In this document: positions 1 to 64,000 of the stretch, piece by piece
Numbering within the stretch: position 1 is the stretch's first letter
Layout of the letters: every line of letters begins with the position of its first letter
NCBI GenBank assembly: GCA_000827325.1
Contig: KN832875.1
Span: forward strand, 2,046,001-2,110,000
Source of the DNA: Oidiodendron maius Zn
Lineage: Eukaryota; Ascomycota; Leotiomycetes; Myxotrichaceae
DNA length: 64,000 nucleotides
Direction of reading: 5' to 3'
Notes under the pieces: generated by a model
Database searches by the model: none
What the model was told of the DNA's origin: nothing
The model's input: the letters and a program-made list of their open reading frames with translations, nothing else
Position numbers and translations under genes: made by a program

Positions 1-3000
1 ATGAACCCAGGTGATGAGTTTGGAAAGAATACGCGACGGTATATGGCAGAGCTTCAGTGGAAGCGTCACCATTGCCAGTCCATATTTTCAAGAACCACGA
101 ACGGCCTGTGGTGAGTTAGCCATGTATTCTCATTGGAATCGCGGAGACATATCAGGCAAGAGGGAGTCAAGCCTACTCACCTGTAATAAGCATTTGCAAA
201 GTTGCAAAGGCAGTCACTGCGACTAGCCAGTACGGCCAGCCTCCACTTGCCTTCATATAATCCAGATAGATACGAGTTTTCACCCGGCCTTGCTCTCTGC
301 CTTCGTCTAGCACGAACTTCTTCACAGCTCTCTTAGACTCGACCTTTTTCAACACCTCTCCAATCTCGGCTTGCGAAGCTTCCTCCGAGTTAACTGCTGT
401 AGTTTCTTCATCTTCTTGGAGCTCAGTATTCGATTCCTCATGAGTTATAATCTGCTGCATAGCTCCAGTCTTCTCCAGGTCCTTTACCAAGCCCGCATTA
501 TCGACTGTTCCATCGCCTAGTTCGACAATGTACTTAGTCCTTGGTCGACATAGCCCGACGTGATGAGTGACGAGAATACGAGTTCGGCCAAAACCTAGTT
601 CTCCTGTTAGGCCCTTTTCGAAAATGTGTCTTCCGACATGAGCATCGACAGCGGAGAATATGTCATCCAATATTAATATGCCTGCTCGTGAATACAAGGC
701 ACGAGCGAATGTCACTCTCCAGCGTTGTCCTCCGCTCAAGTTGATGCCGTTAGCTCCAATCTCAGTGCTTCCGCCATCTGTTAGCATTTCCAAATCTTTC
801 TTCAAGGCACACGCTTCAATGACTTTATCATAGCGTTCCTCGTCAAGCGGAAGGCCGAAGAGGATATTGTCTTTGATCGTCGCATTTTCGATCCAGGGGA
901 TCTGTGCAACAAATGCAATTGACGAAGAAATAATCCAATTATCCCTCGTAGCCAAATGATCGTGAGAATCTCCTGCAACTGGTCTTTGTGGCACATTAAT
1001 ATTTCCTGATAAGACATCGACTTCCCCGAGGATTGCAGCCAAGAGCAGACTCTTGCCTGTGCCAGTCTTTCCACTGACAACACTGAGTTCTTTTTCCGGG
1101 AATGATATATTGAGATTCCGAAGAATATAGCGTTCATCCCCATTTTCTTTCTCCTCGTCAGATGGCCATGCAATTGATGCTTGTTCAAATGATATATTGG
1201 GGGCATCTTTTGTATTGGCTAATATCTCAGGTGCCGCTAGATACTTCTCGATTCTATCAACGGAGATCTTTGCGTCAATAAGATCTGTCGTGAGTTCAGG
1301 AATGACAGACAAGGTAACTTCAAGATTGCTGAATACTCCTATTGCTGTAAAAGCTACAGATGGAGTTAATCCACCGTATTCATAAGCATAGACGGCCAAA
1401 GCAGTTGCCGAAAGTAGGATTGGGTTAGCGATCCAGCAGCTGCAAATGTTAGGAAAGCTGCTACTTGGAGACCATGTCAAGAACTTACAATAGTAGCATT
1501 GTATCAGAGCTTGTGAATGTCAGTTTGGGAAACTTATAATACGTGAGCTGATATTACTGACCGATAAACATTCCACTGTTCCATTAACTCCCTCTCACGG
1601 ACTTTGCCAATCTTTTTGTGCCAGCTGTTTTCTAGGGCAGAGAATTTGATCTGGCGAATACCTAAAATTGAGTTAGCAAGTTATGTTGTATGGAAATAAT
1701 TGTACTTTCCTTGGAGAGCCTCTGTAACAACACCCATTTTACTGTCACGAACTTTCATTAGACGGTCCTGGGCATCGGAGTAGCGTTTGCTGAAGTATAT
1801 GTTGATTGGCATGGTGAGAGAGAAGGCGCAAAACCCGGCGAGCAGCGGTTTCCAACCAATGATACCCAGCAAGAAGCCAATTGATACCAGCAACTTGAAG
1901 AGACTGCCCGGGAAGTAATTATTAAAGGAGAAGAAGTCCGAAACTCTCTTGGTATCAACTCCAATGAGATTCACTGTTGACTGTTTGCCTTTGGGATCGC
2001 CCTCTACTTCCTCTTCCTCTTTAGGGGAAGAATCGCCCGTGGAAGCTCCAGGAGTCTCTCCATTTTCCTTCTTCTTTGATGCACCCTTCACATCCTTGCG
2101 ACGCATAGCTTTTTCGAATATCAAAGCAGACAGCTGGGATCGTACAGGGATGGCAAGTTCGGACCACGAGATCCAGAAAAGCCATGCCTCAATCCACGAA
2201 GCCCCGAGTGTGGTAATCGTGAGAACAATAACCCAGATCCAGGCCTCAGGGCTAATTGGTTGACCCCTAACTCTACTTTCAAGGATCTTGAGAAGATGGT
2301 ATATCACAAACTGGGGAGCAAAGTTTCCAAACGCTTGTAGCAAGGTCAAGAACCACTGCATCATTAAGGGCTCCTTATGAGCAAGGAAGAGCTCAATCCA
2401 AAGCCTTCGCGAGTGTTTAGCCTTCCCCCACGATTGACTGAGGTCCCTGGAACGAGTGTGGTGATCCATCTTAGGCAGGTCTTCCAGATTGAGTCGCTTC
2501 TTTTCACGAGCTAAAGCAAGAAGGTGGGACACCCAGGAGAACGTATATCTGCCAAAGGCCGACACAGTGAACATACCATCAACTGGGCCGCCATCTTTGA
2601 AGACAACTGGGCGTCGTGGGATGCAAATGGCTGAAAATCCGGACGCCGCTGCAAGGATTAATTGAGAAAAACGCAGGCCAGTAACTCCGGAAGGCCCAAG
2701 GCTATGAATTAAAGGATCTCGTGCCCGTAACCCGTCATGGTAGAGAAGATCCAAGAGAATGAATACGCAAGACACTCCTACATACACACCTAGGGTATAG
2801 CTTTTGGTGCTCTTGCGAATGAGGACTACAGCAAGGCCTTGGACAAGGACAAGGAACTGTGCTACGTTAGTAATTGATCTCCCAATGATATGTAGTACAG
2901 TTATTCACATACCCATTGACCTGCAGTGAGCCAATTCTCTAGGAACATAGGGTCGAGGCCACGATCTACGGTACCGAGCACGGCCAAGCACACAGCCGTA

Positions 3001-3230
3001 GCAAACCCAACCACAGTGAATATGGACAAGAGAACCTTGGGGTACTTGGCCGTGTACGCAGCCATAGACTCCTCCGAAGCTACGCCATCCTTGTCTTCAT
3101 AGAGCGCAGGCTTGCTCTTGGGTTCGCGAAGATGCAACACGGCTCCGAAGAGTGCGGGTATCGTTAGAAACACGATCAGAAGCAAGGAGGCGGCTGCCGA
3201 GGCAAGAGACTTCGAATCGTACTTGAGCAT
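1..3230 (-). CDS. MRP/ABCC-type ABC transporter, 5' part (3' end outside window)
   Basis: This is the N-terminal half of a full-size ABC-C exporter, an ATP-driven membrane pump for organic anions, conjugates or drugs. Exons on the minus strand are 3230-2913, 2856-1706, 1661-1562, 1509-1489 (a 21-nt micro-exon), 1439-181 and 105 to beyond base 1. The ATG at 3230 is followed by about five hydrophobic segments (TMD0), then TMD1 and the first nucleotide-binding domain with Walker A (GKTGTGKS), signature LSGGQRWR, Walker B-like ILILDDIFSAVD and an H-loop histidine (VTHH). The last exon begins TMD2. Carrying LDD rather than LDE after Walker B is usual for the degenerate NBD1 of this family. The junction between exons 2 and 3 cannot be joined in frame with a canonical GT-AG intron inside the conserved EALQG-IRQIKFSALE block (see findings), so the copy may be damaged. 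Substrate cannot be inferred. Confidence 0.85.
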
Positions 3231-5891
3231 CTTGATCGGCTTGTAGGAATTAGAAGACCAGATTCAGAGATGGCTATTTGATTCATTCCATGGTCGGAAA
3301 TGTCTGCAGTTAGAGTGGGGAGCTCGACGACGAGAAGCGCCGACAGAGGAGACGGAAGAAGAAGACGAATGCTTGGAGTGGCAAAACAATCTCAAATAGA
3401 ACTGTAAGCGGTGGAGATAGAGACGGGTCTTGACAGCATTAGGTAGGTCCTGTAGATTAGGTGCAGGAGGAACGTGGAAGTGGAGCCGCGACAAAAGCGG
3501 AGATTCTTTGGGGAGGCTACAAGTGCAAGTGGGATCGAGAGATCCCTCAGGACGACCTCGAAGCTAATTGAATATGTAGATGGAAAACCTGAGTCACAGG
3601 CATGGAGATTGAATGAAGGGTGCCGCAGGGCTGCTGCATAGGCTCGCACATCGCAGCAGCTATGGTGGGGGTGGATGGTTACAGATCCGCCGGTCATTGA
3701 GGGGCGGCTCGACGAACCAGATGAGAAGAGTCATACGGTGACAGGCCGCGTTGCTTAGCCACGGATGGAGACGGCGAGCCTCAAAGTAATATTCCAACTA
3801 GGGCGGGATCTCTTGGCGGCGCCCTTGCTCTTCGTCGCACTATCTCCGGTAGGTTCTTCCTCACTGATTCCCGTTTCCGGGTCTTCTCTCATCGGCGAGC
3901 AGGTGCCCTATGCGCCACCCATCAGGGTCACCATGGGTCAATGATGAATCTAACCCGGCAAGTTTCGTGATTCAATCTCCCCCATGACTTATCAGATCTT
4001 CGTGCTGACCGCCCGAGAACTGACCAACTGGCGGTGAGCTGCTGTGCCTCCGTGCCAAAGGTGGGGCTAATCTCTATCTCAAAAAGCGCCAGTTAATATG
4101 AATGGCGTCTCTTTTCTCATTCTTGAGAAGGGCAACTACTAAGAGCGAGAGTTACGAGACGGGATCTTCGCAGAGGCGTTGTAGTGAAGAGATTCAAATT
4201 GCAATAGCTAATCTTGCTAATTACAAAGAAACTGTAAATCTAGGCTTAGAGGCCGTAAGTCCATTATCCTCGCCATCTTCTTTAATCTGCCGAGCAAGTT
4301 GTGTATAGATCGGAAGCAGGTCCTGGCATAGTACAATCTCCTCAAACCTTGCTATTAACTCATCTTCTCCTCTTACTGCCGAAGGATAACCATTTTCTGT
4401 CCTGTTATTGATTCGACGGCGAACGATATAGACGGCGAGTTTAGAGTTCCATTGGCAGAGGCGAGGCAGTTCTGCACTATCATATTGGATAATGGCATCT
4501 TTAATAAAAGATTCTAGCGGCTGGCCATTAAAGAACTCAATGTACGATTGGTTGACAGCCCGACTTGCTGAATCTATCCAGAGCCAATTAGGACACTTAG
4601 CAGTCCCACCAACATGGACCTTAATAAAGGCCTGTGCATCTTTTAAACGCTGCAGTTGAAGTTCACATTTCGAGACATAGTAAAACAGACACAACGTGCC
4701 GCTCTATAAGATCAGGCTTGCAGCCTGGCGCCTGCCTGGTGCAAATTCTCCATTTGTGCGCGTCATCTCTGAAACTGCAGTGTTTTATCTATTCAGGTAA
4801 TTGAAGTGTTCTTTCTGAGACACACCACATACACATGACTCCACAACGGTTCATATGAGAATTAGTTAACCATGTAGAAAATTGGCGTTAGAAAAGTTGG
4901 ATGGGGAACCAAACATGTCAGGTTTTGATATCTTGCGTGAGATTCTGTGAAGGAGAGGGGCTGAACTTGAGGTGGCCTTCAACTGAGAAAGTAGACACTA
5001 ACACGAGACTTACTGGACTCCATGAAGAAAGACAACAAGGCAAATTTAAAGATCCTTCTATTAACTCACCTTTTAATTTAATAACTGGCTGAAAGCAGTG
5101 ACTTCCACTCAAGTACTCAGAAAAAATCATTGTAAGATGCTCTGTAGATGAGCTTGGTGCTGGCAGAGCTGGCTCCGTTGAACTGCAATAGAGCATTCGA
5201 GTGCCCGTCAATTGCCATTTCAATTTGAAAGCCTACCGTGCTTGAGCTGTAAGATCTGGAGGCATGACCTCGAGATGCTGCATAGCACCGTAAATTGCGG
5301 TCCAAAGCGGCAGGTCGAGAAGAATACCATGCCGCCATTTGTACACGGAAAAATTAATTAAAGCCTGAACAGGGGCTCGAGGAGTGAATCGGCATGCCAG
5401 AAGTTACATGGCATTCCATCCGGCGGATTCGCTGTGTCGAGAGTACGTGCTCCTCCCCTCTTCTCAAGTGGTGCCTTTGGCGATCTCGACGCGCCTGGAG
5501 ACGACGACGCGCCAAGATATTCATCCGCCCTCAGTTTACACATCAATCGAGCCTCCTCTTCCAACTCCCTCCTCTCCCGCAGAAATAAAACCATTGTAAG
5601 GGCCCCTTCCGAACCAGTCATCATCATCCTGCCTTGGTATCTCCAATCATCTTGCGACGACGAGCGTTGAAACGGCTCCACTGGGGCCATCTCCTCGTCT
5701 CTTCAAACATCTTACTCGACCCATCCTCTACAGACGACCTTCAGGTCTCTTCGTTCTTCTCATATAGGCGGAAACATCAATTAGCAAACAGCGAGAGGAA
5801 TTCTAATAAGGCAATAGTGTGCATCGAGGGGTCCGGTGCTGCCGCGGTCGGCTTCTGAACGGATTGAACATTAACCCCTCAGTCCGTCACA
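3231..5891. other. Gene-poor gap between ABC transporter and CAF-1 p60
   Basis: I see no convincing gene in these 2.66 kb. An ATG-started plus-strand stretch at 4102 gives about 51 codons and ends at a perfect GTAAGT donor near 4255, but no continuing exon is visible. An antisense stretch at 4221-4694 gives about 157 protein-like codons but has no in-frame ATG. Two minus-strand ORFs with real ATGs (5338 to 5117, 73 codons; 5690 to 5358, 110 codons) have no recognisable domain. They could be relics or exons of unrecognised genes. The rest should contain the ABC transporter promoter and the CAF-1 promoter. Confidence 0.4.
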
Positions 5892-8210
5892 ATGAAAGCC
5901 ACCCCATTGATCATTAACTGGCACGAATCGAACTCGCCAATATACTCGGCGGACTTCCAGAAGGGTGACAAGGGAAGACTTGCAACTGGCGCAGGAGATA
6001 ATAACGTTAGGGTGGGGACAAGTTCTAGTGAAGCCCTGCCAAGCTTGACCTGCTAACCGTGGGAATAGTTATGGAGACTGGAGCCTGGTGGAGATGACCG
6101 CAAAATCGAGTATCTGGCTACCCTCTCGAAGCATACGCAGGCTGTCAACTGTGTTCGGTGGGCACCGAAAGGGGAGCTGTTGGCCTCGGCTGGTGACGAC
6201 GGCAACATCATCTTGTGGGCCTTAGACGAGGGGAAGACTGCGACGCCTGCATTCGGCGGAGATGGAATTGAGGATAAGGAGTCCTGGAGGACGAAACACA
6301 TGTGCCGATCGTCTGGTGCTGAGATCTATGACCTTGCGTGGTCGCCTGATGGCGTGTACTTCATCATCGGGAGCATGGATAATGTAGCGCGCATTTACAA
6401 TGCTCAAACTGGTAGGTGGCATAAATCTAACTCTGGACGATAGATACTTACATTGCACAGGCCAGCTCGTCCGACAGATTGCTGAACATCAACATTATGT
6501 CCAAGGTGTGACTTGGGACCCTCTCAACGAATACATCGCTACTCAGTCCTCCGATCGATCCGTGCATATCTATACCCTCAGAACAAAGGACGGGCTCTTC
6601 ACGCTTGATAACAGAGAGGAGCCGAAGAGGATTGGCATGAATATGAAGATGGACCTGCCTGGACGACGAATTTCTTCGAGCAGTCCCGCTCCTCCGGAGA
6701 CCGGTTTCCGGCCACAGCTGCAAACAGAGCAACTGGGGACAGCGATAGGATCACCAACACCTTCATGCCCTGGCACTCCCACTTCTTCAGCATTGCCTAT
6801 GAACCCGCCGAGTACTATAAGCCATAGCAGGAGGTCCTCTTTCGGTGCAGCTTCGCCTGCCGTGTCAATGCGCCGATCTGTTTCGCCGGCTCCATCTCTG
6901 CCACTGCCAGCAGTTATGCCAATGGAAGCCTCTCCGAAGCCGTACGCGAGCCTTGGAGTGCGGAATGCCAATATTTATGCCAATGATACGTTAAAGTCGT
7001 TTTTCCGGCGACTGACATTTACACCAGATGGAAGTCTTCTTTTCACACCAGCTGGGCAATACCAGACGCACCATCGTGGATCTGATGAGTCTGCAAAATT
7101 GCTCACTGAAATTATAAATACGGTTTACATCTATACCAGAGGCGGCATCAACAAGCCCCCAATAGCCCATCTCCCGGGTCACAAGAAGCCTTCTGTGGCA
7201 GTCAAGTGTTCTCCGGTTTACTATGCTCCGCGAAAGCCAACCACCGAGCCAGTGCAAATTACCATCGACACCTCGTCAGGGGAGGCTATGAGTGCCCTAC
7301 CTGAGTCTATCGTCAGTCCTAGATCGCCACCACACACTGATATGGAACCACCGCCGTCGCCAAAACCAAAGCCACTAGACAGTAGCTCAAACGAACCTTC
7401 AATGGCATTTGTCTTGCCATACCGCATGGTCTATGCCGTCGCGACTGAAGACTCTGTTCTACTATACGATACTCAGCAGCAGACCCCAATCTGCATTGTC
7501 AGCAACCTGCACTGCGCAACCTTCACTGATTTAACATGGTACGTATTCTGCTCCAACCTCGAAAACTTACACTGACGACGAGCAGGTCAATTGATGGTCT
7601 AACACTGCTTATGAGTTCTTCGGATGGATTCTGCTCGACCCTTACTTTTGCGGCCGGAGAGCTGGGCCAGGTATACACTGGTGAGATACCAACAGCCAAA
7701 CACCACCCGACTATCAATAGCGCTGCTGCCTCTGCTCAATCGACGCCGCTACCCACGCCGACCTCTGTCATAGCCCCGCCATCGCCTTTCCGCTCGAATC
7801 ATCAGCGGTCATCTTCGAATTTGTCAATTGCGCCCTCACCACCTCCTGCCCCTGCAGGCCCCAGTGGCCGTCCCTCCTCGCCTACGCGCTCAAATTCCAC
7901 GTCCTCCGTAGGAACACAAGCATCGTACGTCAACCCTCCGACAGGGACGTTCATCAGCAATCCTCCCCTCCTCGCAGGCAATATCTCCGGGGTGGTGGCA
8001 GGTAACGCACTGGGATTCATCCCTAGCATCCCAATGACAACCCCTCCCCAGACGCCGCGCAGTACAACGAGCAGCGTCAGCGGAGTCAAGCGGGAGGCCG
8101 GCGACAGCGAAAAAGAGGATAGCGGCCACGAGAAGAAGAAGCGCAGAATAGCACCTACACCTGTAGGCGAAAGCCAAACATCGAGTTCGAGTACCGATCC
8201 TTCTGCATAA
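5892..8210 (+). CDS. cac2: Chromatin assembly factor 1 subunit B (p60/Cac2), WD40 protein
   Basis: This is the p60 (Cac2) subunit of the CAF-1 complex, the histone chaperone that deposits newly made H3-H4 onto DNA behind the replication fork. Exons 5892-6011, 6069-6411, 6461-7538 and 7586-8210 join in phase to about 721 residues. The protein opens with a WD40 repeat (IINWHE..PIYSADF) and continues with clear WD units such as HTQAVNCVRWAPKGELLASAGDDGNI... and ...IYDLAWSPDGVYFIIGSMDN, typical of the Cac2/HIRA branch. A Ser/Pro-rich insert (about residues 195-305) interrupts the propeller, and the last 170 residues are a low-complexity Ser/Pro/Thr tail with a basic patch (EKKKRRI), as in other fungal Cac2 proteins. 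The start is the first ATG, directly before the first WD unit. Confidence 0.9.
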
Positions 8211-8880
8211 AGCTCATCATGCACTCGTTTAATTTTTCCTGTTGTAATTACAATTTTAACGGCAACTGTTGGGAACGGGGCTTAAGAAATGGCCATGGGA
8301 AGGGAAGGGACCACATTGGAGTTAAGCGGCGTTTTTTGTTACCTGGCTGAATGTGTCTCGAGAGAAAGATAACTCCTCATAACTGTATACAGCTCGCTAG
8401 TTGGTTCGGGCTTGGATAGCACGGCTGGTGGTCGATGGTTCTCTTGTCTTGTATGTATGCGGCTGGCATCATAGAGGTGGTGGTGATGGAGGATAAGCAA
8501 TATATTCGCCATGGCTCTCATCCTGTGTGTATTTCTGTCTGTGCGTAGTATCGTGGCTTGGTGGCGTTTCCGATGTGGAGGCTCGGTTAGACCCCTATTC
8601 CAACCGCGAGTTTCTGTTGACATGCGCTATAGTCTCAGAGCTCTGGGATATTAGGATATACGAAGGAGAGCTGGTGTTAAGGCTTACTCTATGCTTGAAG
8701 TCAATACAGAAGAGATGAATAGAATGGCCAAGCAACGCTAATGCATGTATTCATTACTATCATTACACCTCTCTCAATGCATATTACCCCTCTCTCGATC
8801 CCTGTGTTCTTTGGCAATGTATCTTATGTTGATGATTCTTCCTCAATCTCATTACCCCATCTGCTTCTCTATCTCTCCAG
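8211..8880. other. 3' intergenic region between convergent genes
   Basis: These 670 bases separate the 3' ends of the CAF-1 p60 gene (plus) and the small secreted protein gene (minus), so they should hold two terminators. ORFs here are short and featureless. Confidence 0.5.
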
Positions 8881-9483
8881 CTATGAAAACACCCTCAAAA
8901 CATCCACTTTCACACACGTCGGGTTCTGCGGCGTGCCATTACCCAACACCCACGCCAGCGTCTGGTACGTATAGCCCTCATATGTCGTGCACACGTACCA
9001 GCGGTACAGTAGTTTGGGATTATACGGATTCGGTGATCCCGCAAGCGTATCATCAATATACTGCGCAATGGCTAGCATATTCTGGTCGTCGAATGCAACC
9101 TCCTGGCCGTTCTCGCTGGGCGTGAGCAGCGGCACGGCGACGTTGGAGGCGGGGTTGTACACGAGCTCCATGGGCGAGGAGACGTTGAAGTTGCCGCCGC
9201 TCAACTCGTAAGTCAGAAGGCCGGTGACACCGATAGCCGGATCGACGGTTTCGGCGGCGGAGTAGTTGAAGGTGTAGGCTGTGGTGGGGGCACCGACCAC
9301 GACTGCTCCGATGCAGAGACCCTCGATGGCGGCGCCCTCATGGCAGGCGATGAGAGCGGAGCCATTGACAGTGTCGTTGTCAGAGATGAGGATGAGGGCA
9401 AAGGGAGCGGATTGGTTGAGGTATTGGGCGGAGACGGTGGAGGTGGCGAGGGCGAAGACGCCCGCGATCATGGAGAGTCTCAT
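8881..9483 (-). CDS. Small secreted protein, hypothetical
   Basis: An intronless gene of 200 codons, taken from the ATG at 9483. The frame is open further upstream but only from a non-ATG codon, and the chosen ATG starts an excellent signal peptide (MRLSMIAGVFALATSTVSA, then Gln). The mature protein is about 180 residues with several N-glycosylation sequons (NQS, NDT, NGS, NYS, NVS, NGT) and four cysteines, and has no membrane anchor. The layout, with FALILISD.. near the N terminus and an ACHEGAA motif, resembles the small secreted Aspergillus/Penicillium proteins that I believe are filed under DUF7907. That name is from memory and uncertain. A cell-wall or extracellular location is inferred; no function is known to me. 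Confidence 0.75.
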   Translation of the reverse strand: MRLSMIAGVFALATSTVSAQYLNQSAPFALILISDNDTVNGSALIACHEGAAIEGLCIGAVVVGAPTTAYTFNYSAAETVDPAIGVTGLLTYELSGGNFNVSSPMELVYNPASNVAVPLLTPSENGQEVAFDDQNMLAIAQYIDDTLAGSPNPYNPKLLYRWYVCTTYEGYTYQTLAWVLGNGTPQNPTCVKVDVLRVFS

Positions 9484-11047
9484 CTTAACGTTGGAGACTG
9501 GAGATGGAGATTGAAGAGGACGAGGAGTGTGATGTAAAAATGAGGGAAGTAAGAGGAGGAGATTTGGGTCGAAAATGAGGTATTTGGATGAGGGGATGCT
9601 CCTTCTTTTTAATATCCCTATATCAGAGCCCCTCCCTCCCAGCTGACCGCAACAACCTCGCCCTCGTACGTATGCAGGCGTTACCACAATGCCATAGTCG
9701 TTCGCCAGAATATTGATGGGCAGGCCAACATTCGTCAGTGTCGGGTAGCTGCGGGGGATCGTCGCGGGGTCGTGACGTTGAGAAGCTCGTATTCGATGTC
9801 AATCCTCACCACTCACCGCTAACGACGGTGAGCCACACTGCCAGGATGAGATGCTGTTGTGCGAAGAACTGTTGGTGCGAAAGGGAAGTGGCCGTGTCTA
9901 TCAATCATCCCAAATGATAGGGGGATTCCACATCTGGAGATGCGAGAGTGGTTTTCCGTATATCAATTCCCCTTCTGATATGACCCTCAAAGTTGTCAGC
10001 CTTGCAGGATCCTCACGGTCTCAGAGTTTACCCCTCCAACTTGCTATCTATTAACTTACCACATGTACAATTATTTATATTCTTATCGATACATATATCA
10101 AGCCAAAGAAATACAGCAGCAATTTCCTCTCCAGACTCAATTTTTTCGCCTCCTCCCCACTCCGGCCTTTCTTCTGTCGTGGCTTTCCTGGGGCCGCAGG
10201 ACACGGGACCTCTCGTCGGTTGCCGGACGCCTCGGCTGCCATAAGCTCCTGTATCATTCGTCTTTTTAGGTTCAGTTCTTACCTGCATATACGGGATGGG
10301 ATCAGTACTACGGGTAACATATGGAGTGTGCTTGGCGAGCGTTGTCGGCTGCTCATGGTTACATGCTCTGTATCTCGGGACTGAGGGGCGTGGCGATTGC
10401 AAAGCCAAGAGACTTGGCTCTTGTAGGCTGATTACGATTTTATGCATTTCCGACAGAAGGTGCAAAGAGAATGAAACATGGATCCTTGGGAGACTTGACA
10501 ACGCAACAGTCCTTTGTCCATGCATCGGTCCTAACCACCCTCATTCCAAAGCTTATATGGAAACAGATCTGAGAACTTTTATGTCAATGGTCCATTATCA
10601 TATCATCAGGGCAGCTATGTCGCGGGACGGGGTGGAGATGGCAAAGGTAGGTTGAGATAATGCTGAATGTTCAGCAATCAGCGTATCGTATTCGGTAAGA
10701 ATGCTTCTTCCACCAGCCAGCAGAGGATCGGCGCAATTGATCCCATGCTTGGTGTCTGAGAAGGGTCACAAGAGCACTATACGCGTGGTAGTCTGCTACT
10801 CCACCTGGCTGTCGTAATCGATTTACTCGCGGCAGCTTTAACTATACCATCACCAGCAGGAGGTAAACGAAAGCTCGGCATCAGATGAGAATTCCACGTT
10901 GATGATCAGGTACAGTCATTATGATCTATATACAAACTCGCTAATCAGTTTTCTAGTAACCGATCCAAATGATGTTCGCATCGAAATGGGTATAATATGC
11001 AGACATATCGCGCGGCCGTTAAATGCGCTGCTTAAATAGCCATGGCC
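9484..11047. other. Intergenic region without recognisable gene
   Basis: These 1.56 kb hold the promoter of the secreted-protein gene (right of 9484) and the 3' flank of the ankyrin gene. Overlapping ORFs at 9993-10655 on both strands are mutual shadows without a domain, a good ATG context or splice support. Confidence 0.45.
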
Positions 11048-14000
11048 CTATCCAAATTCCCGAGCCCCTCTCTCGATATCTTGGCTCACCCTCATTCTGA
11101 ACCCTGTAATCTTCTCCCTCCTCGTCCTAGCCGTCTCCCTGCTCAGGCGATCACTAATCCATTGATTATCGACGCTCCGCCTCATACTCCGCGTCGCGCT
11201 GAGCATCTGCTCCAACTTCAGCGCATTCAGCGTTGTCTCACTTATGTTGAATGTCTCGTTTCCCTCGGGCGACCGGTTTCGCAAATTGGCGTAGTGCTTC
11301 TTGAATTGCCAATAGACATCCTTGATGTCGTCAAGAACTAATGCGATGACGATCAGAGGAATAGACACTGCGAATCCGATTCCGAATAGATATTTAGACA
11401 CATATCCGAGAGGCAGGCTGGCAGAGCCGTCCGATGTGCGTGGGAACTCCTCGATGTTGATCGCGAAGAACGCCGCGATGAAACTCAACGGCAAGAACAC
11501 GATCGTAACTATCGTGAACACCATGATGATCTGACTCTGCTTGGCCGTTCCCGCTGCCTGGTCTCGAGCAAAACGGGCCTCGAAAGCGTTGGCATGTTTC
11601 TGTTTTAAGTCAAGCATCCCTATGATTGCTGAGTGTGTTCGCTCTACCTGCTTGTCCATGCGCTCAATATCTTTCAGGTGCAACGTAATCGTCTTTTGCT
11701 GGTCTTGGAATCGCTTCTTGACCCCTTTTTGAGACTGCTGCTCCTCGAAGTATATATCACAGATCCCATCCTCAAGTTCCTTCAGCACGTGCCGTTGGTC
11801 CTCGAACACTTTGGCTATCATGTTCAACTCATCCCGAATGTCTTTTGTCTCAGCCAACAGGTCCGTTTCTTGACCAATGTCAAGCAACTTGTCGACAAAG
11901 AGAGGGCCGCGCATATACTCTTCGAACTTGACTCTATCATCCCATTCGTCACACTGCTTCTCATTAACTTTCGTATCAGACGAGTCGATGTCCATAATTC
12001 TTGCAAGTCGCCCGGGCTGTCGGTGATGCTGCAGCCACTCTGACGCTTGCGCCGAGGCCTGATTGAACTCTTTAAAGAGTACAGTTTCTCTATTGGTTGA
12101 ATTCCCAATGCTCGACTCAAACATGTCAAGGAACTGGTACTCCTCGTCGCCTATGCGATGGCGATCGAATACCCCAGCACATCGGTTCGTAATTATCATG
12201 GCGAGGTCGTAAACAGACGTTACCGGATCACGTGTCTTTGAATTGATATCTTCGATAATGCTATCCAAAACGTTCAAGGGGTCATTCCTTGGCTGTTGCC
12301 ACCTCTGTGGGAATGCCGTAATGATAAGGTTGGGGCCAAGAATCCACATCCACAACTGGTCGACCATAACAATCTTCGGGTCACATTCATCCAGAGCCTT
12401 GCCTTTGGTTTGGTATCGGTATACGACTTGATCCTGGTCCCGACTTTCAGTATCGATGTTGTGGTAGAATGACTGATCCAACGTGCGGCGAACATGCAGT
12501 GACACTGTTGATGTAGAGAGATGCGCTCGGATGAGCATTTCATCGTAAGTTGATGCTCTGGCCAGTTTCTGAGTTGGAGATCGCAGTGTCTCAGCGCGAC
12601 GGATAGCTTCTTGCATTTCCGCTTGGCGACTTTTGGTCTCAAAGTGTAAGTAAGGCATGAACAGGAATATATTTCCTTTGGAAGTTGACATGGCCTCTTT
12701 ACGCCCCGGTGAGCTTGGAGATTGCGCATGGCGATTACCAGACTGGTTTTGTTTACTTCCAGAGTGTAAATTTGATTTCGGCTGCTGCTCCTTTGTTGGC
12801 GTCTCTGTCCCAATTCTGGGAGACTTGCTGCCTTTACCAGTGACTTTCTTTCCCTTCTCTTTGGATGCGCCTTTGGGCTGGTCTTTCTTGATATCATGGG
12901 AGCCGGACTTAGGTTCTTCTAAACGGCTACTCTCCCTAGAAGGATTACTTCTCGATGGGGTCTCGGGGGGTGGATAATCTGGTCCGTCGCTAATCACGAT
13001 GGTTGGGTGACTTGCATCGCTCTTCACAGACTGAAAAGTCTCTTCCTTTGGCATTCGTGCTAGACGTGGTGTACTTTGGCATAGAGGTCGCATAAAATGG
13101 GAGTGGCTCCGTTGACCATGGTGTTGATGACCAAAAGATTTCTCCAAAGCTTTGAAACCTTCTACATCACTCGTTTCTTCTTCCAGGAATAATTTAGTCA
13201 AAAGGGGTTCCACCCAAGCCATGTTGTTAGCTGGGAGATGGATCCATCTGAACCTTGATGCCTTGTCGTTTGGTAAGATGGTAATTGCCGGCTTTCTGTC
13301 ATTGATACGATCTTTGGCGTAAAGGAGCTCGTATACCGTCTTCTTCTCAACCCGATTCTCATTACGGAAATCTCCGAAGTCCACAATAGTTGCGCTGAAT
13401 CCATTGCACGCTCCAAGAGCATCTTCCGACAGGATTTCAACGTTCCGGAAAGGCGCCAAGATCTGGACGATATCTTTTCTCTTGTGTTGAGCTGCTCGTA
13501 GGAAGGGCGTGAATCCAAATATATCTCTCGCGGCCCGTTTAATGTCCTTTCGTCCGAGCAGAAGCTTCACAACTTCTACGTGACCTCCTTGTGCAGCGTA
13601 ATGAAGAGGAGACATTCCGTTGAGGAGTTTGGCGTTTATATCAGCGCCAGCTTTTAGTAAGATCCTCACAACCTCTACAAAACCCTTTTCGCACGCCGCG
13701 TGCAATGCTGTCCAGCCTCCATCGCTCTTGGCGTTAATATTTGCCTGATACCGAAGGAGCATCTCAACAATATCGCTCTTATCATGAGCCGCTGCAAGAT
13801 GAAGACTGGTCTTCTCTCGTATCTCCACCGCATTGATGTTTGCCTTCGCATTTTTCGGTCTGGTGAGCAGCTGCTCGGCCAAGCGTAGCTTTCCAGTAGC
13901 ACATGCCCAGTGGAGAGGTGAACGTCCAAGGTTATCTTGACCGTCCGGTCCATCTATGTGAATATCTTGGCTCAACAAGAGCTGGATCACTTCCTGGCCC

Positions 14001-14512
14001 CAATCGCAGTTCTTGTCCGCTGCCAGGTTGTGGAGCACATTTCGTCCTCGCTCGTCTTTCCCATTCACGTCCGCCCCCTTTGTAATGAGTAGATCCAAGA
14101 TATGCCAGTGGTTTTTCCAAGCAGCATACATCAGCGCGGTTCGGCCTCGTTTGCCTCGTGCCTCTGGATTCGCTCCATAGCCTAGCAGCACCTTCACGAT
14201 CGCAACATTATTATGTTCCACGGCGCGCAGTAATGGCGAGAGTCTGTTTCCCACAGCTCCGTCAGGCTTTGCTCCTTTGTTCAGGAGGTATTCTGTTGCA
14301 CTAGTCGCGCCCTTCTCAGAGCTTCGCATCAATCCGATTCGCAGGAAATTCTCGTTCAACTGGCCCCTTTTCCTAGCGGCATCAATAATCTTCTCCAGCT
14401 GCTCGACATTGTCATTCTCCGCTGCGCGCAGCAGATGCGGCTCTAATCGATCATTGTGGTCGCTCGACCTCGACCTCGATCGTGCGAGCGTGTCGCCTGT
14501 TCCCTCTGCCAT
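11048..14512 (-). CDS. Ankyrin-repeat protein with C-terminal CorA-like membrane domain
   Basis: A single-exon gene of 1154 codons starting at the ATG at 14512; four more upstream codons are open but start with GTG. Residues about 25-370 are a run of roughly ten ankyrin repeats (for example GWTALHAACEKGFVEVVRILLKAG and GMSPLHYAAQGGHVEVVKLLL). The middle, about 480-640, is a charged Lys/Ser-rich low-complexity stretch. The C-terminal third has the coiled-coil helices and paired membrane segments of CorA-like Mg2+ channels, at roughly residues 1005-1030 and 1060-1080, with a charged cytosolic tail. The GMN signature that follows the first membrane helix in real CorA transporters is replaced here by INI-E-E-F, as is common in fungal ankyrin-CorA fusions, so ion transport is unproven. 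The gene lies tail-to-head downstream of the PKS with no evidence that it belongs to that pathway. Confidence 0.85.
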   Translation of the reverse strand: MAEGTGDTLARSRSRSSDHNDRLEPHLLRAAENDNVEQLEKIIDAARKRGQLNENFLRIGLMRSSEKGATSATEYLLNKGAKPDGAVGNRLSPLLRAVEHNNVAIVKVLLGYGANPEARGKRGRTALMYAAWKNHWHILDLLITKGADVNGKDERGRNVLHNLAADKNCDWGQEVIQLLLSQDIHIDGPDGQDNLGRSPLHWACATGKLRLAEQLLTRPKNAKANINAVEIREKTSLHLAAAHDKSDIVEMLLRYQANINAKSDGGWTALHAACEKGFVEVVRILLKAGADINAKLLNGMSPLHYAAQGGHVEVVKLLLGRKDIKRAARDIFGFTPFLRAAQHKRKDIVQILAPFRNVEILSEDALGACNGFSATIVDFGDFRNENRVEKKTVYELLYAKDRINDRKPAITILPNDKASRFRWIHLPANNMAWVEPLLTKLFLEEETSDVEGFKALEKSFGHQHHGQRSHSHFMRPLCQSTPRLARMPKEETFQSVKSDASHPTIVISDGPDYPPPETPSRSNPSRESSRLEEPKSGSHDIKKDQPKGASKEKGKKVTGKGSKSPRIGTETPTKEQQPKSNLHSGSKQNQSGNRHAQSPSSPGRKEAMSTSKGNIFLFMPYLHFETKSRQAEMQEAIRRAETLRSPTQKLARASTYDEMLIRAHLSTSTVSLHVRRTLDQSFYHNIDTESRDQDQVVYRYQTKGKALDECDPKIVMVDQLWMWILGPNLIITAFPQRWQQPRNDPLNVLDSIIEDINSKTRDPVTSVYDLAMIITNRCAGVFDRHRIGDEEYQFLDMFESSIGNSTNRETVLFKEFNQASAQASEWLQHHRQPGRLARIMDIDSSDTKVNEKQCDEWDDRVKFEEYMRGPLFVDKLLDIGQETDLLAETKDIRDELNMIAKVFEDQRHVLKELEDGICDIYFEEQQSQKGVKKRFQDQQKTITLHLKDIERMDKQVERTHSAIIGMLDLKQKHANAFEARFARDQAAGTAKQSQIIMVFTIVTIVFLPLSFIAAFFAINIEEFPRTSDGSASLPLGYVSKYLFGIGFAVSIPLIVIALVLDDIKDVYWQFKKHYANLRNRSPEGNETFNISETTLNALKLEQMLSATRSMRRSVDNQWISDRLSRETARTRREKITGFRMRVSQDIERGAREFG

Positions 14513-15349
14513 GCTGGAAGCCACATCCCTTGAGAGGACCGATGCGTGTCTGAGATCCGCGCTTATGGCGCTCAGTAGCTGGTTCTCCCAAGTTGCGACT
14601 GTCCAGCTACCTCTTGCACCGCGTTGAGGATGTAAATAGGTGTATGGGTTATCAAGACCCCGGAGCGGTCAAAATATTGTTTCGAGAGCGGGGCGATGTT
14701 GCGATTTCGGGCTAGACGTCGGTGGCTCGTAGCTTTAGCGTCGAAGCATAGAAAGCTTGGCATATTTGCCTATTGCCGCCGTAACATGAAAGAGAACCAT
14801 TATCGTTTTGAAAATCTGAGTATGTAGGTAAATAATGAGCGGTAGCACTGGTCACGGGAATTTATGGGTGAACATTTAAGTATTAATAACCCGGATTTGC
14901 CGGTAATTTTTATCTAGATCAAATCGACGAAAGACTTGACTACGCGGTAATATTGAACAGGTGTTCAGGTAATCTTAAAAATATTAAAATTTTAAGTACC
15001 ATTATGCATTAACATCTGGCGTATTATTATTATCAAAAGTATAGACACGGCCGATACGAATGGCTTACAGACTCCCTTTTGGGCCTCATTTAGCTTGTCA
15101 TAATGTATTCATATACATTAATCGACACAATGACAAGTTACTGGGTTTATCTACAATTGCCTTATATATTATGCAAATGTTCTGATCTAAAATAACTTCT
15201 GAGACATGAAAACGAAAAGGATATCTTCATATGCATATGCGACACAAGCAAGAATACAACAGAGCAAGCAATGCAGCAATAGGAAATACAAAGGAAGTAG
15301 ACATAAGGCAAAACCAACTAGGCAGTCTTTATCCAAACTTGACTCTTGA
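14513..15349. other. AT-rich intergenic region
   Basis: This gap lies between the ankyrin gene start and the PKS stop. It holds the ankyrin gene promoter and the PKS 3' flank; about 14760-15230 is markedly AT-rich. No gene is seen. Confidence 0.5.
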
Positions 15350-18300
15350 TTAATTCTCGCCTTCTGTTAAAGGCTTGAACTCTCCGAGTCTGCTCTTCTT
15401 TAGAATTGTCCCGGCAAGTGCAGTGATAGAGCTGGAAGTAAGCAGCTCCAGGACCTGTAGGCTAGCCTCCAACTCTCTCGTGATCCAGTTTCGGATCTCA
15501 ATTGCCACCAGCGAGTCTAATCCGTACACGACAATCGGACGGCTCTGATCCATCTCCTCTCGTGGAACCATGAGCACAGCCGAAACTTTGTCCATCAGAC
15601 CATCGCTCACAAATTGCAGCGCTTCCTCGTAAGACTTGGAAGACTTGACAGCACTGGAGAGGGATACGGTAGCAGCAGAGGTGGAGAGGTGTGCCTGTTC
15701 GGCTTCCGCTGCTTCCTTGAGACACTTGAATTTCGCATCGTCGACCCAGAAGAGGCCTTGCAAGTTGGTACCGATCTTCAATCCAGTGATACAATGACTG
15801 TTACTGCTAACCGCCATGTGTCCACTGATAGAAGCAGCTAGCAAGGCCAGTACCTCGGACTCGCTGATTGTCTCGCTTCCCATGTTCTCTGCAACTTGGG
15901 CCTGTTTCTCAGCGTTTTCAGCCAGGTAACCAACATCACTCACAGCTGTCAAATCGATGCTTGATGCAGGCAGTCCATTCCTGATCCTATATTGCACAAA
16001 TGCGTTGAGGAAGCAGTTTGCAGCCGCGTATGCAGCTTGTCCGCGGTTGCCAACAGCACCTGCTACCGAGGAAATTGCAACAAAGAAGTCCAATTGGACA
16101 CTAGAGAGCGCGTGGTGGAAATTCCATGCTCCTAAGACCTTTGATTTAACCACTACCTCCCATTGATCGAACCGCATCTTCTCGAAAAGCACATCCTGAA
16201 CGGGTTAGGAACGTGCACTTCATATTGGACAATACTTACATCAAGAACCATTGCTGCGTGGATCACTCCACGAACGGCCGGCATACCAGAAATCCCCCTG
16301 TTGACCAACTCTTCAACTTGTTCTTTGTTGGAAACGTCACATTGCCGAACCTCTACAGTCACGTCAAGTGACCTGGCTTCTTCAATCAATTCAGCAACTT
16401 TACCTGCGGCGCTGCCAGTTCGAGAGACAAGAACAATGTGTTTCGCACCCTTTCCAATCATCCATCGAGTCATACTGCGGCCGAGACCACCAGTACCTCC
16501 GATAATAATATATGTACAGTCAGGTCGGAGAAGCAGCTTTGTCTTTGCAGGCACAGCCTTAACTTGATCATCTGGACGGGGAACAATGACAATCTTGCCC
16601 ATAATCTTGCCGCTCTGGAGAGTACGGAATGCAACCTCGACATCCGAGATAGGAAATATCGTAATTGGCGAGATAGGTCTGGCCAGGCCCTTCGCCATCA
16701 GATCAAAAACATCAGAGAGCAGTCGTCTCATAATTTTGGGACGCTCAGCGGCAACGACGGTCAAATCGACAGACGCGAACATAGCGTTGTGCTCGAAACG
16801 AGACATTTCGAGTCGAGAATTTCCGACGATGTCGCGCTTTCCGATTTCAATAAAGCGGCCAAAGTGCGCTAGGCTATCCCAAGTCTCGCGGAGAGCATCG
16901 CCAGCAAGAGAGTTGAGAACCAAATCCACGCCTTGATTATTTGTTGCTCGCTTTATACCCTTTGCAAAAGAGGTGTTGCGGCTATAGAAAATATGGTCTT
17001 CCGGGAGACCGTACTGAGTCATGAGGAATTCTTTCTTCGCCACGCTCCCCACGGTTGCAAATATCTCAGCACCTGCCATTTGGCAAAGGATTATGGCAGC
17101 CTGTCCCACACCACCAGCGGCTGCATGGATCAAGACGGTCTCGCCCTTAGTGAGACGGCCGAGATCGAATAGTGAGTAATAAGCAGTGCAGTAAATGACA
17201 GGTACGGTTGCAGCATCCTCAAACGACATGTTGTCTGAGATCTTCTGCACACTAGTTCCAAGGCATCGAGTGTAAGTGGAATAAGCACCTTCAGACATGG
17301 CACAGACTCGGTCTCCAACGGCAAGGTCAGTGACTTTGCTACCAACGCCGCTAATGACACCACTACATTCAACCCCCAGATAATTGCTCGACAGTTGGCC
17401 CATACTAATCATGATATCCTTGAAGTTCATCGAAGTAGCTTTAACTTCAATCTCAACTTCATAATCCGGCAACGGCGTGCCAACAGCAAGATCATCTGTA
17501 AAATACAGAGTATCCAAGGCTCCAGGGGTCTCGATGGCAATTTTAAGTGGTCTCCCTTCCTGAGAAAATGGCTGAAGGTCAGGAGACGCGGATGGTTGAG
17601 TCTCCTTGTGCACAAATTTGTTCATTTCCAAATCGTCCACCACACGTGGCACGAACAGTTGTCCATTCCGCTCTTGATATTCCATATCGACACCAACAGC
17701 AGCAGGAGCGTCTGAAGAGAAAGTTCGTTTCAGAACGTCCAATATCTTGTCCGCTGTCTCAACTTGAGAAAGCTGTGGCGAAATGCCAAGATCCAGCGTC
17801 ATAAATTTGAATAGAGTCTCTGAACGGATGCTTCTTGCCATCCCAATCACCATTTGCGAGCCAGGATTCTCAGAATTTGTATAAGCCCCTCTAACGGCCC
17901 ACAAAATCCCAGACGCGCTCGATGCCATATCTTGAATAGCTTTTAACTTGGCAGAGTTAAGGTCTGCTACTACAGGGCGAATAAGTTCCTCGAGAACGAT
18001 GCAGACATGGCCCTCTGTCTTGATATCGCCCAGTTTTCCTACCACTGGTGCCTTTTGTATAGAGTTGCCCAGCTGCTCTGTCAAAGCCGTGACCAATTCT
18101 TGCTGGTTTTCTGGATCGCAAATAATGGCCACTTCCAGTTCTGGCGAAAAGATTGTGTGGCCGTTAGTTATCACAGCCGATTCAGCTTGGCATTCAGCCC
18201 CGTTTGTCTCTGTAACGGACACAGAATCCCACCGCATCTTATAGCATAGCTCTCGAGTAGATGAAGATGTGAGCGAGTCACATCCTTCGAAGACAGGTGT

Positions 18301-21300
18301 CATGACCAATGATTCCATGCTTATGAGAGCCTCATCACTACCCTCAGCTGACGTCGCAAAAAAGTTAAACTTCGTCGCTACTGGTTTAGCCGGAGTAGGC
18401 TTGCCAGAACCATAAACCCGCAATCTATCCCCAGCTTTGGTAGTGACTCCAGTCGCAATAGATAAGCTTTGCACAAATGAAGGCATGTACAGAACATCCA
18501 AACCCTTTCGTCCAGCGCCGAAAATAGGCCATATGATTTGGATGACCTGGTCCAAGAAAGCAGGGTGTATAATAAAGTTAGGTTCGTGGTGTTTAGGCAT
18601 AGTTGCGGCAGTGTCTGGGATAACCAGATCGGCAACAGCATGCTCGTCACTTGCACGGCAGTTCTCGAGTCCTTGGAATGTTGAACCATAATCTGCTCCA
18701 ATTGCAGTTAACGTTTCGTACATTTCGGACTGGCTGACAGGTGATTTGGATGCTTCGTTGATCGAATCCATTTTTAACCTCAAAGCCTTCCTCGAGTCAT
18801 CGAGTTGTCTGAACCCATCAACGGCATTGCTCTCGTTCTTGGAAACCGCGATCAGACCACGAGCGTGCTCTATCCAACCACGATCCTTTGCCCATGAGAA
18901 AATACGGAACTCATCCCAAGCATCCGATGATACCCTTGTGCCCTCCGTAAAGGCTCTGAGAGAAACATTTGTCTCGACTTCGGCGCCTTCATGGATGACC
19001 AAGGGTCTGCTGACAGTAACCTCTCGAAGATCAAATTTGTTGAAGGACACATTCCTCATTACTGCTCTCTGTGCCGCAGCTTCAAGTGCCATTGCAATGT
19101 AACCGGCCATGGGGTAGACGATCATTGACTGCATTTTGTGATGTCTAACCCACGGCTGGTCGTCGGCCCGGATGAGATTTCTCCACGTTGGTTCGAGATC
19201 ATTCGAATAGTTTGCCAATACCCCAACAATATCGTTCCGAGGGAACTCCCGATTCCTATGCTTCTCGCTAATTCGGGAGTCGTGCCAATACTTCGTGGAG
19301 TGGTTCCAAGTGTAATTTGGAAGGTCTGTCAATAGCATTGGAGGCCTGACACCTGAAATAGGGAAGTTGATGGCCTCCAGGTTAAGATCGACGCCTTTCG
19401 CAAACAAGGTCGCAGCAAGCTGCAAGGCCGTATCGAAGGCATCCTGGTTTCTCAAGAGTGCCGAGGCGTATGGAATCTTTGCTGCGTTCCCACCAGCAGT
19501 TTTTAGTATTTGTTTCACAGGTCCTTCAAGAGCCGCATGCGGGCCAACTTCTACCAGAAGGTCGACTGCAGGATTTGAAGTCCCATCGACAGGTTTAATC
19601 ATACACTCCACAGCCTCTAAAAAGCGGACTGGGCAGGTAAGGTTGTCAACCCAATAAGATGGCCCGAGTTCTGTGGTGCTAAGCTGATAGCCTCGCAAAG
19701 ACGAATTGAATGTAATACCCGAAGTGGCCTGCGTGGTGACTGTCTTGATATTTTCTCTGTATTCCTCAGCGACAAGATTCATATGATGAGAGTGGTATGC
19801 TGTGTCGACACGAAGTTTCCTATTGAACATCTGCTGCAACTCAACTTTCTCCTGCAGCTCAGCAATTGCTTCCTCATCTCCTGATACCGTGATGCTAGAA
19901 GGGCTGTTGATGCATGCAACTGTAGCACGTCCCTCTCTCAGGAGCTTGACCATGGGCTTGAGCTCTTCGGCGCTGCCTCCAATCGCTACCATGGCGCCTT
20001 TGAGGTCTGGAAACTGTTTCTTTAGTGATACGATAGCCTGCCCTCTGTGGTAGGCGACCGCAATACATGATTCGAGGGACAACGCGCCAGCGGCATATGC
20101 TGCAGCTATTTCTCCGCTTGAATGTCCTGCAACGGCTGTCGGGCGCACACCCCACGATCTGAGGAGCTCTGTCAAAGACAGCTGGATTGCAGTACAAACC
20201 GGCTGACTGATCTGAGCTTCATTCACCCGTGAAGACTTGGAATCTTTGGATAACTCGCCTGCAATCTAGTTAGCTATAGCTTGAAATGGTTCACAGGGTG
20301 ATATACTTATTAGTGAAAAGTCTGCGCCAAGCTTGGAGAGGCAAATGTCGATTCTTTCCATTGTAGATGCAAATACTGGGTATGCCTCAATGAGTTCACG
20401 TCCCATTCCAGCCCACTGAGCTCCCTGTCCCGTGAAGACAAATCCAACCTTTGGTTCCTTGGTGGATCGTTGCAGTGTAATGGAAGAGCTTGCAAGGCTG
20501 GTTATAAGATCGGAGGATCCGTCCGCCGGGATAGCCACCTTCCAAGAGAGCACAGAGCGACGCTGACCTAGTGTATATGCGAGGTTGCCCATTAGTGAGT
20601 TTTGGAAGACCTCCGGATTCTGCTCCAGATAAACTGTGGTGGCATGCATTCGGGATTCCAGAGATTTCTTGTCGTTCGCAGACAGCACGTATAGTCTCTT
20701 GCGTGCGGGTTGAACATTTGCACCATTGGGCTTCAGTACAGCTGGAGCACGTGTCAAAACAGTATGAGCATTCGTTCCACCAAATCCAAAGTTATTGATG
20801 CTCGCATACTTCTTCCCACGAGGCCACGGGCGCTGTGATGAGGGAACCTATATTTCCTTAGCATTGCTATTCGATAATAGACAACATACAAGTACCTTTA
20901 GATTCCACTCCTTGAATGGAATGTCCGGATTGGGCTTCTGAAAGTCGCAGTTTGGCAGAATAAAGTCCCTCTCCAGCATCATGGCAGTCTTGATGATGGA
21001 CACAATGCCGCTGGCACCCTCAAGATGGCCAATATTCGACTTAACGGAACCAATATAGAGAGGTTGCCTAGCCGTTCGTCCTTGACCAAAGACCTTGTGC
21101 ACAGCGGAGGCTTCGATTGGATCTCCAGCCTTGGTACCTGTACCATGACATTCGACATAACCTGTTTCAGCAACATCCAATTCGGATCTTTCATAAACTG
21201 ACTTCATGAGAGACACCTGGGCGTCTCCGTTAGGCATGGTAATACCGTTTGTCTTTCCGTCCTGGTTCACGCCGGAACCAACAATGACCGCTCGGATCGC

Positions 21301-22311
21301 ATCATTGTCTTTGATAGCAGCATCCAAGGGCTTCAGAATGACACATCCCACGCCCTCACCACGACCGAACCCGTTACCACGATGGTCAAATGCAAATGAC
21401 TTTCCCTCATTAGAGAACAGACTTGATGTTGACATGGTTATAAAGTAGTCTGGCAAAATATTCAAATGACAAGAGGCAACGATCGCATGGCTGGACTCCC
21501 CACTATGCATACTCTGGCACGCAAGATGCAGCGCTGCCAAACTGGACGAACATGCAGTATCGATAGTTGCACTTGGTCCAGCCAAATCAAAGTAATACGA
21601 GATCCTGTTTGCGAGGATCGAAGAGGCACATCCGGTGGCTTGATACATGGGCGCTGTATCAGTATCTCGAACATTATTCAGCTCGTAATCAGCAAATGAC
21701 CCTCCCACATAGACCGCCACATTCTTCCTGGAGAGCGAGCGTTTCGGTATACCAGCATTTTCCAAGGCTTCGAATGTGCACTCCAGCAAGAGCCGTTGCT
21801 GCGGGTCCATGGAAATCGCCTCTTTCTCGGTCATGTTGAAGAAGGGAGCATCGAATACATCAATGTCTTCCTTGAGAAAGTGTCCCCCCGCAGGATTGTA
21901 GCAGCCCAATTTGTCTGGATTTGGATGGTGGAATGCCGCATGGTTGAACCTGCTCTTGGGTATCTCAGACCAACCACTGCGGGCTCGGGAGCAGAGTTCC
22001 CAGAACTCTTCTGGACTCGAAACATCACCCGGTAATCGGCAACCCATGCCGATTATGGCAATGGGAGTTGGTTTTGAGTGTTCGTGGGCGTGAATGGTTC
22101 CATTGGGAGCTGACCCATTCATGGCGGCATAACCATTGGTGCCATTGACGCCATTAGTGCCATTCGGGGAGCTTGTAGCTCCATTTGTCGAGCTGCTGCC
22201 ATTGAGTTCACCATTTATGGGTTCATTCGAGGGGAGCTCTATCTGTGTAGCCGGAGTCAAAACAAGAGGCTCGTGGAATTCGCCATTCTCTGGCACCGCG
22301 CTTGGAGACAT
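15350..22311 (-). CDS. Highly reducing type I polyketide synthase (KS-AT-DH-ER-KR-ACP)
   Basis: Exons 22311-20896, 20847-20307, 20258-16240 and 16195-15350 join in phase to about 2273 residues; the ATG at 22311 is the first in frame. After an Asn/Gly-rich leader come: KS from residue 83 (catalytic Cys254 in DTACSSS, His389 in CHGTGT, His429 in NIGHLEG); malonyl-CoA acyltransferase with GHSSG (Ser699); dehydratase with His1026 and a later HPAFLD aspartate motif, where the usual G of HxxxGxxxxP is Ser1030; enoyl reductase with NADPH loop HAAAGGVGQAA; ketoreductase with GGTGGLG and Tyr2048; and an acyl carrier protein with GLDSL (Ser2220). No SAM-binding C-methyltransferase lies between DH and ER, and there is no thioesterase or reductase at the C terminus. 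It should therefore build an unmethylated, largely reduced chain and need a partner for release. The divergent FSH1-type hydrolase is the obvious candidate. Confidence 0.93.
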
Positions 22312-24093
22312 GTTTATACAGCTCACAGCAAGAGAGAGGGAGGAAGTGCCCTGAAGGCTTAAAAGACAATCTGACACGCGTTAGAAGGTGGATGGGCATT
22401 ACACTCCCCGATTCAGTAGCATCGTACCTTCCTCAAGACGAAGCTTCACATGCAGACGCAGGTAATATGCAGAGAATAGACCTAGGATAGGAAAAGGGCG
22501 TCACAAGACAGAGAGCACCAGAATGCTTGTCTAACTTACCCTGCGATTCAACACTCACAGGGCATCAGGATAGAGAAGAGAAGAAGCGAGGGAAGAACTG
22601 ATAGGAAATTAATATCTGCATCCTTACTATGAAAGCTCCCCACAGCGGTACGATAACGCAACATCCTTACCATAGCTCCTCTCCAACCGGGGAAAAGGCG
22701 GCGGGAGCAAGAGAGAGCAAGAGCCGGGGCAGGGGCCGTTCTGATTTGGAAGACACGCTCTGAGCGGGGACCCGCGGTCCGCGGTATCCAGTAGAAACCA
22801 CATGGATGGCATCTTTCTGATTGCACGTTGCGTGACACGCTGTTTCGAGATGGAGCTGAGGAAGGTGGCTATCATTGCCGCGTAGGAATGACCGCCCGCA
22901 TGCATGGGAAGATCCCGGCCGATCACCCCATGGAAAGCTTGTGCCCTGGTCGCGAGGACGAGCAGAGTGGGACGTGGTAATCTGGCTGGATACCAGCTAG
23001 GGGGTGCGCGGCTGGGTTGAAGTAGGCAAAGATGCGATGCCATGCACTGCTAGATAGATCGATTGGGCCGAAGCGCGTCGATCGGATGCGAAGAGGGCGG
23101 GCCACGCACTGCTCACAGCATTATTTGCCGCAAGGGCGAGCAATCGAAGGAGGCCCTCCTACGCGTAGAGTGAGAGAGTCGTCGTTGTTTCTTCATGGAT
23201 TTAGTGGCGCTAGAAGCAGGCAAGCGCGGGCGGTCCTGTGCCTGGGGAGAAGAACCTCAGACTGCGTGCCGCCTCAGGGGCTCCAGGAACCCGAGGTTTG
23301 AAGACTGAATCACATGTGGATGAGGAGTTGCAATATCCAAGAACCGCACTGAACGCGAGTCGATAGATCGAGAGATCCCTCCGAAGGATCGTGGTCCTCC
23401 TCCTTAATGACGGTATCATATGGGCAGGGATTGAGCGAGTACGAAGTACAGGGCCAACAATTCTCACTTCCTGACGGTAGGTCGGTTTCCCTCCTCCTCT
23501 TTCAGAAGGCCTTCGCTAATCTCTGTCCTGTCTCAGTGTGTACGGCCGATGTCGTAGACAAGATGCCTGATAGGGCCGCCTTTGAGAACTGACAGCACGT
23601 TCATACCAGGAAGATATGCACGCTGCCTACAAACAGACAAACCCCAGGCCTAGAGCCCGGGGGCTGAGATATGCCGATCTTGCTTATCACAATCTAGGGC
23701 TTCAGCGACAGAATCCGACCATGGGGACGCGCCATCCAGAAGTTCAGATGGGATCAAACCCCCACCCTCGAATTCACCGCACAGGGGCCGCGCCGTCGCT
23801 TTCGTCGCACCCTCCGCTGTAGCTGTCCATAGCATGCCTGTTCTGATACAAACATCCCTACGCGTGATGGACTGCCCAACATGCTTGGATGGGTCAGTCA
23901 GCGGTATCCTGTCGATATGTCCTCGAAAGGGATAAGATCGCAACTTGGCAGGGAGCAGGATGCTGCCGCAAAGCTCAATCTTGATTTAGGAGCGAGACAT
24001 ACTACAGTTGTATTGTACAAAACAAAACAAAACAAAAAAAACCAAATCTCCCTCTTTGTGAGTGAGAGATTGTTCTCGACAGACTGAGTAGCC
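22312..24093. promoter_or_regulatory. Divergent intergenic region between PKS and hydrolase genes
   Basis: These 1.78 kb separate the start codons of the PKS (minus) and the LovG/FSH1-like hydrolase (plus), so both promoters must lie here. ORFs inside are short, overlapping and featureless. A purine/A-rich tract (AACAAAACAAAACAAAAAAA, around 24020-24040) sits just upstream of the hydrolase ATG. I did not identify a specific regulator site. Confidence 0.5.
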
Positions 24094-24983
24094 ATGCGGT
24101 ATCTGTGTCTTCCTGGCGCCTTTGGCAGTGCTAAAGTGAGTGGTTTAATGTCTGCAATGTACTAGGAAGAAGCACTCTCTAACTGGAGCTGAAGAATTTC
24201 CAAGTCCAACTAGGTGCGTGGCAGGCGAGAGGTGACTCCGTTCATACTATATCTGCTTTTACTAATAATCCCAATTCAGGCCCTTTCTGCAAAGAACTCT
24301 CTTCAGACGGCAAGACAAGCTTCTTCTTCACACAAGGAGAGATCGAATGCAAGCCCCCTCCCGGATTCCTCGACTACTTCGGCCCAGCTCCTCATTACCG
24401 CTTCTTTGAATATGACGGCATCGAGAAGAACGATGTCCTTGAACGCATCCGCGACTTCCCCGAAGGCGAGACCCCCGAGGAAGTGCTGCGCGAATTAGCT
24501 CCCCCACAGGGAGCGGAGGGCCTGCAACAGAGTGTCCAGAATGCTTTGGATGCGGTGTACCGCACCATGGACAAGCATGGGCCCTTTGACGGGCTGTGTG
24601 CGTATTCGGAAGGTACCGTCGTAGCGTCCACTCTGATCCTGGAAGAGCAGCGACGCTTCTTAGAAGAGGGCATTCCCCGGCGGATCAAGGCCGCAGTGTT
24701 CTTTGCGGGGTGGCCCCCTCTAGATGTAAGGCACTGCTCAATAGTTCTGGCAGATGAATATGAGGAGTTTATTCAGATTCCTACGTGCCATGTTGTTGGC
24801 GCGGGGGATCCATATCTCAAGGGCGCGGTGGCATTGTACAATATCTGCGATGAGGACAGTGCGATCTTGTTTGATCATGGGAAGGGTCATACACTACCCC
24901 GCGACGCAAAGACACTGAGAGAGCTAGCGGATACCATCCGGCGGATGGTACCAGAGGACGATGAGAGTGAGGAGAGCGTTTAG
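24094..24983 (+). CDS. FSH1/LovG-type serine hydrolase (putative polyketide-releasing thioesterase)
   Basis: Exons 24094-24135, 24195-24213 (a 19-nt micro-exon) and 24280-24983 join in phase to 254 residues, opening MRYLCLPGAFGSAK-NFQVQLG. The fold family is the alpha/beta-hydrolase FSH1 group that includes LovG, which frees the lovastatin nonaketide from its synthase. A complete triad can be placed: Ser130 in AYSEG, Asp197 in GAGDPY, His224 in GKGHTLP. The serine elbow is AYSEG rather than the commoner G-F-S-Q-G. It is transcribed away from a highly reducing PKS that lacks any release domain, so hydrolytic release of that product is the natural inference. It could alternatively be an unrelated esterase. 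Length matches the family (about 230-270). Confidence 0.85.
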
Positions 24984-26750
24984 TCTTCAGACGGTAACGA
25001 CTACATTATGCGTGTAGAGTTAGTTAGTAGATTGCATTGTATTGCATCTCCCAAGTATCCCACAAGAAACTCTACGAACTCTCAACGTCTGTACGTGTTG
25101 TTCTGGACCTGCATCACCGTTACATCTGCAAGAACATTTCTGGGTCCAGATAGCGCCCATCTCAGGGGCGGGGCATTCCCGCTTCGGCGTACCGGCTCGG
25201 CTCGACTCTCAAAGCCTCAAGCCCCAGTATGTCTTCGGCGAATAATCGATCATGCTTCTTCTCGTAAGCCGTAATCAAGTCACGGACGTTATCACACTAC
25301 ATTTGCAGAGCGGGGCTGCATGATGCCCCCAAGCCCAAGCGCTGCACTAGCGCACTAATTGTAAAACGGTGATACATAACAACTGGCCCCCAAAACTGCC
25401 GAAATGCATACCCCAGAGTTCAAGAGCACGTGAAATAAGAGCCGAGGATCGTGACCCCTCTTATCACCTTTCGCTTGTGACATGTGTGCGTCTGTGCAAA
25501 TTGCAAGGTGTATTATACGGAGTGAGCCAAGGCGAGGAGGTTGTTACAATGGGCAATGGCCTCGTCGCGGCTTAATATAACGAGCGGGGGAAGGCGTTCG
25601 TATACATACTGTGGCGCGGAGGATTTTAGCCTTTCAGGGGTCCAGGACGTGATATCGAGATTTGAGGTCCTTCTGTAAGAACATGTGATTCCGATATCAG
25701 AGAATCCGCTATCGTGAGGAATTGAGGCAAGAAAATCATCTTTATTAGTGCTGAGGAGGGGCTTGATGTTCGGCAGTTGGATTCAGGGCAAGCGATAAGA
25801 AAAGGGGGGAAGTGCCCATCTACTGTACTGAATTGTATCTAGCGATATCAGGGCTATTCTCGGCATCCTTGAATCTCCCAGGATCCCAATCCCTCCACTC
25901 TTTTCACTCCGCATCTCGTAGCATCAGCCCCAAGATCAGAAGGTGTCCAGTGCACAATACAATACTGTACTTGCAAATTCAATAGCCTTATCGTCCCTCC
26001 CCTCTTGGCGCTTGAAAACCCCAATGGGGCAAAAATGGTGCGCAAGGGGCAGGTGCAGTTGCCCAATCAGACCTGACACGCAGCAGGCGCCCATATTCAA
26101 CGTCTGGTATTATTGAGAGAGATATCAATTTTTGGAGTCTACATTTCGAGTGCAGCAGTCCACTGCAAGAGAATGTCATCGGCCCGTATGGGTATTTCCC
26201 GGCCTTAATATACGGAGTATTATCTGGGTAAGGAAGGTAACAATGCTGGAAGGTACGACAAAGGTCTGGTTTACTCCCCACGTGGGGGGGAGAATAGGAA
26301 CTGACGGTGCGACTGATGTTGCGCGGTCGTTGCACGTTTATTCGAGAAGTTTAAAGAGTGGGACTGAGAAATGGTGCTTATGTCACAGGGTACATTACAT
26401 TTCTTCGAGAATATGTGGACCTTCTATGAAGTCTTTTGGTGCTCAGTGGCATCACGCAAGAGGCAAAGGAAAAGATGGTTTGCGATCGAGGCCAGCCCTC
26501 AAGATTTAGGCTTGGTATGGCGGTCGATGGCGGAAATAAGTAAGTTGGCAGACGTGACATGAAAATAGTTGGCTACAAGATGTTGTCGTTCCTAAGGAAA
26601 GTACCTAGTTCCCATTATAAAGTATACACACCAGTCCGTTGAAGAGCCACGATAAGCAGCTACAAGGCGCCGGCCCTACCAGAATAAATTCGCCAACAAG
26701 CTATCCACAGCCAAGTACAAGTTAGATATCTGAATCACCGCTCAAAATGT
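24984..26750. other. Intergenic region between convergent hydrolase and MSH6 genes
   Basis: I find no supported gene in these 1.77 kb between two convergent 3' ends. Short ORFs at 25008-25575 and 25854-26560 overlap each other on opposite strands without domains. The decamer TATACGGAGT occurs at about 25514 and 26210 (see findings). Confidence 0.5.
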
Positions 26751-29700
26751 CTACAAGCTTTCTATAGCCTTCATCATGACGTGCAAATCCCTCTCCCTAA
26801 CTCCTTCAGCACCTAGAGCCTCCCTCAAGACCCAACTCACATCGCTCTGCATCCCAAGAGGGATGTAGCATCCGCTCCTGGCCTTTTCCAGGCTCTCCTT
26901 CAGCCTGCTAGTATGCTCCCATTCCTTGGCTGCAACCTCTGCCCTGTCAATGACCTTTGAGGGAATGCCGCACATTGCGGCACAATGCATGCCGAAACTA
27001 CCTTCCGCAACGCCGTTCTCGAGCTTGTACAGGAAGGTTACACGGCGATTGTCATCGTCCACATGAATCTGCATTCTCTTGGCCGCGATCTCAGGATGGC
27101 CTGCGAATTCTGTAGCCAGGGAATGGTAGTGTGTGGCGAAGAATCCAACGCAGCCGATGTGAGTAGCGACGTGGTGGAGGACAGCCTGAGCGACAGCCAC
27201 ACCATCGTAAGACGAGGTACCGCGACCTAGCTCGTCGAGAATCACGAGGGAGCGGGGAGTAGCCTCTGCCAGTATCTTCTTGGTCTCGGACAATTCGACG
27301 AAGAAAGTACTTTGGGCAGCAAAGATGTTGTCGTTGGCTCCCAGGCGAGACATGATTCTGTCAACTGGCGTGAGTTTTGCAGAGATACAAGGGACGTAGC
27401 AGCCAATTTGGGCCATTATAACTGCAATACAGGTCTAGGTACATTAGCATTCTGTCCATTGAAGGGATTGGCCGAAAATCATACCATTCGCAGAATCGTT
27501 GATTTGCCAGCAGCATTGGCACCGGTTAGGAGAGTAATGTTTGACTCATCCCCTCCCAGCTTCACATCGTTTGGAATAAAATCGGTGACATTCGGAAGGA
27601 CACATGGGTGCCGAAGCTCCTCGAACTCGACTATGCTTCTCTCGCTGTCTACGAAAGTTGGCCGACAACTAGGATGGCCTAGAGCACTCGATGCTGCTGC
27701 AAGACTGATCAGACAGTCGAGCTGTGCCATGATCTTGATAGCAGCTAGCCATGTATTGTACTCCTCGTCAAAGCGAGCATAAAATCTCCCGGTGACTTGC
27801 TTCACGACCTGGCCATGAGTTTCCTGGGCTTCCTGGAGATCGCGGACCAGATCAGACAGCTCTACGAAATAGTAACGCTTAACTCCAGCGGCAGAAGACA
27901 TCATCTTCCAATCTTTCGGGACTTTGATGGCGCTGGGAACTTCAAGCTGGTAGACCTCCTTGCCGATATTCTTGAAAATGACCTTTTTGGAGCGAAACTC
28001 ACTTTGTTTGCTCTTCAACAGGGCTTCCAACTCACCCTCCACTTCCGAGATGCGATCTTGACTGGCGTCAAACTCTTCTTCGATTCCGCGTTCCGGAACT
28101 AGGATCTTGAATTCCCTTGCCTGGGAACGATCAAAGGCGGTCTTCCACCACTCCAGCGGCTTCTTGAGATCCGGCATGGAGCCAATGAGACGATCGACAA
28201 TACCGCCACCGCCGCCAAATGCGCCAAGGAGACTCATGGTGTATTCAATCTGCTCGAATCCCTCGAGAACTCGGACAAAATCATCAGGTTTGCACACCCC
28301 CGCATGAATTCTGGAGATCAGCCGTTCAAGATCTGGCATTCTAGTCATAGATGCAATGAACTGGTCACTTATCGTACGATCGGCGTTTATCATGTCTACC
28401 GCATCTAGCCTTTCGTTGATCCGTTTTGCATCAGCAAGCGGATGGCATACCCATTGCCGGAACATTCTCTTGCCAAATGGAGTGACACAGCGATTGAGGA
28501 GTGTAAACAATGTTCCCTCTTGGCCACCGTCAAACGTGTTGGCAAACACTTCGAGGTTTATAAGAGTCTGTCCGTCGAGGACGAGAGTTGTATCTTTCTG
28601 GATGGGGTTATACCAGGTGAAGTTGCCCTGAGTTAAAAGGTCTCGTTCAAGCTTGAGCGTCCGCAAGTAGTGTACGAGTGCCCCAAAGGCAGAGATAAGG
28701 AGGTCCTTATTCCTAGCTGCCTGTAGAGTCTCGGGCCAGACCTCCTCGCCTTCAGCAGAGTCAGATGGGAAGTAACCACTGCAGTCGAGTTCTCGCTTTG
28801 CCAATTCAGCATCCCAAAATTCCTTGCCAGGTTTGAGGTGGTTCCAGATAGTGGTGGGAGTTGTGTTGTTTTTCAAAATACGAAGAGCCTTGGTTGAAAT
28901 GCATGACTTCTCCAACAAGAGTTCTTGAGGCCTAGTCTGCGCAATGAAAGTCTCAAATTTGGTGAGATCGACATCGTCGACGAAGTCGGATAGAAAGAAT
29001 TGTCCCGTAGCAGTGTCCACAAATGCAATGCCAAATGCTGGCAGATCGTCCACTGTTGACTCTTTGATGGCAACACAGAATGTTGCCATGTCATCCTGAA
29101 GCATGCTGCCTTCAACCAGAGTTCCTCTAGTGAGTACGCAGGCAAGTTCTCGCCTGATAATCTTGTCAGGCTTCTTTGCCCCCTTGCCGGGCGGCCCCTG
29201 ACTATCCTCCCGTTCACGCATCTCCTTGCCAAGTGCCGATTCGCATTGATCGACCCGAGCAATTTTGAAGCCCTTGGCAACAAACTGGTTGGCCCAATGG
29301 TCCAGGGACATCTCGGGAACTCCCACCATTCTCATGTTGACCCTGTCAGTAAGCTTAAGATCAAAGAGTTGGTGACCTATTGTAGCGTCATTCTCGTAGA
29401 GTTCGTAAAATTTGCCCTTCTTGAAGAAGACAATACTATCCCAGTATCGTTGCTTAATCTCCCAATACTGCTTCTCGAAAGGCGAGAAATTTGCAAATGC
29501 ATTTGGAGGAATGTAGATGGTTCTGGGATCGTAATCCGGATGTCCAGGAGGATTGCGGTCTATATCTTGAATGTTGGCCAACCATGGGTATCTCTTTTCC
29601 GGTTCGGACTGGTGTGCCTTCTCTTTTGTTGCTTTTTTACTCGAGGATGGAGTCTTTGGTGTGTTGATAGATCTTGGTTGAAAAGGTTGGGTATTTTCGG

Positions 29701-30600
29701 GATCGTACTTCCACTGTTGGGCAGTTGACGTTTCGGGGATTGCCATATCGTCATCCTCCTCATCGGGCTCAACAGGAGCCGGCGGGGACACATTTGACCG
29801 TTTTCGAGAAGTAGCTGTAGAAGTTGGCCGCTTCCGCTTTTTGGTTGTCTTCGCGGGGGCATCCGAGTCGTCATTGACGATGAAATCGTCCATATCATCT
29901 GTATAATATTGTCAGAAAGAGTCTCACATGTAATGCAAAGATGGATCAACCGTCATCACCCTCGGCACCATCTTGGTCTCCCATAATGAAATCATCCCCA
30001 TCTTCGTCGTCCTCAACGACACGCTTCCGTTGTGTTCTTCGATTCTTGTTGATGCCAGCGGGGTCGAAGGCATCGTCATCGTCATCGGAGGACTCGGCAT
30101 AACTGATAGCTTTATGTTTGGCCTGGGAGGATTTTAGCTACCCTATATAAGCACACTGCCGCAGGAGCGAAGAGAAGTACCTTGCGAGAGGGGCTGCTTT
30201 CGAGACCTTTTCCGTTGACAACCTGTGCGACAACATTCTTAGCGGGCGTCGTAGGCGATGGCAAACCGGTATCCTCTACCTCTTGTAGAATGCCACCGTT
30301 TTCATTCTCTTGTGAACTGGAAGGGCCCATGGCGTCACTGCTTGGGACCGGCGTCACGTTGTTGGAGGTGGTTTTCTTGAATGCGGGCTTCTTGACCGAG
30401 ACGTTTGGTTTGGCAATCGAGTTGATGCCTTTGGCCTCACTGCTAGCGGTCCACACGCCGGATACTGAATTGGGGGTACCATTGGGTGCTCTAGAGAAGA
30501 AACTCAAGATGGATCCGTTCTTCGTCGACCCGGCACTCGAGGTATGCTTTTTGAGGGACGACGGCGCGGGCGTCTCGTCGCCTCTCTCTTTCTTGACCAT
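26751..30600 (-). CDS. msh6: DNA mismatch repair protein MSH6
   Basis: MSH6 pairs with MSH2 as MutS-alpha, which recognises base mismatches and small loops in the nucleus. Exons 30600-30181, 30122-29951, 29898-27485 and 27434-26751 join in phase to about 1229 residues. A PCNA-binding PIP-like box (ILSFF, residues about 31-35) sits near the N terminus, followed by an acidic/basic disordered tail. The mismatch-reading motif F-Y-E is at 361-363 (KFYELYE). The ATPase has Walker A GANAAGKST at about 990-998 and Walker B DELGRGTSS at 1069. The acceptor of the last intron is the upstream CTAG before ACCTGTATTGC, which restores the conserved TCIAVIMAQIG; the nearer CAG would break the frame. Length and motif order match fungal MSH6. 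Confidence 0.95.
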
Positions 30601-30902
30601 GGCGGTAAGTACGGCGATTGAAGATAAAATCTATGAGATAGCACAGAGACACAAGATTACTTCTAACAAAACATTTCAGGGCTAAGTCTGAGTATAAGCT
30701 GGACAGTACGAGAGATGGAAACTCGCACGGATGGGAGACGCGTTATCTTCCCTCTAGCGCGTTCTTGCGCGTTAATCGAACCTCCCCTCAGCCACAATAT
30801 CATTTCATTTCCGACGACGCGAAAGCTTGACGCGCCCAGCTGAAATATAAAATCCATTGCTATAAGCTGGTTCCTTGTATAATTATCTACTTAGGTGTCC
30901 TT

Positions 30903-31679
30903 TTAAGCCCCAGAGCTCTTCTCTCTCGCCGCAGCGATATTGCTCAACCGAAGAATCATGGGATTCAGATGATCTTCTGGAGGTCTTCTGCTGCTCGGCG
31001 CTGGTTCTGATATACCTTGGTCATTGCGTCTAGCATCTCTTGAACTGACCATACTAACCGTCGTCGATGCCTCTGGATTGGCAAGTTGCTTGTCCCATTT
31101 CCGCTCTTGCTTGTTTGCATCCTCGCACCGTCTGAACCACTCCTCTACCTTCCGGATCGACTGCCGCATTCGAGCAGCTGGTGGGGCAAGGTCACTTCCT
31201 GGCAGTTCAGGCAGATGTCTGCCCTCAGTCGTATCTGCTGATACGGCAAGACATTTCATGGATCCTAATCTCCGTCGCTTGTGCACTTCTTGCGTATCGT
31301 TCCTTTCTTGCCCTCCGTCGCCGGGCGTGCGTTGGGCAACCGGGAAACTGGCGCTAGAACCTGGAGCAATTACTTCCTTTGACAGGTTCAGCCACCCGGC
31401 ACTTATTTGCGGAGTATGGTCTGGCATATTTTTGAGGATGTGGTCCAGCTCACGATCAATGTTGTCCAGCATGGCCCGTAAAGTCGTTAGTGGCAACGTA
31501 TTTTGTAGTTTGGTCAAGAAAGTTTGAAGCTTCACAGTTTGTTCATACCTCTGGAGCCAAAAATCTCCTAGATGCGGCTCGATCTTCTTGTGCAATATTG
31601 AAATGAGTGCCACAATTAGTTTAATAGTTTTGGAGTCGAGCTGTTTGAGAGTCTCCAACTTGCGGCAGAGGTGGCACAT
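30903..31679 (-). CDS. Hypothetical protein, helical N terminus, possibly truncated
   Basis: An open frame of 258 codons from the ATG at 31679. The first 110 residues are predicted to be helical (MCHLCRKLETLKQLDSKTIK...), the middle is Ser/Pro-rich with a basic KRRR patch, and the end is Arg-rich. I do not recognise the family. Directly upstream in the same frame, across a single TAG, lies protein-like sequence (MVNNFTMSPRC...LRFANYLKILFHKH), and further up another TAG precedes QTVCEQL. Either an intron with a weak donor removes the stop, or this is a decayed gene. It lies 302 bp upstream of the MSH6 start on the same strand. Confidence 0.45.
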   Translation of the reverse strand: MCHLCRKLETLKQLDSKTIKLIVALISILHKKIEPHLGDFWLQRYEQTVKLQTFLTKLQNTLPLTTLRAMLDNIDRELDHILKNMPDHTPQISAGWLNLSKEVIAPGSSASFPVAQRTPGDGGQERNDTQEVHKRRRLGSMKCLAVSADTTEGRHLPELPGSDLAPPAARMRQSIRKVEEWFRRCEDANKQERKWDKQLANPEASTTVSMVSSRDARRNDQGISEPAPSSRRPPEDHLNPMILRLSNIAAAREKSSGA

Positions 31680-32067
31680 TTCCTACACAATTATGCTGGG
31701 AGAAGCATGTTTGTGGAATAAGATTTTAAGGTAGTTTGCGAAGCGCAACTGCTTGGTCTGAATGGCCGTGATATTAGTTGTGAATGTATCGCATCTTGGA
31801 GACATTGTAAAGTTATTAACCATCGTGAGTTGCTCACAGACGGTTTGCTATGGATCACAAGGGATCTTAAGCAGTGCAATGAGGCTGAGTCCAGTCCTAC
31901 ATCAAGAGGGTCAAATCGGTGGCAGCAATCAGAGTAGATGTCACAAATCGGAACAAGCACTTTTATTTTAAAGTCAAAGCGCCAAAAAACGGACTTATTA
32001 TTCTATTCTGTTCCTTGTAGATTTTATCGCTAGCTAATCGCTGATATTATTACCCTGACTGACGGCT

Positions 32068-35000
32068 TCATTGATGGACCGGACTGAAGTATATCTTGAC
32101 TTCAACTTCATTGCTCCATCTGCTCTCCAGATTTAGCTCTGTCCACGCCCTTTCGACGTCGATCTCAAGGACACATGCAGCAACCTTGCTGATGCTGACT
32201 GTATGTACAGGCACTACGAGTCCAAGTATCGTGACGAGTAGAGTATCCACGACGGATCGCTCTGGGAGATCGGATATGTAAATGCCTATCCGAATTAGCA
32301 ATGCTCTATATGCAAGATTAGGATGGCATGTACCGAGAACGCCAAGTGCTTTGAGGTTGGTTTGGATGAGAAGTCTCCCATTGTCTAATTCAGTCATCTT
32401 ATTATCTACTACAGCCGCTGCTCCAGACATCTTTCCTAATAGCCCAAGATTGGCAAGATATAGGCCCTGGAAGTGTTTTGCACCTTGAAATGTTGCCAAT
32501 GGGTACGCGGAGAAAATATCATATCCTCTAAGTTCGAGGGAAACGAAAAGCAGAGGATCAGGATCATCAACCTTCATGATCCTTGAGACATTGCCACTCT
32601 TGTGAGCGCGGATAATGTATGACTGGCCCGGAATAACACCTGGGAATTTAGAAAGTGGAATCATTTCAGAAAGTTGTCTTTGGGAGACGTTGAAGATCCC
32701 TATTATACCTGTTCCAACTTCCGCAGCACCTGTATCATATGAGCATGGCCAGTGAAGTAAATTTGGGTTACAAACCATGATATGCGCCCACAAGAAGCAA
32801 TGCATCATCGTCATATCCATTGTATTGATCTAGAGCCCTCCCAATGACGCTTGGTCTAAATATGACAGTTTTTCCCAGAGGAGTTGGCCCGGTCATCTGG
32901 CCAATGAGATCAAGATCATGCTGACCAGGCACATCAGTGACATATATCGGTCCTCCACTTACGCACCTAGCTGCAGCGTGGAAGCCAGAATAATCATGCA
33001 CCGTCTGGAACATATCCCAATCCGGGATTACATTCAAGTGTTGTGTGAATAGTGCATTATGCGCATTTGTCCAGATATGCCAAGGGTGGCTTGTCGGGAT
33101 TTCAGGGAAGAAATCGTCTGAGTTCCGTACTAAGAGAGGTGGCCTATTTTGAGGCATTTGAGAATGGAACAGGATCTGTGGCGTTTGTGACATGCAGGAT
33201 ATCGCCTTAACGTTGAAGTTGCGCAGAGTGGAAATGGTCCAAGCATCTAGATAAGCAGAAATCAAGTCACGGCGGTCCACTGCGGAGACAAAGGTATCGA
33301 GCATGAATTGAGCACTTGGAGCAGAGTCAGCAGAATGTCATTCCGAAGTTAGTCGTAACCTACTCCGTCTTAACTGCATCAACTCCACAAGAGGAGAGGA
33401 ATTGATAGAAATCATCATAAAATCGACCGACATCATCTTTATCAACGACTGCCATCTTTCCGCCCAATGGCAGGTTTCTTCGTTCGGCATCTTTCCGCAC
33501 CACTTCTCTGGTCTTATATTTCTTAGCGATTTCTCCGTCTCGTGCTAGGCCACCCCAATATCCCAAGATTGCATGCCATACGGCGACGTGCTGAATGCTT
33601 GGTTGCTTCTCTTTAATCTTTGCGACCGTATGCTTGAGGCCATTCGGGAAAGCCTTCCGCTCGGCCTCAAATTCTATCCAACCGTGTTGAAACTGGCCGT
33701 GGCCATCATAATTGATTGCTTGCCAGTTATCATCAATAATGAAGTTAGTGATGTTAATATTGTTCTTTGCCAGAGTCTCAACCGCGTTGAGAACCTTTTC
33801 TTCAGTGAGCCGTTGGCCAAGTGCGTTCCATGTGCCTATAAACGGCCATCGTTAGACTCTTTCAGTGATATTGAATGATGATGCTCACAATAAGTCAAGC
33901 CATCGTACCAGTTCTCCATCCACGATTTGGTTGCTTTGTCATCTCCGTCGACTGTCTCAATGCTCTTTTGCTGTGCTACAGAGGCCGTGTCTGCCGCCGT
34001 CACGATTCCTCTTGCATGATACATCACTGCAGCATTGGCAGATTCAAAATCATCGCCCAGTCCTATAATTACTTTCGCACGTTTCTCCTTGTTGCTATCA
34101 TTTTGTACCTAAATCGTCAATCGAATGTCTCCATATTTCTTCACACAGAAATGACATACGTGAAAGTTGACGGCACCATCAGTGCTTGTGAATAAGGTCA
34201 TAACATCGTCAACGCCGCTAATGGCTAATAAAACTAGATGTTTGCCCGTATGGCTTAGAAAAGAGCATAGCACAGCTTCCTTATCAAGTTCAAAATAGGT
34301 TTTGCCTTGCCTTGGAGCCAGCCAAGGAGACCAAATGCGAACGAGGGCAAACCATCTATTAAAGTCAGCACATACACAAAGGCTACTCTGAGAAAAGATA
34401 CAGTTGATGACGATAAAGAGACTCGTTTCGGGTTTTGATCATAACTCAACTACCGAAATAGAGCAGAATTGCACCTACCTAGCAATTTTTTTATATCCCC
34501 AAGGAATTCCAAACTTGACATCTTTAACAGCGGGCTTTTCTCCTTGGGCAGCTTCTACTGGAATATCCGCAGACCATACAGTAGTGCCAGGAGATTGGCT
34601 TTGGTGATTCTTAAACTCGAGGGCGGGGTTGAGGTCTTCTACATAATCTCTTAGGCTGCTAGATATTGCGTCCTGGCTTGTCACAGTTTTCAGTATAACA
34701 AGTCCATCCTCTGCCCCTTGATGATCCTTCACCCATTTCCAGGTTTTGTCCTCACCATTACGGAATTTGACAGTAAAACTCATAGGTAAGTGAGTCGGCA
34801 GAGCGATGCGGAAGTACATTCTGTTCATCCTGGCACCAGACTTGAAAACCTGCAGAGTTGTGGGACTAAGTGCGGTCGGCGGGATCCGCTCCATACGAAC
34901 TTCACGCCATTCCCCACCGTCCGAATGCCACAGTGAAACCTGCCAAAGGTCGTCCGCACGGCTCTCGTCAACTTCAAGCACTGCAGTGAAAGCTCCATTA

Positions 35001-35197
35001 CTCGTGCATTCATTCGGATTGGAATTGGCACTTGTAGCCTGATCCACAAGGGTCACCCTTCCCAGTGGTGGGAAGGTGGACACAAATACCTTCATGCTGG
35101 GGGAGTCGGGTTTGGGAGGGCCTTTCTGCTTTGGTATGTACTGGGCCTGAAAGACCTCATTGCCATCAGTGGGGCTGACAATGGTTTGCTCCGCCAT
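32068..35197 (-). CDS. Raffinose synthase / alpha-galactosidase-like GH36 protein (Sip1 family)
   Basis: Seven exons (35197-34479, 34355-34160, 34108-33889, 33835-33364, 33314-32776, 32729-32334, 32285-32068) join in phase to about 919 residues. The match is to the raffinose-synthase/seed-imbibition family of GH36, which act on alpha-galactosides. The TIM-barrel motifs are present: IIDDNWQ on one strand and VDAVKTDAQ carrying the nucleophile aspartate (Asp536, split by intron 4). The family region YDGLTYCTWNALGQ is restored by splicing at 33889/33835. The start at 35197 is the first in-frame ATG. Intron 6 (32333-32286, 48 nt) is a multiple of three without a stop, so unspliced RNA would still read through; splicing gives the better LGVLG-IYISDL. 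No signal peptide is seen, so it is probably intracellular. Whether it hydrolyses or transfers galactose cannot be told. Confidence 0.88.
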
Positions 35198-35614
35198 GCT
35201 GAGCTTCGAAAACAATTGCAAATAAGTGTGGTGGGGGAGAAGAAAATGGGGCACGCACGGAACGGCAGGGAAGAAGGTGTAATTAGAGAATCGAGAGGAT
35301 CACGCAACAGAATAGTGAGAGACACGTACAGCGTCTCTCATCAATACGTGGTTGCTTTCTATCGGTAACAATGGAAGAAGGTTTCCCCGCGTTGACGCTA
35401 ATGCGGTCTGCACAGGCGCCGCGACTACTCTAAGCGCGCGCCCGCTGCATAACTTTTCTTCAGCAAGAAGACGAGAATGCAAAAGCGCTGGGTCAGAGGA
35501 CCGACAACCTTAACACACTACCTCCCTTGCGCACTCTGTGGCGGTTGCAAGTCAGCCGGGCAGCTAGCTTTGTGTCGGCCAATGCTTCGATAGCAGCCTC
35601 GATCTGCCGCCAGC
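35198..35614. promoter_or_regulatory. Shared divergent promoter of the GH36 gene and mitochondrial TyrRS
   Basis: Only 417 bp separate the two start codons, which point away from each other, so the genes must share or abut their promoters. I see no obvious named site. Confidence 0.5.
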
Positions 35615-38100
35615 ATGGTGCAACCGTCCGTCTTTCGATCCGCGACTCGTCCGGGCCTCCATGTCTGCGCCAGATGTGCGATTAAAGTCTCTCGTCGTGA
35701 TGGCAAGCGATGGATATCCCAGAGATATCTTGCCAAGGTTGCTGACGCAGAATTAAAATGGCAGGAACGAGCATTGGAGATCAAACAAGGCAAAAAGAAG
35801 AGTATGCTCACTACTCTTGAAGAGCGCGGTCTCATCCACGCCGTCACAGGGTACGCTTCCCAGAGGGCATTGGCCCCGAGTTACTAATCTGATATCTAGC
35901 AACCGCGATGAGGTCGACCGAATGATGACGGATAGACGGGTGGGAGCCTATGTCGGAATTGACCCGACCGCTCAATCCCTCCACGTTGGACACCTTTTAC
36001 CCCTGATGTCTCTATTTTGGATGTACGTCCATGGATACCACGCTATAACACTCGTCGGAGGTGCAACTGCGAAAATTGGTGATCCCACCGGCCGTTTAAC
36101 ATCGAGAGATCACGTACATCGAAGTATCCGGGCGCAATACATGGTCAGCATGCATTACCAGCTGAAGAAGTTGTGGCTCAATGTGGAGGCTTACGGTTTG
36201 AAATACGGATATAAGTGGGAATGGGCATGGAAACGGGGGCTTCTGAATAATAACACTTGGATGAATAAGCTCCCGATATTGGAGGTACTCCAAATCCTCG
36301 GCCCAGGTGTCAGGATGGGGTCTATGCTGGCCAAGGAAACGTAAGGATGCCGTTGCAACTAAAAACTGGGTTAGGCTAACGAGTTGCCATAGTGTGAAGA
36401 ATAAGATGCAGAATGGAGACGGGATGTCATTTGCTGAGTTTACTTATCCCATCCTACAGGCCTGGGATTGGTGGCACATGTATAATACACTCGGCATCCG
36501 GATGCAAATCGGTGGAGCTGATCAATACGGAAACATCACTGCCGGTATTGATGCGGTGAAGTACATTGCTGAGAATCATCCGGCTCCGGATACCCCGAAG
36601 AAAACTAGTGATCTTCCATTTGGATTCACGGTCCCGCTCCTGACGACTTCCTCTGGCGCAAAGTTCGGGAAGAGTGCGGGTAACGCGATTTGGCTAGATA
36701 GCTCCCTGACCAGTCCTTTTGACCTCTACGGTTACTTTGTAAGCACGTCAGATACGGATGTGAGCAGATATCTTAAACTCTTTACGTTCATGAGACTTGA
36801 GGATATCGACGAGTTAGTTAAGCAGCACATGGAATCGCCCTCCCACAGGATAGCACAACATAAGTTGGCTTCCGAACTTGTGGAATTAATTCATGGAAGG
36901 ACAGCTGCTGAAGCAGCGGCGGAACAACATCGAATAGTCTTTGGAAGCTCGCCAAAGCCGCCCACGGAAAACGAAGGACCGGACCTCGCTGGTCGCAATG
37001 CTCTCAGCTTCGCACAAGTAAATGCCAATAATCGACCACAGGCCCAAATGCAACTTCCTCGCAGTTTAGTCGGGGCAGTGTCCATCGGACGGCTTCTTCA
37101 CGCGGCTGGCCTTGCCGAATCAGCATCCGAAGGACACCGTCTGGCTGCACAACAAGCTGTCTACATCGGTGGCGCTCCAACAAAGGAGAAGATGCCCATG
37201 AATGAGGGCGGGCTCTCCTTTGCCCGCATTAAGCTCTGGACACCAGAAGAAACAGAGAAATATATTATCGGCAGCAATTTGCTGATATTGAGGAGAGGCA
37301 AGCATAATATTAGAATTATCGAGCTTATTGACGATGAGGAATATGCAAAGTCGGGAAAGCTGTATCCTGGAAAAGAGGCTCACGATAATATGCTGAAGGG
37401 GAGAATGCAGGATATACATGCGATGGAGAAAAAGTTAAAGGAGCTAGGAGAGGCAACGGGGACAACGCCATCTTCGGAGCGAGTAAAGATCGAAGAACGG
37501 TTAGAATCACTCAAGGCGGCATTTCCCAGTCCTGGAGGTCCGGGACCAGAAATGATGCGACAGTGGGCCATTCCGAGAGGGCGTATTGAAGAGCAAAGGG
37601 ACATCACGAAAAGTCTCGAACAAGTGGGAAGATCAAGCGAAGGAGACAGCATGGCGGCGACGGTGGAGGACAATAACGCCTCGCAGGTCAAGCAACCCAA
37701 CCGCGATAGCACATCAAGGGTTGAGCACGAAGATGCCAATGTCTTAGAAGCGGATATTCAGGACGACAATAACACGGCAAAGGTGTTGGAGCAAAATAAA
37801 CGCACTGCTGCGCAATGGACGGAAATAGAGGCCAATTTGGGCGCTGCGACAGTCGCCAAGCTCAAGGATGCAGAGGTGGACCCAAGAAACCTGCTTGACA
37901 ACGCTTTTGACAAAGAATCTGGAGATGATGAATTCGAAGGTACAGACCCCGAGGAAAGGCTTAACTTGCTGAACCGCCGTCTTGAAGAGGAACTGGAAAC
38001 CCGGCAGAGGAAAATAGACGAAAAGAATGCCCCGAAGCCAAAGTTCACAGGCCACTTCAAAAAGAGTCGAATATATAGCGGCAGGAGCTCTTGGCGTTAA
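35615..38100 (+). CDS. Mitochondrial tyrosyl-tRNA synthetase with long C-terminal extension
   Basis: Exons 35615-35850, 35900-36340 and 36393-38100 join in phase to about 794 residues. This is a class I synthetase that charges tRNA-Tyr. The signature sequences are HVGH (residues 107-110, the HIGH motif) and KFGKS (316-320, the KMSKS loop), with the tyrosine-binding GGADQYGNITAG between them and an S4-like RNA-binding domain around 450-530 (SIGRLLHAAGLAESASEGHRLAAQQAVYI). The Arg-rich N terminus without acidic residues fits a mitochondrial targeting peptide. In related fungi the mitochondrial enzyme (CYT-18 of Neurospora) also helps group I introns splice. The C-terminal part after about residue 570 is charged, probably coiled coil (RLNLLNRRLEEELETRQRK), and makes this protein longer than CYT-18 (about 670). 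Confidence 0.92.
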
Positions 38101-38561
38101 TTGTGCCCTGCTTCAGTGTTGGAATCAGATATATAGACCTGGTCAACTAGCTTGTAGTTTCTCTCCTCTTTGACATGTAGGATATATGTAAATTAGATGA
38201 TAATTGTACTATAAATTTAGACACCAAGATAGCTTTTCCGTCTAAATGGAAAAAAGTCCTCCACTAATCCATCTCCGGCGCCAGGAATCTCTATCGGAAG
38301 CCTCCTGACTTAGAACAGATCTTCAGCTTTCCCTCCGGGTACTACCACGCAAGGCAACAAGTCCGGGCTGTGCATACTCTGTGCAAAGTGTAAGGTCAGG
38401 GCTTCCCATATGGCGAGGATTCATCTAGAAGATAATTGAATTTATTGGGATAGCCAACATAATCTCTGAAAAGCCGCCAAAATCAACTAGATAGAAAGAT
38501 ACCGTCCGTAGAATCCTAGACAATTTTCAACCACCGCAAACTCGGGTGCTATCAGAGCACA
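38101..38561. other. Intergenic, convergent 3' ends
   Basis: These 461 bp lie between the TyrRS stop (plus) and the metalloprotease stop (minus). I see only 3' flanking sequence. Confidence 0.5.
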
Positions 38562-39771
38562 TCAACCACTATGAGGACCATTGCCGACTGGATCATCCGT
38601 TTCCTCACCTCCATTGCCTTGGATGTAGACAAGCCTTGTGTCGGAATACGACGTCAGCATTCGATCAATCTGACCTTCAGTGAATTGAGTGAGGCAGCTA
38701 TCATCCGTGTAATCCATGTAGTTGTGAATGGGGTCGGCTCCAGGCTCTGAAGTGGCGTTATCGTCCTGTACACTATCGGTACACGTGTCCCGGTCCTGGG
38801 TGTGCAATAGATTAGTTTTTACGTTTTCAGCAATTACGATGCCAGGCTACTGGTCTGTCTCGATGTGGTGTAGCGCAAGCAAAGAAAGCCAAATTATGAG
38901 ATCAGGGTCCTTACCGCGGGACAGCCAGATGCAGAACTTCCTTCCGCTGGGGTATCAAATATATAATCACCGGAACCATAGCATCCACCCGTCTCAGTGT
39001 CATTGCCATGGGCTTCGAAGGTGTGGAATAAACTCAGCCAGTGGCCTACTTCATGAACAAGAGTGATCCCTAAGTTGAAAGGGGACAGGGAGCCACCAGG
39101 AAGAGTACCTGGATCAATCACAACTCCGTCCAAGTCGAATGTTCTCTGGCTGGCCTGGTCCGGAAAAGTTCTGAATAGACGTCAGCGGGACTGCTACTCT
39201 CACATCTGAGATTGAGGCTCACGCATAACCGAGAAGTTGTTCTCCCCGCGGGGTGGGTGCAATGGTATCGATGTAGACATTCAAGTCATTATAATTCCCG
39301 CGGCGGAGTTCGCTCTTCATCTCGTACTCTGTGTCGCTTTCGTACTGAATCTGTCGCCACGAGGCGTTCAGAATGTAGATTACGTTTATGAGGTTGAAAG
39401 TGAAGCCCGTATTAGAATATGCCTGATTGAGAACATCCAGCTACCGAAAATTTAGTTGTTTTCATGGTTTTAAATGAGACCGGATGATTAAATGGGAGAG
39501 AAGGGCCAATAATTGTAACACCCACCTGGTTATAAATCCACGATTGCGGGATATTCCCCTCATCCTCAGAGACACCAGAGACAATGACATTGAAGTACAT
39601 ATTGATCGCATTCCCCCCTGCTTGTCGCCGTGCCGGTTGTTTAGCGGAGGCGGCTTCGTGGGCTTGGTAGGCAGCATGTAGAGCCTTAATGCTCTCGTTG
39701 GGCTGGGGAGTGCCACATCTGGCTGATACCAAGGCGCATAGGCCGAGGAGGATGGGAAGGATACAGAGCAT
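38562..39771 (-). CDS. Secreted M43 (pappalysin/MEP1-like) zinc metalloprotease
   Basis: Exons 39771-39526, 39440-39223, 39170-38915 and 38795-38562 join in phase to 317 residues. The ATG at 39771 opens a signal peptide ([19 protein letters not shown]); ten more codons upstream are open but start with TTG. The zinc site is [11 protein letters not shown] (His194, Glu195, His198, His204), and a Met-turn follows in [10 protein letters not shown]. These define the metzincin family M43B of fungal extracellular proteases. Cysteines around the active site (GCYGSG, SGCPA, DTCTD, DSC) fit its conserved disulfides. It should act outside the cell on proteins; nothing in its neighbours suggests a special role. 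Confidence 0.9.
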
Positions 39772-40811
39772 CCTGAGTTGGGATAAATAAATTACTCTCA
39801 ATTAACAAACGGAGAGCCAGATACTTCGAGATGAGTATGAGAGGAGCGGGCCGGTCTATCAATTATATCTTATTCTCCATCTCCATCTCTCATCTCGGGA
39901 GACCCAGGGCAAAAGACGCTCTGGGCTGCAATTTGAGAGATCAACAAGATGTGGCTGGCGCTCTGAACTGCCACGGCGTCTCCAGATTCTTTTCTTGCCG
40001 CACGTGGCACCAGTGTCTTAACTGATATGTAAGAGATGAAATACAATATTGTAATATTCAGTATGATCTACTTCCGAACTCGACTGCTCTCCAATCACAT
40101 CTGGGCTGTCTCTGAGACATGTGATCTTCCAATAGCGTTCCCGTCGTCTTTTGGGAGAATGCAGCGCCTATCATGCACTGATCTTCACATGGAACGCGGG
40201 AGAGTGGCGAATGGATTTAAGCTCTGCATATCAGATGTTCGGATGGAACCGGTGAGAGGGATCAGGTCTGTGCTGTACCAGTAGATAACTGTCTCCTTCA
40301 GGGTAGGCATGTCGAATGCGGGCGGTGTAATTTAAATCGGATATCCCTGCCCTTGTAATAGCTGGATGTCGATCACCGCTTCGGGATCGTCCCAGCTATA
40401 CCGCTACCTTGGCAGATCTAATGACCTGAAATCCCCAGAAGCTCTGCTGCTATACGTTGGAACGACGGCTAGCGGGAAGTGTTCGTCCAATTTGCTTCTA
40501 TATATTGCACTGGCACTTCATGCCTAAGCTGCCGAAATCACGGGTAGGCCGCACACTGGACTCGGGGAGAAGTGCAAGTACGTGGCGCGTGATGTGTCGT
40601 CTATTGCAATTCCATAATATAAAATCAATTTAGTGGTATCGTTAAATCAGCCAGCCATCTAGTATAGTCGTACACGCTCCTGAGAGCCAGACACCCTCCG
40701 AAAATGAATGGTATACCTTGAAACCAATCAAGGCGCCTATATCAATAAATAACGCCCTTACTATTCCTCCCGTTCTGTATCTCCTATACCTATCTGCCAA
40801 CAAGTTCTCTA
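39772..40811. other. Intergenic region (metalloprotease promoter / RTA1 3' flank)
   Basis: These 1.04 kb contain the protease promoter next to 39772 and the 3' flank of the RTA1-like gene. ORFs at 39831-40284 are short and have no features. Confidence 0.5.
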
Positions 40812-42020
40812 TTAGCCGCGAATGTGGCCATTCCTCGATGTGCCCATCTCTACATGTGACGGGTCTTTCGAATTGTCAAGGCTAGAGATCCTGCCGGCGT
40901 CATGCGTCTCCCAGAACTTCTTGTTCATGTTTTTCCCTTGTGCCATTCCAACAATATCAAATGGGTCAAAGAAGGTAAGGTACCACTTCCTTGAGTCGAG
41001 ATAACCTGGGCCGGCAACCTCGGTGACCCCGTCTTCGGCAAGATAAATTGTGTTATCTCTGGGTAGATATCTCATCGGGTGTCTTGCATTCAATAGAAAA
41101 GAGTTTATAACCATCAGTGTAGCTTCAAAGACCCAGAAAAACCATTCATAGCGCATGATTGGTGTGATGGTAGCTGGGTCGACGTTGGAAAAGTTCAGGC
41201 TTGCGGTGCTGAAGTATTCCACTGTTCGGTAAATGGTACGAGTTCCAATCAATGCCGAAGAGATATATAGAGTGATCAAGACGGCGTTGAGATTCTTAGG
41301 AAGCAGGCCTGCCCTTTTGCATTTGCGATGAAAGTATGAGGCCAATGTGACGAAGAGGCCGAGAATGACGAGCTGGAGGATGAGGGCGGACTTGAGAAGT
41401 GCTTTTCCCGTGTCTTGTCGGCTTTTTGGTAGACTGGTATTTGCTACGTATGCGGCTCCATTTCCATTCAGAGCCTCAACGATCATTGACATGGCGCCGA
41501 AGGTTGTCAGGACACGTCCGGGGTGGATTGGAGAGTAGTATGGTACGTAGTAGAGGACTCGAGAGAGGATAAAATAATTCGACAGTTCGTATATGGGTCT
41601 GTAGGCGTTAGCATGATACCAAATAATAAGATGAAGAATTGGGGTCCGTACGGCGCCGCATAGATCAAGACAAGACTAGAAATGAAAACATCTATGTTCC
41701 CGAAGTTGAAGGCTCCTACTTCGCGAAGGATGTATCCGACGACGAAGAGGAGGGCTGAAAACACGAGGGTGCCCGTTACTTTCCAGCATTTGTAACGACT
41801 GTATAAATGTCAAACCATTTGCAAGTCATAAAGGCCCTGAGATTGACTTACTGGCACTGATAGGCATGAATGAACATCGAGGCGCCAAATAGGAAAGCGA
41901 AGACAACGGGAGCACCCTTATTAGGAGCGTAGAACCACAAACTCCCATCGACTCCAATGCCGTTAGTAATTCCATCTTGGGGGTTTACTGGCCGTACACA
42001 CCATATTTTCCGTTTTCCAT
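40812..42020 (-). CDS. RTA1-like seven-helix membrane protein
   Basis: Exons 42020-42002 (19 nt with the ATG), 41951-41852, 41798-41652 and 41598-40812 join in phase to about 350 residues. The N-terminal motif WFYAPNKGAP followed by VFAFLFGASMFIHAYQC is the classic opening of the RTA1 family (lipid-translocating exporter group: Rta1, Rsb1 and relatives, plasma-membrane proteins linked to resistance and sphingoid-base export). About seven hydrophobic segments follow, with the family stretch PIYELSNYFILSRVLYYVPY, a YEWFFWVFEA helix and HP.RYLP before a hydrophilic tail. The first exon is inferred: MENGKY then a GTGTGT donor and an ATTGGAG acceptor restoring VDGSLWFYAP. The first intron is the least certain part. 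Confidence 0.88.
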
Positions 42021-42950
42021 CTTGAGATAAGTTCCACAGGCAACTTAAAGCTGGGACAGGACTACAATTTCGATCGGTTCTGGGAGTTCTTCGGGGGAGG
42101 CGTCTCAGTGCTGACGGGCAATTATTTAACAAGGAGATCAAGCCAATTCCGGAAGTGCGGGCATATCCATCTCATAACTTCTCGACAAAAGCAAGGCCTT
42201 TATATCACTGACCTCTTGCTCCAAAGGACTCAGCCCCAAATTGGGTGAGGGATATAACCGAGAGGAAAAGGCTCCCGACATTAGACATACGAAAAGCGAA
42301 CATCCCTGCATGATTCAGCTTCGCTCATTGGCCATTCTGCGCCTTCTTCTCGGCTAATGGCGAATGACATGACGAGTTCCACCCCGCGATTCATCTCGTA
42401 GGGCACAATTCCCAGGTGTGGAGATCGCTGCCTAGAATTTGATTTGGGACCAGTCTTGTTCGTGCTCATTGATGTGAGGCACGAGGCTCATCCTTACAGG
42501 GCGGAGACGCATCTTTGCTGCCGTTTCTGCTGAGGCTTAACTCGTGGAATATTAGTGCGCCATCTGAGCGGTATTTCCAGCCCTCTTTGTGGCGACGTGG
42601 AGCGCTAGAAGGAATCCGGTGGCTTTCTGCGAGCGGGAAGAATGGTTAAGGGTATCTGAAGCGGGACGACGCGGCTTCTTTAGGGCGTCTTGAGAAACAA
42701 GGATCTTCGGAATCTGCTGCGATCGCATTCTTTACCTCATAGAGTTTGTTTGCTTCTCTGCAGAGCCTCTAGCCGAATACGTGTGGATGGAGCCTCCAAA
42801 GTTGGATGGTGGTCGTGCTCAAGAATGGCCCGTATAATACCTTTCATAGTAGCTACTGAGACGTTGAGGGCAATGCTCCTCGATCTCTGACTCCTCCATG
42901 CTCTTCCTAGACGACAGGTCTGCCGACAAGAGCGCTTCGATATCCCCGCC
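42021..42950. other. Intergenic region (RTA1 promoter / regulator 3' flank)
   Basis: These 930 bp contain no ORF with a recognisable domain. The promoter of the RTA1-like gene should lie in the left half. Confidence 0.5.
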
Positions 42951-44467
42951 TTATATGCTGATTATCTCTTCCGGATATTCGCTGTTATATATCCGTCCTC
43001 GGTTTACCTCCTGCTCGATCCACATCGTCCATTCATAATACGTCACCATAGACGGAGCAATATTACTATGTAGCGCAATCAGCCAGCGCGCAGTTACCCC
43101 GTCATTATCCTCCGTCGACCTTTCTCTCCCTTCCTTTTCTTTTACCGTGATTGGTGTCATGATCAATTGCAGGGCGACGAAGTGTGCATGGAGAAGCTTG
43201 CACACTTCGTTCTGTGGGTTTACAAATTCGTGAAACTGATCCGGCGGCATCGAGTACCCGAACAGCCTGTACATTTCACTCAGGTTTAAATACGCTACGT
43301 TGCACGTCAGAAAATGACAAAATGTGGACATCAAGATGAGAGAGGACTTACCATCGCGAGAGGAGGCACGAAGAGACTGGGCAATCCCGTAGAGGATGGT
43401 ATATACTTCAGTCTCGACCTTGCTCCGACACAAATGCGAAAACCGTTCAAAAGACCGACAAGCAGCCGCCACCACTTCCGGCTTAATTAAGGGCGTTGAC
43501 GATATCGCGCCATCAATCTGCTTGAAGCCCTCATCGCCGAACAAATTTTGGAACAGGAATTTCATTCTGCGACAACCCATCTGTATGCTAAGGGCAATAG
43601 TGCCGCGAAAGAAAGTCATGTACTCTATAAGCCCATCATCAAGGAGAGTCGATTGGAACAACAGCGCAAAACATGTGGCGAGCATAGCATTGGCTTGTTC
43701 GAAGCGATCCAAGCCGACTGATATGGCACAGCTTAGAGCCGAGATAGCTTTCACTCTGTGTCCTAAGGCGGCGGAAATCAGCTGCGAGCCTTCAGGGGTA
43801 TGCTCCTTTCCAGAGGCCAGATCCGAGGCTGACAGGGCCAGCATGGCGTGCAGGAGGTACTCGTACTGCCCAAATCAGCTATATTAATCGACCAAGGGAC
43901 ATGAAAGCGAATCTTACATCTGATGCAATGCTCGGAACGTCTTGCTTCCATATTGAATCGTTGCCGATTGGGTGGTGGGGGTACGCAACCTGTATAAAGT
44001 GGTTGAATAATCGAAAATCCTGGATAGTAAATACAGGCATAGGCAGTTGGGGGTTCCTTGCCATCATAGCAACTGGCTGAAATGCAGGCTTGCGTATAAC
44101 ACTCCCACTTTGGTTGATTTTGATATCGGGCCATTCGCAATTAAGGTCCCGATGGAGACAGTAGTCACATATCGGGCGATTCTCCTTGCACTTTGACGAG
44201 TAAGCAGGTTTCTTTGCATATTTCTAGGAATTCAGAACAACGTACCTTTATCCGTGCTCTTTTACAATTGAGGCATCCCGTTCTCGACTTGCTACGCCCC
44301 TTTCTTCCCAGCCTAATCTTCTCACTAGCGTTGTTCTTTGCTACTGGTTCTTGGGGTGGCGACACAGTTGCCAGATCACCGGAGCTCAGTGAGAGGCAGT
44401 CATATCTCAACACCTCCAGAGACGAGTCAGAAGGCGTGTCTGGCGTGTCTGGCATGACCAGATCCAT
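42951..44467 (-). CDS. Zn2Cys6 transcription factor with fungal-specific C-terminal domain
   Basis: Exons 44467-44246, 44190-43918, 43865-43352 and 43294-42951 join in phase to 450 residues. The binuclear zinc cluster is complete once the first intron is removed: Cys65, 68, 75, 82, 85 and 92 with spacing CX2CX6CX6CX2CX6C, preceded by a basic run (RKGRSKSRTG). The remainder is helical and resembles the regulatory region of the Fungal_trans_2 type (YEYLLHAMLALSASDLAS...). Intron 3 (43351-43295, 57 nt) is a multiple of three without stops; its GTAAGT donor and CGTAG acceptor make splicing likely. It is a nuclear DNA-binding regulator by family. Targets are unknown; the RTA1-like gene next to it on the same strand is a possible one. 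Confidence 0.88.
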
Positions 44468-46709
44468 GGCCCTGGCGTGGGATAAGCGGTGGCGGGGTTA
44501 GCTGCGGTTCCGGCGCTCAGGCAGACTGCACTGGTGGCAGCTAAACCATCAGCAATCGGTATTCTTGAGATACTCCCTCGAGATCTATCTATCTTGCCGT
44601 GTGTAATTGATAAGGAAGACACTTTGTTTCCTCTACTTGGGTCAAGATGCTTAAAATAGAGGTTGCTGTCAGGTTTCGGCCGGGAGATTTGGTTGCTGCC
44701 TGATCGCTGCCTGGGCGCAGGCCTTGGCACATGTCATAGTCACGTGCGGTGATCTTTTTAGAGGACCAAAACCATAGTGGTTTGCGTTTGCGCTAAAATG
44801 AGGGCCTAAGCCATCGTGTGTTCTGTGAGTTTTAAGGATGAGGATCTTTAATTTCTGTTAGCAGATCAGTGCAGGAAGCGACAACTGAAGGTGCGGGGTC
44901 TCAGTGCCTCCTTCGCTGCCTGTTGAGGTTGTTCAGTTCTGCCACCGCCATTCGACTGAGATCTATGACTAAAGAGGGAAGAAGAAAAGAAAAACCCTTC
45001 AATAGACAGAAGCTTAGTTGACCCTTTAGAAATAGCAGAAACGCAATGGGAAGTCCGGTAATGGGCAACTATTGGCGTATCTCATAAGTGGTTGAGTGGT
45101 TATCTACATTGAATCTAGTAGGAGTTGGAGGGAAACCAAGTTTTAAATACATCTTGGTTTGTAATAGTCAACAGAAAGCGTATTCTTAGTCATGTTCCTT
45201 AATTTCTAAAGGCCAACTTTTATTGATCTGTTGCATTGAAACGAGAAATCAAATAGGATGGTCGCATAGGGGTTGTGGTGAAGGATGGGTGTGGAATTAC
45301 AAAAGCCATTAATTGCCAACACAGCGAGCAGGCTGATGTTTTCAGCACCTCGTTAGCCGTTACAATATATAACCAAGTATAATTAAGTACTATATTTATA
45401 CTCCTTTACTTTAAGGTTTCTCTTTATTGTTATTAAGTTTAACTTACAGATATATTTATTATGATAAAATTTGTGTCGGTGATTCTGCTTCATGAAACTG
45501 CTCCCCCAGATACGAAAACCGCCTCCACCTCGACCTCTGCCTGCCTCCTTCAAACTCGTTCCTAACTTTCCACTACACGACTACTTGCCTGCAGGACGCC
45601 TAGTTCCACAATACCACGCGATAAATTACGATGGAAGATACATAAGGGGTATTGCTAACTGTTCTAGAAGGCTGGGAGGTGTTCTTCTTCTCATTACACA
45701 TCTCCGTGCACTATTATAGGTACTGTACGTATGGAGAACGCCTCGCTTTGATCATATAGCGGAGGGGTTTCCTAGGCTAGCCTAACTTGGTCAGTAATAC
45801 ATAGCTGGGCCGAGTTGTTCTGTAGATCCTCAGCTTTAGTTACTCTTCTTAATAAGCTATAGTTGGACTTACGGACCTAATTTATATAAAGGGGCTGTAC
45901 TTTAGTGCGAATCCCCTGAGGATGACAGAGCAGGCTATTTTCATAATACAGTAGTTGGAACGCACTTTAAATCGTAATTCGTCTAGATACGAGAACTTAG
46001 AATTGGAGCCTACAAACCTGTTCACTTCGAAAGCAATAGCCTCCTCTCCACCTTACATCTACCCAACGAGCTCTATTTGGTGAAAAAGCAGTGCGCAAGA
46101 CGGTGTAGCTTCCTCTTTCCTCTCAGTCACGGAACAAGGAAGGCGTGGCCTATAATGCTACTTATCCAAAGATCCTGCAGCCTAGAGGTAGCTAAGACTA
46201 ATCCTATATACTCGTACATAGCTACATCAAGTCTATATATACAAGGCACGAAGCATCACAGTTTAGTGTTTGTAGTGGGAAAGACGGAATTAAGATAACC
46301 AAGCAGCAAGCCGGAAAGGCAGGTTCCAGCACTGGTATATACCAGTACGAACTCCTCTGTTTACCTTCTTTCTGAACTACAAATTCATATTTTGCACTCT
46401 TTATTTTCTAGTTATTTTAATATTTACGAAAATTAATACTTATCAAAATAGCCAACCTCACGGTTATTGAATAATGTGTCATTCGCCCACTCCCAATAAT
46501 GCCTTGTGGATTGAGCCCAAAAAGTTGTATGCAAGCACCAAAAAATTATCATATTCACTTCAACCTCTTCAACCTTTTCAACAACACAATCCCTACCGTC
46601 ACACCTCATCACAAACATCGCCGCGTCGCCACATACTACAGCAACGCAATCAGTGAGTATATATCTATTATTGTCAGATTACTATTATTATAGCTAATCA
46701 AGGATAGAA
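44468..46709. other. AT-rich gap at the left edge of the accessory island
   Basis: These 2.24 kb hold the promoter of the zinc-cluster gene near 44468. From about 45100 the sequence becomes AT-rich and stop-dense (notably 45350-45480 and 46380-46460), as decayed repeats do. A 75-codon ORF at 45492 has no recognisable domain. The promoter of the RRM gene lies at the right end. Confidence 0.45.
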
Positions 46710-48337
46710 ATGGCTACTCACGAGAGTATCAGATACCTACAACAGCGCGCGTCTCAGAATGGCCTCGTCATCCATCTGGGCAGTCTAAATTTCAAGGCCA
46801 AGAAGACCGATGTTGAGAAGCTTTTAACAGAGCACGGATTCAATAAATGCACCTTCTTCTGGCCCGACGTGCCACCTAACCAGCCGGGCGAGCACAAGGG
46901 CTGGTGCCGTGTGCAATTCGCAGAGAAGAAGGTAGCGGAGCGCGCAAAGAGCGCCTTGCAGAACATGCCTCTGATGGGAAGGCCCATCAAGATCGGGTCG
47001 ATTGAGAACACTGCCGTAAGTACAGATCAAGGTACACGGTGGCCTCGTATAACTTTGTTGCTAATGTTACCAAGGCTGCCCCTCAAGCCCCGGCACAGCG
47101 AGCTCGAGCCCACCCCACGACAGCTCCCATCAAGCAACCCCCGCAGGATCCATCTACATCGTCCGAGTCTGTCGCTAGCATCCTTGTCCAAGAGACGACA
47201 TCCCTCGCAGCAAAAGCCTCTCTAGGGCCTTCTCCTTCTGCTCCGGCGGGAGCTGTCGCTTTTTCTTCTTCTTCTTCTTCTTCAGCGGTACAGGCGACCA
47301 ATAACCCGTCCTCTTCGGCGGCTCTTCGGTCCCTGCGCCTGACCGAATACCCCAAGTCGTGGTTTTATAACCCCGAGAACCCTGGCCTGGCTCAAGAATC
47401 GGTCATGTCCCGAGCGAAGCAGTTAGAGCGGGCTTACGAAAATGCCGGAGTCGTCGCTCGCCCGCTGGTTAAGGAGGCCCCGGGGGACGAGGCCGTGGCC
47501 CTTTCGCAGCAGTACCCCAGCCCTGCCCCGCACAACAGCAACTTCGCCACAAAACCATTCATTTGGGTGTACAAAGACGAGGGGAAGCATCGGGAGGCCA
47601 AAAGAATCGAGGTGGCGCGTTTGGCCGAGTTCGCGGCCGACGGCTGGGAGGAGTGGCAATATGCGGGTCGGCCCACCGAGCCAGGCACCGACAAGGATCC
47701 TCGACAGATCCTTAAAATCAACGATGTCTGGGAGACCGATGCTCCGTACAAGGATGCGGCTCACATGTTTGCCGCGGAAATCAAGACGGCAAGTCTTGCA
47801 GATGGCCTTAGCTGGCAGCCAGGCCAACTTCTTGGAGACAATCTCCAGGCGCGAGCCCCCATTTCTCATTCTCCGACTTTTATCACCCCTGCCGAATCGT
47901 CCAAAAATTTCCAGTCGGCAACCTCGTGCGGTCATCAACTCAAGTTTCCGCGCCCAGCAGGTGTTGGGGCGGGTTGGGGCGACCATGATATTTTCCGTGA
48001 GTGGCAGACCCATGGTCGCCAGGTGAAGAGGAGCATGGTGGAAAACAAGGAATGGCGCAAAATCTCCGAGAGCACCTATGAATTTGTTACCACCCGCGAC
48101 GCTCCGGTTGGAACCCGTGGAGTGACGATTCCTCCGGATGAGGCCGTGATGGGTATGGAGGCGGATAACCTGCGGGACGAAGAAGCACCAAAAAGCCTTT
48201 TCGAAGCACTGAATCCAAAACACCAGGCCAATCAAAGGGGCGGGCGTGGAGGAGGTTACAGTGGGAGGGGCCAGGGTGCGGCTGGAGCGGCATATGAGCA
48301 ACGGCGCCGGCAGACTGGAGAAGACCAGAATTGGTAG
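46710..48337 (+). CDS. RRM-domain protein with RGG tail (island gene A)
   Basis: Exons 46710-47015 and 47075-48337 join in phase to about 522 residues. Residues about 18-100 form an RNA-recognition motif with an RNP2-like LVIHLGSL and an RNP1-like KGWCRVQF. The middle is Ala/Ser/Pro-rich, including a serine run. From about residue 205 there is an unrecognised conserved-looking region (PFIWVYKDEGKHREAKRIEV, DIFREWQTHGRQVKRSMVENK). The C terminus is Arg/Gly-rich (GGRGGGYSGRG), typical of RNA binders. It is the first gene of an island whose genes share a 3' motif; GGCGCGAGCC plus a pyrimidine tract begins 36 nt after the stop. A decayed copy of its DIFREWQ region lies at about 56598-56680. Function is unknown beyond probable RNA binding. 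Confidence 0.75.
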
Positions 48338-48372
48338 GCCCTCATAGGCTACAGGTTGTTACTCAGAGTTCA

Positions 48373-48402
48373 GGCGCGAGCCTTCTTTTTTTCTCTTTTT
48401 TT
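48373..48402 (+). repeat. Island 3' signature, copy after gene A
   Basis: GGCGCGAGCC at 48373-48382 is followed by a pyrimidine tract to 48402, starting 36 nt after the gene A stop codon, in sense orientation. Confidence 0.75.
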
Positions 48403-48600
48403 GTCGGGTGGGAGCCCCCTTCTCTTTTCTTGTTCTTACTAGTCGTGATCCTTCTTTTCTATAGCCAGGTAGTTTGCAATATGAACTGCTTTGCTCGTGT
48501 TGGAATAGTTGCCTTGGATGCCTCAGTCACGACAACCACCACTACCACGAAGTAACACCTCAACCAGCCAGCAGTTCTGTGTAATGTGGCCTTGGATGTT

Positions 48601-48735
48601 ATGCCGACATCTAAAGTTCAAGACGCGGCCAAGTATTTGAAGATTGTGATTAAGCCGAAGAAATATAAGTTTCAAGTTCACGACCTGCAGTGGTTCGTCG
48701 CTCTTCACTCCTGCACCTTCATCACCAGCGTGTAA
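48601..48735 (+). pseudogene. Possible gene relic between island genes A and B
   Basis: An ATG-started stretch of 44 codons reads like protein (MPTSKVQDAAKYLKIVIKPK...) and ends at a perfect GTAAGT donor near 48732, but no next exon is visible in the 450 bp before the helicase. The rest of 48338-49190 has only the shared 3' motif of gene A (48373) and the helicase promoter. I treat it as a fragment. Confidence 0.25.
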
Positions 48736-49190
48736 GTCTAGATCCCGACTTTTGCATCATGACCAGCTACGCCTTAGGCCCTGCTAGGTAGCAAAAGCCA
48801 AAAACTAGAGGGCTGCGAATCTTCCTGGAAATGCTAAGCTCCTGCTCTTTGCCCATCTAACTCAGATGCAATGCTCCTTTTTTAAATCCAAATTACGTTC
48901 ATCAAGATTGATCTATGATGCACATATGCGTGCAGAGAGTAGTTAGGGATACAGAGAATGTGGAATATGCGTCAACTGTTGAAAAGCCACCTTTCTGGCG
49001 CTGGGTTGTTGGCGTGGAAAAGGTTGTGTGCGGTAGTAGATGTATTTATGTACCCCATTGGCAATTCACTTTCGGAGATACTAGTCTTTGTATTCCCACT
49101 AAAAGGTATGAGTATTCTAGATCTTGAGACAATTCACGGCAAAACACCACAACTACCTCAACCACCACCAACATCACCGCGACTACCATC

Positions 49191-51612
49191 ATGAGCGCAC
49201 TGAAGATGCAGTCTCTACAGCGCAACAAGACGACGGCTGTTCAGGCTATAGAGATTGAGGATAGAAAAGACCATCCTCTTCGCGATGGGCTGCACACGGT
49301 CAGATATTTTGAGCTTCTGAACGCACGACGCGCGCTTCCCGTTTCTAATAGCCGTCAAGACTTCCTGAACACCTATCATCAACAACAGGTAAGTAAATAT
49401 TATCTTTTGCTCTTTCTATCTGAGATATATTAATAGAGAATAACTTGATGTAAGCAGGTCATGGTCCTCTCGAGCGAGACGGGGTCGGGCAAATCGACCC
49501 AGATCCCACAGTTCGTCTTCTTTGACGAATACACCAGCTGTAAGATGGTGGCCTGTACACAGCCACGGAAATTAGCAGCAATCGAGGTGGCGCGCCGCGT
49601 TGCTTCAGAGATGGACGTAAAGCTAGGGGAAGAAGTTGGCTACAGTGTACGCTTCGACAATGCCACTAATGATAAAACGCGTCTCAAGTATATGACGGAT
49701 GGTCTGCTACTGCGAGAGGCTATGGAAGATGGTACCTTCTCAAAATATGTAAGTACTCTTCACGACCAAATGCTGCCAGACCTGCTCCTCATAAACAACA
49801 ACAGAGTTGTGTGATCGTCGACGAAGCCCACGAACGCACCTTGGCCACTGACATCCTGATGGCCTTACTCAAGCAAGCTGTCTCGCGCCGACCTGATTTG
49901 AAAGTCGTTATTATGTCGGCGACTATAGACGCCGACAAGTTTCGAGACTACTTCGGTGGTGCGTCGCTGTTCAATGTGGTCGGCCGGATATTTCCAGTTC
50001 AAATACTATATCTTTCGGAGGCGACGCCTCATTATTTGTCATGCGCTATGCGCGTGGTTAAACACATCCACAAGACCATGGCAGCTGGTGACATTCTTCT
50101 TTTCCTTCTGACAGTTGACGAGATCGAGCAGACTTGCTCGATGCTGAGAAAAACTACAGAAGGCCTAGAGGTATTGCCTCTATATGCCTCGCTCCCGCGG
50201 GCCGAGCAAGGTCGAGTCTTTGACAAGTCTTCCTCACGGAAGTGTGTTGTTACAACCAACATTGCCGAGACAAGCTTGACGATCGACGGTATGGTCTACG
50301 TTATAGGTAAGATATCTGAATAGCTGGAGATCCTGAGCCACTTGGAATCTGTGTAACTGATAGTTAAGGACAGACACCGGTTTGTCCAAGCAAGCCGGGT
50401 ACAACCCGCGCGCAGGCTTAAAGACTCTGCAAACCGCGCCCATCTCCAAGGCTTCTGCCCGGCAGCGAGCTGGCCGAGCTGGCCGCACTCAGCCGGGCAT
50501 GTGTTTCCGTCTCTACACAGAAGACACACACGACAATGCCTTTCTTCAGAGCACCCCTCCTGCGATACTCAAGTCTGAGATTAGCTCAGAGATCTTGTTG
50601 CTTAAGGCCGCCGGTTATAACGCCGTGGGCAGGTTCGATTTCATCGAACCGCCACATCCAGAGCCCTACTTGCGTGGTCTCCGGGCGCTGAGTAATATGT
50701 AAGTGTTGTTACCCTGTTGGCTACCTATAAGCATCGAAGTTTTGATTCAAACTAATCTTAGGGTACAGGGGCTACATCAATACGGAGGGATCCATAACGC
50801 CCAGCGGTCGAATGGCGTCAAAGCTGCCAGTGCATCCAGTCTGGTATAATGCCATTCTCAAGGCGCACGAACTCAACTGCAGCAACGAGATGGTCAGCCT
50901 TGCCGCGCTCGCCAGCACGCAGCAGTCTATCTTTGTTCGCCCATATGGCCCTCGATATGCTGCGGACGCGATAAGGCCATGGTTCTTCCATTGGAACTCG
51001 GACCACCTCAGCCAGCTTAATGCACTGCACGCATATGTCCGCACAAAGCTCCAAGGGATCATTGACATGGAGCAGTGGTGCTTTGACGCTTTCCTCAGTG
51101 GCCGCGTGCTGGAGGAAGTCCTTCTTATCCGCCAGCAGCTTCTAGCTCTTGCCCGTGGGTTCCTAGTTGGAGGCCCAAGGTCGACATCATTTGGTGACGA
51201 ATCCTACGACACCAACATCCGCAAGGCTCTGGCACAGAGCTTCTTCCATCAATCCGCTTTCTACACTGGCAAGGGTGATGACCTTTATGTGACTGTGCAC
51301 GACAATCACCCGGCGGGCATTCACCCTGAAAGTGCCTTGGTCAAATCCAACTATGAGTGGGTCATCTACGACACCTTTTTCTCCTCAGGCAAGCAATACA
51401 TACAGACTGTGACAGCTGTTGACCCAACCTGGCTCATTGTACGGTCTTCCGATTCTTCTAATCTTATTATATCTACTAACACTATTTAGGATCTCGAGTA
51501 CTTTCAAGACGACAGATTATCAAAGAAGCGAGGTGCTGGAGGCTTCAGACAACCTGAAGTGAAAGCCTCCCTCGACGAAGCTCGGGCCAGGGCAGCACGG
51601 GCCTCTCCATGA
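49191..51612 (+). CDS. DEAH-box RNA helicase, Prp43/DHX15-like (island gene B)
   Basis: Exons 49191-49388, 49458-49748, 49805-50306, 50374-50698, 50769-51438 and 51490-51612 join in phase to 702 residues. All core DExH motifs are visible: ETGSGKST (Walker A, residues 75-80), TQPRKLAA, VDEAHER (DEAH 169-172), MSATI, TTNIAETSLTI and QRAGRAGRTQPG, followed by the winged-helix/ratchet and OB-fold parts typical of the Prp43 branch (spliceosome disassembly and ribosome biogenesis). It is somewhat shorter than canonical Prp43 and its motifs carry substitutions (VFFDEYTSCKMVACTQPR), so it may be an accessory paralogue rather than the housekeeping enzyme. Three spaced copies of the island 3' motif follow the stop codon. 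Confidence 0.85.
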
Positions 51613-51633
51613 GGTATATTCTTGTCGTTAGAA

Positions 51634-51705
51634 GTTCGAGCCATCCTTTTATTTTCTGCTTCTGGCGCGAGCCATCTTTTTCTTTTCTGCTTCTGGCGCG
51701 GGCGA
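51634..51705 (+). repeat. Island 3' signature after gene B, as a 31-bp imperfect tandem repeat
   Basis: A degenerate copy (GTTCGAGCC, about 51634), an exact GGCGCGAGCC at 51664-51673 and GGCGCGGGCG at 51695-51704 are spaced 31 bp, each followed by a T-rich tract and TTCTGCTTCT. The array starts 22 nt after the helicase stop codon. Confidence 0.75.
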
Positions 51706-51732
51706 TATTTTCCCCTTCCGCCTCCTTTTCTA

Positions 51733-51785
51733 TTTGGGAGTTGATAGGTCTATAGTCATAAAGACTTACAAAATTTGACCTCTCG
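51733..51785 (+). repeat. Longer 3' block shared with the PD-(D/E)XK-like gene (copy 1)
   Basis: The stretch beginning TTTGGGAGTTGATAGGTCTA is nearly repeated on the minus strand at 57015-56964, where it also lies just past the GGCGCGAGCC motif of an island gene. Confidence 0.75.
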
Positions 51786-52270
51786 CATTGCACTAGTGTC
51801 TTAGCTGCATTCCGCGCATTAGCTCTAGCTATGTAATAACCATGTGCTATAACACTGAGTAACTTTATTTACGTCTTTTATACTTTCTTTCTCTTATCTT
51901 TACTTCGTAGCATGTGGGTTTTTATCCCGCTTCAGTAGGGTTTTACCATGTGAACATTATGTATTATTAGAGGTTCCGCGTGCTATATTATATGTAAAGA
52001 TAATTAATATAATTATAATTATATAATTCTTTTAAGTATTATATTTTAAACTCTTATATATTTTACTTATAGAAACTCAAGCATACTAGAAATTAATAGG
52101 GAAAGGAGAATGGGAACGAGGTGGGATTATATAAGCGAGGGTAATGAGTGGCGGCCAGTCAGGTGTGTTGCTTTTTCCCCCATCAGGCTAGTAACCTGCC
52201 TCTTTGGGTTGACTGGCTGTATCTAGTTTAGCGCAGTTTATCTGCTCAAGCTGTAAGTTACTGTAACGTA

Positions 52271-52472
52271 GTCCACCAGTGAGCTGGTCATATCAGTAAG
52301 CCGGTCAGCTAATTTTACCGCAAAAATCACGATTTTAAACTGTAATAACGTAGCCATTTTTAACTTTAGATTGAAATATTATGAAATGGCTACGTTATTA
52401 CAGTTTAAAATCGTGATTTTTGCGGTAAAATTAGCTGACCGGCTTACTGATATGACCAGCTCACTGGTGGAC
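52271..52472. mobile_element. Foldback MITE (89-bp inverted arms), TA-flanked
   Basis: A 202-bp element with two inverted arms of 89 bp that I read as perfect complements, separated by a 24-bp loop. The termini are GTCCACCAGTGAGC...GCTCACTGGTGGAC, flanked on both sides by TA, as in Tc1/mariner-type MITEs. It has no coding capacity. Its right TA is also the left TA of the pogo-like element. Confidence 0.9.
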
Positions 52473-52474
52473 TA

Positions 52475-54551
52475 GAAGGTCCCACCACCAAGCGAGAATC
52501 ACCACTATACAAGAAAATTTTTTACCCTACGACCTCCTCATATATTTCGTTGCATTCCTCCAAGACCTTTAAGCTATCTGCAAATTCTTTCGTAGTAAAA
52601 GTGCAATAGATATCCCATCACCTGAAACCCGGGCTTAGAGAGCAATTCAGTCGTATAAGTTAGGACATTTTAAGTCGTTGAAAGCTGCTGCCCTCGCTAA
52701 TGATGCTGCTGTATCCACTACTTACTACCGCACGTCAGGCCGGCCTTCCAACTCCTAGAAGTCCCAAAAACAGCTTGCCTTATATGTTAATGAGGAGAAA
52801 GTCTTAATTGATTGGATTTTTCAACTTCATCGCCTTGGTGTACCCACTACTCCGTCTCGATTGCAGGATATAGCAAATCACGTACGTCAAGGTCGGGCAA
52901 AGACAGACCTCCCTTCTCTAGGGCCGAATTGGGTGATATGCTTTGTCGCTCGGTATCTAGAGATAAAGAGTGTAATGGGTTCTAGGCTAGATAGAGACCG
53001 GTGGGATAATGTTACAAGGGAATCAATGGAGGGGTGGTTTAATCTCGTTGAGAAGGTCAAAGAGGATTTCCGAATCCTTGATAGTAACGTCTACAATATA
53101 GATGAAAAAGGCTGTGTCTTAGGCGTTTCAGAGAAAGCCCGGATCCTTATTCCGGCAAGTTCTAAAGTTAAATTCTTGAAGCAGCCAGGAAATCGAGAAT
53201 TTGTTACCGTTATAGAGTATATTTGTAGCGCTGGCAATATTATCCCGCTATTCATAATATGGAAGGCTTAGACCTATCGAGACAACTGGATTCCTCTAGA
53301 CTTGAGCTCTTCTATAGAAGGAACAGCCTTCGCAACTAGCCTGAATAGGTATACCGATCACAAGCTAGGATTCGAGTAGGTGAGCAAAGTCTTCCACCCT
53401 ATAACAGTAGAGTCCTCTCGAGGCCGTACTAGGCTCCTCCTTATGGACAGGCATTCAAGCCACTTGACAAGTCAATTTCTAGGATTTTGTTATGACTACA
53501 ATATTTTACCTCTCTGTCTGCCCCCTTATACAACATATATGCTACAGCTGTTGGATATAGGATGCTTTGCTCCTCTTGTATACTATTACTGAGCTGAAGT
53601 TGATGAAGCGAGTCACTACAGCCTGTATAGGGTCTCCAAGTTCGACTTTCTTCGATTCTATTCTGTTGTACGGTAGAAGGCTTTTATAGCCAAAAATATC
53701 AGCTCTGTATTCCGCAAGTCTGGGTTCGTGCCTCTTGACCTATTGGTTATCCTGGACAAGTTGATTCCTTAAGCCGAACAACCTGAATTATCTACTTAAT
53801 AGGCGTAAAGCCCAGCACGCCCCACGACTGCTTTAAGCTCCCTCTAGACTCCTCGAGATTATACAAGGCTCCTTGAATATTGCTATCGTTTAGAACGGTA
53901 TGTTGAGAGCCAAGGGTATAAGAGCAGTCCTTCTAGAGCACTCTGTAACAAGGTGTGCTATACTGTAATTCGGAAAAGCACGGAGTTTACAATTCTTATA
54001 AAGGAAAATACGGGACTAACGAAAGTTATAGTAGCTAAAGCTGCAAGAAAGAGTTCTAAGGGAAAAGTTCTCTCGACTGGACGCGTTCTGACCCTATTTC
54101 AGGTTCATGAACTAAGAAGGGAGGAAGAAAAGCAGGGCAAAAAGCACCAGAGGGAGGATGATGAAACTAAGGTCGACAAGACCGCAAAAAAAGCCCTAAA
54201 GGCGTATACAGTAGACATGATAGAAAATGGACAGGGAAATGGTTCTTTAAGCACTGTCTCGAGCCTAGAAGCGACTGTTTCCAAGGTCAACGGTGCGGAT
54301 ACGCCCCAAACGGGTGCATTAGATAACTCAGTCTATACTGGTGGGATTCCTATCAAGGCGTATAAAGCGCTACCCAAATGCTTAGGATGTAATTCTCTAG
54401 GTTATAATTATCGAAGTTGCCCTAATAAGTGATAGCAGTCAATTAAAAAATACTTAACTATATAATTCCGATCTGATACGTGTTAGAGAAATGGAGTTTT
54501 TTAATTTTCGTTCTCGGATGGTGGTGATTCTCGCTTGGTGGTGGGACCTTC
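52475..54551 (+). mobile_element. Pogo/Fot1-type (Tc1/mariner superfamily) DNA transposon, degraded
   Basis: The element is bounded by terminal inverted repeats starting GAAGGTCCCACCACCAAG, at least 30 bp long (52475 on; complement ending 54551), and flanked by TA (52473-52474 and 54552-54553). Inside is one transposase whose frame is cut by many stops: a helix-turn-helix/CENP-B-like N-terminal region, then the DDE part with VYNIDEKG (first Asp), LLLMDRHSSHLT (second Asp) and LPPYTTYMLQLLDI, then a charged tail with a CXXC-type end (KCLGCNSLGYNYRSC). The size, about 2.08 kb, is normal for Fot1/Tan1 elements. Confidence 0.9.
52861..54432 (+). pseudogene. Inactivated pogo/Fot1 transposase
   Basis: The open segments 52861-53271, 53380-53592 and 53953-54432 are pieces of one transposase in the same sense. 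Interrupting codons are largely TAG or TAA at places where Gln or Trp would be expected, as C-to-T change in CpA context produces (repeat-induced point mutation). It cannot make a full-length protein, although the terminal repeats are intact enough to be mobilised by an active relative. Confidence 0.85.
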
Positions 54552-54680
54552 TACGTTAACTTAGCCGTCATTCTTTACATAATCAACTACTCTTTGAACA
54601 TAATATATATATACCACTGCACTTACCCAGTCTCTTTGCTGTCAACCTTTTTCCTTTCTCACTACAACAACAAAATCATC

Positions 54681-55979
54681 ATGGCATCCTCATCCTCAAA
54701 AGCTCCGGGTGTGCCACCCAAAACTCCAAAGAGAAGCTCGAGCAAGAGAACGCGAAAGCAGCTCGAGACTGATTACGCCCTTCTGCGTTTCCAAGACCAG
54801 GAGACGCGAAAGAAAATCAAGCCATCACATAGCTTCGACGCCAATTACTGGTTGTCGGCGGCAGCCGCCAGCGAAGTTTCAGCTAAAATACACGAGGTAG
54901 AAACAAAGCTTGCTATCCAGAACTGGAAGGAAGAGGATGGCAGTGAGAATGAGGACACGATGGAATGGTGGGCCACACCAGAAGCCCATCACCTTATTGA
55001 GAAGCGCAAGGCCGCTGTCTACGAGAAGAAGCTATATACGCAGCAAGCAGAAAAGATCCAGCGAGGCGGGCCGATGAGACGTGCGTTCCAAGCTATGTTT
55101 ACGACTAGCCAGATCGGACTTGCGGCCGAGAAGGTCGGGGTTGGCAAGCGCTCTAGAACCCAGCAGTCAAAATTTAGGCAGAACATAATCCAGGCATATG
55201 GCGCTGCTATTACTATCCCGAGGAAGCCCAAGGTTATCGCAAGGCTCTACGATAACGCCACTGGTAGCAAGCTCGTGCCAAGCCACGTTACAGCCGCCCA
55301 TATGGTTCATTACTCGCTAGGACCAGATGTATTGATTGCCATCTTCGGAATCAATGTCGAAGGAGAGCTTGATACGCCATACAATGGTCTCCTACTCCCG
55401 TCAGGTGTCGAAACGGCCATGGATGATGGAGCTATTGCGATTGTTCCAGATCTCCCCGATGCACCCTCCACTGAAGAGGTGGCTACTTGGGAGAGTACGG
55501 AGCCTAAGGAGTATAAATGGAGGATTATTGACGATGAGGCAGATGTGCTGGACGAGCCATTTATAGACGGTGTTGATATGACTATCCGGGACCTTGGCGG
55601 CAAGCGACTCTTCTTCAGGAACGACATGCGGCCAAGAGCGCGTTACCTCTACTTCTTGTTCGTCGTGGCACAGCTCAAACTAGCTTGGAGACGCGAGTAT
55701 CGCAATGATCCAGCCAATGTCCTGAAGAAGCAGCTAGGAAAGGGATTCTGGGCCACCAAGGGCCGCTACCTGAAACGCGCTTTCCTTCTCGCAATAGCAG
55801 AGGAGATTGGGCATGACACCGAGATTTGTGACAATATTCCAATGGAGCCTGGAGACGACAATGAGCCTGACGAGACAGGTGTCATCGGAATTGCGAAACA
55901 GCTGCGATTTCAGAAGAGACGTTATGAGGACAGGTATGAGGAAGACGAGGACGAGGACGAGGACGAGGGGGACAACTAG
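54681..55979 (+). CDS. HNH-nuclease-like protein of the fungal HNH_2 type (island gene C)
   Basis: An intronless gene of 432 codons from the ATG at 54681; the upstream open frame has no other ATG. The N terminus is Ser/Lys-rich. The region 198-260 has the pattern of the large fungal HNH_2 family: a TAAHMVHYSLG strand and helix with His207, an IFG...NGLLLPSG segment with Asn235, then DDGAIAIVPD. The third metal-site histidine is not obvious (ETAMDDG at that place), so catalysis is doubtful. The C-terminal half is helical and ends in an Asp/Glu run. The shared GGCGCGAGCC motif begins 65 nt after the stop (56044). Such nucleases are lineage-expanded in fungi with little known function. Confidence 0.65.
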   Translation: MASSSSKAPGVPPKTPKRSSSKRTRKQLETDYALLRFQDQETRKKIKPSHSFDANYWLSAAAASEVSAKIHEVETKLAIQNWKEEDGSENEDTMEWWATPEAHHLIEKRKAAVYEKKLYTQQAEKIQRGGPMRRAFQAMFTTSQIGLAAEKVGVGKRSRTQQSKFRQNIIQAYGAAITIPRKPKVIARLYDNATGSKLVPSHVTAAHMVHYSLGPDVLIAIFGINVEGELDTPYNGLLLPSGVETAMDDGAIAIVPDLPDAPSTEEVATWESTEPKEYKWRIIDDEADVLDEPFIDGVDMTIRDLGGKRLFFRNDMRPRARYLYFLFVVAQLKLAWRREYRNDPANVLKKQLGKGFWATKGRYLKRAFLLAIAEEIGHDTEICDNIPMEPGDDNEPDETGVIGIAKQLRFQKRRYEDRYEEDEDEDEDEGDN

Positions 55980-56043
55980 ACATGCCTTGAGATTTAGATT
56001 TCTTTAGGCTTTTGAAATTGTCTTGTCAGAGATTTCTTGTAAA

Positions 56044-56072
56044 GGCGCGAGCCTTCCTTTTTTTCTCTTTGC
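56044..56072 (+). repeat. Island 3' signature, copy after gene C
   Basis: GGCGCGAGCC at 56044-56053 followed by a pyrimidine tract, nearly the same as the copy after gene A. Confidence 0.75.
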
Positions 56073-56084
56073 TTTTTAGATTAA

Positions 56085-56335
56085 GCGTTACCACTTCATT
56101 TCCATTCTGAGAATTTCCAGCCGTAGCCTTTACTACCTCCTTGGTATAGTGATCTAGTCTCCCCGCAGTCGAGAAGTACAATCGTCGTGACCACTTTACC
56201 GGAATTTCTAGCTGCACCTTCTACCGCCTTCTTATTAATGGCGATCTAGTCTCCCTACTTGTCGAGAAGCAGTGCCATTACATCTTTACCTTTCCTAGAG
56301 TTTCTAGCCCCGCACTTTAACACCTATGTAGTCAC
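56085..56335 (+). repeat. Imperfect tandem repeat of about 93 bp (2.5 units)
   Basis: Units start near 56088, 56183 and 56275. They share TTTCYAGC....CCTTYTAC and GATCTAGTCTCCCY....GTCGAGAAG. The third unit is truncated. The repeat has no coding capacity and is diverged, so it is an old duplication. Confidence 0.65.
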
Positions 56336-56597
56336 CTTTCCCCCTGAGCTTAGTAGAGCTAAAAAAAAATTTAAAAAAAAACATTCGGATATCACGATTG
56401 AGTAGTCATCTTAAGTGCCGTTACACCTAACCCATCGACGCGGAAACTCTGCCGTTAAACTGGCTGCAGCAGATATCCCTCCCATCGTGTCTACGATAGA
56501 GTTCAATGTCAGCCAAAGTTAGCCAAAGTTCGACGGCAGATGATTAAAGTGACATGGGACATGTTTCTGTCTGTAATGACAAGGGCGGCGACGCCAT

Positions 56598-56680
56598 GGG
56601 GCTACTATGACATTTTCCGTGAGTGGCAGATCTATGGTCGCTAGGTGAAGAGGAGCATGGTAGAAAACAAGGAATGGTGC
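56598..56680 (+). pseudogene. Decayed fragment of island gene A
   Basis: This stretch closely repeats gene A around 47980-48062 (the segment encoding GDHDIFREWQTHGRQVKRSMVENKEW), with transitions such as CCC to TCT and CAG to TAG, which puts a stop in frame. No other part of gene A is recognisable around it. It shows that gene A sequence was duplicated within the island and then mutated in a RIP-like way. Confidence 0.75.
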
Positions 56681-56963
56681 TGCAAAGGCCAGGCAGCAAT
56701 ATATAATGTATTAAGAGCACTGAATCAACTAAAGAACTAGGGTTTTGTGCAGACGCGCGATGTATGTTCTTGACCCGATCAGGATCAAGGATATAAGAGG
56801 TAGTTTGCCTAGGCAGAGGATGGAAGTTTTTTCCACCAAGATAAAACCTATACATCTAGTGATCGGCCAAATTTAGCAAATGGGTGTTCTACAACTCCAA
56901 GCAAGAGGACACTATACGCAAGGAGGAATCACAACGGACAGCATGGAAGAAGCTTATGCCAAA

Positions 56964-57015
56964 CGAGATGTCAAAATTTAAAGACCTTATGACTCTAGAC
57001 CTATCAACTCCCAAA
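56964..57015 (-). repeat. Longer 3' block shared with the helicase gene (copy 2)
   Basis: Read on the minus strand it begins TTTGGGAGTTGATAGGTCTA and runs to TTTTGACATCTCG, matching 51733-51785 after the helicase with few differences and the same order relative to the GGCGCGAGCC motifs. Confidence 0.75.
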
Positions 57016-57058
57016 CCAGAAAGGAGGGCAGGAGGAGAAGGAGGAGAAAATAAAAGGT

Positions 57059-57106
57059 GGCTCGCGCCACAAAGGGAAAAAAAAAAAAAGAAATTTGGCT
57101 CGCGCC
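57059..57106 (-). repeat. Island 3' signature after gene D, two copies
   Basis: On the minus strand GGCGCGAGCC lies at 57106-57097 and again at 57068-57059, separated by a T-rich tract. The first begins 17 nt after the gene D stop codon. Confidence 0.75.
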
Positions 57107-57122
57107 ATTCTGAAGCATTTGT

Positions 57123-58094
57123 TTAACGTGGCCAGACATCTGCTGCATAAGATTGCAGTTCTGGAATACTGAAGACGATATCCCCTTCTCCTGGACCTGG
57201 ATCTCTAAGGAACAGGAGCCTAAACTCCAGTACTAATGCACCTCCATTGACAGTATATGATGCTGCGTTTCCAGGGTCTCCAGTGTTATCGTAGGTAATT
57301 GTAATTGTTTGTTGTAACACTGGCTCCATTGCTGCAGACCATCGGGTTGTAGCTGCTCCTTGTCGAGGTGCTCGTTCTTCTTCCTCCCACTTCTCCAACA
57401 TAATTGAACGTTCCCCATGATTAAATTTAGCAAGAATCACAATCTTGACCTCATGATTTGATGTAGAGAACCACCATCTCATATCGTTTCTTAGCTCTGG
57501 CAATGATTCAGAATCCCCAGCTTCAATAACTAGAGTAGGCCAATCTTCATGTCCTCTGCGATCTGGTTTTGGCCCACCAGACGAATCACCTTCACCACTA
57601 TTACCACCAGGGTGTCCTTCTCTTGCTTGTAATGTAGTAGCACCTATCGGTGTCCAATGTCCTTGTAAATTCATTGGGACAAGTTTATATAAATACTGCT
57701 GATAAAGCTGTAGATGGAGGAGTTCGTGGGTTCTAGTCGGGATTGTAATAACAAGGAGTCTTGAGTCTGCATGATAGCGACGGAACCGAATCTTACGTCG
57801 ACGGATCTCTCTCTCTTTCTTAATTATAGCAAAATCTTGATAAGAGACATCTAAAAATAATTAGTATAATTGTAAGTAAAGATATATAGAGCTAAGCTAA
57901 TATATACCTGTAACAATCAGAATATCTCCAGGAACATGATTAATGTGCTCAAAGAGCGCTTCAACAGTTGTGAATTGAATAGTTGGGGGCTTGGTGTCCT
58001 GCAACGCCATCGAAGCAGATGAAGCTGGGGTTGATGCGGATTTAAACATTGGGGCCTCAGAAGCTGATGTAGGATGGTACAGAGATGATGCCAT
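57123..58094 (-). CDS. Putative PD-(D/E)XK nuclease-like fungal protein (island gene D)
   Basis: Exons 58094-57908 and 57850-57123 join in phase to 304 residues; the ATG at 58094 is the first in frame. The core at about 166-205 (WPTLVIEAG..., SES..LR.D..WW, VKIVILAKF) follows a pattern seen in a widely expanded fungal family that I associate with restriction-endonuclease-like (Uma2-like) folds. The assignment is from memory and the catalytic residues cannot be fixed from sequence alone. The N-terminal part is Ser-rich, then basic (KKEREIRRRKIRFRR). No membrane segment or signal peptide is seen. It points toward gene C, tail to tail, and carries two copies of the island 3' motif directly after its stop. 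Confidence 0.6.
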
Positions 58095-58242
58095 GACTAA
58101 TGACAGAGAGGGGTGAGACTTGTTTGGTGGCTGTTTGGAGGCTGTTTGGTTGGTCAAGTGTAAAAGGTAAGCTGCAGATATGACGCCACCAGACGAGACG
58201 CAGAAATACTGCTTATTAAGCAGACTTAATACCTCACCACCT

Positions 58243-58460
58243 CACCAGGGGGTGTCGGAATTGATGGCACAGGCGCATACCCAATTTCTTCTTCTATATT
58301 ACTATAACGCGCTCTCCCACCAGATTCTACTACTAATTTATATCGATTAGGCATCTTAGATATACGCGCACGAACTTTTCCATTTTAATGTTGCTCCATT
58401 GCTAATGTGGTATTTCAGCTAAAGTGGTGCCTGTGCCATCAATTCTGACACCCCCTGGTG
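58243..58460. mobile_element. MITE with 11-bp target duplication (Mutator-like size class)
   Basis: A 218-bp non-coding element with terminal inverted repeats of about 34 bp (two mismatches) starting CACCAGGGGGTGTC. It is flanked by a direct 11-bp duplication CCTCACCACCT at 58232-58242 and 58461-58471. A duplication of 9-11 bp is typical of Mutator-like elements. Confidence 0.85.
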
Positions 58461-58471
58461 CCTCACCACCT

Positions 58472-59379
58472 TCTGGTGCTTCCTTGCAAGTAAAGTCTTA
58501 GTATAAATTAATTAATTGACGTATAGAAAGAAGAGAGGTAGTCTCTGCCCTTACAGGTCCTACATATGCAGCTGCTGCAACTACGTAGTGTAGGTGTCAT
58601 GGCATATTTGATGCTGCTGGCCTATGGGGAAAAGGACGTATCAAGAAGTTGGGGTCATTGCCCGGGAGGTTCTATCCCCAGGAGACAGTCACGAAACAAG
58701 CTTCGTTCACGAGCTATCGAGTTTTCAACCTATGGCAACGGTCGAACTACCTCAGCCATACGTTTTCCAACCCACCAGTTCGGTCGATTTCTGTGAGCTT
58801 TACGATCTTAACTTCCACAAAGCAATAGAGACAATACAGCCGGTTTCCGTATGAGCTTAAAGACTCTGCCAGTTTTTGCTAACAAAGTGGCCCAACTTTT
58901 ACGTCCAACGCACTGCGCCAAATACCAAGATAGCGGTATTGATCTATTCGCATCCTATGGTGAGCTCATATCCTAAGACTGCAGTATTTGTCATCAAATA
59001 ATGTGTCCAGGAGTAATGGCTGTAATAGCAGTGGGCAGTAGTTGGAAAAGGATAATTAGCCACCCTCAACGCAAGTGGTGAGCTTCATAGATCTGACGAA
59101 GTTGACCGGGAGAATCTAGAACTTTACCCGTCTAGGATCAGAACACGCATGAAGCTTAAATGATTTCGTGTATTTGAAGAACAATTTAGCATATATAATA
59201 GAGACCAAAAACGAGTCAAGTCAATTGACAATAAATATATCGAATCATAGAAGATTTTATATACATGAGATACGTATATACAAATAATTTTGATTGTATG
59301 ACCCCTTTCAAATGGTCCCAACCAGGTCAAGGTTCTCGTCCAGTGCCCGCGGCCAGTATTGCGGAGGTGATGTTCCGAT
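58472..59379. other. Intergenic region at the right edge of the island
   Basis: A 77-codon ORF at 58624-58854 reads somewhat like a protein C terminus (PMATVELPQPYVFQPTSSVD) but has no start or domain support. The rest is AT-rich 3' flank of the cellobiohydrolase gene. Confidence 0.4.
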
Positions 59380-60945
59380 TTACAGGCACTGAGAGTACCA
59401 TTGGTTCTGTGCTTGACAGGTGTATGGCGCGACACAGGTCGTGGAGCCAGTATAACCTTGGCCACCACACTGGCCCCAGTGGGCTACGCCAGTAGCAGAG
59501 CCGCCGGTGGCGCTGCTAGTTGAAGAGGTAGGGTTGGTAACACTTGTACCAGAACCAAATGTCGAGTTAATAGGCCCAACTCTGATATCGGAGTAGATCA
59601 CATATGAGTTGGCGTTCTGAGCCTCAACAGTGGCCGGAACGCCAGAGGAAGTAGAGCAGGTACCACGAGCAACGCCCGGGGTGCTAGAGGTTTCATTGGT
59701 GGGATAGTCGCTGTCCAGCCAAAGCATGTTGGCATAGTAATCATCCCAAAGGGACATGACTAGCACCATACCGGCAGAAAGAGCCTTGCTGACGCTAGCG
59801 AGACCCCCGTGGTTTGTGAATGAGGTTGTCTCTCCGAAGATGGAAAGCTCAGCGGTGCAGAAAGCAGCGTCGATAGTATTGCCAGTGATGCCAGAAATGT
59901 CGGAATTAGGCTGGGGGTACACGACATTATTCTGGACGTAGAACCGTTTAATTTCGGATAGGGTACCGGTGGAAGTTCCGTCACTAGTGATGAACTGCGT
60001 GACGACGGTGAGCGGCTTGGTGGTGTCGATGGTCTTTCCTGGCCCGTAGAAAGTAGTGTTGCCCAGGCGGTAAGGGTTGAAATCGCATCCATCAGGATCG
60101 CAAGTCCCAGCATAACGGGTTGAGCTGTAGGTGCCTCCGCAGGCGTTTCCAGTGCACACCGTGTTGGTGGCGGTATCACACGGGTGAGGAGTAAGAGCCT
60201 GAGAAATGCTGTTTGCCTCCCAGATATCAAGCTCCGCACAGCAAGATCCGTGGTTGCCCGTGCCAGAGTTGGCGCTGTTGGACTCAGGTGTCCAGCCCTC
60301 AACGTTTGCCTGGCCCTGGATGAACTTCAGGTCACGAGGGCATTGGGAGTCGCAGTATCCCACGCCGTACTGTGCGCCAGCTTTGTTATTGGGATACTTG
60401 GATACACCTCCATCGGCGTCCATGACAACAAAGTAGAGCGCTCCATTAAGGCCGCAAGGCAGATTTGAAACATCAACTGTGAACGTAAACTCCTGGTTCA
60501 GCAGATCAAAGATCTGGTAATGAGTGTTATCGGCCATGAGGTATACACGCGAACCAACGTTGGCTCCATTCGAGTTTTCGGTGACGAAGTCGAGCTTGAC
60601 TTGGTTGCTGGAGGTGGTGATGCCATAGGTACTCGAATAATCAGCACCATCAACAGCGCACTCCGTAGCACAGGTAGCGTCCGTGGAGCAAACACTGGTG
60701 TCCCAGGTGTTTCCAGTGTAGCAGTTAGTGGTGGAACCGACTTCGTGAACCCAGCGCCAGTTAGAATCAAGAACGATGGATCCGGCCTGAGAGGTACAGG
60801 TTCCGCCTGTAGCACACTTCGACCATGTCAACGATGGGTGAGTCTCAGTTTGGTAAGTACCAATCTGCTGGGCGCCGGCAGCCACTAGGAGGGAGGAGAG
60901 AGCGAGGGCGTTTTGGTAGGCCCGTGGAGAAAGAGAGGCAGGCAT
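59380..60945 (-). CDS. cbhB: GH7 cellobiohydrolase (CBH I type) with C-terminal CBM1
   Basis: An intronless gene of 521 residues. A signal peptide (about residues 1-25, ending VAAGA before QQIG) precedes a full GH7 catalytic domain; the catalytic signature is ELDIWE with nucleophile Glu238, Asp240 and acid/base Glu243. Conserved stretches [12 protein letters not shown] and [17 protein letters not shown] and many paired cysteines are present. A short Ser/Thr linker (about 465-485) leads to a family 1 cellulose-binding module ([15 protein letters not shown]...NQWYSQCL). The enzyme is secreted and releases cellobiose from the reducing ends of cellulose chains. The symbol follows Aspergillus usage for CBM-bearing GH7 enzymes and is by similarity. 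CreA-type sites upstream fit glucose repression. Confidence 0.95.
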
Positions 60946-61040
60946 CTTTGCAGATTTCTGGGGCTATTGTATGGTCTGTCTGGCTTGTATACCGGCAGTG
61001 GAAACACAATGTCACCTCCATGGCCACGGACAACAGCCTC

Positions 61041-61046
61041 TTTATA
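61041..61046 (-). promoter_or_regulatory. TATA box of the cellobiohydrolase gene
   Basis: TATAAA on the minus strand, within CCCTATAAAGAGG, lies about 100 bp before the ATG at 60945. That is the usual distance for highly expressed fungal cellulase genes. Confidence 0.6.
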
Positions 61047-61074
61047 GGGAATTCCTTTGCCTTGTCCATCTCTT

Positions 61075-61297
61075 CCCCAGGCGAAAACAGAGCTGAAGAG
61101 ATGGTGAGCAACGGCCCCGCGGACCGCCTGGGCGCTGGATCGTGGAGAAGACGGTCCAGATGAAGCATGGAATCGCACACGACGGCGGAACACGGAACAA
61201 ATTTCCCCCGCCAAAATGATGCGACATCAGGGGGTCACACCCCGCATGAAATACCCAGGAAATCTATCATGGGGTTGCGCTGGCTGAGAGTGCGGGG
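61075..61297. promoter_or_regulatory. Cluster of CreA-type (SYGGRG) sites upstream of the cellobiohydrolase
   Basis: Matches to the carbon-catabolite repressor consensus SYGGRG occur as CTGGGG (minus, 61075-61080), GCGGGG (minus, 61115-61120, 61206-61211 and 61240-61245) and GCGGGG (plus, 61292-61297). A GGCTAA core like that used by XlnR lies further up at 61481-61486. The spacing and number fit a CreA-repressed cellulase promoter; binding itself is inferred. Confidence 0.45.
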
Positions 61298-61405
61298 CAT
61301 ATCAATAATCCTACTTTCCCGGGCCGCCATGCCCCCAATTCTTAATTTTCCGTCCGATGTGAAGGAGATCCGACTCTGCCGCTGCAATGCTCGGGTGGCG
61401 GCGTG

Positions 61406-61435
61406 TTCACTACGTGTGTGTTCACTACGTGTGTG
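61406..61435 (+). repeat. Short 15-bp tandem duplication
   Basis: TTCACTACGTGTGTG occurs twice in a row at 61406-61420 and 61421-61435 in the region upstream of the cellobiohydrolase. Confidence 0.8.
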
Positions 61436-61440
61436 TTCTA

Positions 61441-64000
61441 GCCAGTGGACCGTTCGATAGGAGTGATATGCCGGGATGTAGGCTAATTACCAAGGACGAA
61501 ACAAGTTGACTCTCCTATGGATGGGTTAACACTTAAGTTTCATGCCAAGCTTTAGACTAAATTAACTTGCAGGTACTTGGTCCCTGCTTTACATAATGTA
61601 AGTAACCTCGAGGTGATGTGCCGCTTTAGTCGTGTGCCTGTCTCCAGGCGGCTGGCTGATTCGAGTGCTTAGTTTCTGTGCCGTGAGCAGTATAGCTAGA
61701 ATACCCTCTCTTGAGGTACAGTATGTCTCACGCTGCCTCACGCATAACGTTCTCTCATTTAATAAGATACTCATGCCATTGAGATTAGTAGCTCATCTGC
61801 AGGGTTGGTACAGAAGGAAGGCCACGACGAGATGAGGCTTGGAGATCTTGCCGTCTTACGAGGATATGCCATTCGGGGTGGAATTTTATCACCGGCGAAG
61901 GAGTCCCGGAGCCTTTGCTTCCACTAGAGGTTTCAGCAGGAGCTGGATTCCCCATGACCGAGCTGACCGGCCCTGCTTCCCACAGGCTCCGAGGTTGGCC
62001 TGATAGACAGAGTGACTTAATAAACTCCGTGGAGCTCATTTTCGAACACGCGCGTCAGGAGAGGTTACACGGTCCGGCGAATCCGTAGTATTCGGGCGTA
62101 TGGGATAGAGTGGGCGCAAGGTGGGCTGAGGTTTCACGGCTCAATATCAAATTGCGGAACTTCTTGTCCTGGCAAGTGCTGTAATTGGGATGCATTGTAG
62201 CGACTCCGAAAGTTGTCGGAGCAGATAATATAGCCTTTATACTCCTGGCCATATGAGCAAATAGCGGATATATGTGAACATCGGAGGGTGGGGTAAATCA
62301 GCACGCCTCGGCTCCGAGTCAGTCCCACAAGGAGGCAGTGCCCATTTAGGATCGAATGGAGGCATGCCCGGTAAAATGCCATCCGTTCCTGGCGATATGA
62401 GAACATAATCCCGAAGGGTTGACACAGGGAATACGATATAAGGAGAACGCTGAGAGCCGGCTTCTCTGCCAAGTGATTCAACAGCGATTCGCCTCTGTCG
62501 GCAATGTCTTCCGAACCCGATATTTGATGGTTTGCCGCGCGCTACCCTCTCCAAACGCCGGTGGTATTGTGGAGTTGTGCAATTTAAGATGGCCATTGAA
62601 AATGTGCGATGTAGCACCCACCTTGTGATGGGATTCTAGTCGCACAGCTGTAGGGGAACGCGATTGGAAATGTAACCGCCTATACAGCGACATTCCTGGG
62701 TACGTTATACACCTTCCTTTCTAATTTCTTAGAAGAAACAATCAGCGAGCATAAATCCGTAAGCAGGTTGGGCATAATGAACCAAATAGACCGCAGTCAG
62801 AAAGCATTCCTTGAGCATTGCATCTCAAAACGCAAAGTTACATCTATAGTCATGGCAGCGTAAAGACTGGTTGGGGTGCTTCATCCCTACGATTAATTGC
62901 TGTCCTAGAACTCGACTTTGCAGACCAGGAACAAAACCTCCGGACAGGGATAATACTGCAAGGGTTCGGTTTCTTGGCGAATTGTGTATTACTTAAGATG
63001 CTGTAGTCCTCAGTTGCGATGTGAGTTGTCATACGGCTATGATTGTGGACACATGAGTTTGGAAGTCAAATTCCCTCAACTACGCAATGGGCGGATCAGC
63101 CTCGACCTATCTCCAATATTTGTTTTTTCCTTGCGTGGGTGATGCAGTATTCTGGACAAGCCACCAGACCTGATGGTGCCTGCATGAAATGCATCTCTCG
63201 CCGTATTTTCTCCCGGCCGTCGAAATGTGGCTAACATCGCTGTAATTCGTTGCATGGAGACCAGGCGGCACGCCACCCCCTTTGCACGAAGTGGATCAGG
63301 CATTAACTGCTTCGATAATGCCAATAGCCAGTCAGATAAAGTGTAATTGTGAGTGCGCGTTTATGCTGCGAGTGTAGAATTCATGATTGTTTTGGGCCGA
63401 GACTGCCGTTTCTCAAAACAGAAGTATCAGGATGTACTAGGTATGCCACAGAGACACTATTCTCTCGCCAAATTCCTCCCTACTACTTCTCTTCCTTAGC
63501 CTCGGTGAGGTCTAATAAATGCTTCAATTTGGTACACCTGTTACAATATACGGAGTGACCTTGATGACGAGCTCGAGGTTTCCAAGTCTGTGTAATGGGA
63601 TGAAGTGATTGGGCAGCAAAATTCCCTAAGATAAGGTATGAAATTTTCGAATAAAGTAGTTTGCATTTAAGCACGAAATAAGATTTCATATTTATTTTCT
63701 CCATCATGCTATTGCTATTGTGAAAGTTCAAGCCTGGTGATTTTAGAACGCCCAAATAATGTCGGTCGTGACACTCAGGAATAAATCAACTGAAGAACGG
63801 TACACACAAGCTCAATACTAAATGCTTCTGATTACATATATGATAGGTGATCACCGCATTTCCACCACCGGCTCATGCCGATTGTATATGACCTAGGCCA
63901 GATATATTGAAAGAAGGCTCTTTCACAGGAATTCTCGATCCCGACGGGCATACACTGTTCGCGAATTGTCCGCCATAAAGTCATGACGACCAGGTCGCAA
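61441..64000. other. Right-hand region without a recognised gene
   Basis: I find no supported gene in the last 2.56 kb. An 84-codon minus-strand ORF with an ATG at 62039 (MSSTEFIKSL...) has no domain. ORFs at 62134-62693 overlap on both strands and cancel each other as evidence. Part of this is distal cellobiohydrolase promoter. Confidence 0.45.

Follow-up and report, generated by a model that had tools for sequence, protein, structure and literature searches.

The island between positions 46710 and 58094 of the window (the whole 64,000-nt stretch of DNA that was analysed) raises the question of why the genes for four unrelated proteins end in the same short motif followed by a pyrimidine tract. 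The original prediction placed this tag in sense orientation at 36, 22, 65 and 17 nt past the stop codons of the RRM, DEAH helicase, HNH and PD-(D/E)XK (PD) genes, respectively. A motif search recovered all four gene-end copies in sense, including that of the minus-strand gene. The distances of 36, 65 and 17 nt also held; the helicase site at 22 nt (about 51634), however, proved to be a half copy in which the left arm of the stem is missing, and a complete tag begins 52 nt past the stop, at 51664. As explained below, we consider it about an even bet (probability roughly 0.5, for structure and role taken jointly) that the motif represents a small RNA structure, comprising a 4-bp hairpin N-GGC-GNRA-GCC-N', a spacer and a U/C tract, which would serve a dispersed accessory gene set as a common cis-element read by one trans factor.

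The RRM gene (46710..48337, plus strand) has exons at 46710-47015 and 47075-48337 by our own splice reading, and RRM_1 was matched with an E value of 6.6e-6. Its domain is nearest in sequence, weakly, to the RRMs of nucleolin, PUF60 and RBM39; the protein has a long C-terminal part, for which the predicted model was unusable (AlphaFold pLDDT of 38). The helicase gene (49191..51612, plus strand, six exons by our own splice reading) encodes 702 aa. The spliced protein aligned to a Prp43-type chain over residues 7-669, the best solved chains being Prp43, and the exon pieces matched OB_NTP_bind in Pfam, with HA2_C at 21.1 bits, just below the cut-off of 21.3. The protein was assigned as a Prp43-like DEAH helicase with core, HA2 and OB_NTP_bind domains. 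Among the 120 matches listed, it was mostly 50-66% identical to Hypocreales proteins that are often multi-copy and 46-49% identical to proteins named Prp43, and it represents a divergent clade, probably of accessory nature. The helicases are under purifying selection (dN/dS of 0.19).

The HNH_2-type gene (54681..55979, plus strand, 432 aa) scored a marginal 21.5 bits against a cut-off of 21. The PD gene (57123..58094, minus strand, exons 58094-57908 and 57850-57123) encodes a protein with a restriction-endonuclease-like fold of the DUF820/Uma2 type. It belongs, however, to a fungal family whose likeness to 1wdj, 6okh, 3ot2 and 9y1l is at only 8-13% identity (Foldseek itself gave no E value below 0.001). 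Debris of the RRM and helicase genes was also present in the island, namely, an RRM gene remnant at 56591..56680 (plus strand) and a helicase 3' flank remnant at 56825..57016 (minus strand) adjoining the PD tail, both found by sequence comparison. Six proteins or pieces gave no match in PADLOC, and no relative of the RRM or the HNH protein turned up in searches of viral contigs.

The 3' tags of the RRM gene (48373..48400) and the HNH gene (56044..56067), both on the plus strand, and the two of the PD gene (57097..57106 and 57059..57068, minus strand) were each found by the decamer search and a covariance model. The full helicase copy occupies 51664..51687 (plus strand), with a decayed half copy on either side, near 51634 and 51692. 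A second, diverged RRM tag, GGT-GGGA-GCC, was detected at 48407..48430 (plus strand) by a loop-blind scan and the covariance model. Among the tagged genes, only the RRM gene had further covariance-model matches inside its coding sequence: a hairpin GGC-GGGA-GCT followed by a T/C tract at 47245..47254 (plus strand, E value of 0.009) and an exact decamer, C/T-rich thereafter, at 47848..47857 (plus strand, E value of 0.0015). These hairpins could reflect the protein sequence (A-R-A). At these hairpins, two relatives (P0005 and P0007) seem to diverge from the tag, and in the RRM pair the first hairpin aligns at the protein level only, not in the DNA alignment.

The earlier impression that the motif does not occur elsewhere in the 64 kb was correct in that all six exact decamers, against about 0.08 expected, lie within 47848-57106, but it overlooked the copies at 57059-57068, 48407 (diverged) and 47848 (exact). 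With one mismatch allowed, the decamer count in the window was only weakly unusual (7 versus 3.1 expected, with 4 of 100 shuffles reaching 7). Every covariance-model match up to an E value of 1 in the whole window, under default filters, fell inside 47239-57112, and the best E value in positions 1-46000 with filters off was 0.46. A scan with a relaxed stem returned 27 matches, where 30 shuffles averaged 0.13, but of the seven stretches scanned six had been preselected for tags; its match at 45671, in the window outside the island, lacked covariance-model support and was taken as chance. In Rfam, positions 46000-58500 gave ten miRNA matches below the gathering score at palindromes and none at the tags.

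Across the 45.9-Mb genome, the bare decamer is not enriched (59 exact copies versus 71 for the reversed control), whereas the decamer plus tract is. The genome search with motif and tract that was originally suggested found 23 places at up to one mismatch versus 3 for the reversed pattern, and 22 of them correspond to described genes or remnants; leaving aside C2:296161, the places all fall at gene ends, in remnants or within RRM coding sequences. At five loci, ten copies of the genes bear the tag in sense, in nine cases 17-137 nt past the stop. Most copies are in two clusters, and single genes on contigs C7 and C11 also keep the tag. The second cluster, on contig C1, holds tagged helicase and RRM paralogues and another HNH gene. 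A loop-blind pattern, for which the letters of the last two rows came from the mismatch-pattern genome search, gave 14 places versus 2 for the reversed control. Eleven of the 14 have GNRA loops, all in the tagged families (ten gene ends and one site within the C1 RRM coding sequence), and the other three have non-GNRA loops and lie outside these families. Neither the 14-place nor the 23-place search showed genome-wide scatter without relation to stop codons. At three mismatches the pattern is useless as a test, since it showed no genome-wide excess (512 places versus 505 reversed). Pattern scans also hit 23 stretches in viral contigs and 79 in prokaryote contigs across many phyla, from which nothing was drawn.

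The decamer is the core of an RNA-like structured element, in which a GGC-GNRA-GCC hairpin (GNRA tetraloop) is followed by a short spacer and then a T/C tract. The element frequently occurs in tandem repeats; the repeat number varies, and periods of 25 and 52 nt were seen at two loci. The 27 copies in putative untranslated regions carry six GNRA loop types, but the figure of 27/27 is biased because these copies were collected mostly with GNRA-requiring patterns, and the decayed copies at 51634 and 51692 and the weak repeats near L065:3120-3170 were excluded before counting. The unbiased figures are those of the loop-blind scans, 18 of 22 places in the window and six loci and the 11 of 14 genome places given above. 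In 24 distinct rows, the outer stem pair was UA in 10, AU in 8, GC in 2 and unpaired in 4, and the next pair was GC in 23 and AU in 1. The stem covariation score was reached by none of 500 shuffles; two of the five pair measures were unremarkable, as 24 of 500 shuffles reached the count of pairs changed on both sides and 415 of 500 that of further pair types. Spacers and tracts vary among the copies, whereas the hairpin and the class of loop are conserved. The loop-blind GNRA counts and the covarying outer pair argue that the tag is conserved as an RNA structure, with the caveat that the copies are related by descent and that the AU/UA switch tracks the gene families (RRM and HNH versus DEAH and PD).

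In one PD copy, 4 of 44 private substitutions fall within the 10-nt core and all preserve the fold (G-C to A-U and GCGA to GUAA). All four are C:G to T:A transitions, two in a CpA/TpG context and two at CpG, and RIP or CpG decay could have yielded them. Overall this copy is not strongly RIP-like (19 C:G to T:A changes, 16 of the reverse and 9 transversions), with CpA the commonest C-to-T context (7 of 13). Folding energies were ordinary, with z scores of 0.0 to -1.5 in eight of nine cases and -3.7 in one; an alternative fold was predicted for one array unit and an alternative centroid for one C1 RRM tag.

The suggestion that different coding parts stand in front of a common 3' cassette was borne out at three junctions. 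The cassette of the window RRM gene (48372..48466, plus strand) is 85% identical over 99 columns (E value of 1e-21) to L065:3052-3149 on contig C11, which is the tail of an unrelated gene of the HNH type; the HNH gene on C1 continues into a 5'-truncated helicase piece bearing a tag array; and the tail of the window PD gene passes into the helicase 3' flank. The suggestion of a mobile or co-amplified set fared less evenly, in that the 3' cassette is indeed common to dispersed, unrelated genes, but shared 5' motifs between gene families were limited to weak matches of 17-25 nt, none convincing, and a check of three PD copies gave no convincing target-site duplication. The longest shared words there measured 6, 6 and 8 nt, and the 8-mer belongs to the tag itself.

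These observations bear on how the tag came to be shared. It would be possible, though unlikely, that a reverse transcriptase recognises the hairpin and tail as its 3' site and mobilises these gene transcripts in trans. The PD unit (57045..58177, minus strand) is common to two unrelated loci (C7 and C1 at 1.84 Mb), and homology among the three copies begins about 80 nt ahead of the start codon and reaches the tag tract, a roughly transcript-sized span; 5'-truncated pieces that retain the tag occur (a helicase piece in L061 and an HNH remnant in L066), as do tandem tail repeats, and LINE-SINE pairs with a common 3' stem-loop offer a precedent (PMC6510757). However, the PD copies and both helicases retain their introns, convincing target-site duplications are lacking at the three PD copies, and helicase homology runs beyond the tag, for 51 bp when the two intact genes are compared and for 193 bp when the C1 flank is set against the remnant at 56825-57016. 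Nor is there a reverse-transcriptase element among the 22 identified of the 23 tag places (C2:296161 left out) in an assembly that may be incomplete.

Less probable again is a DNA site, in which the repeat would either be targeted by the set's own HNH or PD-(D/E)XK enzyme or act as a hotspot of recombination, with break repair joining genes before it. The junction at or near the tag between the PD tail and helicase flank, the half tag CGCGAGCC that borders the PD copy at C1, 1.84 Mb, on its 5' side, and the repeat arrays would suit such a site. Its variation, however, is mostly that permitted by an RNA GNRA hairpin, all tags are in sense, the window HNH protein is marginal to HNH_2, and every place found with one mismatch or none (C2:296161 left out) belongs to a tagged gene or a remnant, when unoccupied targets would also be expected. 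We rate lowest, by a little, the passive copying of a functionless minisatellite from one ancestral 3' untranslated region to neighbours in a recombining cluster. It would account for the concentration in two clusters, the debris and the variable repeat number, but less readily for a hairpin and loop class preserved amid changing spacers and tracts, for the single tagged genes on C7 and C11, or for the lack of places, C2:296161 apart, outside gene ends, remnants and the coding sequences of RRM genes. The GNRA excess in the loop-blind scans and the covarying stem pairs favour an RNA-level signal, and the mobility signal and DNA site are less supported because introns are kept and neither convincing target duplications nor a tagged reverse-transcriptase element was seen.

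Under the RNA-level reading, the tag in the transcripts of the set (the RRM protein, the Prp43-like helicase, several HNH proteins and the PD-(D/E)XK protein) would be the binding site of one trans factor, and tagged transcripts would be handled together in stability, 3'-end formation, localisation or export. The RRM protein is the best candidate reader because its own gene is tagged, it alone has coding-sequence matches, and its RRM is weakly near those of nucleolin, PUF60 and RBM39. RRM1 of RBM39 binds RNA stem loops, and RBM39 autoregulates, according to PMC10477243. Members may pass 3' cassettes, and with them the tag, to one another by recombination or copying. The nuclease-like and helicase content suggests, as a conjecture, a selfish or genome-conflict role. 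More tentatively, and with less confidence than in the general reading, the tag might be a private RNA password of such a network. The RRM protein encoded by the element, possibly aided by a Prp43-like helicase of its own, would recognise the GNRA-hairpin/U-tract tags borne by every member mRNA as well as those in its own coding sequence, and a gene would join once it acquired the 3' cassette. In the window cluster the RRM and helicase genes have GCGA loops in their main tags, while the C1 paralogues have GAAA loops, and these two versions may have diverged in parallel. If true, a fungal accessory gene set would possess a complete system of post-transcriptional addressing within itself, tying together nuclease-like and helicase genes that could not be grouped from sequence similarity alone. 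The tag provides a computable handle for finding further members in other fungi, and how coordination among the dispersed genes is maintained could be tested directly with a single protein and a single 24-nt RNA.

Among known systems, Prp43/DHX15 shares with the helicase its core and OB domain. The 3' end of Helitrons is a hairpin followed by CTRR; by eye, the tag hairpin instead precedes a T/C tract and lacks the CTRR end. LINE/SINE 3' tails (PMC6510757) likewise place a common 3' hairpin and tandem tail on unrelated units, but the tagged units here are intron-containing protein-coding genes, without convincing target-site duplications or a tagged reverse-transcriptase element. A literature search of titles and the starts of abstracts, mostly outside subscription journals, returned no paper on such a tag. 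There is also a likeness to RNA regulons, of which the histone stem-loop and SLBP are an example with a structured 3' untranslated element. At the DNA level, the same structured element was indeed found in sense at the 3' ends of unrelated genes; as in regulons, it is one small hairpin, and structure rather than strict sequence is conserved. The difference is that this tag is confined to a dispersed accessory set that encodes its own RNA-binding protein and helicase.

The exact decamer that forms the core of the GGC-GNRA-GCC hairpin was found at six places in the window, all between 47848 and 57106. Across the 45.9-Mb genome it occurred 59 times, fewer than the 71 occurrences of the reversed control, and the decamer alone therefore says little. 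When it was joined to the T/C tract (GGCGNRAGCCNYYYYTTTYYYYYY, one mismatch or fewer), 23 places were found in the genome versus 3 for the reversed pattern. The tagged gene loci or their remnants accounted for 22 of the 23; the observation is real and stronger than was stated. The only such place outside the described loci, C2:296161-296184 (contigs are abbreviated C1, C2 and so on), carries GGAGAGAGCC plus a tract, with one mismatch. With up to two mismatches, GGCGNRAGCCNYYYYTTTYYYYYY gave 44 places versus 22 in the control, so that most of the extra places are probably due to chance. No excess in the genome was left with a less strict, three-mismatch pattern (512 versus 505 reversed).

A loop-blind genome search, requiring the stem and tract (GGCNNNNGCC plus tract) and allowing any loop, returned 14 places versus 2 in the control; sequence letters for the two last rows were supplied by the GGCGNRAGCCNYYYYTTTYYYYYY mismatch search. 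GNRA loops were present in 11, all in the tagged RRM, Prp43-like DEAH helicase, HNH and PD-(D/E)XK (PD) families, ten being gene ends and one lying within the coding sequence of the RRM gene on C1, or RRM(C1). The three without GNRA were at C1:1310152, C7:336497 and C23:158211. The corresponding scan of the window and six extracted loci found GNRA in 18 of 22 stem-plus-tract places; of the four exceptions, two were real tags picked up in a shifted register and the other two lay elsewhere in the window. These two scans provide the unbiased loop counts. By comparison, GNRA in 27 of 27 aligned untranslated-region copies from the window and loci L061 to L066 is a biased count, because most were collected by GNRA-requiring patterns and decayed copies (51634, 51692 and weak repeats near L065:3120-3170) were excluded. 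Their loops were GCGA (9), GCAA (7), GAAA (6), GGGA (2), GGAA (2) and GUAA (1).

Among 24 distinct rows, the outer stem pair was UA in 10, AU in 8, GC in 2 and unpaired in 4, the second was GC in 23 and AU in 1, the third was GC in 23 with one mismatch, and the loop-closing pair was CG in 22 and UG in 2. The stem covariation score of 0.292, obtained from rows related by descent in which the AU/UA switch tracks gene families, was reached by 0 of 500 shuffles and was 0.111 or less with partners slid; two other stem-pair measures did not stand out against shuffles. After the hairpin come a spacer, for example TTC or ATC, and the T-rich tract, and tags are repeated in tandem in L061 (25-nt period, 5.8 copies) and L062 (52-nt period, 3.9 copies). 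Predicted folding energies of nine tags were ordinary, with one exception.

The tag was in sense at ten gene copies from five loci, at 17, 20, 23, 23, 36, 37, 52, 65, 137 and 546 nt from the stop codon. The longest distance, at HNH(C1), runs through a helicase piece. This gene lies in a second cluster (C1:3.4513-3.4612 Mb) with helicase and RRM paralogues. The helicase paralogue has an unbroken spliced frame, 69% amino acid identity to the window helicase, equal intron positions and a pairwise dN/dS of 0.19; the RRM(C1) frame is open provided that an intron resembling the one in the window gene is spliced out (dN/dS of the pair, 0.32 in exon 1 and 0.77 in exon 2). No similarity could be detected between HNH(C1) and the HNH gene in the window, and HNH(C1) was weakly similar to a further HNH gene on C11 (E value of 6e-6); an HNH 3' remnant was located on C3. 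By eye, a frame in the C1 cluster (L061 9503-9775) resembles a Ty1/copia RNase H piece. Further PD copies were found on C7 and at C1:1.84 Mb, with dN/dS among PD copies of 0.38-0.58. The C1:1.84 Mb copy matched annotated protein P0128 (OIDMADRAFT_99569, Oidiodendron maius Zn) at 100% identity over 79% of the query, and the C7 copy may be damaged, since in our reading the equivalent start codon does not lie in frame. On C6, of which the window covers 2046001-2110000, the four genes all have GCGA loops in their main tags, whereas on C1 the RRM and helicase tags have GAAA and the array behind HNH(C1) mostly GCAA, a hint from two loci, and not a result, that loop type partly follows locus rather than gene family.

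Untagged relatives of PD (C2:1046k, C1:313k and C2:2356k) and of HNH (several on C3 and C1) coincided with none of the 44 places with up to two mismatches. Direct reading of two untagged relatives found no tag in L084 and only a weak AGCGAAAGCC in L089. Behind the PD copy in L064/L084 (C1:1838200-1845200) come a decayed, untagged HNH-like gene and then frames resembling a patatin/P-loop (NLR-like) gene, both by eye. Several HNH(C1) relatives, one with 75% identity over the C terminus, cluster at C3:1.80-1.91 Mb without matching tag places, and an untagged 111-bp PD fragment (91% identity) is embedded in other sequence at C2:1396756-1396866.

The island occupies approximately 46.6-58.2 kb of the window among ordinary genes (ten reading frames scanned), with polyketide synthase domains, a MutS homologue and a tyrosyl-tRNA synthetase on one side and a GH7 cellulase on the other. 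A DNA transposon at 52477-54562, whose ends are inverted (GGTCCCACCACCAAGCGAGAATCACCAC) and whose pogo/DDE-like frames are broken (by eye), immediately precedes the HNH gene and is separated from its ATG by about 119 nt; two pieces scanned had no Pfam match. Adjoining it at 52270-52473 is a near-perfect palindrome (foldback element) with Rfam miRNA matches below the gathering score, and a further inverted repeat (58230-58475, by eye) is directly upstream of the PD unit.

Exchange of coding parts before a common 3' cassette was one possibility raised in the original prediction. The shared cassette was borne out: the window RRM tail (48372-48466) and the tail of the unrelated HNH(C11) are 85% identical over 99 columns (E value of 1e-21); 26 nt 3' of the HNH(C1) stop codon begins a 5'-truncated helicase piece, which shares 90% identity with the window helicase across 172 columns and continues into the tag array; and the PD(C6) tail continues into the helicase 3' flank. 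The unit common to the three PD copies is sharply bounded on both sides and reaches from about 80 nt 5' of the start codon to the tag tract; all three copies contain the intron, and no convincing target duplication was found at them. A half tag was seen at one 5' border of the PD unit. Helicase homology extends beyond the tag, by 51 bp between the two intact genes and by 193 bp between the C1 helicase flank and the remnant at 56825-57016. No convincing 5' sequence was common to different families. Function, movement and selfishness of the set are putative. Retro-mobility of the tagged genes seems unlikely to us, a DNA site slightly more so, and passive spread of the tag we hold to be the least probable by a small margin.

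The odds for these readings are carried by the loop-blind scans, and we give a probability of about 0.5 to the tag being a shared element acting at the RNA level. Three features would fit an RNA-binding site, namely retention of the GNRA class while N and R vary, the sense orientation and the repeated amplification of the site. The first tag of PD(C1:1.84 Mb) reads TAGC-GUAA-GCUA versus TGGC-GCGA-GCCA in both sister copies. This copy has 44 private substitutions over about 1.1 kb, of which four fall within the ten core tag bases, all preserving the stem and loop class. Each of the four is a C:G to T:A transition, in a CpA/TpG context for two of them and at a CpG for the other two, so that RIP or CpG decay is a possible source; overall, the copy has 19 C:G to T:A changes, 16 reverse changes and 9 transversions.

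When coding sequences of the tagged genes were compared, matches to the covariance model of the tag were confined to the RRM genes (E values of 0.0015 and 0.009 in the window and of 2.5e-5 and 0.001 in RRM(C1)), the others having none below an E value of 0.5. The reading frame divides these hairpins as G|GCG|NRA|GC(C/T), encoding A-[R/K/G/Q]-A, and the middle residue among aligned RRM relatives is R, K, G or Q, which fits NRA codons; by back-translation, the relatives P0005 and P0007 seem to deviate at the second site. Among 15 solved sequences with E values up to 0.01, those nearest to the RRM were RRMs of nucleolin (6e-5), PUF60 and RBM39 (5e-4). According to PMC10477243, RBM39 uses its RRM1 to recognise RNA stem loops and is autoregulated; by this analogy the RRM protein is a candidate reader of the tag, and no more. 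As a side lead, conditional PRP43 alleles of Cryptococcus neoformans are described in PMC6643885 as losing siRNAs and increasing transposition, so that it would not be far-fetched for a Prp43-like helicase to figure in a conflict.
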